From Nosocomiicoccus ampullae (GTDB lineage Bacteria; Bacillota; Bacilli; Staphylococcales; Salinicoccaceae): 64,000 bases of DNA. Below the pieces are notes generated by a model. The model was not told where the DNA came from and did not search any database. It worked only from the letters and a program-made list of their open reading frames with translations. Each line of letters opens with the position of its first letter. Position 1 is the first letter of the stretch. Shown in pieces: positions 1 to 64,000 of the stretch. The translations under genes were made by a program, and so were the position numbers. The DNA lies in NCBI RefSeq assembly GCF_019357495.1, contig NZ_CP079110.1:1240001-1304000 (forward strand), read 5' to 3'.

Positions 1-37
1 ACTGGATTAAATTTTCGTCTAACATATATGAACTCAA
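1..37 (-). CDS. Start of a gene cut by the window edge, possibly mazE antitoxin
   Basis: Only about 12 codons are visible, read from a TTG at 37 with an AGGGAG ribosome binding site nine bases upstream. The visible residues are MSSYMLDENLIQ. An in-frame ATG at 46 sits directly on the ribosome binding site and is less likely. It follows alr on the same strand. In Staphylococcus the gene after alr is mazE, the antitoxin of the MazEF mRNA interferase pair, upstream of the sigB operon. The identification rests on position only; the fragment is too short to recognise by sequence. Confidence 0.35.
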   Translation of the reverse strand, partial: MSSYMLDENLIQ

Positions 38-93
38 AACAACCATCTCCCTATAATATCCTCATTTTAACACATTTAGAATATTCATTTAAT

Positions 94-1236
94 TTATTTT
101 AAAATGTCATTTGAAATAGATACCTGGTCTGACTCCTTGTAAATACGCGGTAAACGTCTTGTTAATAAACATGTTGATTCGTATGGAATTGAACCGACGT
201 GTTCGCTAAATCGTTCGAGTGATTGCGGACTGTCATAGTCATTATCGATAATAATTACTTCATCGCCAGCTTTCGCATCAACTTCAATCATCGAGGCATC
301 CATACATACCCTACCGACAATTGGACGATTCTCACCATTTACTTTAACCGCGTAACCAGAATGTTGTCTTAGTAAACCATCTCCATATCCAACAGGAATT
401 GTTGATATTTCTGTATTTTTATCAACAATGTATGTCTCATCGTAGCCAACAAAATCATTTTTTACTAAATGATGTGAGTCAACAACATGAGTGATGAGTC
501 TTAAAGCAGGACTGAGATTAATATTCGATTTTTCTTTTACCATTAAACTCGGATAATATCCATATAAAGAAATCCCGATTCTTACCGCATTTGTATATTC
601 CTCATCAAATAATAGTGCACCTGCTGAGTTTAAAGCATGGATATATTTTGGTCTTTCGACTTGGTCAACTATTTCTTTAAACTTATCGAGTTCTTTTTGT
701 GCACCGTAAGATGTTGATGACGCGAGCGCGAGATGAGAAAAAATACCTTCATAAACGAAATGGTCTGAGTCTTTAATTAGCTGGATCATCTCTTTAATTT
801 CTTTGACACTATCTGTACCATAACGGTTCATGTAGCTATTGACTTTAATATGGATCCAGACGTTTTTATCATATTCTCTGGTATTGTTTTCTAACGCCGC
901 TTCAAGCCACTTAGCATTCGGTGCCGTTAGTGCAATTCTATGCTGAATTGCTTTATTAATATGCTCTGGATTTATAATGCCTAGTACGAGAATTTTTGAT
1001 TTAATGCCATGCATGCGTAACTCAATAGCTTCATCTAATGTACCGACCGCAAAAAAGTCAACACCTTTTCCTTCGAGAAACTGACATACTTTTTCTGCAC
1101 CATGTCCATACGCATTTGATTTTACAACCGCAATAAATGTCTTATTTTCATGTAATTGACTCATTTTTTCATAGTTTTGATAAATACGGTCTAAATCGAC
1201 TTCGACATAAGCATCTCTAAAAAACCTATCTTCCAT
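94..1236 (-). CDS. alr: Alanine racemase
   Basis: Cytosolic PLP enzyme that interconverts L- and D-alanine and supplies D-Ala for peptidoglycan and teichoic acid. The 380-residue length is normal for the family. Lys39 in VVKSNAYGHG is the PLP-binding lysine of the N-terminal barrel. The C-terminal domain carries the VGYDETY and PVGYGDGL segments and CMDASMIEVD expected near the catalytic tyrosine and second active site. It lies 15 bases after acpS, so the two are probably co-transcribed, as in Bacillus and Staphylococcus. The order acpS-alr-(mazE) agrees with the staphylococcal sigB locus. Confidence 0.96.
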   Translation of the reverse strand: MEDRFFRDAYVEVDLDRIYQNYEKMSQLHENKTFIAVVKSNAYGHGAEKVCQFLEGKGVDFFAVGTLDEAIELRMHGIKSKILVLGIINPEHINKAIQHRIALTAPNAKWLEAALENNTREYDKNVWIHIKVNSYMNRYGTDSVKEIKEMIQLIKDSDHFVYEGIFSHLALASSTSYGAQKELDKFKEIVDQVERPKYIHALNSAGALLFDEEYTNAVRIGISLYGYYPSLMVKEKSNINLSPALRLITHVVDSHHLVKNDFVGYDETYIVDKNTEISTIPVGYGDGLLRQHSGYAVKVNGENRPIVGRVCMDASMIEVDAKAGDEVIIIDNDYDSPQSLERFSEHVGSIPYESTCLLTRRLPRIYKESDQVSISNDILK

Positions 1237-1251
1237 ATTCCATCCCGTCCT

Positions 1252-1590
1252 TTAATCTATAATAATTACCGTTGCAGTCGCATACATTTTAGAATGTGAT
1301 ATTGAAATTAATGCAGAGCGCCCGTTAATGTATGGTTTACCATTATCCTCATTTAAAATTTCAATATGCTTAAAGTTTAATTTGCCTATACCTGTTCCAA
1401 CTGCTTTTGCATATGCTTCTTTTCCTGCAAATCGTCCTGCTAAAAATTCTAACTTTCTTCTATTACTTTTAATATTATTATAATTATTAAATTCTATTTC
1501 GCTTAATATTCTGTTTGCAAGTCGATCATTTTTGTTTGCCTGATTTATACGGTCGATTTCAATAATATCTGTTCCGAGTCCTTTAATCAT
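1252..1590 (-). CDS. acpS: Holo-[acyl-carrier-protein] synthase
   Basis: Transfers 4'-phosphopantetheine from CoA to apo-ACP, which activates fatty acid synthesis. At 112 residues it matches the short trimeric AcpS type. GLGTDIIEIDRI at the N-terminus holds the metal-binding Asp, FAGKEAYAKAVGTG holds the Glu/Lys motif, and ISISHS is the C-terminal signature. The ATG has an AGGGTGG ribosome binding site. Its first 8 bases overlap the end of the PH-domain gene upstream, which suggests translational coupling within one operon that also includes alr. Confidence 0.96.
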   Translation of the reverse strand: MIKGLGTDIIEIDRINQANKNDRLANRILSEIEFNNYNNIKSNRRKLEFLAGRFAGKEAYAKAVGTGIGKLNFKHIEILNEDNGKPYINGRSALISISHSKMYATATVIIID

Positions 1591-2071
1591 CTTCGTCCAC
1601 CCTACTACGTTTTACTCTAACGATTTCTCTTATACTACTTCTCAATTCATCTGCACGATTTTTTTCAAGTTCAGGGATATACGTGCCGCCTCCTGCGGTT
1701 GAAATTTCTATACCTTTTAGGCCGAAGCGCTTCATAACAGGACCTTCAGTAACGTCGACGTTTTGTATTCTAAACAGTGGAATAACGATATGTTTTTTGT
1801 TAAAAATTCCGCTATTTACAACAAGTACATCGTCAGTGACTTGAAACTCAAAGTATTTATAAAATAGTCTCGGATAAACCAACATATTATATAGTACCTC
1901 ATATAAAAAGAATACGGCTGCGATACCAATGACGACAAATGCTGGTATTTTTATAAATGGAAAAAAGTAAATAAGCACAAGTCCTATAATAATTACTGCG
2001 ACTGATATTAAACTTTTAAAAACGGCTTGGAGTCTCCAGTAATTAATCGCTTTTTTAGATACTTTCTCCAT
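1583..2071 (-). CDS. PH-domain (bPH2) membrane protein, YdbS-like
   Basis: A 162-residue protein with two adjacent hydrophobic segments near residues 17-65 and then a cytosolic bacterial PH-like (bPH2, formerly DUF304) domain. Typical features of that domain are the NSGIFNKKHIVIPLFRIQNV strand-loop region and the ISTAGGG turn. Bacillus ydbS and ydbT are a similar pair beside acpS, and they are linked in that organism to bacteriocin resistance. The gene overlaps both neighbours (17 and 8 bases). It is one of two YdbS-like copies flanking a YdbT-like gene. The molecular function is unknown. Confidence 0.85.
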   Translation of the reverse strand: MEKVSKKAINYWRLQAVFKSLISVAVIIIGLVLIYFFPFIKIPAFVVIGIAAVFFLYEVLYNMLVYPRLFYKYFEFQVTDDVLVVNSGIFNKKHIVIPLFRIQNVDVTEGPVMKRFGLKGIEISTAGGGTYIPELEKNRADELRSSIREIVRVKRSRVDEDD

Positions 2072-3578
2072 CAGCTACACCCCTTTTTACATAATCAAAT
2101 ATCTCATTCGCTTCCTCAATTTCTAGATGTTTAACTTCAACAACTTTTGGTGTAAAACCTGCTGCTGTTTTGACATCAATAGTTCCAAGACCTGCTCGGT
2201 GTGTGAAAAATGTTTGCGTAATGGAAGTATCGATGATTTTACTTCGTTTAATAATATAATGTTTTCTTATAAATGAAGACGTCGTTAACATATTTAAATC
2301 TCCATTATCGATCAACGTTCCACTATTTTTAGCTGAGTAAATCCCGCTAATAACTGTTAGTACACAAAGTAAAATACCAATAGCAAGTACAATATAAAAT
2401 GGAATCATATAATCTTTATAGTAAAGTAAACTACATACTGCCGAGAAAATGATAAATAAAATAGCAAGTGTCACCTGGAAATATCGTCTATATGAACGTA
2501 ATGGAACGTTTGGTTCTGGTCTTGTAATATTATATTCACTAAAATACGTATTTAAAAATTCATAGCTATCTTTTTGTTTTATAACTGGTGTTAAAATAAC
2601 ATCTCCACTATCTTCAAGATTAAAATCATTGCTCGTGATTCCAACATTTAACGAGTGAATCTTTAATAATCGACTAATTAGTCCGCCTTCTTCTACAGAA
2701 ATATTTTGAATACGATTCTTATTTACAGTAATTGTTTTTCTCTCAAGTAATCCATATTGAATAATAAAATCATCATTATGCTTTGTAATCTTGTACCCAT
2801 AATATCTGACATACATAATAATTCCACCAATAATTACTCCGACAAATAGAAGTACAATTACAAATGCAACTATTATCGGGACGATGAAATGACCGACAAT
2901 CCCTTGCATTGTTTCAACCACATTCACAATGACTTTATCGAGACCGATATAACTAAGCCCCCCAAATAGTGCCGCTAAGAAAATACCGAGTCCTCCACTT
3001 GTTGCAATGAGAAGTAACATTTCTTTTGGAGAAATTTGAAATATGACTTGACCTTCAGAAATTGCCTCCTCTACTTTTTCTTCAGCACCTTCATCAAGTT
3101 CGCTAGTTTCAGTATGAGCTGGTACTTCATCTTCTTTTTGTTTATATAGATATGTACGAATTGATTCTGCCATATCATATTTTACGCCAGGTAACGTGAT
3201 ACTTTCACCAGGGCTTTTTATGTCTACGACTGCCGCGTTAAAGATCCGTGCAATAATTGGTTGAGTGATATCGATACTTTGAATGCGTTCGATACTTAAT
3301 TCACGTTCTTTTTTAACGAATAATCCCGATTTATAAATCACTTTGTCAGATTCGATCCAATATCGAATCGTCCAATCTTTAATAATTCCTGCGATGATTA
3401 AAAATATACTAAATATGAGTAATATTAATGCAAATATATTTTCTGATAAAAATCTGTAATCTAGTTTTCCTGTTAATAAGTTAAAAAATGTAATTAAAAA
3501 TATATACCAGTAGTTTTTAAATACGTCTACAACTGTAATAAGATATGCTACTGGATGAAGTCTATGCATATTAGACAT
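2055..3578 (-). CDS. Multi-PH-domain membrane protein, YdbT-like
   Basis: A 507-residue protein of the YdbT type. It has a hydrophobic pair near residues 22-65, a bPH2 domain (IERIQSIDITQ), an acidic linker near residues 150-175, a second membrane pair and PH domain (KNRIQNISVEEGG), then a third membrane pair near residues 365-415 and a last PH domain (KRSKIIDTSITQ). Each PH unit follows a two-helix anchor, so the protein looks like three tandem copies of the small YdbS fold. It overlaps the flanking genes by 17 and 8 bases. A role in envelope defence is inferred from Bacillus ydbST and is not shown here. Confidence 0.85.
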   Translation of the reverse strand: MSNMHRLHPVAYLITVVDVFKNYWYIFLITFFNLLTGKLDYRFLSENIFALILLIFSIFLIIAGIIKDWTIRYWIESDKVIYKSGLFVKKERELSIERIQSIDITQPIIARIFNAAVVDIKSPGESITLPGVKYDMAESIRTYLYKQKEDEVPAHTETSELDEGAEEKVEEAISEGQVIFQISPKEMLLLIATSGGLGIFLAALFGGLSYIGLDKVIVNVVETMQGIVGHFIVPIIVAFVIVLLFVGVIIGGIIMYVRYYGYKITKHNDDFIIQYGLLERKTITVNKNRIQNISVEEGGLISRLLKIHSLNVGITSNDFNLEDSGDVILTPVIKQKDSYEFLNTYFSEYNITRPEPNVPLRSYRRYFQVTLAILFIIFSAVCSLLYYKDYMIPFYIVLAIGILLCVLTVISGIYSAKNSGTLIDNGDLNMLTTSSFIRKHYIIKRSKIIDTSITQTFFTHRAGLGTIDVKTAAGFTPKVVEVKHLEIEEANEIFDYVKRGVADGESI

Positions 3579-4038
3579 CGCTATCTACCTCTTTTAGACG
3601 TGTGATAATTTTATCTTTTAAAGTTAACGCACGTGTTGTTTCAATTTCTGGTAAATTCACTGTGTATGCTGCGTTAGTTAACTCGATTTTTGCAAGGTTA
3701 AATCTTCTTGCGATAAATCCTCTTTTAACTTCAACAATTTGAACACGTTCAATTGGATATAACGCAGTAGTTATGTATAAAAATCCTTTTTTAACGATTA
3801 AGTAATCCTCATGTACTCCGATTTTCGTAATCTTTGTATAAACTATCGGACGTAATATAACGAAAATTACGACATACATAATAATTAAACTAATAAAAAT
3901 GATAATAGATAATTTAAAATAAAAACTAAAAAAATATGCAATTACTATGTATATAGTAGGAATTAAAAATAATAGTAACCCATTTAATAATGCCTTAAGC
4001 TGCATATATGGTCGTAGGTTTTTATCTACCGACTCCAT
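3571..4038 (-). CDS. PH-domain (bPH2) membrane protein, YdbS-like, first gene of the operon
   Basis: About 155 residues: two membrane helices near residues 18-65 and one bPH2 domain with LYPIERVQIVEVKRG. I place the start at the ATG at 4038, seven bases after AAAGGAG; an earlier in-frame start at 4056 would lie upstream of that site. A TATAAT box lies just upstream of the ribosome binding site, after the cshA terminator, so transcription of the PH-gene/acpS/alr unit probably starts here. It is a paralogue of the gene at 1583-2071. Confidence 0.82.
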   Translation of the reverse strand: MESVDKNLRPYMQLKALLNGLLLFLIPTIYIVIAYFFSFYFKLSIIIFISLIIMYVVIFVILRPIVYTKITKIGVHEDYLIVKKGFLYITTALYPIERVQIVEVKRGFIARRFNLAKIELTNAAYTVNLPEIETTRALTLKDKIITRLKEVDSDV

Positions 4039-4087
4039 CGACTCACTCCTTTTCACTTATTATACATGACTTAATTTTCATAATAAA

Positions 4088-4112
4088 TTAAAAAAAGCGC
4101 CTGTCGGCGCTT
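4088..4112 (-). terminator. Rho-independent terminator after cshA
   Basis: Seven-base arms AAGCGCC and GGCGCTT enclose a four-base loop (4095-4112). On the minus strand a run of U follows (A-run at 4089-4096 on the plus strand). It separates cshA from the PH-domain operon. Confidence 0.9.
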
Positions 4113-4115
4113 CTA

Positions 4116-5591
<1,476 letters not shown>

Positions 5592-5673
5592 TTAGTCTCC
5601 TTTGACTGTTTAACTATTATCTCTAAATGTATAACTACTTAATGCTATCACTTTAATTTGTATTATACAACAA

Positions 5674-7014
5674 CTATTCACTAATGAGACGCTCGAGTCT
5701 CATGCCTCTTGATGCTTTTAACAAGACAACTGTGTCTTCATCTTTTAAATCATCGATTTTTTCTTTTAACTCGTTAATATTGTTAAAATGATTTGTATTA
5801 TCACTTAACACAGTACTATTAATGATTTTAGCTGCGTCACCATACGTAAATATGTGCGTGAAGTTATTATCCTCATTAATATACTCTCCAACTTCACGAT
5901 GTAAATTTTCGCTATAACTACCAAGCTCTAGAATGTCACCAAGTACGAGTATCTTTTTCTTATAGTTTAAATGTCTAACAGTATCAATTGCGCTTTTCAT
6001 TGAAGACGGACTTGCGTTATACGCATCGTTTATAATGAGTGCGCCTGTATGATCTAAATGCTGTTCCATTCTCATATTCGTGATTGTTAGTCCCTGTAAA
6101 CTTTCCTTCACACTTTTCTTATCAATATTGAAAAACTCACTAATCGCAATCGCAAAGCTTGCGTTTACTGCATTATGCTTACCAAGAGACGGTATGTTAT
6201 ACGTTTCATCTTGTAATGTAAACGTAACACCTGACTGATTTTCTTTAATACCTTCGACAATTAAATCATTATCATCAGTCATTCCAACAGTTACTTGATC
6301 ATAAGATGTGTTTTTATTTACAAGTTTTTTCAGCTCATCATAATCGTTTGAGTAGATAAATAACCCATCTTCTTTTAAATCGTCAACAATTTCATATTTT
6401 GCTTTTGCGATGTTTTCTCTAGAGCCTAGTTTTTCGATATGAGATTCTCCAACATTAGTCAACACTGCGATATCTGGTTTTGCGACTGATGATAAGTAAT
6501 GGATATCACCTAAGCTATCCATACCCATTTCTAAAATTAAAATATCTGTATCGGTCTTTGTGTTAAAGACCGTTAACGGGAGACCAATTTCGTTATTATA
6601 GTTCCCAATTGTTTTTTGCACTTTAAAATGTGGTCTTAATACACATTCAACCATATCTTTAGTCGTAGTTTTTCCATTAGATCCAGTGATTGCGATTACT
6701 TTAACATCTAATAACTTTAAATATTCTCTCGCAATGTCCCCGAGTGCTTTTTCAACATCATCGACGATGATAAGTGGTGCATCGATATTTTCTTTTTCAG
6801 ATAAAGAAACAACTGCCCCTGATTCAATCGCATTTAAAATAAAGTTATGCCCGTCAACGTTTTCTCCGATAAATGGTGCGAACATATTATTTTTTTCAAT
6901 TGTTCTCGTATCGATTGAAACACCAGAAATAAAAGTTTCTTCTATTTCTTTTGCTTTATCATTTAGCTTTCCGTTACAAAACTTTGAGATTTTTTTAATT
7001 GATAGTGATATCAT
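5674..7014 (-). CDS. murF: UDP-N-acetylmuramoyl-tripeptide:D-Ala-D-Ala ligase
   Basis: Last cytosolic step of Park-nucleotide synthesis: adds D-Ala-D-Ala to UDP-MurNAc-tripeptide with ATP. The protein shows the Mur-ligase N-domain, the P-loop ITGSNGKTTTKDM, LEMGMDSLGDI, TNVGESHIEKLG, and the C-domain NDAYNASPSSM and LGDILELG. I prefer the ATG at 7014, nine bases after TAGGA; the ATG at 7023 abuts that site directly. In Staphylococcus ddl lies between rodA and murF. Here murF is instead divergent from rodA with an 87-base gap and no ddl. Confidence 0.95.
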   Translation of the reverse strand: MISLSIKKISKFCNGKLNDKAKEIEETFISGVSIDTRTIEKNNMFAPFIGENVDGHNFILNAIESGAVVSLSEKENIDAPLIIVDDVEKALGDIAREYLKLLDVKVIAITGSNGKTTTKDMVECVLRPHFKVQKTIGNYNNEIGLPLTVFNTKTDTDILILEMGMDSLGDIHYLSSVAKPDIAVLTNVGESHIEKLGSRENIAKAKYEIVDDLKEDGLFIYSNDYDELKKLVNKNTSYDQVTVGMTDDNDLIVEGIKENQSGVTFTLQDETYNIPSLGKHNAVNASFAIAISEFFNIDKKSVKESLQGLTITNMRMEQHLDHTGALIINDAYNASPSSMKSAIDTVRHLNYKKKILVLGDILELGSYSENLHREVGEYINEDNNFTHIFTYGDAAKIINSTVLSDNTNHFNNINELKEKIDDLKDEDTVVLLKASRGMRLERLISE

Positions 7015-7110
7015 ATGATTCATTCCTATAATTTTATTAAAATACTGTTATAATTATTAATGGACGAATTGTCCTACATAATTAGATTACCATAGATTTA
7101 GGTGAAGCAA

Positions 7111-8304
7111 TTGAGTCAAAAAAAGTATTCAAGAAAAAACTTTAATATACTAACACGTATCGATTGGACCCTTATTTTTATCATTCTCATTCTCGCTACG
7201 ATTAGTATTTTGACTATTAAAAGTGCAATGACCAGTGAGCAATATACAACTAACTTTGCTGAAAGACAGCTACTTTTTTACTTATTCGGTTTCTTTATTG
7301 CATTTGTCTTAATGGTGATTCCATTCCATTTTTACAAAGACTACATATGGGGGATTTATGCGTTCGGAGTACTTAGCTTACTCTTTTTACACTTTTCTCC
7401 TTTTGAAAGTTTAACACCAATTATTAATGGTGCAAAGAGTTGGTATCAATTTGGGTTCTTTAGTATACAACCTTCAGAATTCATGAAGATTATTTATATT
7501 ATGGCTCTTGCGTACGTGATCAGTCAGCATAATAAATATAAAATCGATGATGAGTTATCTTTAGATGTAAAATTAATCGGTAAAATGATTGTCGTTTCGA
7601 TTCTTCCGATGATTTTAACATTGTGGCAAAACGACTTAGGAACAACCCTTGTAATGCTTGCAATATTTTTTGGTATGGTACTTGTTTCCGGTATTAGTTG
7701 GTGGCTAATTTTACCAGTAGTATTTATCGTAAGTACAGTTGGTATATCGCTAATATTAGGAATTATATATCGTCCAGATCTCATCGATAAGCTCGGTGTC
7801 CACGCGTATCAATTCGACAGAATTTACTCATGGCTACAGCCTGAAAAATACCTTTCAGATAGTGGCTTCCAATTAATGAACTCACTAATCTCTATTGGTT
7901 CTGGGGGAGTTACTGGCCGTGGTTATATGGATGGAATTATTTACATTCCTGAAAACCATACGGACTTTATATTTACAATTGTCGGTGAAGAATTCGGATT
8001 TATTGGTACAACGCTAGTTATAATCGTATTATTTGCATTACTTTTAAGATTATTTAAAATATCATTACTTACACACGATAGTTTCGGTGGATATTTCATC
8101 ATTGGATTTTTATCGTTATTATTTTTCCATATCTTCCAAAACATTGGAATGACTATTCAAGTCGTTCCGATTACAGGTATTCCACTTCCTTTCTTAAGTT
8201 ACGGTGGTAGTGGTCTATGGGCGAACATGGTTGGTATTGGAATTGTATTGAGTATTTACTTCTATGAAGTATCTGGAAATAAGGAAACTCGTTTTAAGAA
8301 ATAA
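7111..8304 (+). CDS. FtsW/RodA/SpoVE-family peptidoglycan glycosyltransferase
   Basis: SEDS-family integral membrane glycosyltransferase that polymerises lipid II, probably the RodA type for side-wall growth. About ten hydrophobic helices are visible. Family segments include WYQFGFFSIQPSEFMKI, WQNDLGTTLVM, SGFQLMNSLISIGSGG, HTDFIFTIVGEEFGFIG and GIPLPFLSYGGSG near the C-terminus. A GTG at 7102 lies inside the ribosome binding site AGGTGA, so I chose the TTG at 7111, five bases after it. The gene is divergent from murF and ends in a bidirectional terminator. Confidence 0.88.
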   Translation: MSQKKYSRKNFNILTRIDWTLIFIILILATISILTIKSAMTSEQYTTNFAERQLLFYLFGFFIAFVLMVIPFHFYKDYIWGIYAFGVLSLLFLHFSPFESLTPIINGAKSWYQFGFFSIQPSEFMKIIYIMALAYVISQHNKYKIDDELSLDVKLIGKMIVVSILPMILTLWQNDLGTTLVMLAIFFGMVLVSGISWWLILPVVFIVSTVGISLILGIIYRPDLIDKLGVHAYQFDRIYSWLQPEKYLSDSGFQLMNSLISIGSGGVTGRGYMDGIIYIPENHTDFIFTIVGEEFGFIGTTLVIIVLFALLLRLFKISLLTHDSFGGYFIIGFLSLLFFHIFQNIGMTIQVVPITGIPLPFLSYGGSGLWANMVGIGIVLSIYFYEVSGNKETRFKK

Positions 8305-8334
8305 AAAAACGCAAGCTTTCGCTTGCGTTTCTTT
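8303..8334. terminator. Bidirectional terminator between rodA-like gene and the 49-aa gene
   Basis: Ten-base perfect arms (8307-8316 and 8321-8330) close a TTTC loop. The stem has an A-run on its left and Ts on its right, so it can end transcripts from both convergent genes. The stop codon of the small minus-strand gene lies in the right flank. Confidence 0.9.
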
Positions 8335-8482
8335 AAATATTATTTTCGTTTAACTTTAGCTGTTCAACGTTAGAAATACGATTCATAATCTCAAGTCTTG
8401 AAGGGGCAACGGATACCTTGATGCCAAGTTCTTTCAATACTCGAACCGCATCTTTTAGTTTAGATTTGTCATTTTGCTTCAT
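8333..8482 (-). CDS. Small conserved-looking protein of 49 residues, function unknown
   Basis: An ATG at 8482 is preceded at seven bases by a good GGGAG ribosome binding site and opens a 49-codon frame ending at 8333. The product starts MKQNDKSKLKDAVRVLKELG and contains IKVSVAPSRLEIMNRI. It is basic, probably helical, and has no signal or membrane segment. From memory it resembles the short Lmo0850-type proteins of Firmicutes, but I cannot confirm that. It is convergent with the rodA-like gene and divergent from cls. The ribosome binding site, terminator and amino acid make-up support a real gene. Confidence 0.72.
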   Translation of the reverse strand: MKQNDKSKLKDAVRVLKELGIKVSVAPSRLEIMNRISNVEQLKLNENNI

Positions 8483-8528
8483 AATGACACTCCCTTACTT
8501 CGAGTTAATTATAATTATACAGACCTAG

Positions 8529-8542
8529 TAGTAATATTACTA
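8529..8542. promoter_or_regulatory. Perfect 14-base palindrome upstream of cls
   Basis: TAGTAATATTACTA lies in the 130-base gap between the divergent 49-aa gene and cls. It could be an operator or chance symmetry in AT-rich DNA. No protein can be named for it. Confidence 0.25.
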
Positions 8543-8612
8543 TACTATTTCAAAAAAACTTTTTTACATATTTGTCACAACTAAATGAAAATAAGATGAG
8601 AGGAGCTTAATA

Positions 8613-10121
8613 TTGGATATTTTACTCACGTCACGCAACTTTTTACAATCTATTGCTGACTTTTTTACATCACTGCCTTATGCGGCTATCTTTACATTTG
8701 TAATTTTACTCATTAACTTTCTACTCGCGATTGGTATGATTTTCTGGGAACGTAAAAGTGCACAAAGCGTTTGGGCCTGGCTACTCGTATTATTCTTCTT
8801 ACCAATTATAGGCTTTATATTATACGTTCTCTTTGGACGTACGATATACAATAAAGAAATTTTTAAAGTTACAGAAAAAGATAAGATTGGTCTTGAAGCA
8901 CTTGTCACTGAACAGCTAGAAGATATTAAAATGGATAAACTCACACTTCCTACACCACAAGCGAAAAAACATCGTAAACTCGTCCATATGTTACTCAACA
9001 ATAATCAGTCATTCTTAACATCTAATAATAAAGTTGAAACATTTTATGAGACGACAGAATTTTTTGATCAAATGCTCCAAGATATTGAAAATGCACAAGA
9101 TCATATTCATTTTCAATTTTATATTTTTAAATTAGACTCACTTGGTCAAAAGTTTTACGATGCACTCGTTAAAAAACAAAAAGAAGGTGTCGATGTTAAA
9201 ATCTTATATGACGACATTGGATCTCGTTCTTTAAAACTTAAAAACTTTAAAGAACTACGTGACTACGGCGGTAAAGTCGAAGCATTCTTCCCAAGTCGAC
9301 TCGCATTAATTAACCCACGTATGAATAACAGAAACCACCGTAAAAACGTCATCATCGATGGTAAAATTGGATATACTGGTGGAACAAATGTCGGTGAAGA
9401 ATATATAGGACTTAGTAAAAAGTTTGGTTACTGGAGAGACACACATATACGTGTTCAAGGTAATGCAGTAAAATCTCTTCAATTAAGATTTATGCTCGAT
9501 TGGAACTCACACGCAACGCGCGATAACTTATCACATCACCCACGCTATTTCCCTGAAATACCTGTCATTGGAGATACGGCAATGCAAATTGCGGCGAGTG
9601 GTCCTGACGAAGATTGGCAACAAATCAAATATGGGTATATAAAGATGATTAACTCTGCAAAAAAATCAATTTACATTCAATCACCATACTTTATACCAGA
9701 CTCTTCCATGATAGAAGCAATCAAAATTGCACTTCTCTCTGGAATCGAAGTTAATATAATGATCCCCCCATTCCCAGACCATCCATTCGTATATTGGGGA
9801 ACATATCATAACGTTGGAGAACTCGCGATGATTGGTGCGAATGTATATATTTACGAACGCGGATTCTTGCATCAAAAAGTGATGATTATTGATGACGAAG
9901 TCGTGTCCATTGGTTCTTGTAACATGGACAACCGTAGTTACGCATTAAACTTTGAAGTTAACGCATTTATATTTGATGAAAAAGAAGCAATTCAAAATAG
10001 ATTACAGTTTGAAAAAGACGCATTATACTCTAAAATATTATCTCCTGAAGTTTATAATTCAAGAAGCAAGTGGATTAAATTTAAAGAAGGTATCGCAAAT
10101 TTAATTGCACCGATACTATAA
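8613..10121 (+). CDS. cls: Cardiolipin synthase (PLD family)
   Basis: Membrane enzyme that joins two phosphatidylglycerols into cardiolipin and glycerol. The 502 residues begin with two membrane helices near residues 15-40 and 50-72, followed by two phospholipase-D domains. Each has an HKD motif: NHRKNVIIDGKIGYTGG near residue 245 and LHQKVMIIDDEVVSIGSCN near residue 420. The start is a TTG seven bases after AGGAG. Staphylococcus has a cls gene in the same neighbourhood beside yidC. The gene ends in a 19-base-pair terminator shared with yidC. Confidence 0.95.
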   Translation: MDILLTSRNFLQSIADFFTSLPYAAIFTFVILLINFLLAIGMIFWERKSAQSVWAWLLVLFFLPIIGFILYVLFGRTIYNKEIFKVTEKDKIGLEALVTEQLEDIKMDKLTLPTPQAKKHRKLVHMLLNNNQSFLTSNNKVETFYETTEFFDQMLQDIENAQDHIHFQFYIFKLDSLGQKFYDALVKKQKEGVDVKILYDDIGSRSLKLKNFKELRDYGGKVEAFFPSRLALINPRMNNRNHRKNVIIDGKIGYTGGTNVGEEYIGLSKKFGYWRDTHIRVQGNAVKSLQLRFMLDWNSHATRDNLSHHPRYFPEIPVIGDTAMQIAASGPDEDWQQIKYGYIKMINSAKKSIYIQSPYFIPDSSMIEAIKIALLSGIEVNIMIPPFPDHPFVYWGTYHNVGELAMIGANVYIYERGFLHQKVMIIDDEVVSIGSCNMDNRSYALNFEVNAFIFDEKEAIQNRLQFEKDALYSKILSPEVYNSRSKWIKFKEGIANLIAPIL

Positions 10122-10123
10122 TT

Positions 10124-10162
10124 AAAAATCCCGATTTAGCAAATTGCTAAATCGGGATTTTT
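10124..10162. terminator. Bidirectional terminator between cls and yidC
   Basis: Nineteen-base perfect inverted repeats (10124-10142 and 10144-10162) around one central base. The ends are A5 and T5, so it works in both directions between the convergent genes. Confidence 0.93.
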
Positions 10163-10165
10163 GTA

Positions 10166-11026
10166 TTATTTACGTTTCTTATTCGGTTTAACTTTTGCAC
10201 CTTGACGTTTTCTTTCTTTCTCAGCTTGTTCTTTATAGTGTGCTTCTAAAATTGGTGCCATTTCCTCATCGACTTTTTTACGGTAGTATAAGTTACCAAT
10301 AATCGTTTGAAGAACTAAGAACGCACCACCAACTGCCCAGTATAATGGTAAAGCTGAAGGTGAAATGAATGAAATCCATAAAATCATCAGTGGTGAGATA
10401 AACATAAATAATCTCATTTGTTTTTGTTGTTCTTCAGGTAAGAACATCATTGAAACATAAGCTTGTATTGCGTAAACTAAAACCGCAATTGCGATCATAA
10501 TAAAACTACGCTCTGTTAAATCCATCCATAAGAAATCTGGGTATTTTGTAATACCACCTGGTGATGGATATTTTAAAGCGAAGAATAATGCCATAACGAT
10601 TGGCATTTGAATTAAGATCGGTAAACACCCAACGTTTAACGGGTTAATATCATGCTTTTTGTATAAAGCCATCATCTCTTGTTGCACAGCCATTTTTTCT
10701 TCTTGTGTTGTTGCAACTTTCATACGGTGCTGAATATCTTCCATTTCAGGCTTAACGATTTTCATTTTTTCACGCATCATCATTTGGTTTTTATATGTTT
10801 TCATCATAAATGGAAAGATGATTAAACGAACAATGAGTGTTAAAACAATAATCGCTAGACCGTAGTTATGGTTTAAATTATCACCGAGCCAATGAAGTAA
10901 GTTATCCATTGGTTGAACAAATGTATTAAAGAAAAAACCATCTCTGTTTTCAGGCTCAGAATAGTCACATCCTGCTAAAAACAAGACGAGGCCCATCGTT
11001 AACGGAAATAGCCATTTTTTAGCCAT
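10166..11026 (-). CDS. yidC: Membrane protein insertase YidC/OxaA (lipoprotein form)
   Basis: Inserts and folds inner-membrane proteins alone or with SecYEG. The 286-residue protein has a lipoprotein signal ending LAGC with the lipidated Cys at 20. It then has the hydrophobic helices of the OxaA core, including GLAIIVLTLIVRLIIFPFM (with the membrane Arg of the hydrophilic groove), and a strongly basic tail, KPNKKRK. That tail may bind ribosomes. No MifM-like upstream regulatory frame is obvious. The position next to thiD agrees with staphylococcal gene order. Confidence 0.95.
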   Translation of the reverse strand: MAKKWLFPLTMGLVLFLAGCDYSEPENRDGFFFNTFVQPMDNLLHWLGDNLNHNYGLAIIVLTLIVRLIIFPFMMKTYKNQMMMREKMKIVKPEMEDIQHRMKVATTQEEKMAVQQEMMALYKKHDINPLNVGCLPILIQMPIVMALFFALKYPSPGGITKYPDFLWMDLTERSFIMIAIAVLVYAIQAYVSMMFLPEEQQKQMRLFMFISPLMILWISFISPSALPLYWAVGGAFLVLQTIIGNLYYRKKVDEEMAPILEAHYKEQAEKERKRQGAKVKPNKKRK

Positions 11027-11107
11027 AATTTCACCTCTAATTTTATATACAAGAGTGATTGTACCATACTTAACATTACATTTACAGAGAAAATATAACG
11101 TGTTTCC

Positions 11108-11896
11108 TTACTCAATGTCTATAAAATGATTAATTGGACCATCTTTTTTTCCGATGTCTAAACTATTTTGTAAACCTAACGTGACGTAGCGTTTTGCTTT
11201 TTTAAATGCATTCTCTAAACTATTCCCTTTCGCAATTTCAGCAGTAATCACTGCTGAGAATGTACTACCGCTTCCACGTTTATTTTTCGTATCGACAATT
11301 TCTTCAGTTAGCGTTAACGAATTGTTTTTTGTAAATAGATAGTCACAAGCTTTACCTGTAATGTTACTGTCATTAATAATGACTGCTTTTACTCCAATTT
11401 CTCGCAGGAAAATTTTAGCCGCAGTATCGATATCTTTTTCTGACTGAATATCAATCCCTGTAAGTGCTTCTGCTTCTTTAAGATTCGGTGTCACCACTGC
11501 CGCATGGTGGAGAAGTTCTTTCGTAAGTATGGCTGTCGCCTCTTGAGATAAAATTCTCTCGCCTTCTCTAGAAAAGATATACGGATCGACAACGAATGGA
11601 ATATGATAGTTTTTTACATATTTCGTAATAGTTTCAATCATATAAATACTTGTAATCATTCCGGATTTCATTGTAAATGGTATAGAATCTTCAAAAATAC
11701 TCTTCAATTGCTTTTCTAAAAAGTCATCTGGAATATTTAAAATTTCTTGAATCCCTTGAGAGTTTTGAGCAGTTAAATTTGTAATTGCTGACATACCGTA
11801 AACATTTAAATTTTGAAATGTTTTTAAATCTGCATTAACACCTGAACCGCCTGTTGGGTCATAACCAGATATTGTAAGTGCTACTGGTAAAGTCAT
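11108..11896 (-). CDS. thiD: ThiD-type hydroxymethylpyrimidine (phosphate) kinase with altered active site
   Basis: Ribokinase-fold protein of 262 residues. It aligns end to end with staphylococcal ThiD, from SGYDPTGGSGVNADLKTF to the C-terminal GPINHF. ThiD phosphorylates HMP and HMP-P in thiamine synthesis. Two active-site segments differ from the family. The usual VMVAKSG after VVDP reads YIFSREG, and the usual HGTGCTFSA anion-hole motif near residue 210 reads RGSGSTFSA. The second change removes the Cys and His. Function may be weak or changed, for example toward pyridoxal. No thiE or thiM is adjacent. Confidence 0.82.
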   Translation of the reverse strand: MTLPVALTISGYDPTGGSGVNADLKTFQNLNVYGMSAITNLTAQNSQGIQEILNIPDDFLEKQLKSIFEDSIPFTMKSGMITSIYMIETITKYVKNYHIPFVVDPYIFSREGERILSQEATAILTKELLHHAAVVTPNLKEAEALTGIDIQSEKDIDTAAKIFLREIGVKAVIINDSNITGKACDYLFTKNNSLTLTEEIVDTKNKRGSGSTFSAVITAEIAKGNSLENAFKKAKRYVTLGLQNSLDIGKKDGPINHFIDIE

Positions 11897-11908
11897 AATA
11901 ATTCTCCT

Positions 11909-13507
11909 CTATTTTACAAAGTGCGTCTTAATAATCGACTCTAAAACGATTGGAAGCTCTTTAAATGCACTTGGCTTTAAAATTCTTTCTGTTACCTTAT
12001 GCGCATCTTTTCCAATCGGTCCGCAGTTTAGTACGGGTGCGGAAATTTCTTTTATATCTTCAAATGGTATCATATATGTCGTATTAAATGTCGGTGTGTT
12101 GTAACTGAACATTTGGTCACTTTCATAACTCGTATCATATTTTACATAACTTAAATCACATATACCATTAAAAAAGTGTATATGTTCAACTTCACGATTT
12201 AAATTTTTACTTGTTTTTTCAATTGTTTTAATGATATCAGTGACAAGAACATCTTCAGAACTATTTGTCGCTGGATAATACGGTGGCGTGAAAAAAGTGA
12301 CGACTGTCGGTCCGATATGACGCATAGACATCATAAGTTTATCGACCGCTTCAATACATTGTAAATGATCATCTTGATTTTTTTCGACACTATTTAATAG
12401 TTCGTGTACTTTATCTCTACCGTGAGTGTCAATTGCTTGTTCAATTAACTCTTCATATTTTAGTGTGTTGATTGTCATGTTGTTATCTTTATATATACCG
12501 TCATCAAACGTGTGCATGACTTCTTCAGCATCTTTTACTGATGATTTTACGAGCTCGTTAAATGTATTAAAAATATCTGCTGCTGTTTTCTTAAATATAA
12601 ATAGATTATATAAACTAACTGTTCTAAAGGGTGTTTGAACATCGTACTGATCTTTTAAATCACGCATCATGAGTGATACTGGAAGTGGTGTGGATTCATT
12701 CTTATACGTTTCTGTAAATGAATCATTATATTCAATTTTTCTATTGATAAAACTCATTAACCAGTTTGAACTAATGCCATTCATTGCATTACCTACGTGT
12801 GTTTCTTTCCCATACACGTACACTGAAGGCATAAGTTTACCAATTGTACCTGAGTATATGTAGTGAGTATTTGATCCAGATGCTTGCTGGAATGTTGGTT
12901 CACTATTTAAGTGCAGTACAATATCTAAATCTTTTTCTTTACGAATATCATTTAACTTTTTAACCGCAGCTCGCATCCCTTTAGAACTAACTTCTTCATC
13001 GGGTACTGTAATTAAAATAAGGTTAATATCCCAGTTTTCAATCGCCGCTTTTTCGATTAAAGACATATGAAGCATTAAACCTGGCTTCATATCCATACTT
13101 CCGCGTCCAAAGTAATAATCATCTGTTTCAATATCTTTTATAGCATCTTCGTTTAAATAAGTATGATCTGACTTAAATATTTCTGTAATTTTATCGATAT
13201 TAAATGCATCATTTTTATAGTCTCCAAAATCTTCAATACCAACCGTATCGAAGTGACTAATTAAAACGACAGTATCTTTAGTATTATTCGATTCATAATG
13301 TGCGAGAACTGCTCGTCTATCGTCTGTAGTATATGCGAAATGGATATTTTCTTCATTGGATTTAAAGTAATCTGTTTTTAATAGTTCATTTTTCACTAAG
13401 TCAGGGAATTGTCTTTCTCCCTCAGAATATGTCACTGAATTGTGCTTTACGAGTTTTTTTAAAAGATTGATTCGGTCTTTCTCTGTTTGCCATATAGCCA
13501 TTACCAT
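11909..13507 (-). CDS. M20-family peptidase, RocB-like
   Basis: A 532-residue zinc amidohydrolase of the M20 family. It belongs to the long RocB-like branch named after the Bacillus arginine-utilisation cluster, whose exact substrate is not known. Metal-site segments are ISHFDTVG (near residue 84), GRGSMDMKPG (near residue 137) and VPDEEVSSKGM (near residue 164). The ATG has AGGAGG seven bases upstream. Only 12 bases separate it from thiD, so the two are likely co-transcribed. No other arginine catabolism genes are nearby. Confidence 0.85.
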   Translation of the reverse strand: MVMAIWQTEKDRINLLKKLVKHNSVTYSEGERQFPDLVKNELLKTDYFKSNEENIHFAYTTDDRRAVLAHYESNNTKDTVVLISHFDTVGIEDFGDYKNDAFNIDKITEIFKSDHTYLNEDAIKDIETDDYYFGRGSMDMKPGLMLHMSLIEKAAIENWDINLILITVPDEEVSSKGMRAAVKKLNDIRKEKDLDIVLHLNSEPTFQQASGSNTHYIYSGTIGKLMPSVYVYGKETHVGNAMNGISSNWLMSFINRKIEYNDSFTETYKNESTPLPVSLMMRDLKDQYDVQTPFRTVSLYNLFIFKKTAADIFNTFNELVKSSVKDAEEVMHTFDDGIYKDNNMTINTLKYEELIEQAIDTHGRDKVHELLNSVEKNQDDHLQCIEAVDKLMMSMRHIGPTVVTFFTPPYYPATNSSEDVLVTDIIKTIEKTSKNLNREVEHIHFFNGICDLSYVKYDTSYESDQMFSYNTPTFNTTYMIPFEDIKEISAPVLNCGPIGKDAHKVTERILKPSAFKELPIVLESIIKTHFVK

Positions 13508-13589
13508 TAAACTTCCTCCTATTAGAAAAATATCTAATATAAGCGTACAACTTCTTCATTGTAATTGAAAGCGTTTTTATAATAAAGAA

Positions 13590-13621
13590 AATAAAAACCG
13601 ATTAACTGAATGTTAATCGGT
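13590..13621 (-). terminator. Terminator after the Rpf-like gene
   Basis: Ten-base arms ACCGATTAAC and GTTAATCGGT (13597-13606, 13612-13621) with a five-base loop. A U-rich tail follows on the minus strand. Confidence 0.88.
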
Positions 13622-13631
13622 AAACTTATAA

Positions 13632-14309
13632 TTATAAGTTTGCACCACATACTGGCCAAGGTGCTGAGCCTCTTTGTTCATATAACATTTGTGCTCGCAT
13701 TGTTTGCTCTTCAGCTGATGCTTGTGAAGCAACCCCGCTTCCACCTACTGATTGCCAAGTGCCCGCGTCAAATTGATATAGACCATGATATGTACCACTT
13801 GGATCTACGGCGCTTGCGTTACCACCTGATTCACATGCTGCAAGTCCACCCCAGTTTAAACCGTCATTTGCTGGTGCTGAAGCTTGTGATTCTTGTTGAG
13901 TGTTTTCTTCGTACTCTTCAATTACATTTTCCTCTACCGGTTCATTGTACGTTTCAACATCTTCAACCACATCTTCTTCAAAAACTTCTACAGCTTCTTT
14001 AGTTTCTTCAACTTCCTCTACCTCTTCAACAGGTGCTGAAGCGTTCGCTACTGTATTTTCTTTATCTTCTTTCTTTTTCGCTTTTAGATCTTTTGCTGAT
14101 AATTCTTTAGCTTTAATGTCACGATCAGCTTTTAATTTATTTTCTTTCTTTATTTCTTGAATAGATGATCTATATTCAGTTCCAATAGTTGCTAATGCGT
14201 CATCTTCTTTAATTGTAGATGAACCCTCTTTTGCATTTGCTGCCATTCCGATACTACCAGTAGCAAGTAATAATCCAGCTGCACCTAAACTCATAACTGA
14301 TTTTTTCAT
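13632..14309 (-). CDS. Secreted Rpf-like transglycosylase / muralytic protein
   Basis: A 225-residue exported protein. It has a signal peptide (MKKSVMSLGAAGLLLATGS, cleavage likely after ANA), a low-complexity linker rich in Lys, Glu and Val (about residues 50-140), and a C-terminal transglycosylase-like domain. That domain has WGGLAACESGG with the likely catalytic Glu, then GTYHGLYQFDAGTWQSVGG and two Cys (ACESGG, PVCG) that could form a disulfide. The domain is of the resuscitation-promoting-factor/lysozyme-like type, also used by staphylococcal SceD-like enzymes to cut peptidoglycan. A perfect WalR box lies upstream. It ends in its own terminator. Confidence 0.88.
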   Translation of the reverse strand: MKKSVMSLGAAGLLLATGSIGMAANAKEGSSTIKEDDALATIGTEYRSSIQEIKKENKLKADRDIKAKELSAKDLKAKKKEDKENTVANASAPVEEVEEVEETKEAVEVFEEDVVEDVETYNEPVEENVIEEYEENTQQESQASAPANDGLNWGGLAACESGGNASAVDPSGTYHGLYQFDAGTWQSVGGSGVASQASAEEQTMRAQMLYEQRGSAPWPVCGANL

Positions 14310-14429
14310 AATCTATATATCCCCCACGAAATTATTTCTCATTAATAAATAAATTTTTCAAAGACGAATACTATACTAACAAATAATCCCATTTCATAGG
14401 TTACAACTATATAAAGCTTTTACCTATTT

Positions 14430-14446
14430 TTTACAGAAATGTTACA
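14430..14446 (-). promoter_or_regulatory. WalR (YycF) operator upstream of the Rpf-like gene
   Basis: Read on the minus strand the site is TGTAAC-N5-TGTAAA. This fits the WalR consensus TGTWAH-N5-TGTWAH exactly. It lies about 120 bases upstream of the muralytic gene start. WalRK controls peptidoglycan hydrolases in Bacillus and Staphylococcus, so the match and the gene function agree. A TATAGT box lies between the site and the gene, without a clear -35, as expected for an activated promoter. Confidence 0.72.
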
Positions 14447-14481
14447 ATTCAATCTCATAATTTTAATATATCTAAAAATTT

Positions 14482-14529
14482 AAAAACCCTAAGATTATTA
14501 GACGCAGCTCTAAAATCTTAAGGTTTTTT
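14482..14529. terminator. Orphan bidirectional terminator-like hairpin
   Basis: Arms AAAAACC...TAAGATT and AATCTTA...GGTTTTT pair with one mismatch. An inner TTAGA/TCTAA stem continues to a CGCAGC loop. T6 follows on the plus strand and A-runs lie on the left. No annotated gene reads into it directly, since fabZ already has its own terminator 270 bases away. Confidence 0.75.
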
Positions 14530-14667
14530 GAGTGTGTGAGTATGAAAAGAATCTACATTTTTCTTATTAAAGCAGTGGTTTAATCAGACAAATTTAAGGG
14601 AATTAACTCATCAATTATTTGAACTAAAATGTATGTGTTCTCCTTTCTTAAAAAGAATATACACCGA
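14482..14667 (-). ncRNA. Possible short transcription unit (sRNA or peptide mRNA remnant) with orphan terminator
   Basis: No listed gene lies in 14310-14792. On the minus strand there is a -10-like TATATT (14656-14661) 17 bases after TTGTTT (14679-14684). Next come AAAGGAG (14640-14646) and, nine bases on, an ATT that opens 16 codons (14580-14630, product (M)LVQIIDELIPLNLSD). The unit ends in a strong hairpin at 14482-14528 with about 19 base pairs, loop CGCAGC and flanking A and T runs. The start codon is not standard, so this could be a small RNA, a dead peptide gene or chance. The hairpin is solid; the rest is inference. Confidence 0.3.
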
Positions 14668-14792
14668 CTATTCATATTAAACAAATATCAATTTTTAAAA
14701 TTTCTAACTGATAATTGGCTATATTTTAATTATTCTTCATATATTTTTTATAAACTTAAGTTATTTATAATATAAAAATTAAAGTTAGCATA

Positions 14793-14825
14793 TAAAAAAA
14801 GATCCAGCTTTATTTAGCTGGATCT
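14793..14825 (-). terminator. Terminator overlapping the fabZ stop codon
   Basis: Ten-base arms AGATCCAGCT (14800-14809) and AGCTGGATCT (14816-14825). The loop TTATTT contains the fabZ stop codon. A U-run follows on the minus strand. Confidence 0.9.
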
Positions 14826-15244
14826 GATATTGCAAATGTAATTTCACATTGACAAGCAATCTTATCTCCGACTTTCGCAATAGCTTTTCCTTTACCAATT
14901 GGTCCTTTTATACGTGTAATTTCTACTGTTAACTCTAACGTATCTCCAGGTGTTACTTGGTGTTTAAAGCGGCATTTATCAATACCTGCAAAAAATGCAA
15001 GTTTACCTTTAAATTCTTCTTCTTGTAGTAGTGCTACTGCTCCTGTTTGTGCAAGTGCCTCTACAATTAACACACCTGGCATTACTGCATATTCTGGGAA
15101 ATGCCCTTCAAAAAACGGCTCGTTCCCAGATACTTGTTTTATACCGACCGCTTTTTCTCCAGGGACAATTTCTTCGATACGGTCAATCAAAAGAAATGGT
15201 GGGCGATGCGGGATTATCGCTTTTATTTGATCGTAAGTAAGCAT
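14810..15244 (-). CDS. fabZ: 3-hydroxyacyl-[ACP] dehydratase FabZ
   Basis: Dehydrates 3-hydroxyacyl-ACP in type II fatty acid elongation. The 144 residues form one hot-dog fold with [11 protein letters not shown] at the N-terminus. The active-site His is in FEGHFP and the Glu in [15 protein letters not shown]. It is the last gene of the run murA-epuA-fabZ, the same order as in Staphylococcus. The terminator hairpin is formed by its own last codons. Confidence 0.96.
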
Positions 15245-15249
15245 AATAA

Positions 15250-15435
15250 CTATCCTCTCATTAAGTCTCTAATATGTTGCCACGTTTCAATTCTAAATAC
15301 TTCAAACGGATTACTTAATATTCCGTAGCCGATCATCAAACCAATCACAACGAGCATTAATGCTACATAAATATAGAGTAATAATCGTACTAACATCGGA
15401 AATCTGCGGTGGACAATCTTAGTCTCTTTTTTCAT
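15250..15435 (-). CDS. EpuA-type small membrane protein (often called 'RNA polymerase subunit beta' in databases)
   Basis: A 61-residue protein with one central membrane helix (about residues 18-42) after a basic N-terminus, [12 protein letters not shown]. It matches the short EpuA family (PF11772) found between murA and fabZ in staphylococci and bacilli. The common database name 'DNA-directed RNA polymerase subunit beta' has no support in this sequence. It lies 14 bases after murA and 5 bases before fabZ, so it is in that operon. Function unknown. Confidence 0.82.
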
Positions 15436-15449
15436 AACTCACCTCAAAA

Positions 15450-16727
15450 TTAGACATGCTCTAGTTCAGACTCTGTGACACGTTCGATATCCGCACCTAA
15501 AGCCTTCAATTTCTTATGGAAACCAACATATCCACGGTCTAAGTGATGAAGCTCTGTGACAATTGTGTAACCTTCTGCAACTAATCCTGCGAGTATTAAA
15601 GCTGCAGCTGATCTTAAGTCTGTCGCTCTAACTCTTGCACCGTGTAATTCTTGACCACCACGGATGACTGCGTGGTTATCTTGTAGTGAAATATCAGCGT
15701 TCATCGTATTGAATTCTGTCACGTGCATAAAGCGGTTCTCAAAGATTGTTTCTGTCACAATACTCGTACCATCTAGCGTTAATAACAGCGCCATTAATTG
15801 ACTCTGCATATCAGTTGGAAATCCTGGATGTGGCAATGTTTTAATATCTGTTGCTTTTAATGGTTCCGATGAGATAACTCGAACGTTATCACCTTCTTCA
15901 ACAAACTTCACACCGATTTCTTCTAATTTAGAAACAACCGCGCTTAAATGTTCAATTACGATATTTTCAATTAAAACATCGCTTCTAGTGATTGCTGCAG
16001 CTACCATGAACGTCCCTGCTTCAATTCTATCTGGAATTACTGTATGCTTAGTGCCTGTTAATTCCTCTACACCAGTAATCTTAATGTGACCAGTACCAGC
16101 ACCAATAACTTTACCACCCATACGGTTAATATAGTTTTGAAGATCTACAATTTCTGGCTCCATCGCTGCATTTTCAATATGCGTCACACCATCAGCAAGT
16201 GCTGCACCCATCATTAAGTTTTGAGTCGCACCAACACTTGGGAAGTCTAAATGAATTTTAGAACCTTTTAATCGACCTTCTGTTTTACCTTCGATAAAAC
16301 CATCTGTCGTACTAAATTCAACTCCCATCTTTTCAAAACCTTTTAAGTGCTGTTCAATTGGTCGACTACCAATCGCACAACCTCCTGGCATCGCAACTTG
16401 ACAGTGACCATAACGACCAAGTAATGGACCCATAACGAGCATTGATGCACGCATTTTACTCACTAAATCGTACGGTGCTGAAATGGATAATTCTTCACTT
16501 GCATCTATATACACTCTATTTTTTTCTAATTTTACATCTGCATTTAATACACTTAATAAATCAACTAATGTTTTACAATCTGATAATTCTGGAACGTTTG
16601 AAATAACAGATTCACCTTTTGAAGCTAAGAGAGACGCTGCTAATATTGGCAGAACTGAGTTTTTAGCACCTTCGATTTTTACACTACCACTCAGCTTGCG
16701 CCCACCCTTAACAATAATTCTTTCCAT
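15450..16727 (-). CDS. murA: UDP-N-acetylglucosamine 1-carboxyvinyltransferase MurA
   Basis: First committed step of peptidoglycan synthesis: transfers enolpyruvate from PEP to UDP-GlcNAc. The nucleophilic Cys, which fosfomycin alkylates, is in [11 protein letters not shown] near residue 116. [12 protein letters not shown] holds the Lys/Asn pair near residue 22. I place the start at the ATG at 16727, seven bases after GGAG; the upstream in-frame codons lie before that site. A second paralogue, murZ, is at 34.4 kb. The length (425 residues) is normal. Confidence 0.96.
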
Positions 16728-16758
16728 ATTCTCACTCCACATAATACTCAATAATTTA

Positions 16759-16787
16759 ATTTTATAGACTTACTTCACTAGTGTAAA
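16759..16787 (-). promoter_or_regulatory. Sigma-A-type promoter for murA-epuA-fabZ
   Basis: TTTACA (16782-16787), 17-base spacer, TAAAAT (16759-16764) on the minus strand, directly after the DUF1146 gene and about 30 bases before the murA start. Confidence 0.5.
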
Positions 16788-16791
16788 GCAT

Positions 16792-17022
16792 TTAGCCAAA
16801 TAGTAGCTGAAGGTTTTGTGTTTCTACAAATATATCTATGATGAAATTTGACATGCTTGTACCTAGTAGGATTGCTACTAGTATATAAAACATTCTAATT
16901 TTTGCTACATGTCCTTTTTTAAAAATCATATCGACTTTTAAACAATCTAATATATAAAACGCAAAAATTGAACAAGCAATATGTAATATAATTTTCATGA
17001 GAGCAATTTGAGATAAAAACAT
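16792..17022 (-). CDS. DUF1146 membrane protein (YwzB-like)
   Basis: A 76-residue protein with two hydrophobic segments (about residues 8-27 and 43-65). The spacing DCLKVDMIFKKGH between them is typical of DUF1146. Bacillus and Staphylococcus carry this gene at the same place between the atp operon and murA. It follows the atp terminator, so it either has its own promoter or depends on read-through. No function is known. Confidence 0.82.
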   Translation of the reverse strand: MFLSQIALMKIILHIACSIFAFYILDCLKVDMIFKKGHVAKIRMFYILVAILLGTSMSNFIIDIFVETQNLQLLFG

Positions 17023-17033
17023 TTAAAAACTCC

Positions 17034-17064
17034 TTAAAAAAAGTCTAAGGTTTCCCTTAGACTT
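17034..17064. terminator. Terminator of the atp operon
   Basis: Ten-base perfect arms AAGTCTAAGG (17041-17050) and CCTTAGACTT (17055-17064) with loop TTTC. A-run on the left, T-run on the right. It follows atpC. Confidence 0.9.
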
Positions 17065-17069
17065 TTTTA

Positions 17070-17477
17070 CTATTTATATTCTGAAATATTCAAACGGTTA
17101 ATCGCTCTTTGGAATGCGAGTTCGGCACGAACTTCGTCAATCTCTTCTTCTTGAGCACGTTTTAAGAGTTCTTCTGCTCTTTTTCGTGCTGCAAGTGCAC
17201 GATCTGTGTCAATGTCTTCTGCAAATTCTGCTGCTTGAGTTAATACTGTAACTTTATCGCCTCGAATTTCTGCAAAACCATCTGTAATCGCTAGATATTC
17301 AAATTGACCGTCGATTTTAGCTCTTACGCTTCCGATCTTTAAAGGTGTGACTGTTGGAATATGGCCTGCCATAACCCCTAGCTCACCTTGTGTTGATTCC
17401 AAGATGACAATTTCACAGTTATCATCAGTAAAAACAGAACCGTTAGGAGTAACTACATCTAATGCAATTGTACTCAT
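17070..17477 (-). CDS. atpC: ATP synthase epsilon subunit
   Basis: Central-stalk subunit of F1 that couples to the c-ring and can inhibit ATP hydrolysis. At 135 residues it has the N-terminal beta-sandwich (VVTPNGSVF, GELGVMAGHIP, LAITDGFAEI) and the C-terminal two-helix region rich in Ala, Arg and Glu. It is the last gene of the atp operon and has a terminator 6 bases past the stop. Confidence 0.96.
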   Translation of the reverse strand: MSTIALDVVTPNGSVFTDDNCEIVILESTQGELGVMAGHIPTVTPLKIGSVRAKIDGQFEYLAITDGFAEIRGDKVTVLTQAAEFAEDIDTDRALAARKRAEELLKRAQEEEIDEVRAELAFQRAINRLNISEYK

Positions 17478-17495
17478 AAAACTAACCTCCTGTTA

Positions 17496-18935
<1,440 letters not shown>

Positions 18936-19808
18936 TTATTCTTGTGCTTGTGCACCACTTACAATTTCTGTAATTTCTTGTGTAATTGCAGCTTGTCTTA
19001 GTCTGTTGTAAGACAATGTTAAATCACCAATCAATTCGTTTGCGTTATCCGTAGCAGCTTTCATCGCTGTCATACGGGCAGCATGCTCACTTGTTTTCGC
19101 TTCAAGTAAAGCACCATATATAATAGCTTCAGCATATTGTGGTAATAACTCTGAAAGTATCGTTTCTTTATCTGGCTCGAATTCATAAGAAGCGAGATGA
19201 GTGTACTCATTGTTCGTTTCTAAATCCTCTTCAGACATTGGAAGTAACTTTCTAACTGTTACTTTTTGTTCAAGAATACTAATGAACTCGTTATAAATGA
19301 TATGAAGTTCGTCGATTTTTTCTTCTTCGAACTCACGAATTGCTGCTGCAGCTATTTTTTTCACATCCGAAAATGATGGCTGATCTGGTAACCCGAGACG
19401 GTAGTCATCAATCTTATAGCCACGTAGTTTTAATACGTCATATCCCATTTTACCGAGAACCATAAGTGATACTTCGTCTTGGTTACCGTTATGGCGTTCA
19501 TCTATTTCTGTCGTTATTGCTTTAATAACGTTTGCGTTGTATGGACCTGCTTTACCCGTATCACTTGAGATTACAATGTACCCAACACGCTTGACAGGAC
19601 GCTCTGTTAACATAGGGTGAACACTATTTCCACCTGCAGCAATCGCTTGGATTGTTTCTTCCATTCGATCCATATATGGACGGAAATTTTTAGTGTTTTG
19701 TTCTGAACGACCGAGTTTTGAGTTCGCGACCATGTTCATTGCACTCGTTAACTGACTCATTTTTTCAGTTGAATTAATGCGCCCTTTAATTTCTCTTAAT
19801 GAAGCCAT
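18936..19808 (-). CDS. atpG: ATP synthase gamma subunit
   Basis: Rotor shaft of F1. The 290 residues begin MASLREIKGRINSTEKMSQL and end in the conserved long C-terminal helix with NRLRQAAITQEITEIV. These two helices form the coiled coil inside the alpha-beta hexamer. The middle part, including ISSDTGKAGPYNANVI, is the Rossmann-like domain; the family usually has SDRGLCG here. In order within the atp operon. Confidence 0.97.
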   Translation of the reverse strand: MASLREIKGRINSTEKMSQLTSAMNMVANSKLGRSEQNTKNFRPYMDRMEETIQAIAAGGNSVHPMLTERPVKRVGYIVISSDTGKAGPYNANVIKAITTEIDERHNGNQDEVSLMVLGKMGYDVLKLRGYKIDDYRLGLPDQPSFSDVKKIAAAAIREFEEEKIDELHIIYNEFISILEQKVTVRKLLPMSEEDLETNNEYTHLASYEFEPDKETILSELLPQYAEAIIYGALLEAKTSEHAARMTAMKAATDNANELIGDLTLSYNRLRQAAITQEITEIVSGAQAQE

Positions 19809-19843
19809 GATTTCACCATCCTTTATATCAATAGTGTCATATA

Positions 19844-21905
<2,062 letters not shown>

Positions 21906-21906
<1 letters not shown>

Positions 21907-22424
21907 TATTTATCCCCTGCTTCCTGTAGGTACTTGTCAATGAGATCTTTTTGATCTTGTGGAGACAATTCTTTTTGTATAACTTTTTGAGCAATTAATA
22001 CTGATAAGTCAGCAACTTGGTCGTTAATTTCACGAACTGCTTTCTTTTTCTCTTGCTCAATATCTTTCTCTGCATCAGACATAAGTCTTTTAGCATTTAT
22101 TGTAGCTTCATCAATAATAGATTGTTGTTGTTTTTTCGCTTCTTCACGAGACTTTTCAAACATTTCGCTAATTTCAGCTTGCGTGTTAGAAAGGATTTCC
22201 TCGTTTTTCTTGCGAAGTTCTTCTGCATCACGTTTCGCATTTTCAGCGCTCTGGATATCATCGTGAATTAACTGCTCACGATCGTCCATCACTTTTTTAA
22301 CTGGCTCCCATACAAAATATGAAAGAGCAAAAAGTAGTACTAAGAAGCTCACGAGTAAGACGAGTCCTGTACCAAAAGCCGTTGGAATCGATGATGGTGC
22401 AGCGCCTAAAATTAGTAGTTCCAC
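21906..22424 (-). CDS. atpF: ATP synthase b subunit
   Basis: Peripheral-stalk b subunit: one N-terminal membrane helix (about residues 14-36) and a long charged helix rich in Glu, Lys, Ala and Gln that dimerises along F1. I choose the GTG at 22424, eight bases after AAAGGAG. An upstream TTG at 22442 overlaps that site and would add residues no homologue needs. The 172-residue length is normal. Confidence 0.93.
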
Positions 22425-22475
22425 TATGTACACTCCTTTCAAGAAAGTTCACAATACCAAGGTTACATAAGAAAT

Positions 22476-22499
22476 GGCGAAATCTAGCAAGACTTCGCC
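22476..22499 (-). other. Hairpin in the atpE-atpF gap
   Basis: Nine-base arms with one mismatch (22476-22484 and 22491-22499) just after the atpE stop. There is no U-run, so it is not a terminator. It may protect the 3' end of the atpB-atpE mRNA or limit read-through, helping to make more c subunits. That role is an inference. Confidence 0.4.
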
Positions 22500-22508
22500 T
22501 CTAATTAT

Positions 22509-22766
<258 letters not shown>

Positions 22767-22771
22767 TTATA

Positions 22772-23870
<1,099 letters not shown>

Positions 23871-23926
23871 TTTACATGTTCCTTAAGTGTAATCTAGGCA
23901 TATATGTATTGATTGCACACTAATAA

Positions 23927-23956
23927 AGTGTACCCAATTATATACCCTAGTGTCAA
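23927..23956 (-). promoter_or_regulatory. Promoter of the atp operon
   Basis: TTGACA (23951-23956), 18-base spacer, TACACT (23927-23932) on the minus strand in the 113-base gap between mnaA and atpI. The -35 is perfect; the -10 matches four of six. Confidence 0.5.
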
Positions 23957-23983
23957 CGCATTTATTGCTAATTTAATAACATA

Positions 23984-25120
23984 TTAACTGTTACTAAAAT
24001 CTTTTGGTCTTTCTGATATTAAACCGTAAAAATAGCAAATACTCTCAATTATTCGAATACTTGCTTGACCATCTCCGTATGGATTTTCTACGTTTGAAAT
24101 TTCTTTATATAATTTTTCATTTCTTAATAGCTCATTTGTACTATTAACGATTTCATTATAATCAGTACCAACGAGCTTTAGCACACCACTTTCAACACCC
24201 TCTGGGCGTTCAGTTACATCTCTAAGAACGAGTACAGGTTTATTTAAAGATGGTGCTTCCTCTTGAATTCCACCGGAATCCGTTAAAATGATCTCACTTT
24301 TTGCTGCAAAATTATGAAAATCTAGCACTTCAAGTGGTTCAATTAGCTGGATGCGTTCATGATTTAAATATTTAGATGCAAGTTCACGCACTTTTGGGTT
24401 TTTATGCATTGGATAAATTATGACAACGTCACGGTGTGTGTTGACTATAGTTTTCATCGCCTGGAAAATCCTTTTCATCGGTTCTCCAAGGTTTTCTCTT
24501 CTATGCGCGGTGAGTAAGATGATTCTTTTACCTTCATATTCATCTAACACGCCGCTTTTATACGATGAGGTTACTGTCGTATTTAGCGCGTCAATTACCG
24601 TATTACCTGTAACAAATATAGAATTACTACTTACATTTTCATTAAGCAAATTATTTTTTGCACGAATCGTTGGTGCAAAGTGTAAATCTGACAAACGGGT
24701 CGTCATTTGCCTATTTAACTCTTCAGGATACGGTGCATATTTATCATATGTACGTAAACCAGCTTCTACATGACCAACACTTACCTCTTGATAAAATGCA
24801 GCGAGTGCTGCTGCAAATGTTGTTGTAGTATCTCCATGGACGAGTACCATGTCTGGTGCTTCTTCTTTAATTATCGATTCAATTCTCTCTAGAACACGAC
24901 TTGTAATGTGAGAGAGCGTTTGGTTCGCTCTCATCACATCTAAGTCATAGTCTGGAGTAATATTAAACGCCTTTAACACTTGATCTAACATCTCACGGTG
25001 TTGCGCTGTGACAACGACAATTGGTTCAAGATGTTTAGATTTTTTCAACTCATTAACAAGTGGCGCCATTTTAATCGCTTCTGGTCTTGTACCAAATACG
25101 ACCATAATACGCTTTTTCAT
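23984..25120 (-). CDS. mnaA: UDP-N-acetylglucosamine 2-epimerase
   Basis: Converts UDP-GlcNAc to UDP-ManNAc, the precursor for wall teichoic acid linkage units and other surface polymers. The 378 residues have the GT-B fold with GTRPEAIKMAPLV, TAQHREMLDQ, GDTTTTFAAALAAF, GHVEAGLRT and ILTDSGGIQEEAP. Staphylococcus has mnaA in the same place between upp and atpI. The gap to upp is 17 bases. Confidence 0.95.
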   Translation of the reverse strand: MKKRIMVVFGTRPEAIKMAPLVNELKKSKHLEPIVVVTAQHREMLDQVLKAFNITPDYDLDVMRANQTLSHITSRVLERIESIIKEEAPDMVLVHGDTTTTFAAALAAFYQEVSVGHVEAGLRTYDKYAPYPEELNRQMTTRLSDLHFAPTIRAKNNLLNENVSSNSIFVTGNTVIDALNTTVTSSYKSGVLDEYEGKRIILLTAHRRENLGEPMKRIFQAMKTIVNTHRDVVIIYPMHKNPKVRELASKYLNHERIQLIEPLEVLDFHNFAAKSEIILTDSGGIQEEAPSLNKPVLVLRDVTERPEGVESGVLKLVGTDYNEIVNSTNELLRNEKLYKEISNVENPYGDGQASIRIIESICYFYGLISERPKDFSNS

Positions 25121-25137
25121 AATATTACTCCTTATAA

Positions 25138-27019
<1,882 letters not shown>

Positions 27020-27038
27020 TTTTAAACCTCTCCCTTAA

Positions 27039-27593
27039 TCATTTATAATGTGCGCGTTCTCCACCGATAAGTTTTGGACGCGACTTTGCTAGTGTCACTT
27101 GTGCCTCACCGAGTTGTTTAGTAGCAACTCTAACTGGCACCTGTACATGTTTAACATGCATACCAATTAATGTTTGCCCGATATCAATACCTAAGTCAAC
27201 TGTCGCATGCTCAACAACAGCACTGTTATCTTGGTGATGATATGCATACTCACTTAAGCTTCCACCTGCACTACGGTGTGGTACAACAGATACTACTTGA
27301 GTTTCTAGATGATTTCTTTTGACAGATTCTCTTGTTGTCGTAAGCGCACGGTTGATATGTTCACATCCTTGGAAAAAGATGTCTAAGTCATAGCGTTTTT
27401 TAACGTCTTGAAATGCATTAAAAATAATTTCGGCAACTTCTATCGAACTATGTTTTCCGATATGTTTACCTTGCACTTCTGAAGTAGAACATCCTATTAC
27501 TAATGACGCTTTTGAAAAGAAAAAGTCAATTTCCTCTAATTCTTCAATTAGAGCATTTAATTCATCCTTCAATTTTTTCAATTCTACGCTCAT
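27039..27593 (-). CDS. TIGR01440/UPF0340 family protein, YwlG-like
   Basis: A protein of about 184 residues with the family segments LVIGCSTSEVQGKHIGK, FFQGCEHINRAL, VVPHRSAGGS and SRPKLIGGERAHY. Its function is not known. I prefer the ATG at 27593, eight bases after GAGGG; a GTG at 27602 lies within that site. The start overlaps the end of rpiB by 32 bases, which suggests translational coupling. The same neighbours occur in Bacillus. Confidence 0.88.
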   Translation of the reverse strand: MSVELKKLKDELNALIEELEEIDFFFSKASLVIGCSTSEVQGKHIGKHSSIEVAEIIFNAFQDVKKRYDLDIFFQGCEHINRALTTTRESVKRNHLETQVVSVVPHRSAGGSLSEYAYHHQDNSAVVEHATVDLGIDIGQTLIGMHVKHVQVPVRVATKQLGEAQVTLAKSRPKLIGGERAHYK

Positions 27594-27990
27594 GTCTACC
27601 ACCCTCGAATTCTGTGTTTAACCAAATATCAACGATATCGAGTGCTAAACCTGTTCCAATTACACGCTCACCCATATTTAATATGTTCGAATTATTATGT
27701 TCACGTGTTGCATGCGCAGAAAATGTATCGTGAACAAGTGCCGCACGAATACCTTTATACTTATTCGCTGCAATATTCATGCCGATTCCAGTGCCACAAA
27801 CGAGTATTCCACGGTCATATTCGCCGTTTTGTACTGCTGTTGCGACTGGCTTGGCATAATCGGGATAATCCACGGACTCTGTTGAGTTTGGACCTGCATC
27901 TTCCACATCGATACCTTTTTCTTTAAGGTGTGAAACAATCGCAGTTTTTAAATTGTATCCACCGTGATCTGAAGCAACAATTACTTTCAT
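27562..27990 (-). CDS. rpiB: Ribose-5-phosphate isomerase B
   Basis: RpiB/LacAB-family isomerase of the pentose phosphate pathway. It begins MKVIVASDHGGYNLK and carries VCGTGIGMNIAANKYKGIRAA with the catalytic Cys. The start is set at the second ATG (27990), nine bases after AGGAG; the first ATG (27999) abuts that site. It is the first gene of a run that continues with ywlG, glyA, upp and mnaA. Confidence 0.93.
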   Translation of the reverse strand: MKVIVASDHGGYNLKTAIVSHLKEKGIDVEDAGPNSTESVDYPDYAKPVATAVQNGEYDRGILVCGTGIGMNIAANKYKGIRAALVHDTFSAHATREHNNSNILNMGERVIGTGLALDIVDIWLNTEFEGGRHERRIEKIEG

Positions 27991-28010
27991 TGAAATCATC
28001 TCCTATTCAT

Positions 28011-28038
28011 ATTATACATGCTTAATTTATAGTTTCAA
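28011..28038 (-). promoter_or_regulatory. Promoter of the rpiB-ywlG-glyA-upp-mnaA operon
   Basis: TTGAAA (28033-28038), 16-base spacer and TATAAT (28011-28016) on the minus strand, about 12 bases before the AGGAG of rpiB. Confidence 0.55.
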
Positions 28039-28054
28039 AACGATTCCTAAATGA

Positions 28055-28450
28055 CTATTTTATTCTATCTATATAATTTTTAATCTCGTTAAACGTATGA
28101 TTATACATGTCGATATTTCCACCAAAAGGATCCATAATATCGCCTGATTCACCAGCGTATTCACTGAGTAAATGTACATCTGCATCAGCATTTAATTTTT
28201 TCACTTGATATTTATGACCTTCAGTCATGACAAGAATCGTAGATCCGAGAGTATCTTCATAAGTCAGTTGTTTTGGCTTTGTTGGTGATACAAGATTATT
28301 TTCTTGAATAATTTTTTTGCTATTTTCATTTACCACACTAGACGTTACAAATAGGCCTCTTGATTCGACTGGCAAATCAGTCAAAGTTTTCATGTAACTT
28401 TCAGCGAGTGGACTTCTACACGTATTACCTGTACAAACAAATATAATCAT
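28055..28450 (-). CDS. ywlE: Low-molecular-weight phosphatase, protein-arginine phosphatase type (YwlE/PtpB)
   Basis: A 131-residue phosphatase with the P-loop CTGNTCRS: nucleophile Cys6 and Arg12. Thr10 in the loop is the residue known in Bacillus YwlE to select phosphoarginine over phosphotyrosine. The general-acid Asp is in IMDPFGG. The expected role is to reverse McsB arginine phosphorylation that marks proteins for ClpCP. It sits 5 bases after the tsaC gene. Confidence 0.9.
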   Translation of the reverse strand: MIIFVCTGNTCRSPLAESYMKTLTDLPVESRGLFVTSSVVNENSKKIIQENNLVSPTKPKQLTYEDTLGSTILVMTEGHKYQVKKLNADADVHLLSEYAGESGDIMDPFGGNIDMYNHTFNEIKNYIDRIK

Positions 28451-28455
28451 TTATA

Positions 28456-29511
28456 TCACCCTTTAATAATCGTGTTACCCGTCGCTTTATATATACGATT
28501 CATTAGCGCTTCAGTTTCACTAGTTTGTTTAAATCCATAAATGTAAATAATTTCAACATCTGAAGCGTCCATATGTCTCAGTGCAGCATATAGATTTTTC
28601 GCCGCTTCTCTATAACTCTCTTCATCTCTACAAAGGCTAACAAATTGCATATTCTTATCGACATATTGTCTAACGGTTTCTGGTGCGATGACACCGACTT
28701 TTTCTTTTGAAATATCGTCTGGCACTTTCAAATTCGTATTTGAATTAATGCCACCTTCAATGACAATCATCGGCTGACGTGGTGCGTAGTGTTTATATTT
28801 CATTCCTGGAGAAATCGGACGTTCCATTGTATCTTGATGCTCTAAAACTTCTGCTTCTAACACTTCTTGTAATTCATCGATAGAAATATGACCAGGTCTC
28901 GCGATTTTATACGGAAATTGCGTACAATCTAATACTGTACTTTCTAATCCAATCTCGGATTGTTCAGATACTACAATTCCAAAAATCTCACCATTTAAAT
29001 CATTGATAACGTGACCTGCATCTGTCGGTGAAGGCTTACCACTCAAATTCGCACTTGGCGCCGCGATTGGAATACGAGTATATTCTAAAATCTTTCTCGC
29101 TACAGGATGTGAAGGCATTCTCACAGCGACGCTATCCATTTCAGCGACAGTACTTGATGCAAGCACTCCGTCTTTAAGCGGTAAGATAAAAGAAATCGGT
29201 CCAGGCCAAAAATAATCCATAAGTTTTTTTACTTTATCGTCAACATAAGACGTAAAAGATTCTAGTTGCTCATAGTTATGAATATGAACAATTAATGGGT
29301 TATCACCTGGACGGTTCTTCGCGTGAAATATTTTTCCAATTGCTTCAGGGTTTGTTGCATCTCCCCCGAGTCCATAAACAGTTTCTGTTGGGATTGCTAC
29401 AATTTCACCGTATTCATATGCAAGTTTAATTTCTTCAAGTTTACTCGTCGTTTCTGAGGTTAACGGCGTTTTTACGTCTTCTGATGTAATTCCCCAAATT
29501 TTAGTATCCAT
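28456..29511 (-). CDS. Threonylcarbamoyl-AMP synthase (Sua5/YwlC/TsaC)
   Basis: Makes threonylcarbamoyl-AMP for the t6A37 modification of ANN-decoding tRNAs. It has the YrdC domain (PTETVYGLGGDATN, KNRPGDNPLIVHIH, APSANLSGKPSPT) and the C-terminal Sua5 domain (YKHYAPRQPMIVI), so it is the long form. The ATG at 29511 has GGGTGA upstream and shares its A with the prmC stop (TAATG). I use this start, not the TTG at 29523. Confidence 0.93.
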   Translation of the reverse strand: MDTKIWGITSEDVKTPLTSETTSKLEEIKLAYEYGEIVAIPTETVYGLGGDATNPEAIGKIFHAKNRPGDNPLIVHIHNYEQLESFTSYVDDKVKKLMDYFWPGPISFILPLKDGVLASSTVAEMDSVAVRMPSHPVARKILEYTRIPIAAPSANLSGKPSPTDAGHVINDLNGEIFGIVVSEQSEIGLESTVLDCTQFPYKIARPGHISIDELQEVLEAEVLEHQDTMERPISPGMKYKHYAPRQPMIVIEGGINSNTNLKVPDDISKEKVGVIAPETVRQYVDKNMQFVSLCRDEESYREAAKNLYAALRHMDASDVEIIYIYGFKQTSETEALMNRIYKATGNTIIKG

Positions 29512-30350
29512 TACTTCACCCAATCTATATATAAAATTCGGTCATTTCCATTAATATCTTTAATAACTTCTCTTTTTGATTTTGGCCAATATTTATCGAC
29601 AAGTGCTATAACATCGTCTTTTTCTTTCCAGCCAATCTCAAAAAACACTTTACCCCCATCATTTAAAACATCATCTAATGATTTAATCATTTTCCTATAA
29701 AAGTATAAGCCATTCTCTTTAGCAAATAACGCAAGTTTTGGCTCAAACTTTTTAACTGAATCTGACATATCATCTAATTCACTATAATCGATATATGGTG
29801 GGTTTGAAACAAGTACATCTACTTTTATATTTCTATTAACGATTGGCTCGAATAAATCACCGTGGAGTATTTCGACATTTGCGTCTAATTTTTCTTTATT
29901 ACTTTTAGCAACTTTCAGCGCATCTTTAGACACATCTGTTAAATACACTTTAAACGCATCATTCTCTAATTTTAAACTTATTCCTATAGCGCCTGTTCCT
30001 GTGCCAATATCAGCAACAGTTCCACCTTTTGTTCTATTTAAAACAAGCTCGACGAGTTCTTCTGTTTCGTTCCTTGGAATGAGGGTATCTCTCGTTACAT
30101 TAAATATTCTTCCATAAAAGTGTTGAACACCCGTAATATATTGAACAGGTTCATCGTTCAACGCACGTTTAATGCTGTCTAGAAAGAGTTTATAATCCTT
30201 TTCGTCCATCTTTTTATGGCCGTTAACTAATAAAGACACCGTATCCATCGAAAATAAGTCTTCCATCAATATATCTACGATACGTGGTTCTTTATTTTCT
30301 AAAGAGAGTGTCTTTTTCGCTTCAGAAAGCGCGGCATTAAAACTCGGCAT
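29511..30350 (-). CDS. prmC: Release factor glutamine methyltransferase
   Basis: Methylates the Gln of the GGQ motif in release factors RF1 and RF2. It has 279 residues with the SAM-binding [14 protein letters not shown] near residue 115 and the substrate motif [12 protein letters not shown] near residue 183. It overlaps prfA by 14 bases, its own substrate gene, and is coupled to tsaC at the other end. Confidence 0.95.
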
Positions 30351-31416
30351 TATTCAACTCTTCTAACTTAGATTTTTGATCTTCGATCATTAACGTATCT
30401 AACAGTTCGTCTAAGTTACCGTCGATAATTTGGTCAAGTTTATTAATTGTTAAACCAATACGGTGATCTGTCACACGGTTTTGTGGGTAGTTATACGTAC
30501 GAATACGTTCTGAACGGTCACCTGTACCAACTGCCAGTTTACGCTGCTGACTATATTCATCTTCTGCTTCTTGTTGCATCATATCGTAAATTCTAGAGCG
30601 CATAACTTTCATTGCACTTTCACGGTTTTTAATTTGTGATTTTTCATCTTGAGACGTAACAACAAGTCCTGTTGGTAAGTGTGTAATACGTACTGCTGAG
30701 TCAGTTGTATTAACGTGCTGACCACCGGCACCACTTGAACGGTACGTATCGATTTTTAAATCTTCGTTACGAATATCCACTTCAACTTCTTCAACTTCTG
30801 GAAGTACCGCAACAGTTGCTGTTGACGTATGAATACGCCCACCAGATTCAGTTTCAGGTACACGTTGCACACGATGTGCGCCGTTTTCAAACTTTAGTTT
30901 AGAGTACGCACCGTCTCCGTTAATAACGAAACTGATTTCCTTAAAGCCACCTTGGTCAGATGCACTTCTATCCACAACGTCGATTTTCCAGCCTTGATCT
31001 TCAGCATATCTTGAATACATACGGAATAAGTCTCCAGCGAAGATTTGCGCCTCGTCTCCACCTGCAGCTCCTCGGATTTCCATAACAACGTTTTTGTCGT
31101 CGTTTGGATCTTTTGGAATAAGTAAGAATTTAAGTTTCTCTTCAAGTTCAGGAAGAATTAATTCAGATTCTTTAATCTCTTCTTTTAATAACTCATTCAT
31201 TTCCGGATCATCAGACTCTTCTAACATTTCTTTAGACTCCGAAATTGTATCTCTATGTGATTTATATTCTCTATATACTTCTACTTTTTCAGATAAATCA
31301 CTCTGCTCTTTAGAGTATTCTCTTAATTTATCTGGATTGCTTGTGACATCTGGGTCACTTAGCAATTCGTTTAACTGTTCGTATCTATCTTCTAATATAT
31401 CGAGTTGATCAAACAT
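30337..31416 (-). CDS. prfA: Peptide chain release factor 1
   Basis: Terminates translation at UAA and UAG. It has 359 residues with the GGQ catalytic motif in [15 protein letters not shown] near residue 232, the PxT-type recognition loop region ([15 protein letters not shown]) and [15 protein letters not shown]. First gene of the prfA-prmC-tsaC-ywlE run. Good ribosome binding site AAAGGA before the ATG. Confidence 0.97.
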
Positions 31417-31534
31417 ATCTTTCGTCCTTTTCTTATAGATTCTTGTTAATTATATCATAATTTAAATAACTTTTATTTTATTTAAAGTATTAAAATTCCT
31501 TATTAATTATGCTGATATACGTATTTAAAACATT

Positions 31535-31567
31535 AAAAAAAGCTACACAGAATTTCTCTGTGTAGCT
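31535..31567 (-). terminator. Terminator after rpmE
   Basis: Eleven-base arms AGCTACACAGA (31541-31551) and TCTGTGTAGCT (31557-31567) with a five-base loop. U6 follows on the minus strand. Confidence 0.92.
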
Positions 31568-31577
31568 ATTTAAGCAA

Positions 31578-31802
31578 TTAGTTTTCTTCGTTTTGTGATT
31601 TGAAACCAAATTTCTTGTTGAAACGTTCTACGCGGCCATCTGCTGCAGCGAATCTTTGACGTCCAGTGTAGAATGGGTGACAGTTAGAGCACACTTCTAC
31701 TTTAATATCATCTTCTAAAGTTGAACCAGTTTCAAATTCTGTACCACATGAATCACAGATAACATTTACTCTGTGGTATGCTGGATGAATACCTTGTTTC
31801 AT
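31578..31802 (-). CDS. rpmE: 50S ribosomal protein L31, zinc-binding (C+) form
   Basis: A 74-residue L31 that starts [15 protein letters not shown] and ends with the conserved [20 protein letters not shown] region. Cys16, Cys19, Cys38 and Cys41 form two CxxC pairs, so this is the zinc form, as in Bacillus rpmE. Staphylococcus aureus has the Cys-free rpmE2 form at the corresponding place after rho. I choose the ATG at 31802 after AAAGGAG; longer in-frame starts lie in the structured leader. Confidence 0.94.
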
Positions 31803-31872
31803 AATAACATTTCTCCTTTGCCCTGAACCATCTGGAACAGAGTTATTTAGGGTCTTTCCCTTTATCAATACT
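31803..31872 (-). promoter_or_regulatory. Structured leader of rpmE, possible L31 autoregulatory element
   Basis: The leader of about 70 bases can fold: CCCT pairs with AGGG right before the AAAGGAG site, enclosing AAC/GTT and CCA/TGG helices. L31 leader RNAs of several bacterial groups are known autoregulatory elements, and this may be the local version. I could not compare it to a covariance model. Confidence 0.4.
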
Positions 31873-31878
31873 TAAAAT

Positions 31879-31907
31879 ATTATACATGCCTTTTTAAGGA
31901 AAATCAA
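31879..31907 (-). promoter_or_regulatory. Promoter of rpmE
   Basis: TTGATT (31902-31907), 17-base spacer, TATAAT (31879-31884) on the minus strand, right after rho. Strong match to a sigma-A promoter, so rpmE is transcribed separately from rho. Confidence 0.65.
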
Positions 31908-31924
31908 CCATTAAATCAGATGAT

Positions 31925-33241
31925 TTATCTACCTTTTTTACTTGAATCAATCATCTTTTTTCTAAGCACTTCAAAGAATTCATCATTTGATTTAGTTTGT
32001 TTAATTGTCTTAATAAAGTTCTCTGTAAAATCACTACGGTTAGTAAATAAGTTTCTTAATTGCCATAAAATTTCCAGCTCTTTTTCTTCTAGTAATAAGT
32101 CTTCTCTACGTGTACTTGAACGTTTAATGTCGATTGCTGGGTAAATTCTACGCTCTGCTAAGTTACGGTCGAGATGTAACTCCATATTACCTGTTCCTTT
32201 AAATTCTTCGTAAATCATATCGTCCATTCTTGAACCAGTGTCGACGAGTGCTGTTGCTAGAATCGTTAAACTACCACCTGCTTCGATGTTTCTCGCTGCA
32301 CCAAAAAATGCTTTTGGCTTAAATAAAGACGCTGGATCGAGTCCACCTGAAAGTGTTCGACCTGATGGTGGAATGACTAAGTTATATGCACGCGCAAGTC
32401 TCGTAATAGAGTCCATAAGTACGATAACATCTTCCCCCATCTCAACGAGACGTTTACAGCGTTCAAGTAATAATTCAGCAACTTTTACGTGATGTTGTGG
32501 GTGCTCGTCAAATGTTGAATAGACCACTTCAGCATTTTCTACTGATCGTTCAATATCCGTAACCTCTTCAGGTCTCTCACCAATTAAGAGTATAAAAAGC
32601 TTAGCGTCTGGCGAATTTTTAGTAATTGCTGTTGCAACTTCTTTTAACATTGAAGTTTTACCTGCTTTAGGTGGCGCAACAATTAAACCACGTTGACCAT
32701 ACCCAATCGGTGTAATTAAATCCATAATTCTCGTTGAATAGTCTTTTGGATTTGTTTCTAAAGATATTTTTTTATCAGGATAAAGTGGAGTTAACGCTTG
32801 GAAGTGCGGGCGTTTTTTAATTTCTTCAGCGTTGTTGTCGTTAACGAAGTCGACTTGTAGGAGTCCGTAATAATTTTCTTTTTCTTTCGGTTTTCTAACT
32901 TTACCAGTGACTTTGTCACCTTTTTTTAGCTCAAAGCGGCGAATTTGTGATGCAGAGATATAAATATCTTTTTCACCTTTAGAATAGTTCACCGTTCTTA
33001 AAAACCCGTAACCGTCTGGTTGGATATCATCTAAGATTCCTTCCATATAATAGTTACCATCTTGCGCCATCTCAGCTTCTAAAATCGCTAAGACAAGCTC
33101 TTTCTTGTTTAGCTTACTATAGTTTTGTAAATTTAAATTTTTAGCTCTAGCAGTTAATTCTTTTGTTGTATTTCCTTTATATAAAGCATCAAAAGTTTCA
33201 TACTTCATACCTTCATGTACTTTTTCATTATCTTGTGTCAT
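31925..33241 (-). CDS. rho: Transcription termination factor Rho
   Basis: Hexameric RNA helicase that ends transcripts. It has 438 residues: an N-terminal helical part, the cold-shock-like RNA-binding domain (MEGILDDIQPDGYGFLR), Walker A VAPPKAGKTSML near residue 180, the Q-loop/secondary site region and the R-loop MDSITRLARAYN. It ends KKMIDSSKKGR. Rho lies beside glpX, murZ and tal as in Bacillus. Confidence 0.97.
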   Translation of the reverse strand: MTQDNEKVHEGMKYETFDALYKGNTTKELTARAKNLNLQNYSKLNKKELVLAILEAEMAQDGNYYMEGILDDIQPDGYGFLRTVNYSKGEKDIYISASQIRRFELKKGDKVTGKVRKPKEKENYYGLLQVDFVNDNNAEEIKKRPHFQALTPLYPDKKISLETNPKDYSTRIMDLITPIGYGQRGLIVAPPKAGKTSMLKEVATAITKNSPDAKLFILLIGERPEEVTDIERSVENAEVVYSTFDEHPQHHVKVAELLLERCKRLVEMGEDVIVLMDSITRLARAYNLVIPPSGRTLSGGLDPASLFKPKAFFGAARNIEAGGSLTILATALVDTGSRMDDMIYEEFKGTGNMELHLDRNLAERRIYPAIDIKRSSTRREDLLLEEKELEILWQLRNLFTNRSDFTENFIKTIKQTKSNDEFFEVLRKKMIDSSKKGR

Positions 33242-33328
33242 TCATTACACTCTTTCTTATATATCTATTTTTCATTTATATTTGTTGGTAAGTAGCTATT
33301 ATACAATAAATTTAATCACGATTAAAAT

Positions 33329-33359
33329 AATAAAAAGTCCGAGTTGAATCTCGGACTTT
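33329..33359 (-). terminator. Terminator after glpX
   Basis: Ten-base arms AAAGTCCGAG (33334-33343) and CTCGGACTTT (33350-33359) with a six-base loop and a U-run on the minus strand. Confidence 0.9.
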
Positions 33360-33367
33360 ACAATTCA

Positions 33368-34336
33368 TTATTTATCTTCTACAACCATTTTAGGTTTTTT
33401 CTTCATTGAGTGTTTACCTTCAATAAAACGAACTGTTCCTGATTTTGCACGCATGACAAGGCTAGAAGTGTTCACGTAATCTCCTTTAAACTGAACACCT
33501 TTCATTAACTCACCATCTGTTACTGCTGTTGCTGCGAAGATTGCGTCGTCTCCTTTAACTAGATCTTCTAGCATAAACTTCTTCTCGTGATCTACACCCA
33601 TTTCTTTACAACGTGCGAGTTCTTCATCGTTTTTAGGCATTAGACGACCTTGGAAATCTCCGCCAAGTGATTTAATACCAACTGCTGCAAGTACACCTTC
33701 AGGTGCTCCACCTGAACCGAATAAAATATCGACACCTGTGTAATCAAAGCATGTGTTAATTGCTGCAGCAACGTCACCGTTATCTACGAATTTAATACGT
33801 GCGCCGAGTTCACGTACTTCGTCGATGATGTGTTGGTTACGATCTCTTTTAAGTAATGTAACTGTCACTTCTTCAACTGATTTGTTTTTCGCTTTCGCAA
33901 CTGCTTTTACGTTTTCTGTCACTGAAGCGTCTAAATCAACGAGGCCTTTTGCTTCAGGACCAACTGCGATTTTATCCATATACATGTCTGGTGCATGTAG
34001 TAAATTACCTCTATCTGCAATTGCAATAACTGTTAATGCGTTCCAACCACCATCAGCGACAATTGTTGTACCTTCGAGAGGGTCCACAGCGATATCGATA
34101 TCTGGACCTTCTTTAGTTCCGAGTTCTTCACCAATATATAACATTGGTGCTTCGTCCATTTCTCCTTCACCAATTACAACAGTTCCGTTCATTGGGATTG
34201 TGTCGAATACGTGGCGCATTGCTGTTGTAGCTGCGTCATCCGCTTCATTTTTAAGACCTTTTCCAACCCATTTTGCACTTTCTAGTGCTGCGGCTTCTGT
34301 TACTCTTACTAATTCCATTGATAGACTACGTTCCAT
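33368..34336 (-). CDS. glpX: Class II fructose-1,6-bisphosphatase GlpX
   Basis: Gluconeogenic enzyme that removes the 1-phosphate from fructose-1,6-bisphosphate. It has 322 residues with [18 protein letters not shown] (metal ligands), [18 protein letters not shown] and [17 protein letters not shown]. The ATG follows GAGGGGG. Its place between rho and murZ matches Bacillus. The 46 C-terminal residues include the usual [15 protein letters not shown] end. Confidence 0.95.
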
Positions 34337-34401
34337 CTATTGTTTCCCCCTCGAGTTTAATCATATAGTATTATATCACAACAAAAGTAATCGATAAAAA
34401 T

Positions 34402-34428
34402 AAAAAAGAGAGTAAAATTACTCTCTTT
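34402..34428 (-). terminator. Terminator overlapping the murZ stop
   Basis: Eleven-base arms AAAGAGAGTAA (34405-34415) and TTACTCTCTTT (34418-34428). The murZ stop codon is the first triplet of the right arm as read on the plus strand. A-run on the left gives U on the minus strand. Confidence 0.85.
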
Positions 34429-35677
34429 CGACAAGTTTAATATCCGCACCGAGCTGTTCTAACTTTTTAATAATATTTGAATATCCACGCATAATATGGT
34501 GAATGTTGTATATTGTCGTTGTCCCTTCTGCCATTAAGCCAGCAATAACTAAACAAAAACCTGCACGTAAATCTGATGCGTAAACATCTGTGCCACTTAA
34601 TGTTGACGGATGAATAAATACAGATCCACCTTTATTTTCAACGTTCGCATTCATTCGACGTAACTCGTCGATATGTCTAAACCTCGCAGGGTAGACCGTT
34701 TCAGTAATTTTACTTGTATCATCCGCTAAAAATAAAAGTGGTGTAATGGGTTGTTGTAAATCCGTTGCGAACCCTGGATATACTTGAGTTTTAAGTTGAA
34801 CGGGTTTGAGTTTTTCGGAACGTCTGACAATAACGTCATCGTCATCGATTTCTAGCTCAACACCCGCTTCTTCTAATTTAGAAAATAGTGCTTCTAAATG
34901 CTCTGGGATAACGTTTTTAACTTTTACTTCGTCACCTATCGCAGCTGCAAGTGAAATATAAGACCCTGCTTCAATTCTGTCAGGGATAATCGTATGTGAG
35001 GCCCCATTTAAACTTTCAACACCTTCAATACGAATCGTCTCAGTACCTGCACCTTTAATGTTAGCACCCATCTTATTTAAAAGTGTAGCGACGTCAATAA
35101 TTTCCGGTTCTCTTGCAACGTTTTCTAATACCGTACGTCCTTTAGCCATTGACGCTGCAAGCATAACGTTAATCGTTGCACCAACACTCACTACGTCAAA
35201 GAAAATCTTAGCACCAACAAGTTCCTCAGCAACAAGGTGAAGTGCCCCATGTTCATTTGTCACTTCCGCACCTAATGCTTCAAAACCTTTAATGTGCTGA
35301 TCGATTGGTCTAGGTCCTAAGTGACATCCACCCGGTTGACCGATCACAACTTTTTTAAATCGACCAAGCATCGCACCCATCATATAATAAGACGCACGTA
35401 ATGACTCAACCTTTTCGTTTGGTAACGGGATATTTTCTGCATTTTCCGCATTCACTGTTAATGTGTTATTAGAAAGAGACGTTTTAATTTCTAAATCTTC
35501 GAGAAGACTCACCAACGTCTCAACATCAGAAATATTTGGTAAACCTTTTAACGTGACTTCCCCATTACTCGCCATAAGTGTTGCAGGTATTAATGCGACT
35601 GCACTATTTTTTGCACCACTCACATAGACTTCACCAGAGAGTGTATTCCCACCATTTATTTGAATGACTTCTTCCAT
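34418..35677 (-). CDS. murZ: UDP-N-acetylglucosamine 1-carboxyvinyltransferase, second copy (MurZ/MurA2)
   Basis: Paralogue of MurA, present as a second copy in many low-GC Gram-positives. The catalytic Cys is in [16 protein letters not shown] near residue 116, and the Lys/Asn pair is in [14 protein letters not shown] set the start at the ATG at 35677, eight bases after AGGAG. The 419-residue length is normal. It lies 18 bases after tal and shares the Bacillus order tal-murZ-glpX-rho. Confidence 0.95.
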
Positions 35678-35695
35678 AATCTCCACTCCTGTACT

Positions 35696-36343
35696 CTATA
35701 AGTCTTTTTGGTTCCAATCTTGTAAAAATTGTTCAATTCCTTTATCAGTTAACGGATGATCTGTTAACTTTTTAAGTACCTTATATGGAATTGTCGCAAT
35801 ATCTGCACCACTTAACGCTGCACCATGTACATGCCCTTCGTTACGAATGCTCGCTGCGATTATTTCAGTATCGATATTATGAATCACGAAGATATCGTGA
35901 ATATCACGTATTAATTCTAAACCATCTAAACCGATGTCATCTAAACGACCGATAAACGGTGACACATACGTTGCACCTGCACGTGCTGCAGTGAGTGCTT
36001 GTACTGAGTTGAAAATTAACGTCACGTTCGTTTTAATACCCTCTTCAGATAATACTTTTACTGCTTTCATACCTTCCGCACACATCGGTATTTTAACTAC
36101 AATATGTTCATGTAACTTTGCAAGTTCTCTTCCTTCTTCAATCATACCGTCTGCTTCAAGTGAGATGACCTCTCCACTTACAGGGCCATCAACGAGTTCA
36201 CAGATTTCAACTAAACGTTCGTGAAATGAGATGTTTTTCTCTTTTGCGACAAGCGACGGGTTTGTCGTCACTCCGCTTAGCACACCCCATTCATATATTT
36301 CTTTTATTTCATTCATATTTGCTGTATCGATAAAATATTTCAT
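35696..36343 (-). CDS. tal: Transaldolase, short TalC/FSA-like type
   Basis: A 215-residue class I aldolase of the small transaldolase family. It begins [20 protein letters not shown] and has the Schiff-base lysine in [12 protein letters not shown], then [14 protein letters not shown] and [13 protein letters not shown]. It serves the non-oxidative pentose phosphate pathway. I choose the ATG at 36343; the frame is open further upstream to 36436, but those codons read like a leader. AAAGGAG lies 12 bases before the start, a somewhat long spacing. Bacillus has fbaA next to tal; none is present here. Confidence 0.93.
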
Positions 36344-36459
36344 TACTTTTGTGTTCTCCTTTTCACATATATATATTGTCATTATAGATAAGTATTTCTT
36401 ACTCTTCAACGAATACAACATGTTACGATATAACAAACGATTTAATTAAAGGAGTTATT

Positions 36460-36975
36460 ATGGATAAAATACTACACACTCAAATGACAAATATATTTAA
36501 TAATATAGAACATCAAGAAGAAGAAATAGAAATTGCTGCACGACTACTTGCTCAAGCAGTGATGTCTGAAGGTAATATTTTACTTAAAACTTTTAATGAG
36601 GCATCATATTTTAAAGATTATTTTTTAAATAATGAAGAAAGTCTTTCGTCAATTCGACCGTTAAATTCAATAGATGAAATCACAACACCTGATCGTCTTT
36701 TAATCATTACAAAAGAATATACTGATGAGGTGAGAACATTTATCGATCAGCTAGATGAAAAATTTATCGACTACGTTTTAATTTCAAATACGACAAAAGA
36801 CAATAAAGAAGAGTTACAAGAAAAACATCACTTTATCGACCTTTCATCTAAACGAAAGCTTGTACCGATGCCTGACTTTGAGCGCGTGTTAAACCCTTAC
36901 GGTACTGCGCTATTATTCATTTACTATCACTTATATATATTAATTGAAGAGATGACGAATCCTAAATATGAATAA
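36460..36975 (+). CDS. DUF2529 family protein, YwjG-like
   Basis: A 171-residue protein resembling the YwjG/DUF2529 family, which sits beside pyrG and fba in Bacillus and Staphylococcus. It looks like a SIS-type alpha/beta domain: an N-terminal helix with HQEEEIEIAARLLAQAV, a Rossmann-like middle with DRLLIITKEYTDEV, and FVLISNT-like strands. No catalytic residues can be named. AAAGGAG precedes the ATG. It overlaps the next gene by 8 bases. Confidence 0.82.
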   Translation: MDKILHTQMTNIFNNIEHQEEEIEIAARLLAQAVMSEGNILLKTFNEASYFKDYFLNNEESLSSIRPLNSIDEITTPDRLLIITKEYTDEVRTFIDQLDEKFIDYVLISNTTKDNKEELQEKHHFIDLSSKRKLVPMPDFERVLNPYGTALLFIYYHLYILIEEMTNPKYE

Positions 36976-37519
36976 GTTCGTCGCTTTAGACTTTGAAACC
37001 GCAAATAGAAGTCGCGTGTCGGCATGTAGTATCGGTATGGTTAAAATAGACGGTCAACTTATGACTGAAGAATTTTACACACTTATTAATCCTGAAACTT
37101 ATTTTAGTGAAGGTAATATTAGAGTACACGGCATTACGTATGATGACACGAAACAGTCTCCAATATTTTCTGAAGTTTTTCCTTATATGATGGATTTTAT
37201 TGGGAATTATCCAGTCGTTGCACATAACGCTCGTTTTGATATGAATGTTTTATACCACTCATTACTAAAGTACGAATTAGACATTCCAGAAATGACGTAT
37301 TTTGATAGTGTACTACTCGCTAGGCAAACGATTAAAAACGATAGCTATAGTCTAGACAACTTAATGCGTTACTATAATATAACATTTAATAATCACCATA
37401 ATGCACTTGCTGATGCTAAAGCATGTGCGATGATCACATATCGATTATTGCAGTCGTATTCGTCATTAGACGATTATTTAAACCTCAATAAAAAATATTT
37501 ACACAGATTAAAATATTAA
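36968..37519 (+). CDS. DEDDh 3'-5' exonuclease, DnaQ/RNase T family
   Basis: A 183-residue exonuclease domain. The four acidic residues and His are visible: Asp8 and Glu10 in VALDFETANRS, Asp in VAHNARFDMNVL, and HNALADAKA with His and Asp. A stand-alone DnaQ-like protein of this size may proofread or trim DNA or RNA ends. The exact substrate is unknown. Its ATG overlaps the end of the ywjG-like gene, and it ends in a bidirectional terminator facing pyrG. Confidence 0.88.
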   Translation: MNKFVALDFETANRSRVSACSIGMVKIDGQLMTEEFYTLINPETYFSEGNIRVHGITYDDTKQSPIFSEVFPYMMDFIGNYPVVAHNARFDMNVLYHSLLKYELDIPEMTYFDSVLLARQTIKNDSYSLDNLMRYYNITFNNHHNALADAKACAMITYRLLQSYSSLDDYLNLNKKYLHRLKY

Positions 37520-37543
37520 AACGGCGTGCAGAGCACGCCGTTT
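37518..37543. terminator. Bidirectional terminator between the exonuclease gene and pyrG
   Basis: Eleven-base arms AAACGGCGTGC (37519-37529) and GCACGCCGTTT (37533-37543) with a three-base loop. T-run on the right, A-run on the left. Confidence 0.92.
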
Positions 37544-37544
37544 C

Positions 37545-39173
<1,629 letters not shown>

Positions 39174-39181
39174 CTATAAAT

Positions 39182-39217
39182 AAAAAAATCTCCCTCCCAA
39201 ATGCACTTGGAAAGGAG
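39182..39217 (-). promoter_or_regulatory. pyrG attenuator terminator (CTP-sensing)
   Basis: In the pyrG leader CTCCTTTCC (39209-39217) pairs with GGGAGGGAG (39190-39198) over nine pairs with two G-U wobbles. U7 follows on the minus strand. The transcript starts with GGGCTCC as in Bacillus pyrG. There, low CTP causes extra G addition at the 5' end, and the poly-G tail pairs with the pyrimidine arm to block the terminator. The same parts are present here. Confidence 0.82.
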
Positions 39218-39245
39218 CTCGTTCACTTTTCCCTAATTTAGGGAG

Positions 39246-39283
39246 CCCAATTAAAATAATAGCACGATTTCATGATTTGTCAA
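39246..39283 (-). promoter_or_regulatory. pyrG promoter with GGG start
   Basis: TTGACA (39278-39283), 16-base spacer and TATTAT (39256-39261) on the minus strand, then a seven-base gap to GGG at 39248-39246. The GGG initiation is the feature needed for CTP-sensitive reiterative transcription. Confidence 0.78.
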
Positions 39284-39288
39284 TAAAA

Positions 39289-39765
39289 TTAATACTCTTC
39301 TCCGTCGCCATAATCATCTTCAATCGTATCGCCCTCTTCGATATTTAAATCTGCTGTGTCGATATCCTCGTCATCGATCACTTCATCGATATCTTCATCC
39401 TCTTCAAGGTCTTCTTCAAGCGCTTCTTCATCTTCTTCGAATTCCTCTAAATCATCATCATCGACAACTTCAAATTTATGAACTGTTGGTGCGATTTTGT
39501 CGTTAATATCATCTACTGTAAACCATTTTCTTAGGCCCCAAACACCATCTTCAGTTGAAACGAAGCGACCGTCTGTATTTAAGTCTGTATAGAACTGTAA
39601 AATACGATTTTCAATTTCTTTTTCTGTGTAGCCACCAATTTCTTGGAACTTGTCGATAATCGAATATAAGTCCGTTTCTTTTCCTAATTCTTCTAAGTAA
39701 ATATATGCCATGTCAATAAATGCTTGTTCATCGATCATTTCTTTAGTGAATTCATCTAGTTTCAT
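39289..39765 (-). CDS. rpoE: DNA-directed RNA polymerase delta subunit
   Basis: Firmicute-specific polymerase subunit that increases promoter selectivity and recycling. It has a folded N-terminal domain (about residues 1-90, MKLDEFTKEMIDEQAFIDMA) and a long, very acidic disordered tail of Asp and Glu. I set the start at the ATG at 39765; a longer frame to 39792 has no better site. It lies upstream of pyrG on the same strand, as in Bacillus and Staphylococcus, with pyrG having its own promoter. Confidence 0.95.
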   Translation of the reverse strand: MKLDEFTKEMIDEQAFIDMAYIYLEELGKETDLYSIIDKFQEIGGYTEKEIENRILQFYTDLNTDGRFVSTEDGVWGLRKWFTVDDINDKIAPTVHKFEVVDDDDLEEFEEDEEALEEDLEEDEDIDEVIDDEDIDTADLNIEEGDTIEDDYGDGEEY

Positions 39766-39895
39766 AATTTGACATCCTTTCATACGTTCCATTAAACAAT
39801 AAAAAATATCTTACATTCAATACTAATATAATGCAAGTATTTTTAATAGTGTAGTATATGAATTTTTTATAAGTATTTTGTATAAAATTAAGTGT

Positions 39896-39920
39896 GTTTA
39901 TTTCACTCATTTTAGGGTAA
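39896..39920 (+). promoter_or_regulatory. Sigma-B-type promoter of the BCCT transporter
   Basis: GTTTAT (39896-39901), 13-base spacer and GGGTAA (39915-39920) match the sigma-B pattern GTTTWW-N13-15-GGGWAW seen in staphylococci. It sits about 40 bases before the transporter start. Osmolyte carriers of this family (OpuD) are under sigma-B in Bacillus, which agrees. Confidence 0.62.
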
Positions 39921-39959
39921 GCTATTAAGCAAGTTATATAAATGAGGAGGAAACAATGC

Positions 39960-41543
39960 GTGACAAATAAAAACGCCACTGAAAGTAGACAGAAAAAAGC
40001 TCCTAAACTTAACCTCGGAATAGTGTTTTGGACTTCGGCAATTATAATTGTCGGTGCGTCACTTATTGCAATGATAATACCAAAACAATTCCAAGCAGCT
40101 TCTGAAGCTGTTTATGCGGTTATTTCTCAGAATTTTACGTGGTTCTTTTTACTACTTGTATTTGGATTTGGTGTGCTACTTATTTTCTTAGCACTATCAC
40201 CATACGGTCGTATTAAACTCGGTGACGATGATTCAGAACCAGAATTCGCATTTTGGCCATGGATCGGAATGCTATTCTCAAGTGGTCTTGGTGTAGGTCT
40301 CGTATTCTTCGGGGTCGCTGAACCAATGCAACACTTCGTTGAAGCACCATTTTTAGGTGGACCAGTTCAAGATGCTGAAGCGGCGAGAATCGCAATGGGT
40401 TACACATATTTCCACTGGGGAATTTCACAGTGGTCAATTTTCGGGGTCGCTGGACTTGCGATTGGGTATTTCCAGTACCGAAAAAATCGTGACGGACTAG
40501 TTTCAACGTCACTCGAACCATTATTTGGTTTTAATTACAACCAAAAGAGTAGAAACGCTATCGATATTTTAGCAATCATCGCAACAATTACAGGAATGGC
40601 AACATCCGTTGGTCTTGGTATTTTACAAATGGACGGTGGGTTAAACCATGCATTCGGTTTACCACAAGGTCCTGTGACTCAAATTGTTTTAACAGTCGCT
40701 ATGATAACTATATTTATTTTATCGACTGTAACGGGATTAGAAAAAGGAATGAAATTCTTTAGTACATTAAACATGGTACTTGCTTTATTCCTCACAGTAT
40801 TTATGATTTTCTTCGGTCCGTTTAGCTTTATTATGGAGTCAATCGTATTAGGTATCGGAGACTATATTTCAAACTATGTTTCATACTCATTACGTGCAGA
40901 ACCTTATAATAATAGAGATTGGACAAGAGAATGGACAGTATTCTACTGGGCATGGGTAATCGCTTGGAGTCCATTTATCGGATCATTTGTTGCTCGAGTA
41001 TCACGTGGTCGTACAATTCGTGAATACGTCGCGGGAATTTTAATCGTACCGCCGATTCTATCATTCTTATGGGTAGGTGCACTTGGTGGTACAGCAATTT
41101 ACTCAGACTTATTTAAAAACACAGATATCGCTTCAATCGTTCAAGAAGATGAAACACGCGCATTATTTGAGCTATTCAATACGATGCCATTTACTACACT
41201 CACTTCAATTGTAGCTATTTTACTCATCTTCTTATTCTTAGTAACATCTGCTGACTCTGCGACATTTATCGTTTCAGGGATGAGTTTAGGTGATACCGAG
41301 AACCCTCCACTACGCATGAAAGTGTTATGGGGTGTGTTACTCGGAGTACTTACAATTGCGTTAATTATTGCAGGTGGACTTACGAGTCTACAAGCAGCAA
41401 GTTTACTTGCCGGACTGCCGTTTGCGATTGTGCTTATATTAATGATTTTCAGTGTACTGAGAAGTATACGTAGAGAACCAAACAAAGCGCTCGCTAGACG
41501 TCGCCACAGTGATAACGCAAAAGAAGAGCATAAACAATATTAA
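39960..41543 (+). CDS. BCCT-family osmolyte transporter (betaine/choline/ectoine type)
   Basis: A transporter of about 527 residues with twelve membrane helices. Family segments are FWPWIGMLFSSGLGVGLVFF near residue 105 and YWAWVIAWSPFIGSFVARVS near residue 330, with the aromatic substrate-binding stretch. It probably imports glycine betaine or a related compatible solute with sodium. An ATG at 39942 lies in the AGGAGG site, so I use the GTG at 39960, nine bases after it. The tail is short and basic. The exact substrate cannot be read from the sequence. Confidence 0.93.
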   Translation: MTNKNATESRQKKAPKLNLGIVFWTSAIIIVGASLIAMIIPKQFQAASEAVYAVISQNFTWFFLLLVFGFGVLLIFLALSPYGRIKLGDDDSEPEFAFWPWIGMLFSSGLGVGLVFFGVAEPMQHFVEAPFLGGPVQDAEAARIAMGYTYFHWGISQWSIFGVAGLAIGYFQYRKNRDGLVSTSLEPLFGFNYNQKSRNAIDILAIIATITGMATSVGLGILQMDGGLNHAFGLPQGPVTQIVLTVAMITIFILSTVTGLEKGMKFFSTLNMVLALFLTVFMIFFGPFSFIMESIVLGIGDYISNYVSYSLRAEPYNNRDWTREWTVFYWAWVIAWSPFIGSFVARVSRGRTIREYVAGILIVPPILSFLWVGALGGTAIYSDLFKNTDIASIVQEDETRALFELFNTMPFTTLTSIVAILLIFLFLVTSADSATFIVSGMSLGDTENPPLRMKVLWGVLLGVLTIALIIAGGLTSLQAASLLAGLPFAIVLILMIFSVLRSIRREPNKALARRRHSDNAKEEHKQY

Positions 41544-41564
41544 TTGAATAAAATTTAATATATT

Positions 41565-41599
41565 TTTAGCACCCATCATGTAGTATAATGGGTGCTAAA
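41565..41599 (+). terminator. Terminator-like hairpin between the BCCT gene and coaW
   Basis: Twelve-base arms TTTAGCACCCAT (41565-41576) and ATGGGTGCTAAA (41588-41599) enclose an 11-base loop. The following T-run is weak (TTTATG). A TATAAT lies in the loop and right arm (41584-41589) and could be a -10 for coaW. Confidence 0.55.
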
Positions 41600-41622
41600 T
41601 TTATGTATGTTGGAGGAAAATT

Positions 41623-42438
41623 ATGAGAATCGGGATTGACGCTGGTGGAACACTAACAAAAGTTGTAACACAAAATGACGACGGAAGCTTTCATTATGAA
41701 AGCCGTCCATCAAAAGAAATTGACACACTAATCGAAGAGTTAAATAAACTAGATAATGTTACGTTATATTTAACTGGTGGCGGTAGTGTTTATATTTCAG
41801 AAAATGTAAAACACGAGACGCATTTACAAATTGAATTTGATGCGGCGTATACTGGCCTTACTTATTTAATGAAAAAACAAAATATCGATTTAGACCGATT
41901 TGTTTACTTAAATATCGGGACAGGAACAAGTTTTCACGTCGTTGAAAATAACACACAGCGCCGCGTTGGGGGTACAGGAATCGGAGGCGGTACATTAATG
42001 GGCTTATCACAACTATTAACAGGTTATGAAACATTTGAGAAAATCGTTGAAACTGCCAGAAAAGGAAACCGTGACACGCTAGATTTAAAAGTAAAACACA
42101 TTTTTAAAGATGGTCCAATTCCAAAACCGTTAACTCCTGATTTAACCGCGAGTAACTTCGCACGTGTCGAACCGCATCACCATAAGACCGCTTCAGATGC
42201 TGACAAACTCGCATCCGTCATTGGCATGGTTGCTGAAGGTGCGATTTCATTCGGTGTTACACTCGCTCAAGGTTTTAAAACGAATGACCTCGTATTAATC
42301 GGTTCAACGTTAAAAGATAATGACGTGATGCAGTCAGTCATCCATAGCTACGGATCACTTAAAGGTATTCAACCGCATATTATTGAAAATGGTGAATATA
42401 GCGGTGCGCTTGGTGCGATTTTAGTTACAGAACAATAA
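41623..42438 (+). CDS. coaW: Type II pantothenate kinase
   Basis: First step of CoA synthesis, staphylococcal type that is not inhibited by CoA. It has 271 residues with the ASKHA-fold phosphate loop GIDAGGTLTKVV, the LTGGGSVYI and EFDAAYTGL segments, NIGTGTSFHVV and RRVGGTGIGGGTLMGL. It is alignable end to end with staphylococcal CoaW. Its last 14 bases overlap the end of the convergent ABC ATPase gene. Confidence 0.93.
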   Translation: MRIGIDAGGTLTKVVTQNDDGSFHYESRPSKEIDTLIEELNKLDNVTLYLTGGGSVYISENVKHETHLQIEFDAAYTGLTYLMKKQNIDLDRFVYLNIGTGTSFHVVENNTQRRVGGTGIGGGTLMGLSQLLTGYETFEKIVETARKGNRDTLDLKVKHIFKDGPIPKPLTPDLTASNFARVEPHHHKTASDADKLASVIGMVAEGAISFGVTLAQGFKTNDLVLIGSTLKDNDVMQSVIHSYGSLKGIQPHIIENGEYSGALGAILVTEQ

Positions 42439-43105
42439 GCCGTTTACCGTTGTACGTTGTAATTTCAATTGGTACGTTAAAAACATCTGATAAATCATCT
42501 GCAGTGATATCATTTGGCAAGGTCGTCATGTTGACCTTGCCTTTTTTCATACCAAAAATCTTATCTGCATAACTTAGAACTAGTGATAAGTCATGCACAT
42601 TTAAAATAACTACCCGTTCTTTAGATAACTCTTTTATATATTGAAACATCTCTTTTTTATATTTAATATCTAATCCTTGTTCAATTTCATCGAGTATTAA
42701 TATTGGTTTGTTTTCAAGTATAGCTTGGACAAACGCTGCACGTTTAAACTCACCACCAGAAACATTTAAACAAGATAAGTTTTTAAGGTGATATAAATCA
42801 AACTGTTTTAATAAATCATCACTATTTTGACCACTCGTTAACTCTGTGAAGTCTTTAATGGTCATGTCTGGTCGATTTAAATTTTGTGGTAAATACGTAA
42901 CATCTTTATTTAAGACGAGCTGCTCATTGTTAAATAAAACGTTTCTATGCTTAAATTCATAGCCAATGATGCCGTTTAATAACGTACTTTTTCCACTACC
43001 ATTTCCACCGATTATCATGTTAATCCCTTTTTGAAAAGATAAATTATGAACGTCTAAATCAAAATTAGTATAGTGAACAGACAATTCTTTTATAAAAAGT
43101 TCCAT
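42425..43105 (-). CDS. ABC transporter ATP-binding protein, orphan
   Basis: A 226-residue ATPase with Walker A GGNGSGKST near residue 34, a short signature NVSGGEFKRAAF, Walker B PILILDEIEQGLD and the switch His in LNVHDLSLVLSYADKIF. It looks most like the iron-complex or metal importer type, but no permease or binding protein is adjacent. The ATG at 43105 has no ribosome binding site and lies only a few bases after the OsmC terminator hairpin. It might be leaderless or poorly translated. The substrate cannot be inferred. Confidence 0.85.
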   Translation of the reverse strand: MELFIKELSVHYTNFDLDVHNLSFQKGINMIIGGNGSGKSTLLNGIIGYEFKHRNVLFNNEQLVLNKDVTYLPQNLNRPDMTIKDFTELTSGQNSDDLLKQFDLYHLKNLSCLNVSGGEFKRAAFVQAILENKPILILDEIEQGLDIKYKKEMFQYIKELSKERVVILNVHDLSLVLSYADKIFGMKKGKVNMTTLPNDITADDLSDVFNVPIEITTYNGKRLIVL

Positions 43106-43109
43106 ATGT

Positions 43110-43139
43110 AAAAATAAACTGAAGTTGCCTTCAGTTTAT
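43110..43139 (-). terminator. Terminator overlapping the OsmC stop
   Basis: Eleven-base arms (43114-43124 and 43129-43139) with loop TTGC contain the stop codon of the OsmC gene. U-rich tail on the minus strand. The next gene starts at 43105, immediately after. Confidence 0.8.
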
Positions 43140-43552
43140 AATTCTTCTCCGTTATAAATCACTTTAACGTGGCTATTTGCTTTTAATGAGTTAATTGCCG
43201 AGCAGTATTTTTCATGACTTAACTCGACTGCTCGTTTAATATGTTTACCATCAATACTTCCTTTAGCAGTCACTGTAATCGCGACATCTGTAAAGTATTT
43301 TGGAAATTCCTCATTTTGATCTGCATCTACATGAATTTCAATTGAATCCACCCCATCAATACGATGACGAATAAAATTGTTAATGTCGATGCCCATACAA
43401 CCTGCGACTCCGTGAAGTAACATTTCCATTGGTGAAGGTGCTTTACCTTCTCCACCTGCTTTAACGCCCGCATCCATAACGACAGAATGTCCACTGTTAA
43501 CTCCGACAGATTCATAAGACAATCCGTCATTCCATTTTGCTTTAACTTCCAT
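43136..43552 (-). CDS. OsmC-family peroxide reductase-like protein
   Basis: A 138-residue OsmC/Ohr-fold protein. The two conserved Cys are in GVAGCMGIDI near residue 52 and EKYCSAINSLK near residue 117, the usual peroxidatic and resolving positions. Proteins of this family reduce organic hydroperoxides, often using lipoylated or thiol partners. It lies next to the lipoate/ADP-ribosylation cluster, separated by the OYE gene; a link to lipoyl-dependent peroxide reduction is an inference. Confidence 0.88.
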   Translation of the reverse strand: MEVKAKWNDGLSYESVGVNSGHSVVMDAGVKAGGEGKAPSPMEMLLHGVAGCMGIDINNFIRHRIDGVDSIEIHVDADQNEEFPKYFTDVAITVTAKGSIDGKHIKRAVELSHEKYCSAINSLKANSHVKVIYNGEEL

Positions 43553-43615
43553 TGATTATCCCTACTTTCTTCAGTCAGTATAATTCATACCCTTTAAATT
43601 TTTAAATATTTTTGC

Positions 43616-44806
43616 TCATTCTTTTTCGTCAGCGAGTCTTCTTAATTCATCGCGTGTATCTTTTGGTAATCCTTCTCCATAGTCCATCATTCTCACGATA
43701 TCTTTAAATGCTGCTTGTGGTATTTTTAAATCGTTTAATTCATCGATTTCAAACTGTAAAGTAATCTCATCTTCGTTACCCGCTTCTAACTTTTTAACAA
43801 AATCCGGTTCAGTAATAAATGGACTCGACATGCCGACCATATCTCCAAACTGTAGCGCTTCTAATGCTTTTTCTGGAGTATTAATACCACCTGTGACCAT
43901 TAATGGTATTTTACCTTTGACATGTTCGTAGACAATTTTATTGACATACTCGCCCTCGTTTTTACCTTCAGCACGTACTGTTGCTTTATAAATATTTCTA
44001 CCCCAACTTGCGATCGCAAGATAATCTAGCGGACGGATTTTTTCAAGTGCGTCGACAAACTGTAAAAATTCTTCAACAGTATAGCCAACATCACTTCCTC
44101 TTGTTTCTTCAGGTGTTCCTCTAAACCCTAACATAAAACCTTCTGGCGCATGTTTTTTAACCACGTCAGCGACAGCTTCATATACTTCTAAACCAAATCT
44201 TGAACGATTTTCTAAACTATCGTTACCGTATGCATCATCACGTTCATTAGAAAATTTTGAGAAAAATGTTTGAATTAAAAGACGCTGTGCCGCTGACACT
44301 TCAACGCCGTCAAATCCTGCTTCAATCGCACGTTTAGTCGCGTCTCTATAGTTTTCAATCACCATATCGATTTTACGTTTAGACATCGGTAATACTTGGT
44401 GCTTTACTGGTACATTTAACTCCATAAAACTCGGCCCGTATACAACACCTAAGTCCAAAATCGCTTGGTTTGCAAATCGTCCGGCATGTGTCAGTTGTAA
44501 AATTGCTTTACCGCCAGACTTTTTCATTGAGTCCGCAAGTCTTTTTAAACCGTCGATTTTTTTATCATCTGCGACACTGTAGCCATATTCAAAGAGTTGC
44601 CCGTAAGGCTCGATGTACGCTGCACCTGTAACGAGAATCGGTGCTGAGTCACTACGTCTTTCATGGTATAGGACGTCTTCAGTTGTCACTTCACCATCTT
44701 TTGTCGATGAATTAGTAATCATCGGTGATAGGACAAAGCGGTTGTTGATGACGTCACCATTTGGCATTTTAAAATCTTCAAATAATGGTTTGAATTTTTC
44801 GTTCAT
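43616..44806 (-). CDS. NADH:flavin oxidoreductase, old yellow enzyme family
   Basis: FMN-dependent (beta/alpha)8-barrel oxidoreductase of about 396 residues. It has FVLSPMITNSSTKDG near residue 30, LQLTHAGRFA and the catalytic-site GFDGVEVSAAQRLLIQTFFS near residue 175; the usual family pattern is GFDGVEIHGAH, and His is replaced here. It ends with the LMVTGGI flavin segment. The start is one of two adjacent ATGs after AAGGAG; 44806 has seven-base spacing. In S. aureus an OYE gene belongs to the SirTM lipoylation operon; here it is divergent from that run. Confidence 0.88.
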   Translation of the reverse strand: MNEKFKPLFEDFKMPNGDVINNRFVLSPMITNSSTKDGEVTTEDVLYHERRSDSAPILVTGAAYIEPYGQLFEYGYSVADDKKIDGLKRLADSMKKSGGKAILQLTHAGRFANQAILDLGVVYGPSFMELNVPVKHQVLPMSKRKIDMVIENYRDATKRAIEAGFDGVEVSAAQRLLIQTFFSKFSNERDDAYGNDSLENRSRFGLEVYEAVADVVKKHAPEGFMLGFRGTPEETRGSDVGYTVEEFLQFVDALEKIRPLDYLAIASWGRNIYKATVRAEGKNEGEYVNKIVYEHVKGKIPLMVTGGINTPEKALEALQFGDMVGMSSPFITEPDFVKKLEAGNEDEITLQFEIDELNDLKIPQAAFKDIVRMMDYGEGLPKDTRDELRRLADEKE

Positions 44807-44861
44807 CATAATACTCCTTATATCGTAGTTATTATCGTTAAGCATAACACATTAACTTTCT

Positions 44862-44890
44862 TTGACTATAAAATACACTGCCATTATAAT
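44862..44890 (+). promoter_or_regulatory. Promoter of the LLM oxidoreductase/gcvH-L operon
   Basis: TTGACT (44862-44867), 17-base spacer and TATAAT (44885-44890) on the plus strand, about 40 bases before the gene. It has a perfect -10 and a near-perfect -35. Confidence 0.7.
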
Positions 44891-44927
44891 AATAGTTGCT
44901 TGACGAATTATTTTAAATTGAGAAGGA

Positions 44928-45929
44928 TTGGTTATTATCGTTAAAGTAAGTATTCTCGATTATGCAGTCGTTGACGAAGGTAAAGATGGAGTAACAGCAG
45001 TAAACGAAACAGTCGAGCTTGTAAAACACGCAGAACAATTAAACTTTAGTCGTTTCTTTGTCGCAGAGCATCACAATGTTAAAGCATTCGCAAGCAGTAG
45101 TCCAGAGTTACTAATTATGAAGTTACTCGGTGAAACTAAAACGATAAACATCGGTTCAGCTGGTGTTATGATTCCGCACTATGCACCGTTAAAAATCGCA
45201 GAAAATTTTAGTATGCTTGAAGCACTCTACCCTGGTCGTGTAGACTTAGGTGTTGGAAATACACTCGGAACAACTATTGTTCAAAAGGCTATGGAATCTT
45301 CAAGAGAAAACTTTGACTATGAATCGCATCTAAAAGAAGTTCAGGATTTACTTTCTAACGATTCAAAAGAGAATATTACAGTCCATCCACTCATAAAAAC
45401 ACCTCCGAACATGTGGGTGTTAAGTACAAGCCAACGCTCAGCAAAAATGGCAGCAAAATTAGGTATGGGATATATTTTTGGTTTCTTCCCTTATGCATCA
45501 ACAGATAAAACGTTAGCAGCAAAACATGCGATTGAAATTTACAAGAATGAATTTAAACCTTCAAAAACAAATGACACAGCACACGCAGCAATTGCAGTGT
45601 TTGTCGTTATCGCAGATACTACAGAAGAAGCCAATCGTTTAACGAAATCATTAGATGTATGGTTACTCGGTAAAAATAATTTTAACGAATTTAGTCATTT
45701 TCCATCAGTAGAAACTGCTGAGAATTATAATTTTACGCAGACAGATTTAAGACGTATAAAGAGTAATCGTACACGTATGGTCATCGGTAACAAAACAACG
45801 ATTAAAAAAGAACTTACTGACTTGGCAGAAGAATTAAATGCCGATGAACTAGTCGTCATTCCACTTATGCCAGAATTTAAAAATAGAAAACATGCGTTAA
45901 CACTATTAAGTGAAGCATTTGATTTATAA
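44928..45929 (+). CDS. LLM class flavin-dependent oxidoreductase, MsnO8 type
   Basis: Luciferase-like monooxygenase of about 333 residues, with VAEHHNVKAFASSSPELL near residue 42, GSAGVMIPHYAPLK, RVDLGVGNTLG and FLGFF-type barrel strands. It probably oxidises an unknown substrate with reduced flavin. The start is unclear: the frame's TTG at 44928 directly abuts AAGGA. The nearest codons at good spacing are ATT and ATC; homologues begin with the equivalent of VKVSILDY. It is the first gene of the SirTM cluster and is followed by gcvH-L at 18 bases. Confidence 0.88.
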   Translation: MVIIVKVSILDYAVVDEGKDGVTAVNETVELVKHAEQLNFSRFFVAEHHNVKAFASSSPELLIMKLLGETKTINIGSAGVMIPHYAPLKIAENFSMLEALYPGRVDLGVGNTLGTTIVQKAMESSRENFDYESHLKEVQDLLSNDSKENITVHPLIKTPPNMWVLSTSQRSAKMAAKLGMGYIFGFFPYASTDKTLAAKHAIEIYKNEFKPSKTNDTAHAAIAVFVVIADTTEEANRLTKSLDVWLLGKNNFNEFSHFPSVETAENYNFTQTDLRRIKSNRTRMVIGNKTTIKKELTDLAEELNADELVVIPLMPEFKNRKHALTLLSEAFDL

Positions 45930-45947
45930 AAGGAAGGATTGTTTTAT

Positions 45948-46283
45948 ATGAGAAGAACAGCAAACTATTTATGGATTGAAAAAAAAGGTGAAGAATATAC
46001 ACTTATTTTAACACCTGAACTACAAGATGACATTGGAACTGTTGGTTATGTTCAATTTAGTAAAGACGACGAAGTGAAAAAAGATGATTCACTTCTAGAA
46101 TTAGAAGGCTCAAAAACTGTACTCGATTTAATGTCACCACTTAACGGTACAGTTATTGAAAGAAACACTAAAGCAATCGACAACCCTGAAATCTTAAACT
46201 CTTCAGATCCAGAGGAAAGCTGGGTAGTAAAACTAACAAACGTTGATGAAGGCGAATTTAACGCTCTAGACGAAGCAAAATAA
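45948..46283 (+). CDS. GcvH-like lipoyl-carrier protein (GcvH-L)
   Basis: A 111-residue lipoyl domain that resembles the glycine cleavage H protein but is not part of a gcv operon. The lipoyl lysine is Lys56 in LEGSKTV. Asp27 and Asp28 follow TPEL, and an Asp near this place is the reported ADP-ribosylation site in the S. aureus homologue. I use the ATG at 45948, nine bases after GGAAGGA; a TTG at 45939 is closer to that site. In S. aureus it is lipoylated by LplA2 and ADP-ribosylated by SirTM. Confidence 0.93.
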   Translation: MRRTANYLWIEKKGEEYTLILTPELQDDIGTVGYVQFSKDDEVKKDDSLLELEGSKTVLDLMSPLNGTVIERNTKAIDNPEILNSSDPEESWVVKLTNVDEGEFNALDEAK

Positions 46284-46291
46284 TATGAACT

Positions 46292-46324
46292 AAGCTTACA
46301 ATTTTAAAATTGTAAGCTTTTTTA
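46292..46324 (+). terminator. Strong internal terminator between gcvH-L and the macrodomain gene
   Basis: A 28-base perfect palindrome (46292-46319, arms of 14) is followed by T runs. It looks like a Rho-independent terminator within the cluster. The downstream genes may depend on read-through, antitermination or their own promoter. Confidence 0.82.
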
Positions 46325-46346
46325 AAGCGAGAAAGGCTGGAGTCAC

Positions 46347-47117
46347 GTGAATTTAAAAGAAAACACAAAAGATTTAATCACATATCTACAAAATGAAGCA
46401 CATATAACGAATACACTACCAACTAACATCGATCATGCATTTAATATGTACCGTGATCTCGTCAATGTGCGTAATCCTAAATTATTACCCGAGAAATATT
46501 TAAATATTCAAGACGAATTTTTAAAAGAATATAACCATGATATCGTCAACTTTAACGATCTATCACCTATAAAAAATAATTCACAGCTTTATTTATTTCA
46601 AGGTGACATAACTACGTTAAAAATTGATGGGATTGTAAATGCTGCAAACTCTGATTTACTCGGTTGTTTTATCAAAGGGCACCACTGCATCGATAATATT
46701 ATCCATACGAAAGCAGGCGTACAACTACGCTACGAATGCTCTAAAATTATGGAGGTACAAGGTAGAAAAGAAGCTGTCGGTCGTGCGAAGATTACAGACG
46801 CGTATAACTTACCGTCAAAATACGTCATACACACTGTCGGTCCTTATGTGAAAAGTAAACAAGCATCGAATATGCAAAAAGATTTACTCAAAAAATGTTA
46901 TACGAGTGTATTAAAATTAGCTGATGAAAACAATTTAAAGTCAATCGCTTTTTGTAGTATATCTACAGGAGTCTTCGGATTTCCAAAAAAAGAAGCGGCA
47001 ACAATCGCAACAAATGCAGTTAAAGAATATTTAGAAGATACACACTCTACTATAAATGTTGTGTTTAACGTATTTTCTGATGAAGATTATGAAATATATA
47101 ATCGTATTTTAAACTAG
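46347..47117 (+). CDS. Zinc-containing macrodomain protein, MacroD type of the SirTM operon
   Basis: A 256-residue protein with an N-terminal helical extension of about 80 residues and a macrodomain. It has the ADP-ribose motif GIVNAANSDLLG and the zinc-type insertion CFIKGHHCID, then YVIHTVGP and SIAFCSISTGVFGFPKK. Zinc macrodomains of this class remove ADP-ribose from GcvH-L in staphylococci and streptococci. GTG start with GGAG upstream. It lies 12 bases before the sirtuin gene. Confidence 0.92.
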   Translation: MNLKENTKDLITYLQNEAHITNTLPTNIDHAFNMYRDLVNVRNPKLLPEKYLNIQDEFLKEYNHDIVNFNDLSPIKNNSQLYLFQGDITTLKIDGIVNAANSDLLGCFIKGHHCIDNIIHTKAGVQLRYECSKIMEVQGRKEAVGRAKITDAYNLPSKYVIHTVGPYVKSKQASNMQKDLLKKCYTSVLKLADENNLKSIAFCSISTGVFGFPKKEAATIATNAVKEYLEDTHSTINVVFNVFSDEDYEIYNRILN

Positions 47118-47129
47118 AAAGGGATTACT

Positions 47130-48020
47130 ATGTCTACTTGGAATATTAAAACAAATACTTCAGATGAGGAAACACTCGCTGAACTGATTAAAGAAGCAGA
47201 TGCTGTTGTCGTTGGTATTGGTGCTGGAATGTCAGCATCTGATGGATTTACTTATGTTGGAGATCGTTTTAAGAAAAACTTCCCAGACTTTATCGAAAAA
47301 TATGGATTTTTCGATATGCTACAAGCAAGCCTCTTTGATTTCCCAACAACAGAAGAATATTGGGCATTTCAAAGTCGTTTCGTAAAATTAAACTATCTCG
47401 ACCAACCTGTCGGTAAATCATACACTTTGTTACGAGAAATGTTAGAAGAAAAACCATATTTCGTCATTACAACAAACGCTGATAATGCATTTTACAAAGC
47501 AGATTATAATATGGATAAAGTATTCTACTATCAAGGTGAATACGCACTGATGCAGTGCAGTCAATTCTGTCATAACGACACATATCGTGACGATGAAATG
47601 ATGTTAAAAATGGTCGAACAACAAGAGGATATGAAAGTTCCGTACGAGCTCATTCCATTTTGTCCTAAATGTAACGCTAAAATGGAAATTAATAAGCGTA
47701 ACGCTGAAAAAGGAATGGTCGAAAGCCCTCATTTCTTTGAACAAAAAGAGAGATACGAAACATTTTTAAACGAGCATCAAACCGGGAAAGTAATCTACTT
47801 AGAAATCGGCGTCGGCTATACGACACCTCAGTTTATTAAACATCCGTTCTGGAGATTCACTAGAAATAACCCCGATGCTAAGTTCGTTACTATGAACCAA
47901 AAAGCTTACCGAATTCCTAATGATATAAAACCACACTCTATTACTTTAACTGACGATATTCAAAAAACGATCGTCGGTGCAAATCAAATTTTAAAGGAGC
48001 AAAATTATGTATCTAATTGA
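47130..48020 (+). CDS. SirTM-class sirtuin (protein ADP-ribosyltransferase)
   Basis: A 296-residue class M sirtuin. It has the Rossmann [11 protein letters not shown] near residue 32, ITTNADNAF near residue 118, and [14 protein letters not shown], where the usual catalytic His is Gln. This is the known hallmark of SirTM: it ADP-ribosylates GcvH-L and does not deacylate. Zinc Cys pairs are CSQFC and CPKC. It overlaps lplA2 by 14 bases, which fits a coupled lipoylation/ADP-ribosylation pathway in redox defence. Confidence 0.93.
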
Positions 48021-49029
48021 ACCATTTCGTAACGGAGAATATGTAGACGACGGTGCCTACGCACTTGCAATGCAAGTATATGCAAACGAAAATATTTTCT
48101 TAGATGAAGGAATCATCTTTCCTTATTACTGCAAACCTAAAATAGAGATTGGACGTTTCCAAAACGCACGTGCAGAAGTTAATCAAGATTATTTAGATGA
48201 AAATGGAATTATCGTTGTACGACGTGATACTGGAGGTGGCGCGGTACTTGTTGATGAAGGTGCAGTCAACGTTTGTTTCTTAATTCCTGAAGAAAGTGGT
48301 CTATATGGTAACTACAAAATGATGTACGAACCAGTGATTCAAGCACTGAAAAATTTAGGCGTTAAAAATGTTGAACAAAGTGGACGTAACGACCTACTCA
48401 TCGACGGTAAAAAAGTATCAGGTGCTGCGATGACAAAAGCACACGGTCGTGTCTATGGTGGTTTCTCATTACTGTTAGATATCCACCCTGAACGTATGCT
48501 TGAATCATTAAACCCAAATCAAAAGAAAATCGAGTCTAAAGGGATTAAATCAGTCAGAAGTCGTGTAACGAGTATTCGTGAACATTTAAAACCAGAGCTT
48601 CAAGATATTACAACAGATGAATTTAAAGATTTAATTATTAAAGAATTACTCGATATTACGTCAGTTGATGACGCAAAACGTTATGAATTTACCGATGAAG
48701 ACTGGAAAAACATCGACAAACTCGTCGACGAGAAATACAAAAATTGGGATTGGAACTATGGGAATTCACCAAGCTATAGTTACCAAAGAGATGGTCGTAC
48801 CACAGCGGGAACAGTTGATATTCACTTAGAAATTGAAGAAGGACGTATTGAAAAATGCCATATTTATGGAGACTTCTTCGGCCAAGGTGAAATTACTGAC
48901 GTAAGTAATCATTTAATTGGTACAAGAGTAAAACGTGAAGACTTACTTGAAAGACTTTCTGAAATCGATCTTAATTATTACTTCGGTAATATTACTAAAG
49001 AAGAACTCACTGATTTAATTTTAAGCTAA
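48007..49029 (+). CDS. lplA2: Lipoate-protein ligase LplA2
   Basis: A 340-residue ligase with an N-terminal catalytic domain: [18 protein letters not shown] near residue 77 and [16 protein letters not shown] with the catalytic lysine. The C-terminal lipoate-ligase domain follows. It is expected to attach lipoate to GcvH-L. It overlaps the sirtuin gene and ends in a terminator. The S. aureus cluster has the same ligase as its last gene. Confidence 0.94.
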
Positions 49030-49041
49030 TTGAATATAAGA

Positions 49042-49076
49042 AAAGACGACTGCGATTATTATTCGCGGTCGTCTTT
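49042..49076. terminator. Terminator between lplA2 and the small membrane protein gene
   Basis: Arms of 14 pairs (49042-49055 and 49063-49076, one G-U) with loop TTATTAT. It overlaps the stop of the convergent gene. Short T-run on the right. Confidence 0.82.
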
Positions 49077-49280
49077 CATTTCTTCAACGCTCGGACGGTG
49101 TTTTCTATATGAGAGTAATAGTAATGTAAAAATAATAAATAGTACAATTAGTAATCCGAATATAAGTACATAGCTCAGTGGGTTCTCTTGAGTAATTGCT
49201 CCAGTTACTGAAAAGATTGTACCACCTGTAAACAATGCACCTATAAATGCATATACAAATACTTGCCAAGTTTTCATCAT
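49059..49280 (-). CDS. Small membrane protein, 73 residues, unknown
   Basis: Two hydrophobic helices (about residues 5-27 and 34-58), then a basic-to-acidic tail, RKHRPSVEEMKDDRE. I use the ATG at 49280, with AGGAG upstream; the frame continues to 49310 without a site. It is convergent with lplA2 and separate from the met operon. I do not recognise a family; a role in membrane stress is only a guess. Confidence 0.7.
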   Translation of the reverse strand: MMKTWQVFVYAFIGALFTGGTIFSVTGAITQENPLSYVLIFGLLIVLFIIFTLLLLSYRKHRPSVEEMKDDRE

Positions 49281-49366
49281 AAGATATCTCCTACCTCTTA
49301 TTAATTCCAATGTAACATGACTATCGTATCACTTTACATGCATTTTTGAATATTTCGTTACATTTA

Positions 49367-50530
49367 CTATTCTTCCCATAAATGTTTAATTGATTTAAAT
49401 CGCTCAATACATTCTTCTAAATCTTCATCTGGAATCGCAAGAGATACTCTAATTCTGTTTTCACCAAGCGGTCCAAACGGAACTCCTGGAATAACCATGA
49501 TGGATTGTTCTTTTAATAAGTATTCAAAGAACTCTTCACCGTTAAATCCTTTTGGTGTCTCTACCCATCCGAATATTCCACCTTCGATATTATTTACCGG
49601 AATACCCGCTTCACGAAGTCCATTTAAAAATTTATCGCGTCGACGTTTAAAGATTTCATTTTGCTTTACTAAAAAGTCATCTGAATCATTTAATGCTGTT
49701 GTAGCAGCTTCTTGTTGAACTCCCCACATACCAGCTTGTGAATATGCGTGGTATCTATTTAAAGTACCAACCATATCTTTATTTCCTACAGCAAATCCGA
49801 TACGAAAACCAGACATGTTAAATCCTTTAGATAATGAGAATAATTCCATTGATGTTTCAAAGTTTTGATCGCTTTGTAAAATACTCGGTGCTTTTTTATC
49901 AAAACCAAATGCAGAATAAGCAAAATCGTTAATAATCATAGTGTTCGTATTCTTAAAACGTTCAACTGTTTCATCAAAAAATTCTTTAGTTGCTACTGCA
50001 CCGAGTGGATTTGAAGGATAGTTTAAAACAATTAAACGCGCATTATCTAATTCTTCTTGGTTTAAACGATTATAGTCTGGTAAAAAATTATTTTCTTCTG
50101 TTAAATCTAAGTTATATTGCTCACCACCTGCAAGCTTAACTCCTGGTAAATAATCCACATACCCAGGATTAGGAAGAAACACACCTTCACCAGGCTCGAT
50201 AAAGAAACTTGGAAATGTAAGTATTGCGTTCTTAGTACCGTAAAGTAATGCAATATTTTCATCTTCTAAATGTACATCATAATGTCTTTTATAAAAATCT
50301 TTAACTGCTTGAATTAAATTCTCTCGAACTTTAAATCCTGCATATTTATGATTTTGAATATCATCTATCGATGATTTTACGCTTTCTAAAACGTGATCCG
50401 GAGTACGCCCATCTGGTACTCCAATCGACATGTTGATTAATTCTTTGTCGCTAATTTCAATATCTTTTAAACGGTCATCAAGCGTACTAAAGAAATCTAC
50501 TTCTAATCTTTTTAAGCGTGAGTTTGTCAA
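49367..50530 (-). CDS. PLP-dependent class I/II aminotransferase
   Basis: A 387-residue fold-type I aminotransferase. The PLP lysine is in SLSKGFNMSGFRIGF near residue 233, LNYPSNPLGAVA near residue 168 and Asp in MIINDFAYSAF near residue 200. The substrate cannot be read from sequence. TTG start at 50530 after GGAGG, only 2 bases past the upstream binding-protein stop, so it is the last gene of the SAM-riboswitch operon. That context suggests methionine or its keto acid (methionine salvage) or a cysteine-related reaction. Confidence 0.88.
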   Translation of the reverse strand: MTNSRLKRLEVDFFSTLDDRLKDIEISDKELINMSIGVPDGRTPDHVLESVKSSIDDIQNHKYAGFKVRENLIQAVKDFYKRHYDVHLEDENIALLYGTKNAILTFPSFFIEPGEGVFLPNPGYVDYLPGVKLAGGEQYNLDLTEENNFLPDYNRLNQEELDNARLIVLNYPSNPLGAVATKEFFDETVERFKNTNTMIINDFAYSAFGFDKKAPSILQSDQNFETSMELFSLSKGFNMSGFRIGFAVGNKDMVGTLNRYHAYSQAGMWGVQQEAATTALNDSDDFLVKQNEIFKRRRDKFLNGLREAGIPVNNIEGGIFGWVETPKGFNGEEFFEYLLKEQSIMVIPGVPFGPLGENRIRVSLAIPDEDLEECIERFKSIKHLWEE

Positions 50531-50532
50531 TA

Positions 50533-51336
50533 TTATTCATCCTCCGGTTTGTCAAAACCTTTAAATTCCTCGTCTATAACTTCGTTAAATCCTTCAGATT
50601 GTACTGCTTTAATTAAGTCTTCACGAACTTTATCAGATGCTAAATCATCGTTTACAACGATTCTATTTCTAAAGTATTTTGACATTTTTTCTAAGACGAG
50701 CGCATCTTCTAGTTTCATATCACTTGCGAGGGCGAAGTTACCTGGGACAAGTGATAGCCCGATTTGATCGACACTTCTAGGAAGCTGACCTGCATCTTGG
50801 AACACAAACTTTAAGTTCTTGTTATTTTCTATAATATCATCTTCTGTGATATCAAAGATATCAACATCTTCTTTTAATTTAATTAAGCCAGCATCATCTA
50901 ATACCATAAACGCTCGACTCATGTTTGTCGGATCTGGTGGTAAAGCGACTTCGCTACCACTTTCAATCTCTTCTAAAGAATCATATTTACCAGAATATAG
51001 TCCCATTGGTGCAGTCGGCACTTGAATTAAATCTATTAAATTTGCGTCGTTTTTATCATTATAGTCATTCATAAATGTAATATTTTGAAATAGATTTGCA
51101 TCTAAATCACCGTTTTCAAGTGCGGTATTAGGTTGAATCCAATCTGAATACTCAACGACCTCAACAGTATAGCCCATATCTTCAAGTTCAGGTCGAATCG
51201 CTTTTTCAACCATATCTGTAAATGGCCCACTCGTTGCACCGATGACAATTTTTTCTTCTGCTTTTTCTTGGAGTAAAAACCAAGATAAAAATACAACAAT
51301 GAGTGTACCAACTAAAAATTGTATTATTCCTTTCAT
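50533..51336 (-). CDS. NlpA/MetQ-family methionine-binding protein, second copy, membrane-anchored
   Basis: A 267-residue substrate-binding protein of the NlpA family. It has IGATSGPFTDMVEKAI near residue 32, GDLDANLFQNITFMN, LPPDPTNMSRA and QDAGQLPRSVDQIG. The N-terminus is one hydrophobic helix (about residues 5-22) with no Cys in the protein, so it cannot be a lipoprotein and probably stays as a membrane-anchored protein. It is a close paralogue of its upstream neighbour. It may bind methionine or a related compound. Confidence 0.9.
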   Translation of the reverse strand: MKGIIQFLVGTLIVVFLSWFLLQEKAEEKIVIGATSGPFTDMVEKAIRPELEDMGYTVEVVEYSDWIQPNTALENGDLDANLFQNITFMNDYNDKNDANLIDLIQVPTAPMGLYSGKYDSLEEIESGSEVALPPDPTNMSRAFMVLDDAGLIKLKEDVDIFDITEDDIIENNKNLKFVFQDAGQLPRSVDQIGLSLVPGNFALASDMKLEDALVLEKMSKYFRNRIVVNDDLASDKVREDLIKAVQSEGFNEVIDEEFKGFDKPEDE

Positions 51337-51348
51337 CTAATCCCTCTT

Positions 51349-52149
51349 TTACTCTTCACTTAGTACGAATCCGTCGAAGTCTTCTTCAATAACTTCTTTA
51401 AAATTTTCAGATTCAACTGATTTTATTAAGTCTTTTGCTAATTGTGAATCTTTGTTTTCTTCATCTACAACGACTAGCGTTGTAATTTGATTATGCATTT
51501 TTTCTAATTGAATTGAATCATTTAAATCTAATCCACTGACAATCGCATAACTCCCTGGAACCATTGATAACCCGATTTGGTCTACACTTCTTGGTAGTTG
51601 TCCTGCATCTTGGAATATAAATTTCAGATCTTTTTTATTTTCAATAATATCTGATTCTGTCAGTCTAAATAGATCTGCATCTTCTTTTAACGTAATTAAA
51701 CCAGCGTCATCCAATACTTTAAATGATCTTGATACGTTGGCTGGATCTGGTGGTAAGGCAATTTCACTGCCCTGCTCGATTTCATCTAATGAGTTATATT
51801 TATTAGAATAGAGTGCCATTGGTGCAGTTGGCACCTCAATTAAGCTGACTAAATTTTCATTTTCTGAATCATTAAAGTTATCCATAAACCATTTATTTTG
51901 ATAAACGTTCGCATCTAAATGACCGTTAATTAGTGCATTGTTTGGCTGAATGTAATCTGAATATTCTACAACTTCTACAGTATATCCCATATTTTCTAAC
52001 TCTGGCTTCATACCATTATTCACCATATCTGTATAAGGACCACTCGTTGCACCTATCGTAATAATTTCGCCTTCTTTTTCATTTAGTAAAAAGAGAGATA
52101 GCCCGATGACAACGAGACAAGATACTAGAAATAAAACAATATTTCTCAT
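51349..52149 (-). CDS. NlpA/MetQ-family methionine-binding protein, first copy
   Basis: A 266-residue binding protein close to the next gene: IGATSGPYTDMVNNGM, GHLDANVYQN, LPPDPANVSRS and QDAGQLPRSVDQIG. One Cys is present at 11 (LVSC), but it lies inside the hydrophobic helix with a further hydrophobic stretch after it, so a normal lipobox is doubtful. The tandem arrangement with different loops suggests duplication and specialisation, for example toward D- or L-methionine, its sulfoxide or a peptide. Confidence 0.9.
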   Translation of the reverse strand: MRNIVLFLVSCLVVIGLSLFLLNEKEGEIITIGATSGPYTDMVNNGMKPELENMGYTVEVVEYSDYIQPNNALINGHLDANVYQNKWFMDNFNDSENENLVSLIEVPTAPMALYSNKYNSLDEIEQGSEIALPPDPANVSRSFKVLDDAGLITLKEDADLFRLTESDIIENKKDLKFIFQDAGQLPRSVDQIGLSMVPGSYAIVSGLDLNDSIQLEKMHNQITTLVVVDEENKDSQLAKDLIKSVESENFKEVIEEDFDGFVLSEE

Positions 52150-52153
52150 ATTC

Positions 52154-52807
52154 CTACCCCTCTCTATTACTTAAGAAATCTCCAATCCACTGAACAAGTT
52201 GAACGATAATTATTAATAATACAACCGTAATTAACATTACGAACGTATCATAGCGGTAATAACCATATCGGATCGCTAAGTCACCGATACCCCCACCACC
52301 AACAACTCCTGCTGTCGCACTAAATGCGATAATAGAGATGATTGTTAACGTAATCGCTTGTGTTAAACTTCTTTTTGATTCTGGGATTAACACGTCAGTA
52401 ATAATTTGTGAAAGTGGTGCACCACCAGCAATACTTGCTTCAATTACTCCTTTGTCGATACTGTGAAAACTTGATTCTGCAAGTCTCGCAAATAACGGAA
52501 TTGCCGCAATACTTAGTGCGACTGATGCAAATATTGGACCGTGTGATGCATTTACTAACCAAGTTGCAAATGGCATAATTGCAACGATTAAAATAATGAA
52601 CGGGAAACTACGTACAACGTTTACTATAAATCCTAAAACTGTATTTAAAGTTTTGGCTTTAAATAATTGACGTTCACTCGTTACAAAAAGTAAAATTCCT
52701 AATGGTAATCCAATTAATACCGCAAAGAAAATTGAAATAGATACCATCAAAACTGTTTCTAAAAATGAGCGGTATAGTAATGGTAAAATAGTGTCTAATT
52801 TATCCAT
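52154..52807 (-). CDS. metI: Methionine ABC transporter permease MetI
   Basis: A 217-residue permease with about five helices. The EAA loop is ESSFHSIDKGVIEASIAGG near residue 115, which contacts the ATPase. It begins MDKLDTILPLLYRSFLETVL. Its start overlaps the metN stop by 8 bases, and metQ copies follow at 4 bases. Confidence 0.93.
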   Translation of the reverse strand: MDKLDTILPLLYRSFLETVLMVSISIFFAVLIGLPLGILLFVTSERQLFKAKTLNTVLGFIVNVVRSFPFIILIVAIMPFATWLVNASHGPIFASVALSIAAIPLFARLAESSFHSIDKGVIEASIAGGAPLSQIITDVLIPESKRSLTQAITLTIISIIAFSATAGVVGGGGIGDLAIRYGYYRYDTFVMLITVVLLIIIVQLVQWIGDFLSNREG

Positions 52808-53816
52808 AAATTTCAGCCCTCTCTAACCCTTTAGTATCATCAATATGTTCAAAGAATCGTTTAATTTCAGCTTCATCTCCAACTACTTGCAACATAAGTA
52901 AGCCAAGTGGATCACCATTAATATATTCGATACGACCGTTTAAAATACTAATATCTAAATCAAATAGCTTATATAACTGATTTAAATGATTTCCTTCCGC
53001 AGTATCTTTTACGAACTTTAACGTAATTATACGATTCGTATTAGACGTTTGAATATGCGGAGGTACTTCGAAATCGTAAATCTCTTGAACAAACCCTTTT
53101 GTCACACTGTGTGTTGGGTTACTAAAAATGTTATATACGTTATCAATTTCGATAATCTCACCATTTGACATTACTCCAACGCGATGTGCGACTTCTTTAA
53201 TGACTTCCATTTCGTGAGTAATTAATACGATCGTTAGCCCGAGTTTTTTATTGATATCTTTTAATAGATTTAATATCTCTTTAGTAATTTCCGGGTCTAA
53301 TGCACTTGTTGCTTCGTCACAAAGTAATACTTCTGGGTCATTGGCAAGTGCTCTTGCAATTCCGACACGCTGTTTTTGACCACCACTTAGATTACTTGGG
53401 AGGACGTCTTTTTTATCAGATAGGCCAACGAGTTTCAACAACTCATTGACTTTAGCATCTCTTTTATCTTTTGGATATTTCGCTGCTTTTAAAACGAATT
53501 TGATATTTTCAGATACTGTTTTACTACTAATTAAGTTAAAGTGCTGAAACACCATACCAATCTTTTGTCTTTTAACACGAAGTTTTTCTTTAGATAATTT
53601 TGTTAAGTTATCCTCTCCGACAATCACTTCACCACTTGTTGGAGTTTCAAGTAAGTTAATCAGTCGAATTAAAGTACTCTTACCTGCACCACTAAAACCA
53701 ATCAGACCAAAAATTTCACCAGATTTAATATGTAAATCTGTCATTTTTAACGCTTCAACTGACTTATCTTTTAACTGATATGTCTTTTTAACGCCTTTTA
53801 ATTCAATACTACTCAA
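52800..53816 (-). CDS. metN: Methionine ABC transporter ATP-binding protein MetN
   Basis: A 338-residue ATPase with Walker A GFSGAGKST near residue 40, signature LSGGQKQR, Walker B VLLCDEATSALDP and the H-loop ITHEM. The C-terminal NIL/C2 domain, about residues 260-338, is the methionine-sensing regulatory domain of MetN. I use the TTG at 53816 after GGGGGGA; the frame continues upstream into the riboswitch terminator. First gene of the SAM-riboswitch operon. Confidence 0.93.
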   Translation of the reverse strand: MSSIELKGVKKTYQLKDKSVEALKMTDLHIKSGEIFGLIGFSGAGKSTLIRLINLLETPTSGEVIVGEDNLTKLSKEKLRVKRQKIGMVFQHFNLISSKTVSENIKFVLKAAKYPKDKRDAKVNELLKLVGLSDKKDVLPSNLSGGQKQRVGIARALANDPEVLLCDEATSALDPEITKEILNLLKDINKKLGLTIVLITHEMEVIKEVAHRVGVMSNGEIIEIDNVYNIFSNPTHSVTKGFVQEIYDFEVPPHIQTSNTNRIITLKFVKDTAEGNHLNQLYKLFDLDISILNGRIEYINGDPLGLLMLQVVGDEAEIKRFFEHIDDTKGLERAEIYG

Positions 53817-53835
53817 AACAAATCCCCCCTGTAAT

Positions 53836-53977
53836 AATAAAAAAACCATTTACTCTATATGAGAGCAAATGGTGTTTAGATATCTGTCAAGCATCTGCTC
53901 GTTGGATTTAGCACAGTACTATAAAAGCCCGCTGCTGAACTGTCATTGGGCCAAATCCCTCGAGTTCTCTTGATATT
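53836..53977 (-). promoter_or_regulatory. SAM-I riboswitch (S-box) with terminator, controls the met operon
   Basis: On the minus strand the aptamer shows P1 arms ATATC/GATAT (53971-53977 and 53880-53884) and the S-box core GAGGGATTTGGCCC, CAGCAGC and GTGCTAAATCC. The expression platform is a terminator: ACCATTTGCTCT pairs with AGAGTAAATGGT (53845-53873), followed by U7. SAM should fold the aptamer and end transcription before metN. Confidence 0.94.
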
Positions 53978-53997
53978 TATTATTTAATTTAATGATA

Positions 53998-54026
53998 ATC
54001 GTATATTACTTTTTAATGTTTGGCAA
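53998..54026 (-). promoter_or_regulatory. Promoter of the met operon
   Basis: TTGCCA (54021-54026), 17-base spacer and TACGAT (53998-54003) on the minus strand, about 20 bases before the riboswitch. Confidence 0.45.
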
Positions 54027-54058
54027 TACCTTTTTCTAAATTGTTTGAAAATTCTTTA

Positions 54059-54565
54059 TTAAACCCATTTAGACATATAAATTAAATCCGTATAACTGCC
54101 ATCGTTTAGTTTAACTTGGTCTTTTAACGTCGCTTCGGTTTCAAATCCGAATTTTTCGTACAGTCGAATCGCGCCGTCATTATTACCGAACACTGTTAAA
54201 ATCAGTTTTTCGATATGTTCATTCTCTTTAGCGAATTGCACAACTTCCTCTATTAATTTAGAACCAATACCGTGACCCGCGTATTCTTGTTGAACACTAA
54301 TTCCAAATTGTCCAATGTGACGGAATTTATGACGATGATCGTGGAACATATTAATGATTCCAATCACTTTATCGCTATCTACTGCAACGAGTTTTAAGTC
54401 ATTTTCACCTGTATTTTTTATCTTTTCTATTTGATCATTTAAATCTGGTTCTTGGTTTTCAATTGCTGTTGCAAGTGTGTCTGGATTTTCTTTTGTTACT
54501 TTAATTTTATGTTCTATCACTGATTCTGCATCTTCAATTCTAGGTTGACGTATTTCAAAATTCAT
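54059..54565 (-). CDS. GNAT-family N-acetyltransferase
   Basis: A 168-residue acetyltransferase: RQPRIEDAESVIEH at the N-terminus, QFGISVQQEYAGHGIGSKLI (acetyl-CoA site) near residue 95 and LTVFGNNDGAIRLYEKFGF near residue 130. The substrate is unknown. It lies directly upstream of the met leader but on the same strand, and has an AAAGGATGG ribosome binding site. It is divergent from the acetamidase gene. Confidence 0.88.
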   Translation of the reverse strand: MNFEIRQPRIEDAESVIEHKIKVTKENPDTLATAIENQEPDLNDQIEKIKNTGENDLKLVAVDSDKVIGIINMFHDHRHKFRHIGQFGISVQQEYAGHGIGSKLIEEVVQFAKENEHIEKLILTVFGNNDGAIRLYEKFGFETEATLKDQVKLNDGSYTDLIYMSKWV

Positions 54566-54626
54566 ATAATCCCATCCTTTTCAAAGTTAAATCTATAGTA
54601 ACATGTAAATTTTACTATCTCACTTC

Positions 54627-54649
54627 GTCTGTTTAGCGCTTAAATAGAC
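54627..54649. promoter_or_regulatory. Imperfect 23-base dyad between the GNAT and amidase genes
   Basis: GTCTGTTTAG and TTAAATAGAC flank CGC, with 8 of 10 pairs fitting in DNA symmetry. It lies in the divergent promoter region and could be an operator. Confidence 0.3.
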
Positions 54650-54701
54650 ATCTCTCTAATAATTTGTAACAATTAAGATGATTATAAAGGAGGGCATTAA
54701 T

Positions 54702-55601
54702 ATGAAACATCTTTCTAATGAACATTATTTTTACCACATGTCTAAAGATAACGAACCTAAGTTAACTGTAGAGGCTGGAGATACAGTTAAAATAGACACT
54801 CTTGATTGTTTTACAAATCAAATACAAGATGAAAGTTACGAATTTGACGCACTCGACTGGGACAAAATGAATCCTGCAACAGGGCCAATTTACGTGAATG
54901 GTATTCAAGCAGGTGACGTTTTAAAAGTAACGATTGAAGATGTTGAAATCCGTGATAAAGGTGTTATGCTAACTGTTCCTGATGCTGGAGTAATGGGTAA
55001 ATATTTACACGAACCAACAATTAAAGTCCTCGAAATTAAAGACGATACAGTCGACTTTAACGGTATTAAAATACCACTAAATAAAATGGTCGGAGTCATT
55101 GGGGTTGCACCAAAAGATGAAGCAATCAATAACGGTACACCAGATACACACGGTGGTAATATGGACTCTGTTAAAGTCACTACTGGTGCAACACTTTACT
55201 TACCGGTCTACCACGACGGTGCATTATTTGGATTAGGAGACTTACACGGTGCAATGGGTGATGGTGAAATTTCTGTCACTGGTCTAGAAGTTGAAGGTTC
55301 TGTCACGGTAACGTTAGAAAAAGCTGAAAACATACAAACTGAACACCCTATTTTAGTAAATGATGACGGAATTTATCAGTTTGTTTCTCACGAAAGTTTA
55401 GACGAATCAGTTGATCAGTCCGTACAGGTGATGATTCAAAATATTTTAGAGCCAAGAACGACGTTAACACTACCAGAGCTGACAATGCTGATGAGTTTAG
55501 TCGGTCAAACTGAAATTAACCAAGTCGTTGATCCTTTAAAAACTGCACGTTTCTTCGTACCACAATATATTTTAGATGAATTAAATATTAACTTAAAATA
55601 A
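54702..55601 (+). CDS. Acetamidase/formamidase family protein
   Basis: A 299-residue FmdA/AmdA-family hydrolase. It has a beta-rich N-domain with VEAGDTVKIDTLDC and PIYVNGIQAGDVLKV, NNGTPDTHGGNMDS near residue 155, and GDLHGAMGDGEISVTGLE near residue 190. It would release ammonia from formamide, acetamide or a similar small amide. I use the ATG at 54702 after AAAGGAGGG; an in-frame upstream codon at 54678 has no site. It lies 18 bases before the HAD gene. Confidence 0.9.
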   Translation: MKHLSNEHYFYHMSKDNEPKLTVEAGDTVKIDTLDCFTNQIQDESYEFDALDWDKMNPATGPIYVNGIQAGDVLKVTIEDVEIRDKGVMLTVPDAGVMGKYLHEPTIKVLEIKDDTVDFNGIKIPLNKMVGVIGVAPKDEAINNGTPDTHGGNMDSVKVTTGATLYLPVYHDGALFGLGDLHGAMGDGEISVTGLEVEGSVTVTLEKAENIQTEHPILVNDDGIYQFVSHESLDESVDQSVQVMIQNILEPRTTLTLPELTMLMSLVGQTEINQVVDPLKTARFFVPQYILDELNINLK

Positions 55602-55619
55602 TGAATAGGAGGCTTTCAT

Positions 55620-56462
55620 ATGAAAGCAGTCGCAATAGATTTAGATAGTACCGCTTTAACAAATGATGGTAAGTTCAGTGACCATTTAAAAAGAACAATT
55701 GAAACACTTCACGAAAATGGCACATTGGTTTTTATCGCTACAGGACGTTCGATGAAATCATTAAAAACTAAAATTCCTGAAGACTTACCAGTAGACGGAT
55801 TCGTTGCAGCGAGTGGCGTTGTCGTTATGGCTGACGGAAAAACGTTAAGAAATTCAACGTTTAAAAAAGAAACGGTTGAAGAAGTCATCTCTATTGCTCG
55901 AGACCAACATGTCTACTATGAAATCAATACGACAAATGATGGGCCGTTTACATTTAAAGAAGATAAAGAATATTCATTAGAGGATTTACTTCACCCTCCT
56001 GAAGAAGATGTACTTGCGTACGAAACAATCGGCGCGAATCGTAGTATTAAAGATAGTAATCAGTGGGTAGATACGGTCGATCTAGAAGATGTTATTAAAC
56101 TATACTTCTTTAGTAACTCTAAAGATAAAATTAATAAGTTTTACAAAACACTTGATAACAATTCAGAGAAAAACACAAAATATGCACTATACCAAACAGC
56201 AGCGCATAACTCTGAAATTATGGTACCAGGCGTCGATAAAGCTACAGGGTTAAAAGTATTGTCGAAGTATTTTAATATCGAGTTATCAGACATTCACGTC
56301 TTCGGAGATAGTATGAATGACATTCCGATGTTTAAAGTAGCGGGTAAATCTATCGCGATGAAAAATGCGATTAATGAGTTAAAGTTGTTAAGTGATGATA
56401 TTACTGAACACACAAATGATGATGATGGCCTCGCACGATATATTGAAGCGCATTACTTATAA
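55620..56462 (+). CDS. HAD-superfamily phosphatase, Cof type
   Basis: A 280-residue Cof-type HAD hydrolase. Motif I is AIDLDSTALTNDG (Asp7 and Asp9; the second Asp is followed by Ser, so the usual DxDGT is DLDST). Motif II is FIATGRS, Lys in KATGLKVL and motif IV is FGDSMNDIPMF. It dephosphorylates a small sugar phosphate or nucleotide, substrate unknown. It ends in a terminator that includes its stop. Confidence 0.9.
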   Translation: MKAVAIDLDSTALTNDGKFSDHLKRTIETLHENGTLVFIATGRSMKSLKTKIPEDLPVDGFVAASGVVVMADGKTLRNSTFKKETVEEVISIARDQHVYYEINTTNDGPFTFKEDKEYSLEDLLHPPEEDVLAYETIGANRSIKDSNQWVDTVDLEDVIKLYFFSNSKDKINKFYKTLDNNSEKNTKYALYQTAAHNSEIMVPGVDKATGLKVLSKYFNIELSDIHVFGDSMNDIPMFKVAGKSIAMKNAINELKLLSDDITEHTNDDDGLARYIEAHYL

Positions 56463-56476
56463 TGCGCTTCTTTTTT
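56445..56476 (+). terminator. Terminator after the HAD gene
   Basis: Eleven-base arms GAAGCGCATTA (56445-56455) and TAATGCGCTTC (56460-56470) with loop CTTA, then T6. The HAD stop codon is in the right arm. Confidence 0.92.
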
Positions 56477-56590
56477 GAATATAAAATACGTGACCTTGCT
56501 GCGACATCAAGTAAATCAGTTTCGTGTCCAACTGTACCTTGAAGGAGAATTAACTTCTCTTCAAAATTATATTTACAAAATATTGAAGAC
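56477..56590 (-). other. Start-less open frame in a 140-base gap, possible gene remnant
   Basis: Between two terminators the minus strand stays open and reads EEKLILLQGTVGHETDLL, then DVAARSRILYSKKKRII, with no start codon and a stop immediately upstream. The composition looks protein-like, but I do not recognise a family. It could be a decayed gene end or chance. Confidence 0.2.
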
Positions 56591-56591
56591 T

Positions 56592-56619
56592 AAAAAAGAC
56601 TAGCCCCGGCTAGTCTTTT
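56592..56619. terminator. Terminator after the lipoprotein gene
   Basis: Twelve-base arms AAAAGACTAGCC (56594-56605) and GGCTAGTCTTTT (56608-56619) around CC. A-run on the left and T-run on the right, so bidirectional. Confidence 0.9.
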
Positions 56620-57355
56620 ACTCTATTTCTTTAGGGAGTTCTATTTCTTTTACTTCGTTAAATTGGCTGAAATTACTTTCACCTTTTAACTCTACGTTGC
56701 CTTCATCATCATTAATTTCCACATCAAATTCTACTTTTTCGATAAGTTTGTCATTATTAATTACAAACTTAAGTTTTGTATCGTTATTTGAAACATCAAC
56801 ATTTCCGAAGTTCACATGAATTAACCGTTCAATCGCACGGTAAACATTTTCGTCATTTCCTTCGTATTTATAGACATCTTTACCGTCCTTTGTTTCATGT
56901 TCAAGTTTATCTTTAACTGTCATGAGTGTGTTTACGACTTGTTGATAAGTCACACTAAATAATGCAGATTCTTCAACAGAATCTGTAATTTCAACCCACT
57001 CTTCATCGTTATTAAAATATGTGTGACCATCTTTAGAAACAGTTCTTAATACATCGAAAGAAGAGAGCGAAATTTCTGGTGGGTTTGAATTGATATAATC
57101 GACTTCTACGTTGATTGTCTCATCTTCCTCTTCATCTAGTTCAGCTTCAATGTCTAGTGAAGTATGATAAGATTCTACTTCTTTTGATTGATCTACAACT
57201 TTTTGTAAGACTTCGTCATCTATGTCCGCTTCAGTCACTTCTTTTGGTTCTGCCTTTTCTTCTGTTGTACTTTCTTTTACCTCTTCTTCAGTCGAACAAG
57301 CAGTCAGTATTAAAAAAGAACTTAAACCTAATATAAATAAGCGTGTTAGTCTCAT
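56618..57355 (-). CDS. Lipoprotein, DUF6612-like
   Basis: A 245-residue exported protein with a signal ending LTAC; lipidated Cys at 20. An acidic linker, STEEEVKESTTEEKAEPKE, follows, then a beta-rich LolA/LppX-like domain with YHTSLDIEAELDEEEDETIN and the repeated short strands seen in DUF6612 proteins. Such proteins may carry lipids or report on the cell surface, but the function is not known. GGAGG precedes the ATG by eight bases. Confidence 0.8.
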   Translation of the reverse strand: MRLTRLFILGLSSFLILTACSTEEEVKESTTEEKAEPKEVTEADIDDEVLQKVVDQSKEVESYHTSLDIEAELDEEEDETINVEVDYINSNPPEISLSSFDVLRTVSKDGHTYFNNDEEWVEITDSVEESALFSVTYQQVVNTLMTVKDKLEHETKDGKDVYKYEGNDENVYRAIERLIHVNFGNVDVSNNDTKLKFVINNDKLIEKVEFDVEINDDEGNVELKGESNFSQFNEVKEIELPKEIE

Positions 57356-57429
57356 CCATGATTCCTCCGTTAATACTCTTCACTTTTGATAATACCATGA
57401 CAATTACACGAAAACTAATAATAACTACC

Positions 57430-58773
57430 TTACATTGTTAATGTGTCGATTAAGACATCCATATGTTTTTTTAGTTCATTAAATTTAATACCTCCAAAGC
57501 CAATCACAAATGATACCGCTTTATGTTCTTTGTCGTACGTATACATTGGCTCTATTTTTAAACTATTTTGTCGCGCACGCATTAAACATTCTTCGAGCGT
57601 TAAATCATTATTTACAGTTAACACAAAATGCATACCCGCTTGTTCCCCGCTGATTGTTAACTCATTTTGATAAGGTTTAAGACGTTTAATAATATATGAT
57701 ATTTTCTTTTTATAAATATGACGCATTTTATTTAAGTGTCGATCGAAATGACCGCTTCTTAAAAATAACGCCATTATTTGCTGCATATGAATCGGCACAG
57801 TATTTGACTCGATATATTCTAACTGATGAAAATCTTGTAACAACTCTTTTGGCAGTACCATATACGCCATTCTTAGTGACGGAAATAATGCTTTAGAAAA
57901 TGTACTAATATATATTACTCTGTTTTCTGTATCTAAACTTTGTAATGCAGGTAGTGGCTTTTTAAAATATCGAAACTCTGAGTCATAATCATCTTCAATA
58001 ATATACCGATTTTCTTTTTCATATGCCCATTTTAAAAGACGCGTACGCTTTTCAATCGTAAGTACTGTACCCGTTGGAAAATGATGACTTGGTGTAACAA
58101 AAATAACGTCGTGATTACTCTTTTTTACAGATTCCATGCAAATACCATCTCTTTTAAGCGGTATTTTAACGTAATCTATATTATATTTTTCTAAAACATC
58201 ACGCGCTGGTGGATAGCTCGGTGCCTCAATCATAAACTTTTGCTTTTTTAAAATTTGAACGACATGTTCAATCAACTGATTTGTCGACGACCCGATAATA
58301 ATTTGGTCATGAGAAGCGTTTACCCCTCGACTATTAAATAAGTAAGTAGCGATTTGTTGACGAAGTTCAAATAAACCTTGTTTGCTGTCTTCATTTACGA
58401 GTGTTTCAAATGATTCATCAAATACTTGTCTTGAAAGTTTTCGAAACATATCAAACGGGAAGTGTTCGACGTCAACTTGTGCAGTTTTAAACTCGTAATC
58501 ATAAGTTTTTTTATCTTTTTGAATACTCACTTCTTCAATTTCTTTTCGAACAACTGGTAGCACTTCTAGTTTACTCACGTAATATCCACTTCTTGGCTTA
58601 GAGTAAATAAACCCTTCGTCTAGAAGGAGTTCATAGGCGCGTTCTATTGTCGTTTGTGATAAGTTTAAATGTTTTTCTAACTGGCGTTTTGACGGTAATT
58701 TATCGTTTGTTTCGTAATCTCCAGAAATTATTTGTCTTTTTAGTGACTCGTATAAGTCTAAATATAATGCCAT
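57430..58773 (-). CDS. pdxR: MocR-type regulator, PdxR-like
   Basis: A 447-residue GntR/MocR protein. The N-terminal winged helix (KLPSKRQLEKHLNLSQTTIE) is followed by an aminotransferase-like domain with the PLP lysine in STFSKALFPSLRMAYM near residue 290. PdxR regulators sense PLP and activate vitamin B6 genes. It is divergent from pdxS with a 94-base gap, the usual pdxR layout. The gene has its own GAGGT site. Confidence 0.9.
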   Translation of the reverse strand: MALYLDLYESLKRQIISGDYETNDKLPSKRQLEKHLNLSQTTIERAYELLLDEGFIYSKPRSGYYVSKLEVLPVVRKEIEEVSIQKDKKTYDYEFKTAQVDVEHFPFDMFRKLSRQVFDESFETLVNEDSKQGLFELRQQIATYLFNSRGVNASHDQIIIGSSTNQLIEHVVQILKKQKFMIEAPSYPPARDVLEKYNIDYVKIPLKRDGICMESVKKSNHDVIFVTPSHHFPTGTVLTIEKRTRLLKWAYEKENRYIIEDDYDSEFRYFKKPLPALQSLDTENRVIYISTFSKALFPSLRMAYMVLPKELLQDFHQLEYIESNTVPIHMQQIMALFLRSGHFDRHLNKMRHIYKKKISYIIKRLKPYQNELTISGEQAGMHFVLTVNNDLTLEECLMRARQNSLKIEPMYTYDKEHKAVSFVIGFGGIKFNELKKHMDVLIDTLTM

Positions 58774-58802
58774 AACTGACCTCTGTTTTTTATATAGTTT
58801 TG

Positions 58803-58847
58803 AGTATTTCTAAGTATCAGATTATCAACTACACTGAAGATAATCAA
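58803..58847. promoter_or_regulatory. Direct repeats in the pdxR-pdxS gap, candidate PdxR operator
   Basis: AGTAT occurs twice at 10-base spacing (58803, 58813). GATTATCAA (58820-58828) and GATAATCAA (58839-58847) repeat at 19-base spacing. MocR regulators usually bind direct repeats. GATAAT at 58839 could also be the pdxS -10; no good -35 is visible, as in an activated promoter. Confidence 0.45.
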
Positions 58848-58867
58848 TCAAATAGAGGTGGAACACA

Positions 58868-59749
58868 GTGAGTCAATCATATGTACATTTAGAATCAGAA
58901 CTTAGCCAAAAAATGAAAGGTGGCGTCATTATGGACGTCATTAACGCTGAGCAAGCGAAGATCGCTGAAAAAGCAGGAGCGGTTGCTGTAATGGCATTAG
59001 AAGCTGTACCTAGCGATATTCGTAAAATGGGCGGTGTTGCACGTATGGCGAACCCTTCAATTATCGAAGAGGTACAAAATGCAGTGTCAATTCCAGTAAT
59101 GGCAAAAGGACGTATCGGGCACATTTCTGAAGCACGTACGTTAGAAGCGTTAGACGTTGATTATATTGACGAATCAGAAGTATTAACACCAGCTGACGAA
59201 GATTTCCATTTAGACAAATGGTCATACGATACACCATTTGTTTGTGGATGCAGAAACTTAGGAGAAGCTGCACGTCGACTTGGTGAAGGTGCAACAATGC
59301 TACGTACAAAAGGTGAACCAGGTACTGGAAACATCGTCGAAGCTGTAAGACATATGAGACAAGTCAATAAAGAAGTCGAGTACATTTTAAACTTAGATGA
59401 AGCGGAATTAATGACAGCAAGTAAAGAATTTGGTGCACCAATTGACGTACTTCGTGCGATTCGTGAATACGGTCGTTTACCAGTATTAAACTTTGCTGCA
59501 GGTGGTGTTGCAACACCACAAGATGCTGCACTCATGATGGAACTCGGTGCGGATGGTGTATTCGTCGGTTCAGGAATCTTTAAATCAGAAAATCCTGAAA
59601 AATTTGCTACAGCAATCGTTCAAGCAACAGAAAACTATCAAGATTACAAACTCATTGGAAAACTTGCAAAAGATTTAGGTTCTGCAATGAAAGGTTTAGA
59701 CGTTAGAACACTTGACGATAAAGACCGTATGGCAGACAGAAGTGAATAA
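58868..59749 (+). CDS. pdxS: Pyridoxal 5'-phosphate synthase lyase subunit PdxS
   Basis: Makes PLP from ribose-5-phosphate, glyceraldehyde-3-phosphate and ammonia. The 293-residue barrel has VMAKGRIGH with the catalytic Lys near residue 80 and [14 protein letters not shown] near residue 149. PdxS normally works with the glutaminase PdxT, which is encoded next to it in most Firmicutes. Here a terminator follows directly and no pdxT is adjacent. The GTG start has AGGTGG upstream. Confidence 0.96.
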
Positions 59750-59756
59750 TTTTAAA

Positions 59757-59786
59757 AAGAAAAGGCACTCTGAGAGTGCCTTTTTT
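59757..59786. terminator. Terminator after pdxS
   Basis: Ten-base arms AAAGGCACTC (59761-59770) and GAGTGCCTTT (59774-59783) with loop TGA and flanking A and T runs, bidirectional between convergent genes. Confidence 0.92.
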
Positions 59787-59788
59787 CA

Positions 59789-60478
59789 TTATACTGGTCG
59801 AACGACTATTTCATTGACGTTGACATAATCTGGTTGTGTGAGTGCGTATATCACTGCGTTCGCAATGTCTCTTGCTTCTAACTTTTTACGATCTGACTTC
59901 ACGTTTTCAGCGAGTCTCGTATCAACCATCCCTGGTGAAATACTCGTCACTCTAACACCTGTATGTGCGAGTTCTTTTTCTAACCCTTGACCAATTGTAA
60001 GTGCAGCAATTTTTGTCGCTGAATAGACTGTACTTTGTTTAGTCACTTCATGTGCAGACACACTTGTCGTATTAATGATATGACCGTTTCCTCTTTCTTT
60101 CATATCATTAACGACGTGATGTACTCCGTAAAGGACACCTTTAATATTCGTATCAATCATACTTTCCCATGACTCAACATCACCATCAGTTACTCGGCTA
60201 CTCGTCATAAGTCCAGCATTATTGACGTAAATATCAATTTCACCAAATTTTTCTTTAGTTTTTTCGACTAAATTTTTTACTTCATCAAATTTTGACACGT
60301 CTGTTTTTAATGCAAGTACATGATCACTATTTAATTCTTTTACAGCATCTTCTAATTTATCTTCACTACGACCAGTAATTGTCACGTTCGCACCTTCTTC
60401 AACGAGTCGTTTCGCGATTCCTAGACCGATACCTCCGTTACCACCTGTTACAATTGCTGTTTTACCTGTTAATTCCAT
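59789..60478 (-). CDS. SDR-family oxidoreductase
   Basis: A 229-residue short-chain dehydrogenase with the NAD(P)-binding TGGNGGIGLGIA near residue 11, NNAG near residue 86, Ser near residue 138 (TTSVSAHE) and the catalytic YSATK near residue 152. TGRSEDK after the second strand suggests NADP use. The substrate is unknown. It lies 11 bases after the amidohydrolase gene and shares its direction. Confidence 0.9.
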   Translation of the reverse strand: MELTGKTAIVTGGNGGIGLGIAKRLVEEGANVTITGRSEDKLEDAVKELNSDHVLALKTDVSKFDEVKNLVEKTKEKFGEIDIYVNNAGLMTSSRVTDGDVESWESMIDTNIKGVLYGVHHVVNDMKERGNGHIINTTSVSAHEVTKQSTVYSATKIAALTIGQGLEKELAHTGVRVTSISPGMVDTRLAENVKSDRKKLEARDIANAVIYALTQPDYVNVNEIVVRPV

Positions 60479-60489
60479 GAAATTCTCCT

Positions 60490-61590
60490 TTATACATTCA
60501 TAATTGCTTCGTAAATTACTTTTGCGCCGACTGGCATCATCTTATGATCAAACGTCATATTTGGATGATGAAGACCTGGCGTTAAATCACATCCAAGACC
60601 AATCATCGCACCTTTTAAATGCTTATTATTCACTGTATAATTATGAAAATCATCTCCCCCACTCGTTACAATTGGTTCGAGGAGATTTTCTTCTCCGACA
60701 GTATTTATAATCGCTTGTTGTAATACTTGAATCGCGTCTTCGTGTGATTCACTTGCGACTGTTTTGTCGGTTTCTTCAAATTCAACTTTAACGTCATATA
60801 GTTTCTCTATAGTACTTATCACTTCTAGCACTTTATCAAACATTTCGTCCATAACATCATTTTTCTGCGCGCGTAAATCAATGCCGATGGATGCACTCCC
60901 TGGAATTATATTTAATGACTGACCACCCGCAATAAATTTCGTTAATTTAATCGAGTGTGGGACCATCGGATTTAAGTGTATATTTTCAATCATACGCATC
61001 ATTGTCGCACCAATTTCAATCGCATTCGTATTTAAATGTGGACGTGCGCCGTGCGCGTCATCTCCGATAATTTTAAACGAAATTGTACCTGTTGCGCCGT
61101 GCTCGATACTTGGAGATATAAATCCACTTTTCGCCTCCTCAACTGGTCGTAAGTGGATTCCAAACATGTAGTCTAAATCATCTATAATACCTGTTTCACT
61201 TACTTTTATTGCACCAATTCCTATTTCTTCAGCTGGTTGAAAGATAAACCGTACACCCTTATTAATGAGTGTTTCATCTTGTAGCATTAACATCGCTCCG
61301 ATAACCATCGATATATGAGCGTCATGTCCGCATGAATGATTCGCTTGCTCAACACCGTCAACTTCTTGCCATAATGCATCTATATCTGCACGAATTCCAA
61401 TTTTTATATTATCTTTAGAAAAGTCACCGACGTCACAATATAACCCTGGAAATCCGTCAAACTTTACAGGAGAAAATCCTTTATCTTTTAAATAATTAAA
61501 AATGTAATCCGTCGTTTCGTATTCTTCTAAACTTAACTCCGGATTGTTATGAATATGATTAAATATTTGATTTATTTCACTTTCGACCAT
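60490..61590 (-). CDS. M20-family amidohydrolase, N-acyl-amino-acid deacylase type
   Basis: A 366-residue zinc amidohydrolase. It has HNNPELSLEEYETTDYI at the N-terminus, RADIDALWQEVDG, the metal site ANHSCGHDAHISMVIGA near residue 89, FQPAEEIGIGA near residue 117 and LGCDLTPGLHHPNMTFD at the C-terminus. Typical substrates are N-acyl amino acids or peptides. It is divergent from an acylamino-acid racemase/OSBS homologue, which points to N-acyl-amino-acid turnover. Ribosome binding site GAGGGG precedes the ATG. Confidence 0.9.
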   Translation of the reverse strand: MVESEINQIFNHIHNNPELSLEEYETTDYIFNYLKDKGFSPVKFDGFPGLYCDVGDFSKDNIKIGIRADIDALWQEVDGVEQANHSCGHDAHISMVIGAMLMLQDETLINKGVRFIFQPAEEIGIGAIKVSETGIIDDLDYMFGIHLRPVEEAKSGFISPSIEHGATGTISFKIIGDDAHGARPHLNTNAIEIGATMMRMIENIHLNPMVPHSIKLTKFIAGGQSLNIIPGSASIGIDLRAQKNDVMDEMFDKVLEVISTIEKLYDVKVEFEETDKTVASESHEDAIQVLQQAIINTVGEENLLEPIVTSGGDDFHNYTVNNKHLKGAMIGLGCDLTPGLHHPNMTFDHKMMPVGAKVIYEAIMNV

Positions 61591-61626
61591 AGTACCCCTC
61601 GATTTCGTTATTATAATAATTAGATA

Positions 61627-61653
61627 TTACCCTTAATTCTCGAAAGACAAAAC
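61627..61653 (-). promoter_or_regulatory. Sigma-B-like promoter of the M20 amidohydrolase
   Basis: GTTTTG (61648-61653), 15-base spacer and GGGTAA (61627-61632) on the minus strand, about 37 bases before the gene. The -35 departs from GTTTWW only at the last base. Confidence 0.35.
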
Positions 61654-61702
61654 AACATTCATATCATATATAATAGATGTAACAGAAAAAAGGAGACATT
61701 CT

Positions 61703-62842
61703 ATGAAAATCGAAACAGTAAAACTACATAAGTTAAAAATGAAGATGAAAACCCCGTTCACAACAAGTTTCGGGACACAAATTGACCGCTACATCACGAT
61801 TGTTGAAGTGATTGACGAAGATGGCCTGAGTGGATTTGGAGAAACCGTTGCTGGAGAAGATCCGCTATACTCTGAAGAGTTTATGGATAGCGCAGTCATC
61901 GCAACGAAAAAATATTTTGCGCCATTATTAATCAATAAAGAAATTAACCATCCAAAAGAAGTTACAGAAATCTTTAAACCGTTTAAACGTAACAATATGG
62001 CTAAATCTGGGATTGAAACTGCAGTGTGGGATTTATACGCAAAACAAATCGGAGAGCCATTATATAAAGTTCTTGGTGGTAAAAAAGCTGAAGTCGAAGT
62101 TGGAATTTCACTCGGTTTAGAAGAAACTGACGAAGCAATTATTCCGAAAATTGAAGAGAAAGTAAATGAAGGTTATAAACGTATTAAAGTTAAAATTAAA
62201 CCTGGACGTGACATTGAATACGTGCGTTTTATCCGTAAACATTTCCCGGATATACCACTAATGGTCGACGCAAACTCAGCATACACGTTAGACGACGTTG
62301 AAACATTAAAAGCGTTAGATGAATTTGATTTAATGATGATCGAGCAACCACTTGGTAGTACAGACATCGTCGATCACGCAACACTTCAAAAACAAATTAA
62401 AACACCGATTTGTTTAGATGAATCTATCGATAGTTATGAAAATGCGAAAGCTGCGATTGAACTCGGCAGTTGTGAGATTATAAATGTAAAAATCGGTCGT
62501 GTCGGTGGATTAACAGAATCTATTAAAATTCATGACCTCGCAAAAGGAAATAATATCCCGTTATGGTGCGGTGGAATGTTAGAAGCAGGTGTTGGACGCT
62601 TAACAAATATCGCAATCACGACATTATCTAACTTTACACTACCTGGGGACACAGCATCTTCAAGTAGATACTGGGACATGGACATTATTACGCCAGAGGT
62701 GGTTGCTAAAGACGGTGTCGTTACGGTAAGTGAAGCACCAGGAATCGGTGCAGAAGTTGACTTTGATAAGTTAAATGAATATTTAATTGAAACAGATGTT
62801 ATAACTAAAAATGATCAGCCACAAATGGTATTTTTCAATTAA
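61703..62842 (+). CDS. OSBS/N-acylamino-acid racemase family enzyme (MenC-like)
   Basis: A 379-residue enolase-superfamily protein. Conserved residues are visible: the KVKIK lysine pair near residue 163, LMVDANSAYT (Asp), MMIEQPLG (Glu), ICLDESID (Asp), NVKIGRVGGL (Lys) and WCGGMLEAGVGRL. Members make o-succinylbenzoate in menaquinone synthesis or racemise N-acylamino acids, and some do both. No men genes are adjacent; the M20 deacylase is. So the racemase role is the likelier local one, as in the D-amino-acid pathway of Geobacillus, but this is inference. Confidence 0.88.
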   Translation: MKIETVKLHKLKMKMKTPFTTSFGTQIDRYITIVEVIDEDGLSGFGETVAGEDPLYSEEFMDSAVIATKKYFAPLLINKEINHPKEVTEIFKPFKRNNMAKSGIETAVWDLYAKQIGEPLYKVLGGKKAEVEVGISLGLEETDEAIIPKIEEKVNEGYKRIKVKIKPGRDIEYVRFIRKHFPDIPLMVDANSAYTLDDVETLKALDEFDLMMIEQPLGSTDIVDHATLQKQIKTPICLDESIDSYENAKAAIELGSCEIINVKIGRVGGLTESIKIHDLAKGNNIPLWCGGMLEAGVGRLTNIAITTLSNFTLPGDTASSSRYWDMDIITPEVVAKDGVVTVSEAPGIGAEVDFDKLNEYLIETDVITKNDQPQMVFFN

Positions 62843-62844
62843 AA

Positions 62845-62880
62845 AAATAGGTATCACTGTAATTACAGTGATACCTATTT
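62845..62880. terminator. Bidirectional terminator, 36-base perfect palindrome
   Basis: Arms of 18 (62845-62862 and 62863-62880). A-run before and T-run after. It lies between the MenC-like gene and the convergent phosphoesterase gene, whose stop codon at 62879 is in the right arm. Confidence 0.92.
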
Positions 62881-63733
62881 ATTTTGATTTCAGTGTGACT
62901 GAAATGATTTCTGGTTTATTAAACACACGCCACGGAAAACGGCTATTACCAAGCCCCCGACTCACAAGTAATGTTGAGTCATTTAGCGTATGTGTGCCTT
63001 CAGTATATGTCGGTAAGATACCTTGGTCTGGTGCGTATAATCCTTTAACAACCGGCAATCTAATTTGACCCCCATGCGCGTGGCCACTAAAAATAAGGTC
63101 GACCGGGTATTTAGAGTATCTTTCAAACTCTTCTGGACGATGCGCGAGAAGAACTGTGAAGTTATCGTTAAGATTTTTAAAACGGTCTTCGAGCATTTTA
63201 TCGTAATCAGAAAATATACTTGGATTTGTTTCGAGATCTCCAAGTACTCTTAAATCATGGATACCTGTAATCGTTATTGCCTCTTTACCGCGTGTAATTT
63301 TAAAATCGTGAATCGATGCATTATATACACCGGTGTTTAATATTTTCTCGTAAATGCCTAGAAAGTTTTTGTAAAACACTTCATGATTTCCTGTGACGTA
63401 ATAACATGGTGCGATTTCCATTAAATTTTTTAGCATTTTAATACCGCGTGCTTCGTTTGGCGTTCTTCGGTCTATTAAATCCCCCGTGACTAAAATGATG
63501 TCAGGTGTTGTGTCTTTTACTTTTTTAAGTAAGTGTTTACCTCCACGTCCGTAATACGTATTATGAAAATCCGACACTTGAGTTATTTTAAAATTATTGA
63601 AGCTTTTAGGAATTTTCGGTGACTCGTACGTGACTTCACGCGTGTAAATATCTTTATTTTGTACCCATAAAAATCTCGATACCGCGATTAAAAATCCGAG
63701 TCCACCAGCAGAAAGTTTAGACCATTTCTTCAT
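62879..63733 (-). CDS. Membrane-anchored metallophosphoesterase, YkuE/YaeI-like
   Basis: A 284-residue calcineurin-like phosphoesterase. An N-terminal hydrophobic segment (about residues 7-23) anchors it, followed by metal motifs QVSDFHNTYYGRGG, VTGDLIDRR, YVTGNHE and FSGHAHGGQIRLP, in the normal order. Bacillus YkuE is Tat-exported with wall-bound zinc, and no twin-arginine is seen here. It overlaps the end of the upstream gene by 17 bases. Confidence 0.9.
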   Translation of the reverse strand: MKKWSKLSAGGLGFLIAVSRFLWVQNKDIYTREVTYESPKIPKSFNNFKITQVSDFHNTYYGRGGKHLLKKVKDTTPDIILVTGDLIDRRTPNEARGIKMLKNLMEIAPCYYVTGNHEVFYKNFLGIYEKILNTGVYNASIHDFKITRGKEAITITGIHDLRVLGDLETNPSIFSDYDKMLEDRFKNLNDNFTVLLAHRPEEFERYSKYPVDLIFSGHAHGGQIRLPVVKGLYAPDQGILPTYTEGTHTLNDSTLLVSRGLGNSRFPWRVFNKPEIISVTLKSK

Positions 63734-64000
63734 CTTCTTCTACCTCTAACTTCGTAATTCGAACGAGACGAATCGTGTTTTCTTCCATGACTAAAATTTC
63801 ATAGTGGTTTTCATCGTCTTCAACGGTTTCAAAGCGTTCAGGGATATCTTCAAACAAGTAATATAAATATCCAGATAATGTGTTTTCCTCTTCAGGTATG
63901 TTCGATTGGAAAATTCCGTTCAGTCGATGAAGCGTAATTTTACCGTCACAGATAATCACGTCATCTTTTAAGTACCTAACAATCGCACTTTCTTTCGTAT
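63717..64000 (-). CDS. C-terminal part of a CNNM/HlyC-CorC family transporter protein, cut by the window edge
   Basis: The frame stays open from the right edge through at least 94 codons to the stop at 63717. The visible residues fit the C-terminal transporter-associated domain: VIICDGKITLHRLNGIF, LSGYLYYLFEDIPE, HYEILVMEENTIRLVRITKL. Family members have CNNM membrane and CBS domains upstream, which lie outside the window. They are linked to magnesium or cobalt efflux. A GTG at 63959 is not its start, since the frame continues upstream without a stop. Confidence 0.8.
   Translation of the reverse strand, partial: TKESAIVRYLKDDVIICDGKITLHRLNGIFQSNIPEEENTLSGYLYYLFEDIPERFETVEDDENHYEILVMEENTIRLVRITKLEVEEDEEMV

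Follow-up and report, generated by a model that had tools for sequence, protein, structure and literature searches.

Does the palindrome between gcvH-L, which encodes a lipoyl carrier, and the genes of the modifying enzymes (macro, sirTM and lplA2) divide what is otherwise one operon? The Staphylococcus aureus genes had been taken as one operon in the original prediction, and two reports agree. In these, a 4 kb sirTM operon transcript was detected by Northern blot (PMC11257911), and the extended SirTM operon was described as one operon (PMC4518038). The S. aureus operon has the genes of the locus studied here, with LLM, gcvH-L, macro, sirTM and lplA2 in it and OYE nearby.

We first describe the locus in the window, the whole stretch of 64,000 nucleotides that was analysed. 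On its plus strand, LLM comes first and encodes a luciferase-like monooxygenase (44928-45929, exact start uncertain; Pfam PF00296, E 1.1e-28). It is followed by gcvH-L (45948-46283, plus strand, with ATG 45948 taken as the start; Pfam GCV_H, E 1.1e-18), whose identity to gcvH-L in related clusters ranges from 98 to 49%. The gene for the SirTM-linked macrodomain protein, macro, has a GTG start (46347-47117, plus strand; Pfam PF01661, E 1.5e-39). The gene for the macrodomain-linked sirtuin, sirTM (47130-48020, plus strand), was assigned by gene context and conservation with related clusters, and its product matched no Pfam family at E 0.001. The lipoate-protein ligase gene lplA2 is the last (48007-49029, plus strand; Pfam PF21948, E 6.3e-56, and PF10437, E 1.9e-28). 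The genes gcvH-L, macro, sirTM and lplA2 are adjacent on one strand, as in an extended SirTM operon. At the operon end, a terminator-like hairpin with 14 pairs, 7 of them G-C (49042-49076, plus strand), overlaps the 3' end of a small converging ORF (49059-49310). The minus-strand neighbours were an OYE-type oxidoreductase and an OsmC protein by Pfam.

A perfect 28-base palindrome and a U-run had been claimed between gcvH-L and macro-sirTM-lplA2, and both are present. The palindrome, AAGCTTACAATTTTAAAATTGTAAGCTT, lies at 46292-46319 on the plus strand, starts 8 bases past the gcvH-L stop codon and would fold into an RNA hairpin of 12 pairs with a 4-base loop. The T-run, corresponding to the U-tract of the putative terminator, consists of six T at 46318-46323 (plus strand), of which 46318 and 46319 also belong to the palindrome; base 46324, at which the predicted feature ended, is an A. 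In this position, the terminator divides LLM and gcvH-L from macro, sirTM and lplA2, with LLM on the carrier's side. A simple terminator scanner flagged the palindrome on the minus strand only, because it counts T only past the whole stem. The RNA fold of 46284-46346 reached -15.5 kcal/mol, whereas shuffles gave -8.7 (sd 2.7; z -2.54), and 3 of 200 shuffles were equally good. When the 63-base gap was shuffled 100 times, none of the shuffles reached the observed stability of hairpin plus T-run.

Comparison of the palindrome in related genomes had been proposed as a check. Each gcvH-L/macro gap was scored for a hairpin with a T-run immediately 3' of it, with a cut-off of -8 kcal/mol. The element was found in 3/3 genomes of the window genus (g1), 6/6 of g2 (Lacicoccus/Salinicoccus-named strains) and 8/8 of g6 (Jeotgalicoccus), that is, in 17/17. 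With L045, a ninth g6 genome split between contigs (G029), it was found in 18/18 junctions from three genera, always with the T-run 3' of the hairpin. L045 replaces L006 and L077 (contig end), neither of which contains the gap, and L001, L002, L033 and L179 were left out as repeats of the window's own locus. The shuffle and arm tests covered 17 of the 18 junctions (L045 omitted). In 17/17 the distance from the hairpin end to the start codon of macro was 19 to 32 bases. The other gaps of the same loci had no terminator site (0/17 for LLM/gcvH-L, 0/17 for macro/sirTM and 0/16 for sirTM/lplA2).

Covariation was examined in 16 of the 18 junctions (L004 and L045 omitted). Paired cells amounted to 94.2%, and 10 of 18 pairs had changed on both sides, where shuffles gave 3.9 (0/500 as high), in a kind of count that shared ancestry inflates. 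The double changes included U-A to C-G and A-U to G-C, and the signal was lost when the partner was slid by 1-3 columns. Further pair types were no higher than in shuffles (102/500 as high), and one upper-stem pair was unpaired in 6 of the 16 sequences. Since changes on both sides were seen in 10 of the 18 base pairs, the RNA hairpin is probably under selection. Taken with the conserved T-run, these results suggest that an intrinsic terminator separating the carrier from its modifying enzymes is very probably real.

Staphylococcus differs at this junction. Hairpin plus T-run was absent from 32/32 Staphylococcus gcvH-L/macro junctions. These represent every genome, of the 84 searched, whose macro match reached E 1e-60, and S. 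aureus itself was not identified among them. In these genomes gcvH-L and macro adjoin and nearly overlap, with gaps such as TAAATGA; in L141 a weak site of -6.1 kcal/mol, below the cut-off, lies inside the macro start. The element was also absent from both cluster-bearing genomes of g4, a genus of the same family as the window. Because these two groups lack it, the SirTM system works without the terminator.

A class-wide sample of 398 genomes gave 22 matches, and a genome was counted only if its gcvH-L lies upstream of macro. At the -8 kcal/mol cut-off, a hairpin with T-run was present in L122 (Aerococcus suis), L125 (Ruoffia) and 7 of 18 Bacillaceae-like junctions. We considered a single ancient element across Bacilli and rejected it: the sequences differ, many junctions are without one, and common descent is not claimed. 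Some hairpins outside the three genera may have arisen separately as breaks of a similar sort, for which the evidence is too thin to make a claim. As a separate observation, long hairpins running from near GACCTATTC to near AATAGGTCT recur with variable T-runs in the gcvH-L/macro gaps of the Bacillaceae-like loci L189-L194, and the hairpin stretch of L189 had matches at E below 0.01 only at the macro locus.

The terminator had been called strong, and this part of the original prediction was not borne out. The 26-base hairpin of the window has 3 G-C pairs and a stability of -11.1 kcal/mol. Among the 26 intergenic terminator-like sites of the 64-kb window that reach -10 kcal/mol, it ranks 25th. 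The hairpins of the relatives are more stable, ranging from -16.1 to -22.1 kcal/mol in g2 and g6, with L045 at -23.3, and in the 14 g2 and g6 junctions measured the 5' arm has between 6 and 9 G or C. Including the gcvH-L/macro gap, 4/13 co-directional gaps of 25-99 bases in the window have terminator-like hairpins, and the terminator is ordinary in kind for this genome. At 43114-43139, a hairpin with T-run of -12.4 kcal/mol was observed in a 30-base gap between co-directional minus-strand genes, OsmC-like and ABC ATPase-like.

How the genes past the hairpin are supplied depends on where promoters lie. The probable sole promoter of the operon is TTGACT-17-TATAAT (44862-44890, plus strand), with 11 of 12 consensus matches. 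A site with TTGACG-17-TATAAT, also 11/12, was found at the equivalent place before LLM in 4/4 other loci examined (L056-L059), and this site is the only strong promoter-like site common to the genera. From the gcvH-L start to the macro start, promoter-like matches were only weak (9-10 of 12) and common to at most 4 of 17 loci, and an internal promoter for macro-sirTM-lplA2 was rejected on these grounds. Single or few genomes have such 9 to 10 of 12 matches scattered within gcvH-L, and in L010 a 10/12 match lies over the terminator. It had been stated that no good promoter is visible in the 30 bases 3' of the palindrome; 23 bases separate the T-run end from the macro GTG (46347), which leaves no room for one. 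Because of this short distance and the lack of a shared promoter, macro, sirTM and lplA2 most likely depend on read-through.

These results point to a leaky intra-operon intrinsic terminator, which would probably make LLM and GcvH-L more abundant than the macrodomain protein, SirTM and LplA2. The operon would be driven from the promoter before LLM and would contain an intrinsic (Rho-independent) terminator inside it. RNA polymerase would transcribe LLM and gcvH-L, and a fraction of the polymerases would stop at the hairpin and U-run. The remaining polymerases would read through into macro, sirTM and lplA2, which appear to lack separate promoters. The terminator would thus set an expression step, with the carrier GcvH-L (and LLM) above the modifying enzymes. 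We infer termination in the cell, leakiness and a role of the step in stoichiometry. The modest stem is consistent with leakiness, and read-through in the window genus could be nearly complete, given only 3 G-C pairs. An excess of carrier over its modifying enzymes, as originally suggested, stands as the best reading of a hairpin and T-run conserved in 18/18 junctions, although not as the effect of a strong terminator.

The same element might instead be a conditional terminator that lets more polymerases pass in response to a signal such as oxidative stress, and the modifying enzymes would then be produced when required. This could occur through an antitermination factor, through altered NusA/NusG-dependent termination or through a ribosome that completes gcvH-L behind the polymerase. 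The scored hairpin begins 9 bases past the gcvH-L stop in the window genus, a distance at which a terminating ribosome could interfere with it. However, the distance from the stop codon to the scored hairpin varies from 9 to 29 bases across junctions, and therefore ribosome coupling is not a conserved design. In the window's hairpin the terminal pairs are weak A-U pairs and the U-run is interrupted, and a study of Bacillus subtilis intrinsic terminators ties both features to NusG dependence (PMC8060035). In S. aureus, the macro protein increased more than GcvH-L on internalization, according to PMC11257911, but the Staphylococcus junctions examined have no terminator. An antitermination signal, which had been raised earlier, has found no support so far: in 17/17 genomes the 5' arm paired no better than chance with the upstream 150 bases, with at least 24 of 100 upstream shuffles as good in each. 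No Rfam family reached the gathering score either, and the sub-threshold hits included none at the palindrome. Protein-based antitermination or NusA/NusG effects may act here. Overall, we consider conditional termination rather unlikely. A bolder reading goes further: oxidative or lipoate-related stress would increase read-through and so turn on the ADP-ribosylation writer, the eraser and the lipoyl ligase over a standing carrier pool, and this conserved, signal-dependent valve would replace the tight gcvH-L/macro coupling of Staphylococcus. We regard it as unlikely.

Alternatively, the hairpin could be an RNA processing or stability element. It would then shield the 3' end of gcvH-L mRNA that had been cleaved or terminated, more than it halts polymerase, with a similar outcome of more carrier RNA. 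Hairpins with a poor T-run or none were seen by eye in the same gap of some Bacillaceae-like loci, for example L190 and L195, and would fit such a role. In contrast, the T-run accompanies the hairpin in all junctions of g1, g2 and g6, and it is needed by a terminator and not by a processing hairpin, which makes this explanation hardly probable. Perfect palindromes are typical of operators too, but a chance palindrome, a mobile repeat or a binding site for a DNA regulator is very improbable: the palindrome is single-copy in the 1.55 Mb genome (search allowing up to 3 mismatches), strong matches of the related hairpin (E below 1e-10) in 11 Jeotgalicoccus and Lacicoccus-group genomes fall at this locus only, with the others weak (E 0.001 or above), and the compensatory changes and one-sided T-run point to RNA.

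A leaky terminator within an operon is a known kind of control. Intra-operon terminators linked to differential gene expression include the ioTTSs described in 38% of Methanococcus maripaludis operons (PMC10450193). Like these, the window's terminator lies between co-directional genes, and read-through would supply the downstream genes; it differs in being a prediction from sequence and conservation and in belonging to a bacterial extended SirTM operon. The papers searched contained no report of a terminator at this place in a SirTM operon, and this instance of the control would be new.

Other arrangements of SirTM genes were also observed. Three genomes of family f4 and genus g9 (L025, 1-3864; L026; L027) have sirTM immediately after LLM, with overlapping ORFs in L025, and lplA2 next; neither gcvH-L nor macro was matched at E 0.01 in these loci. 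SirTM is thus present there without its usual substrate and eraser nearby. A second SirTM, about 50% identical, was found in 7 of 9 g6 (Jeotgalicoccus-group) genomes; in L032 it adjoins an lplA2-like gene, and the locus had no macro match.

If the proposed role of the terminator is true, two sister lineages would run one and the same reversible ADP-ribosylation module from differently organised transcripts. The carrier and the enzymes would be joined in Staphylococcus, whereas the relatives of the window would hold the carrier in excess. This would provide a testable handle on whether the carrier-to-enzyme ratio matters in SirTM signalling, and it would caution against assuming one uniform SirTM operon transcript across the order.
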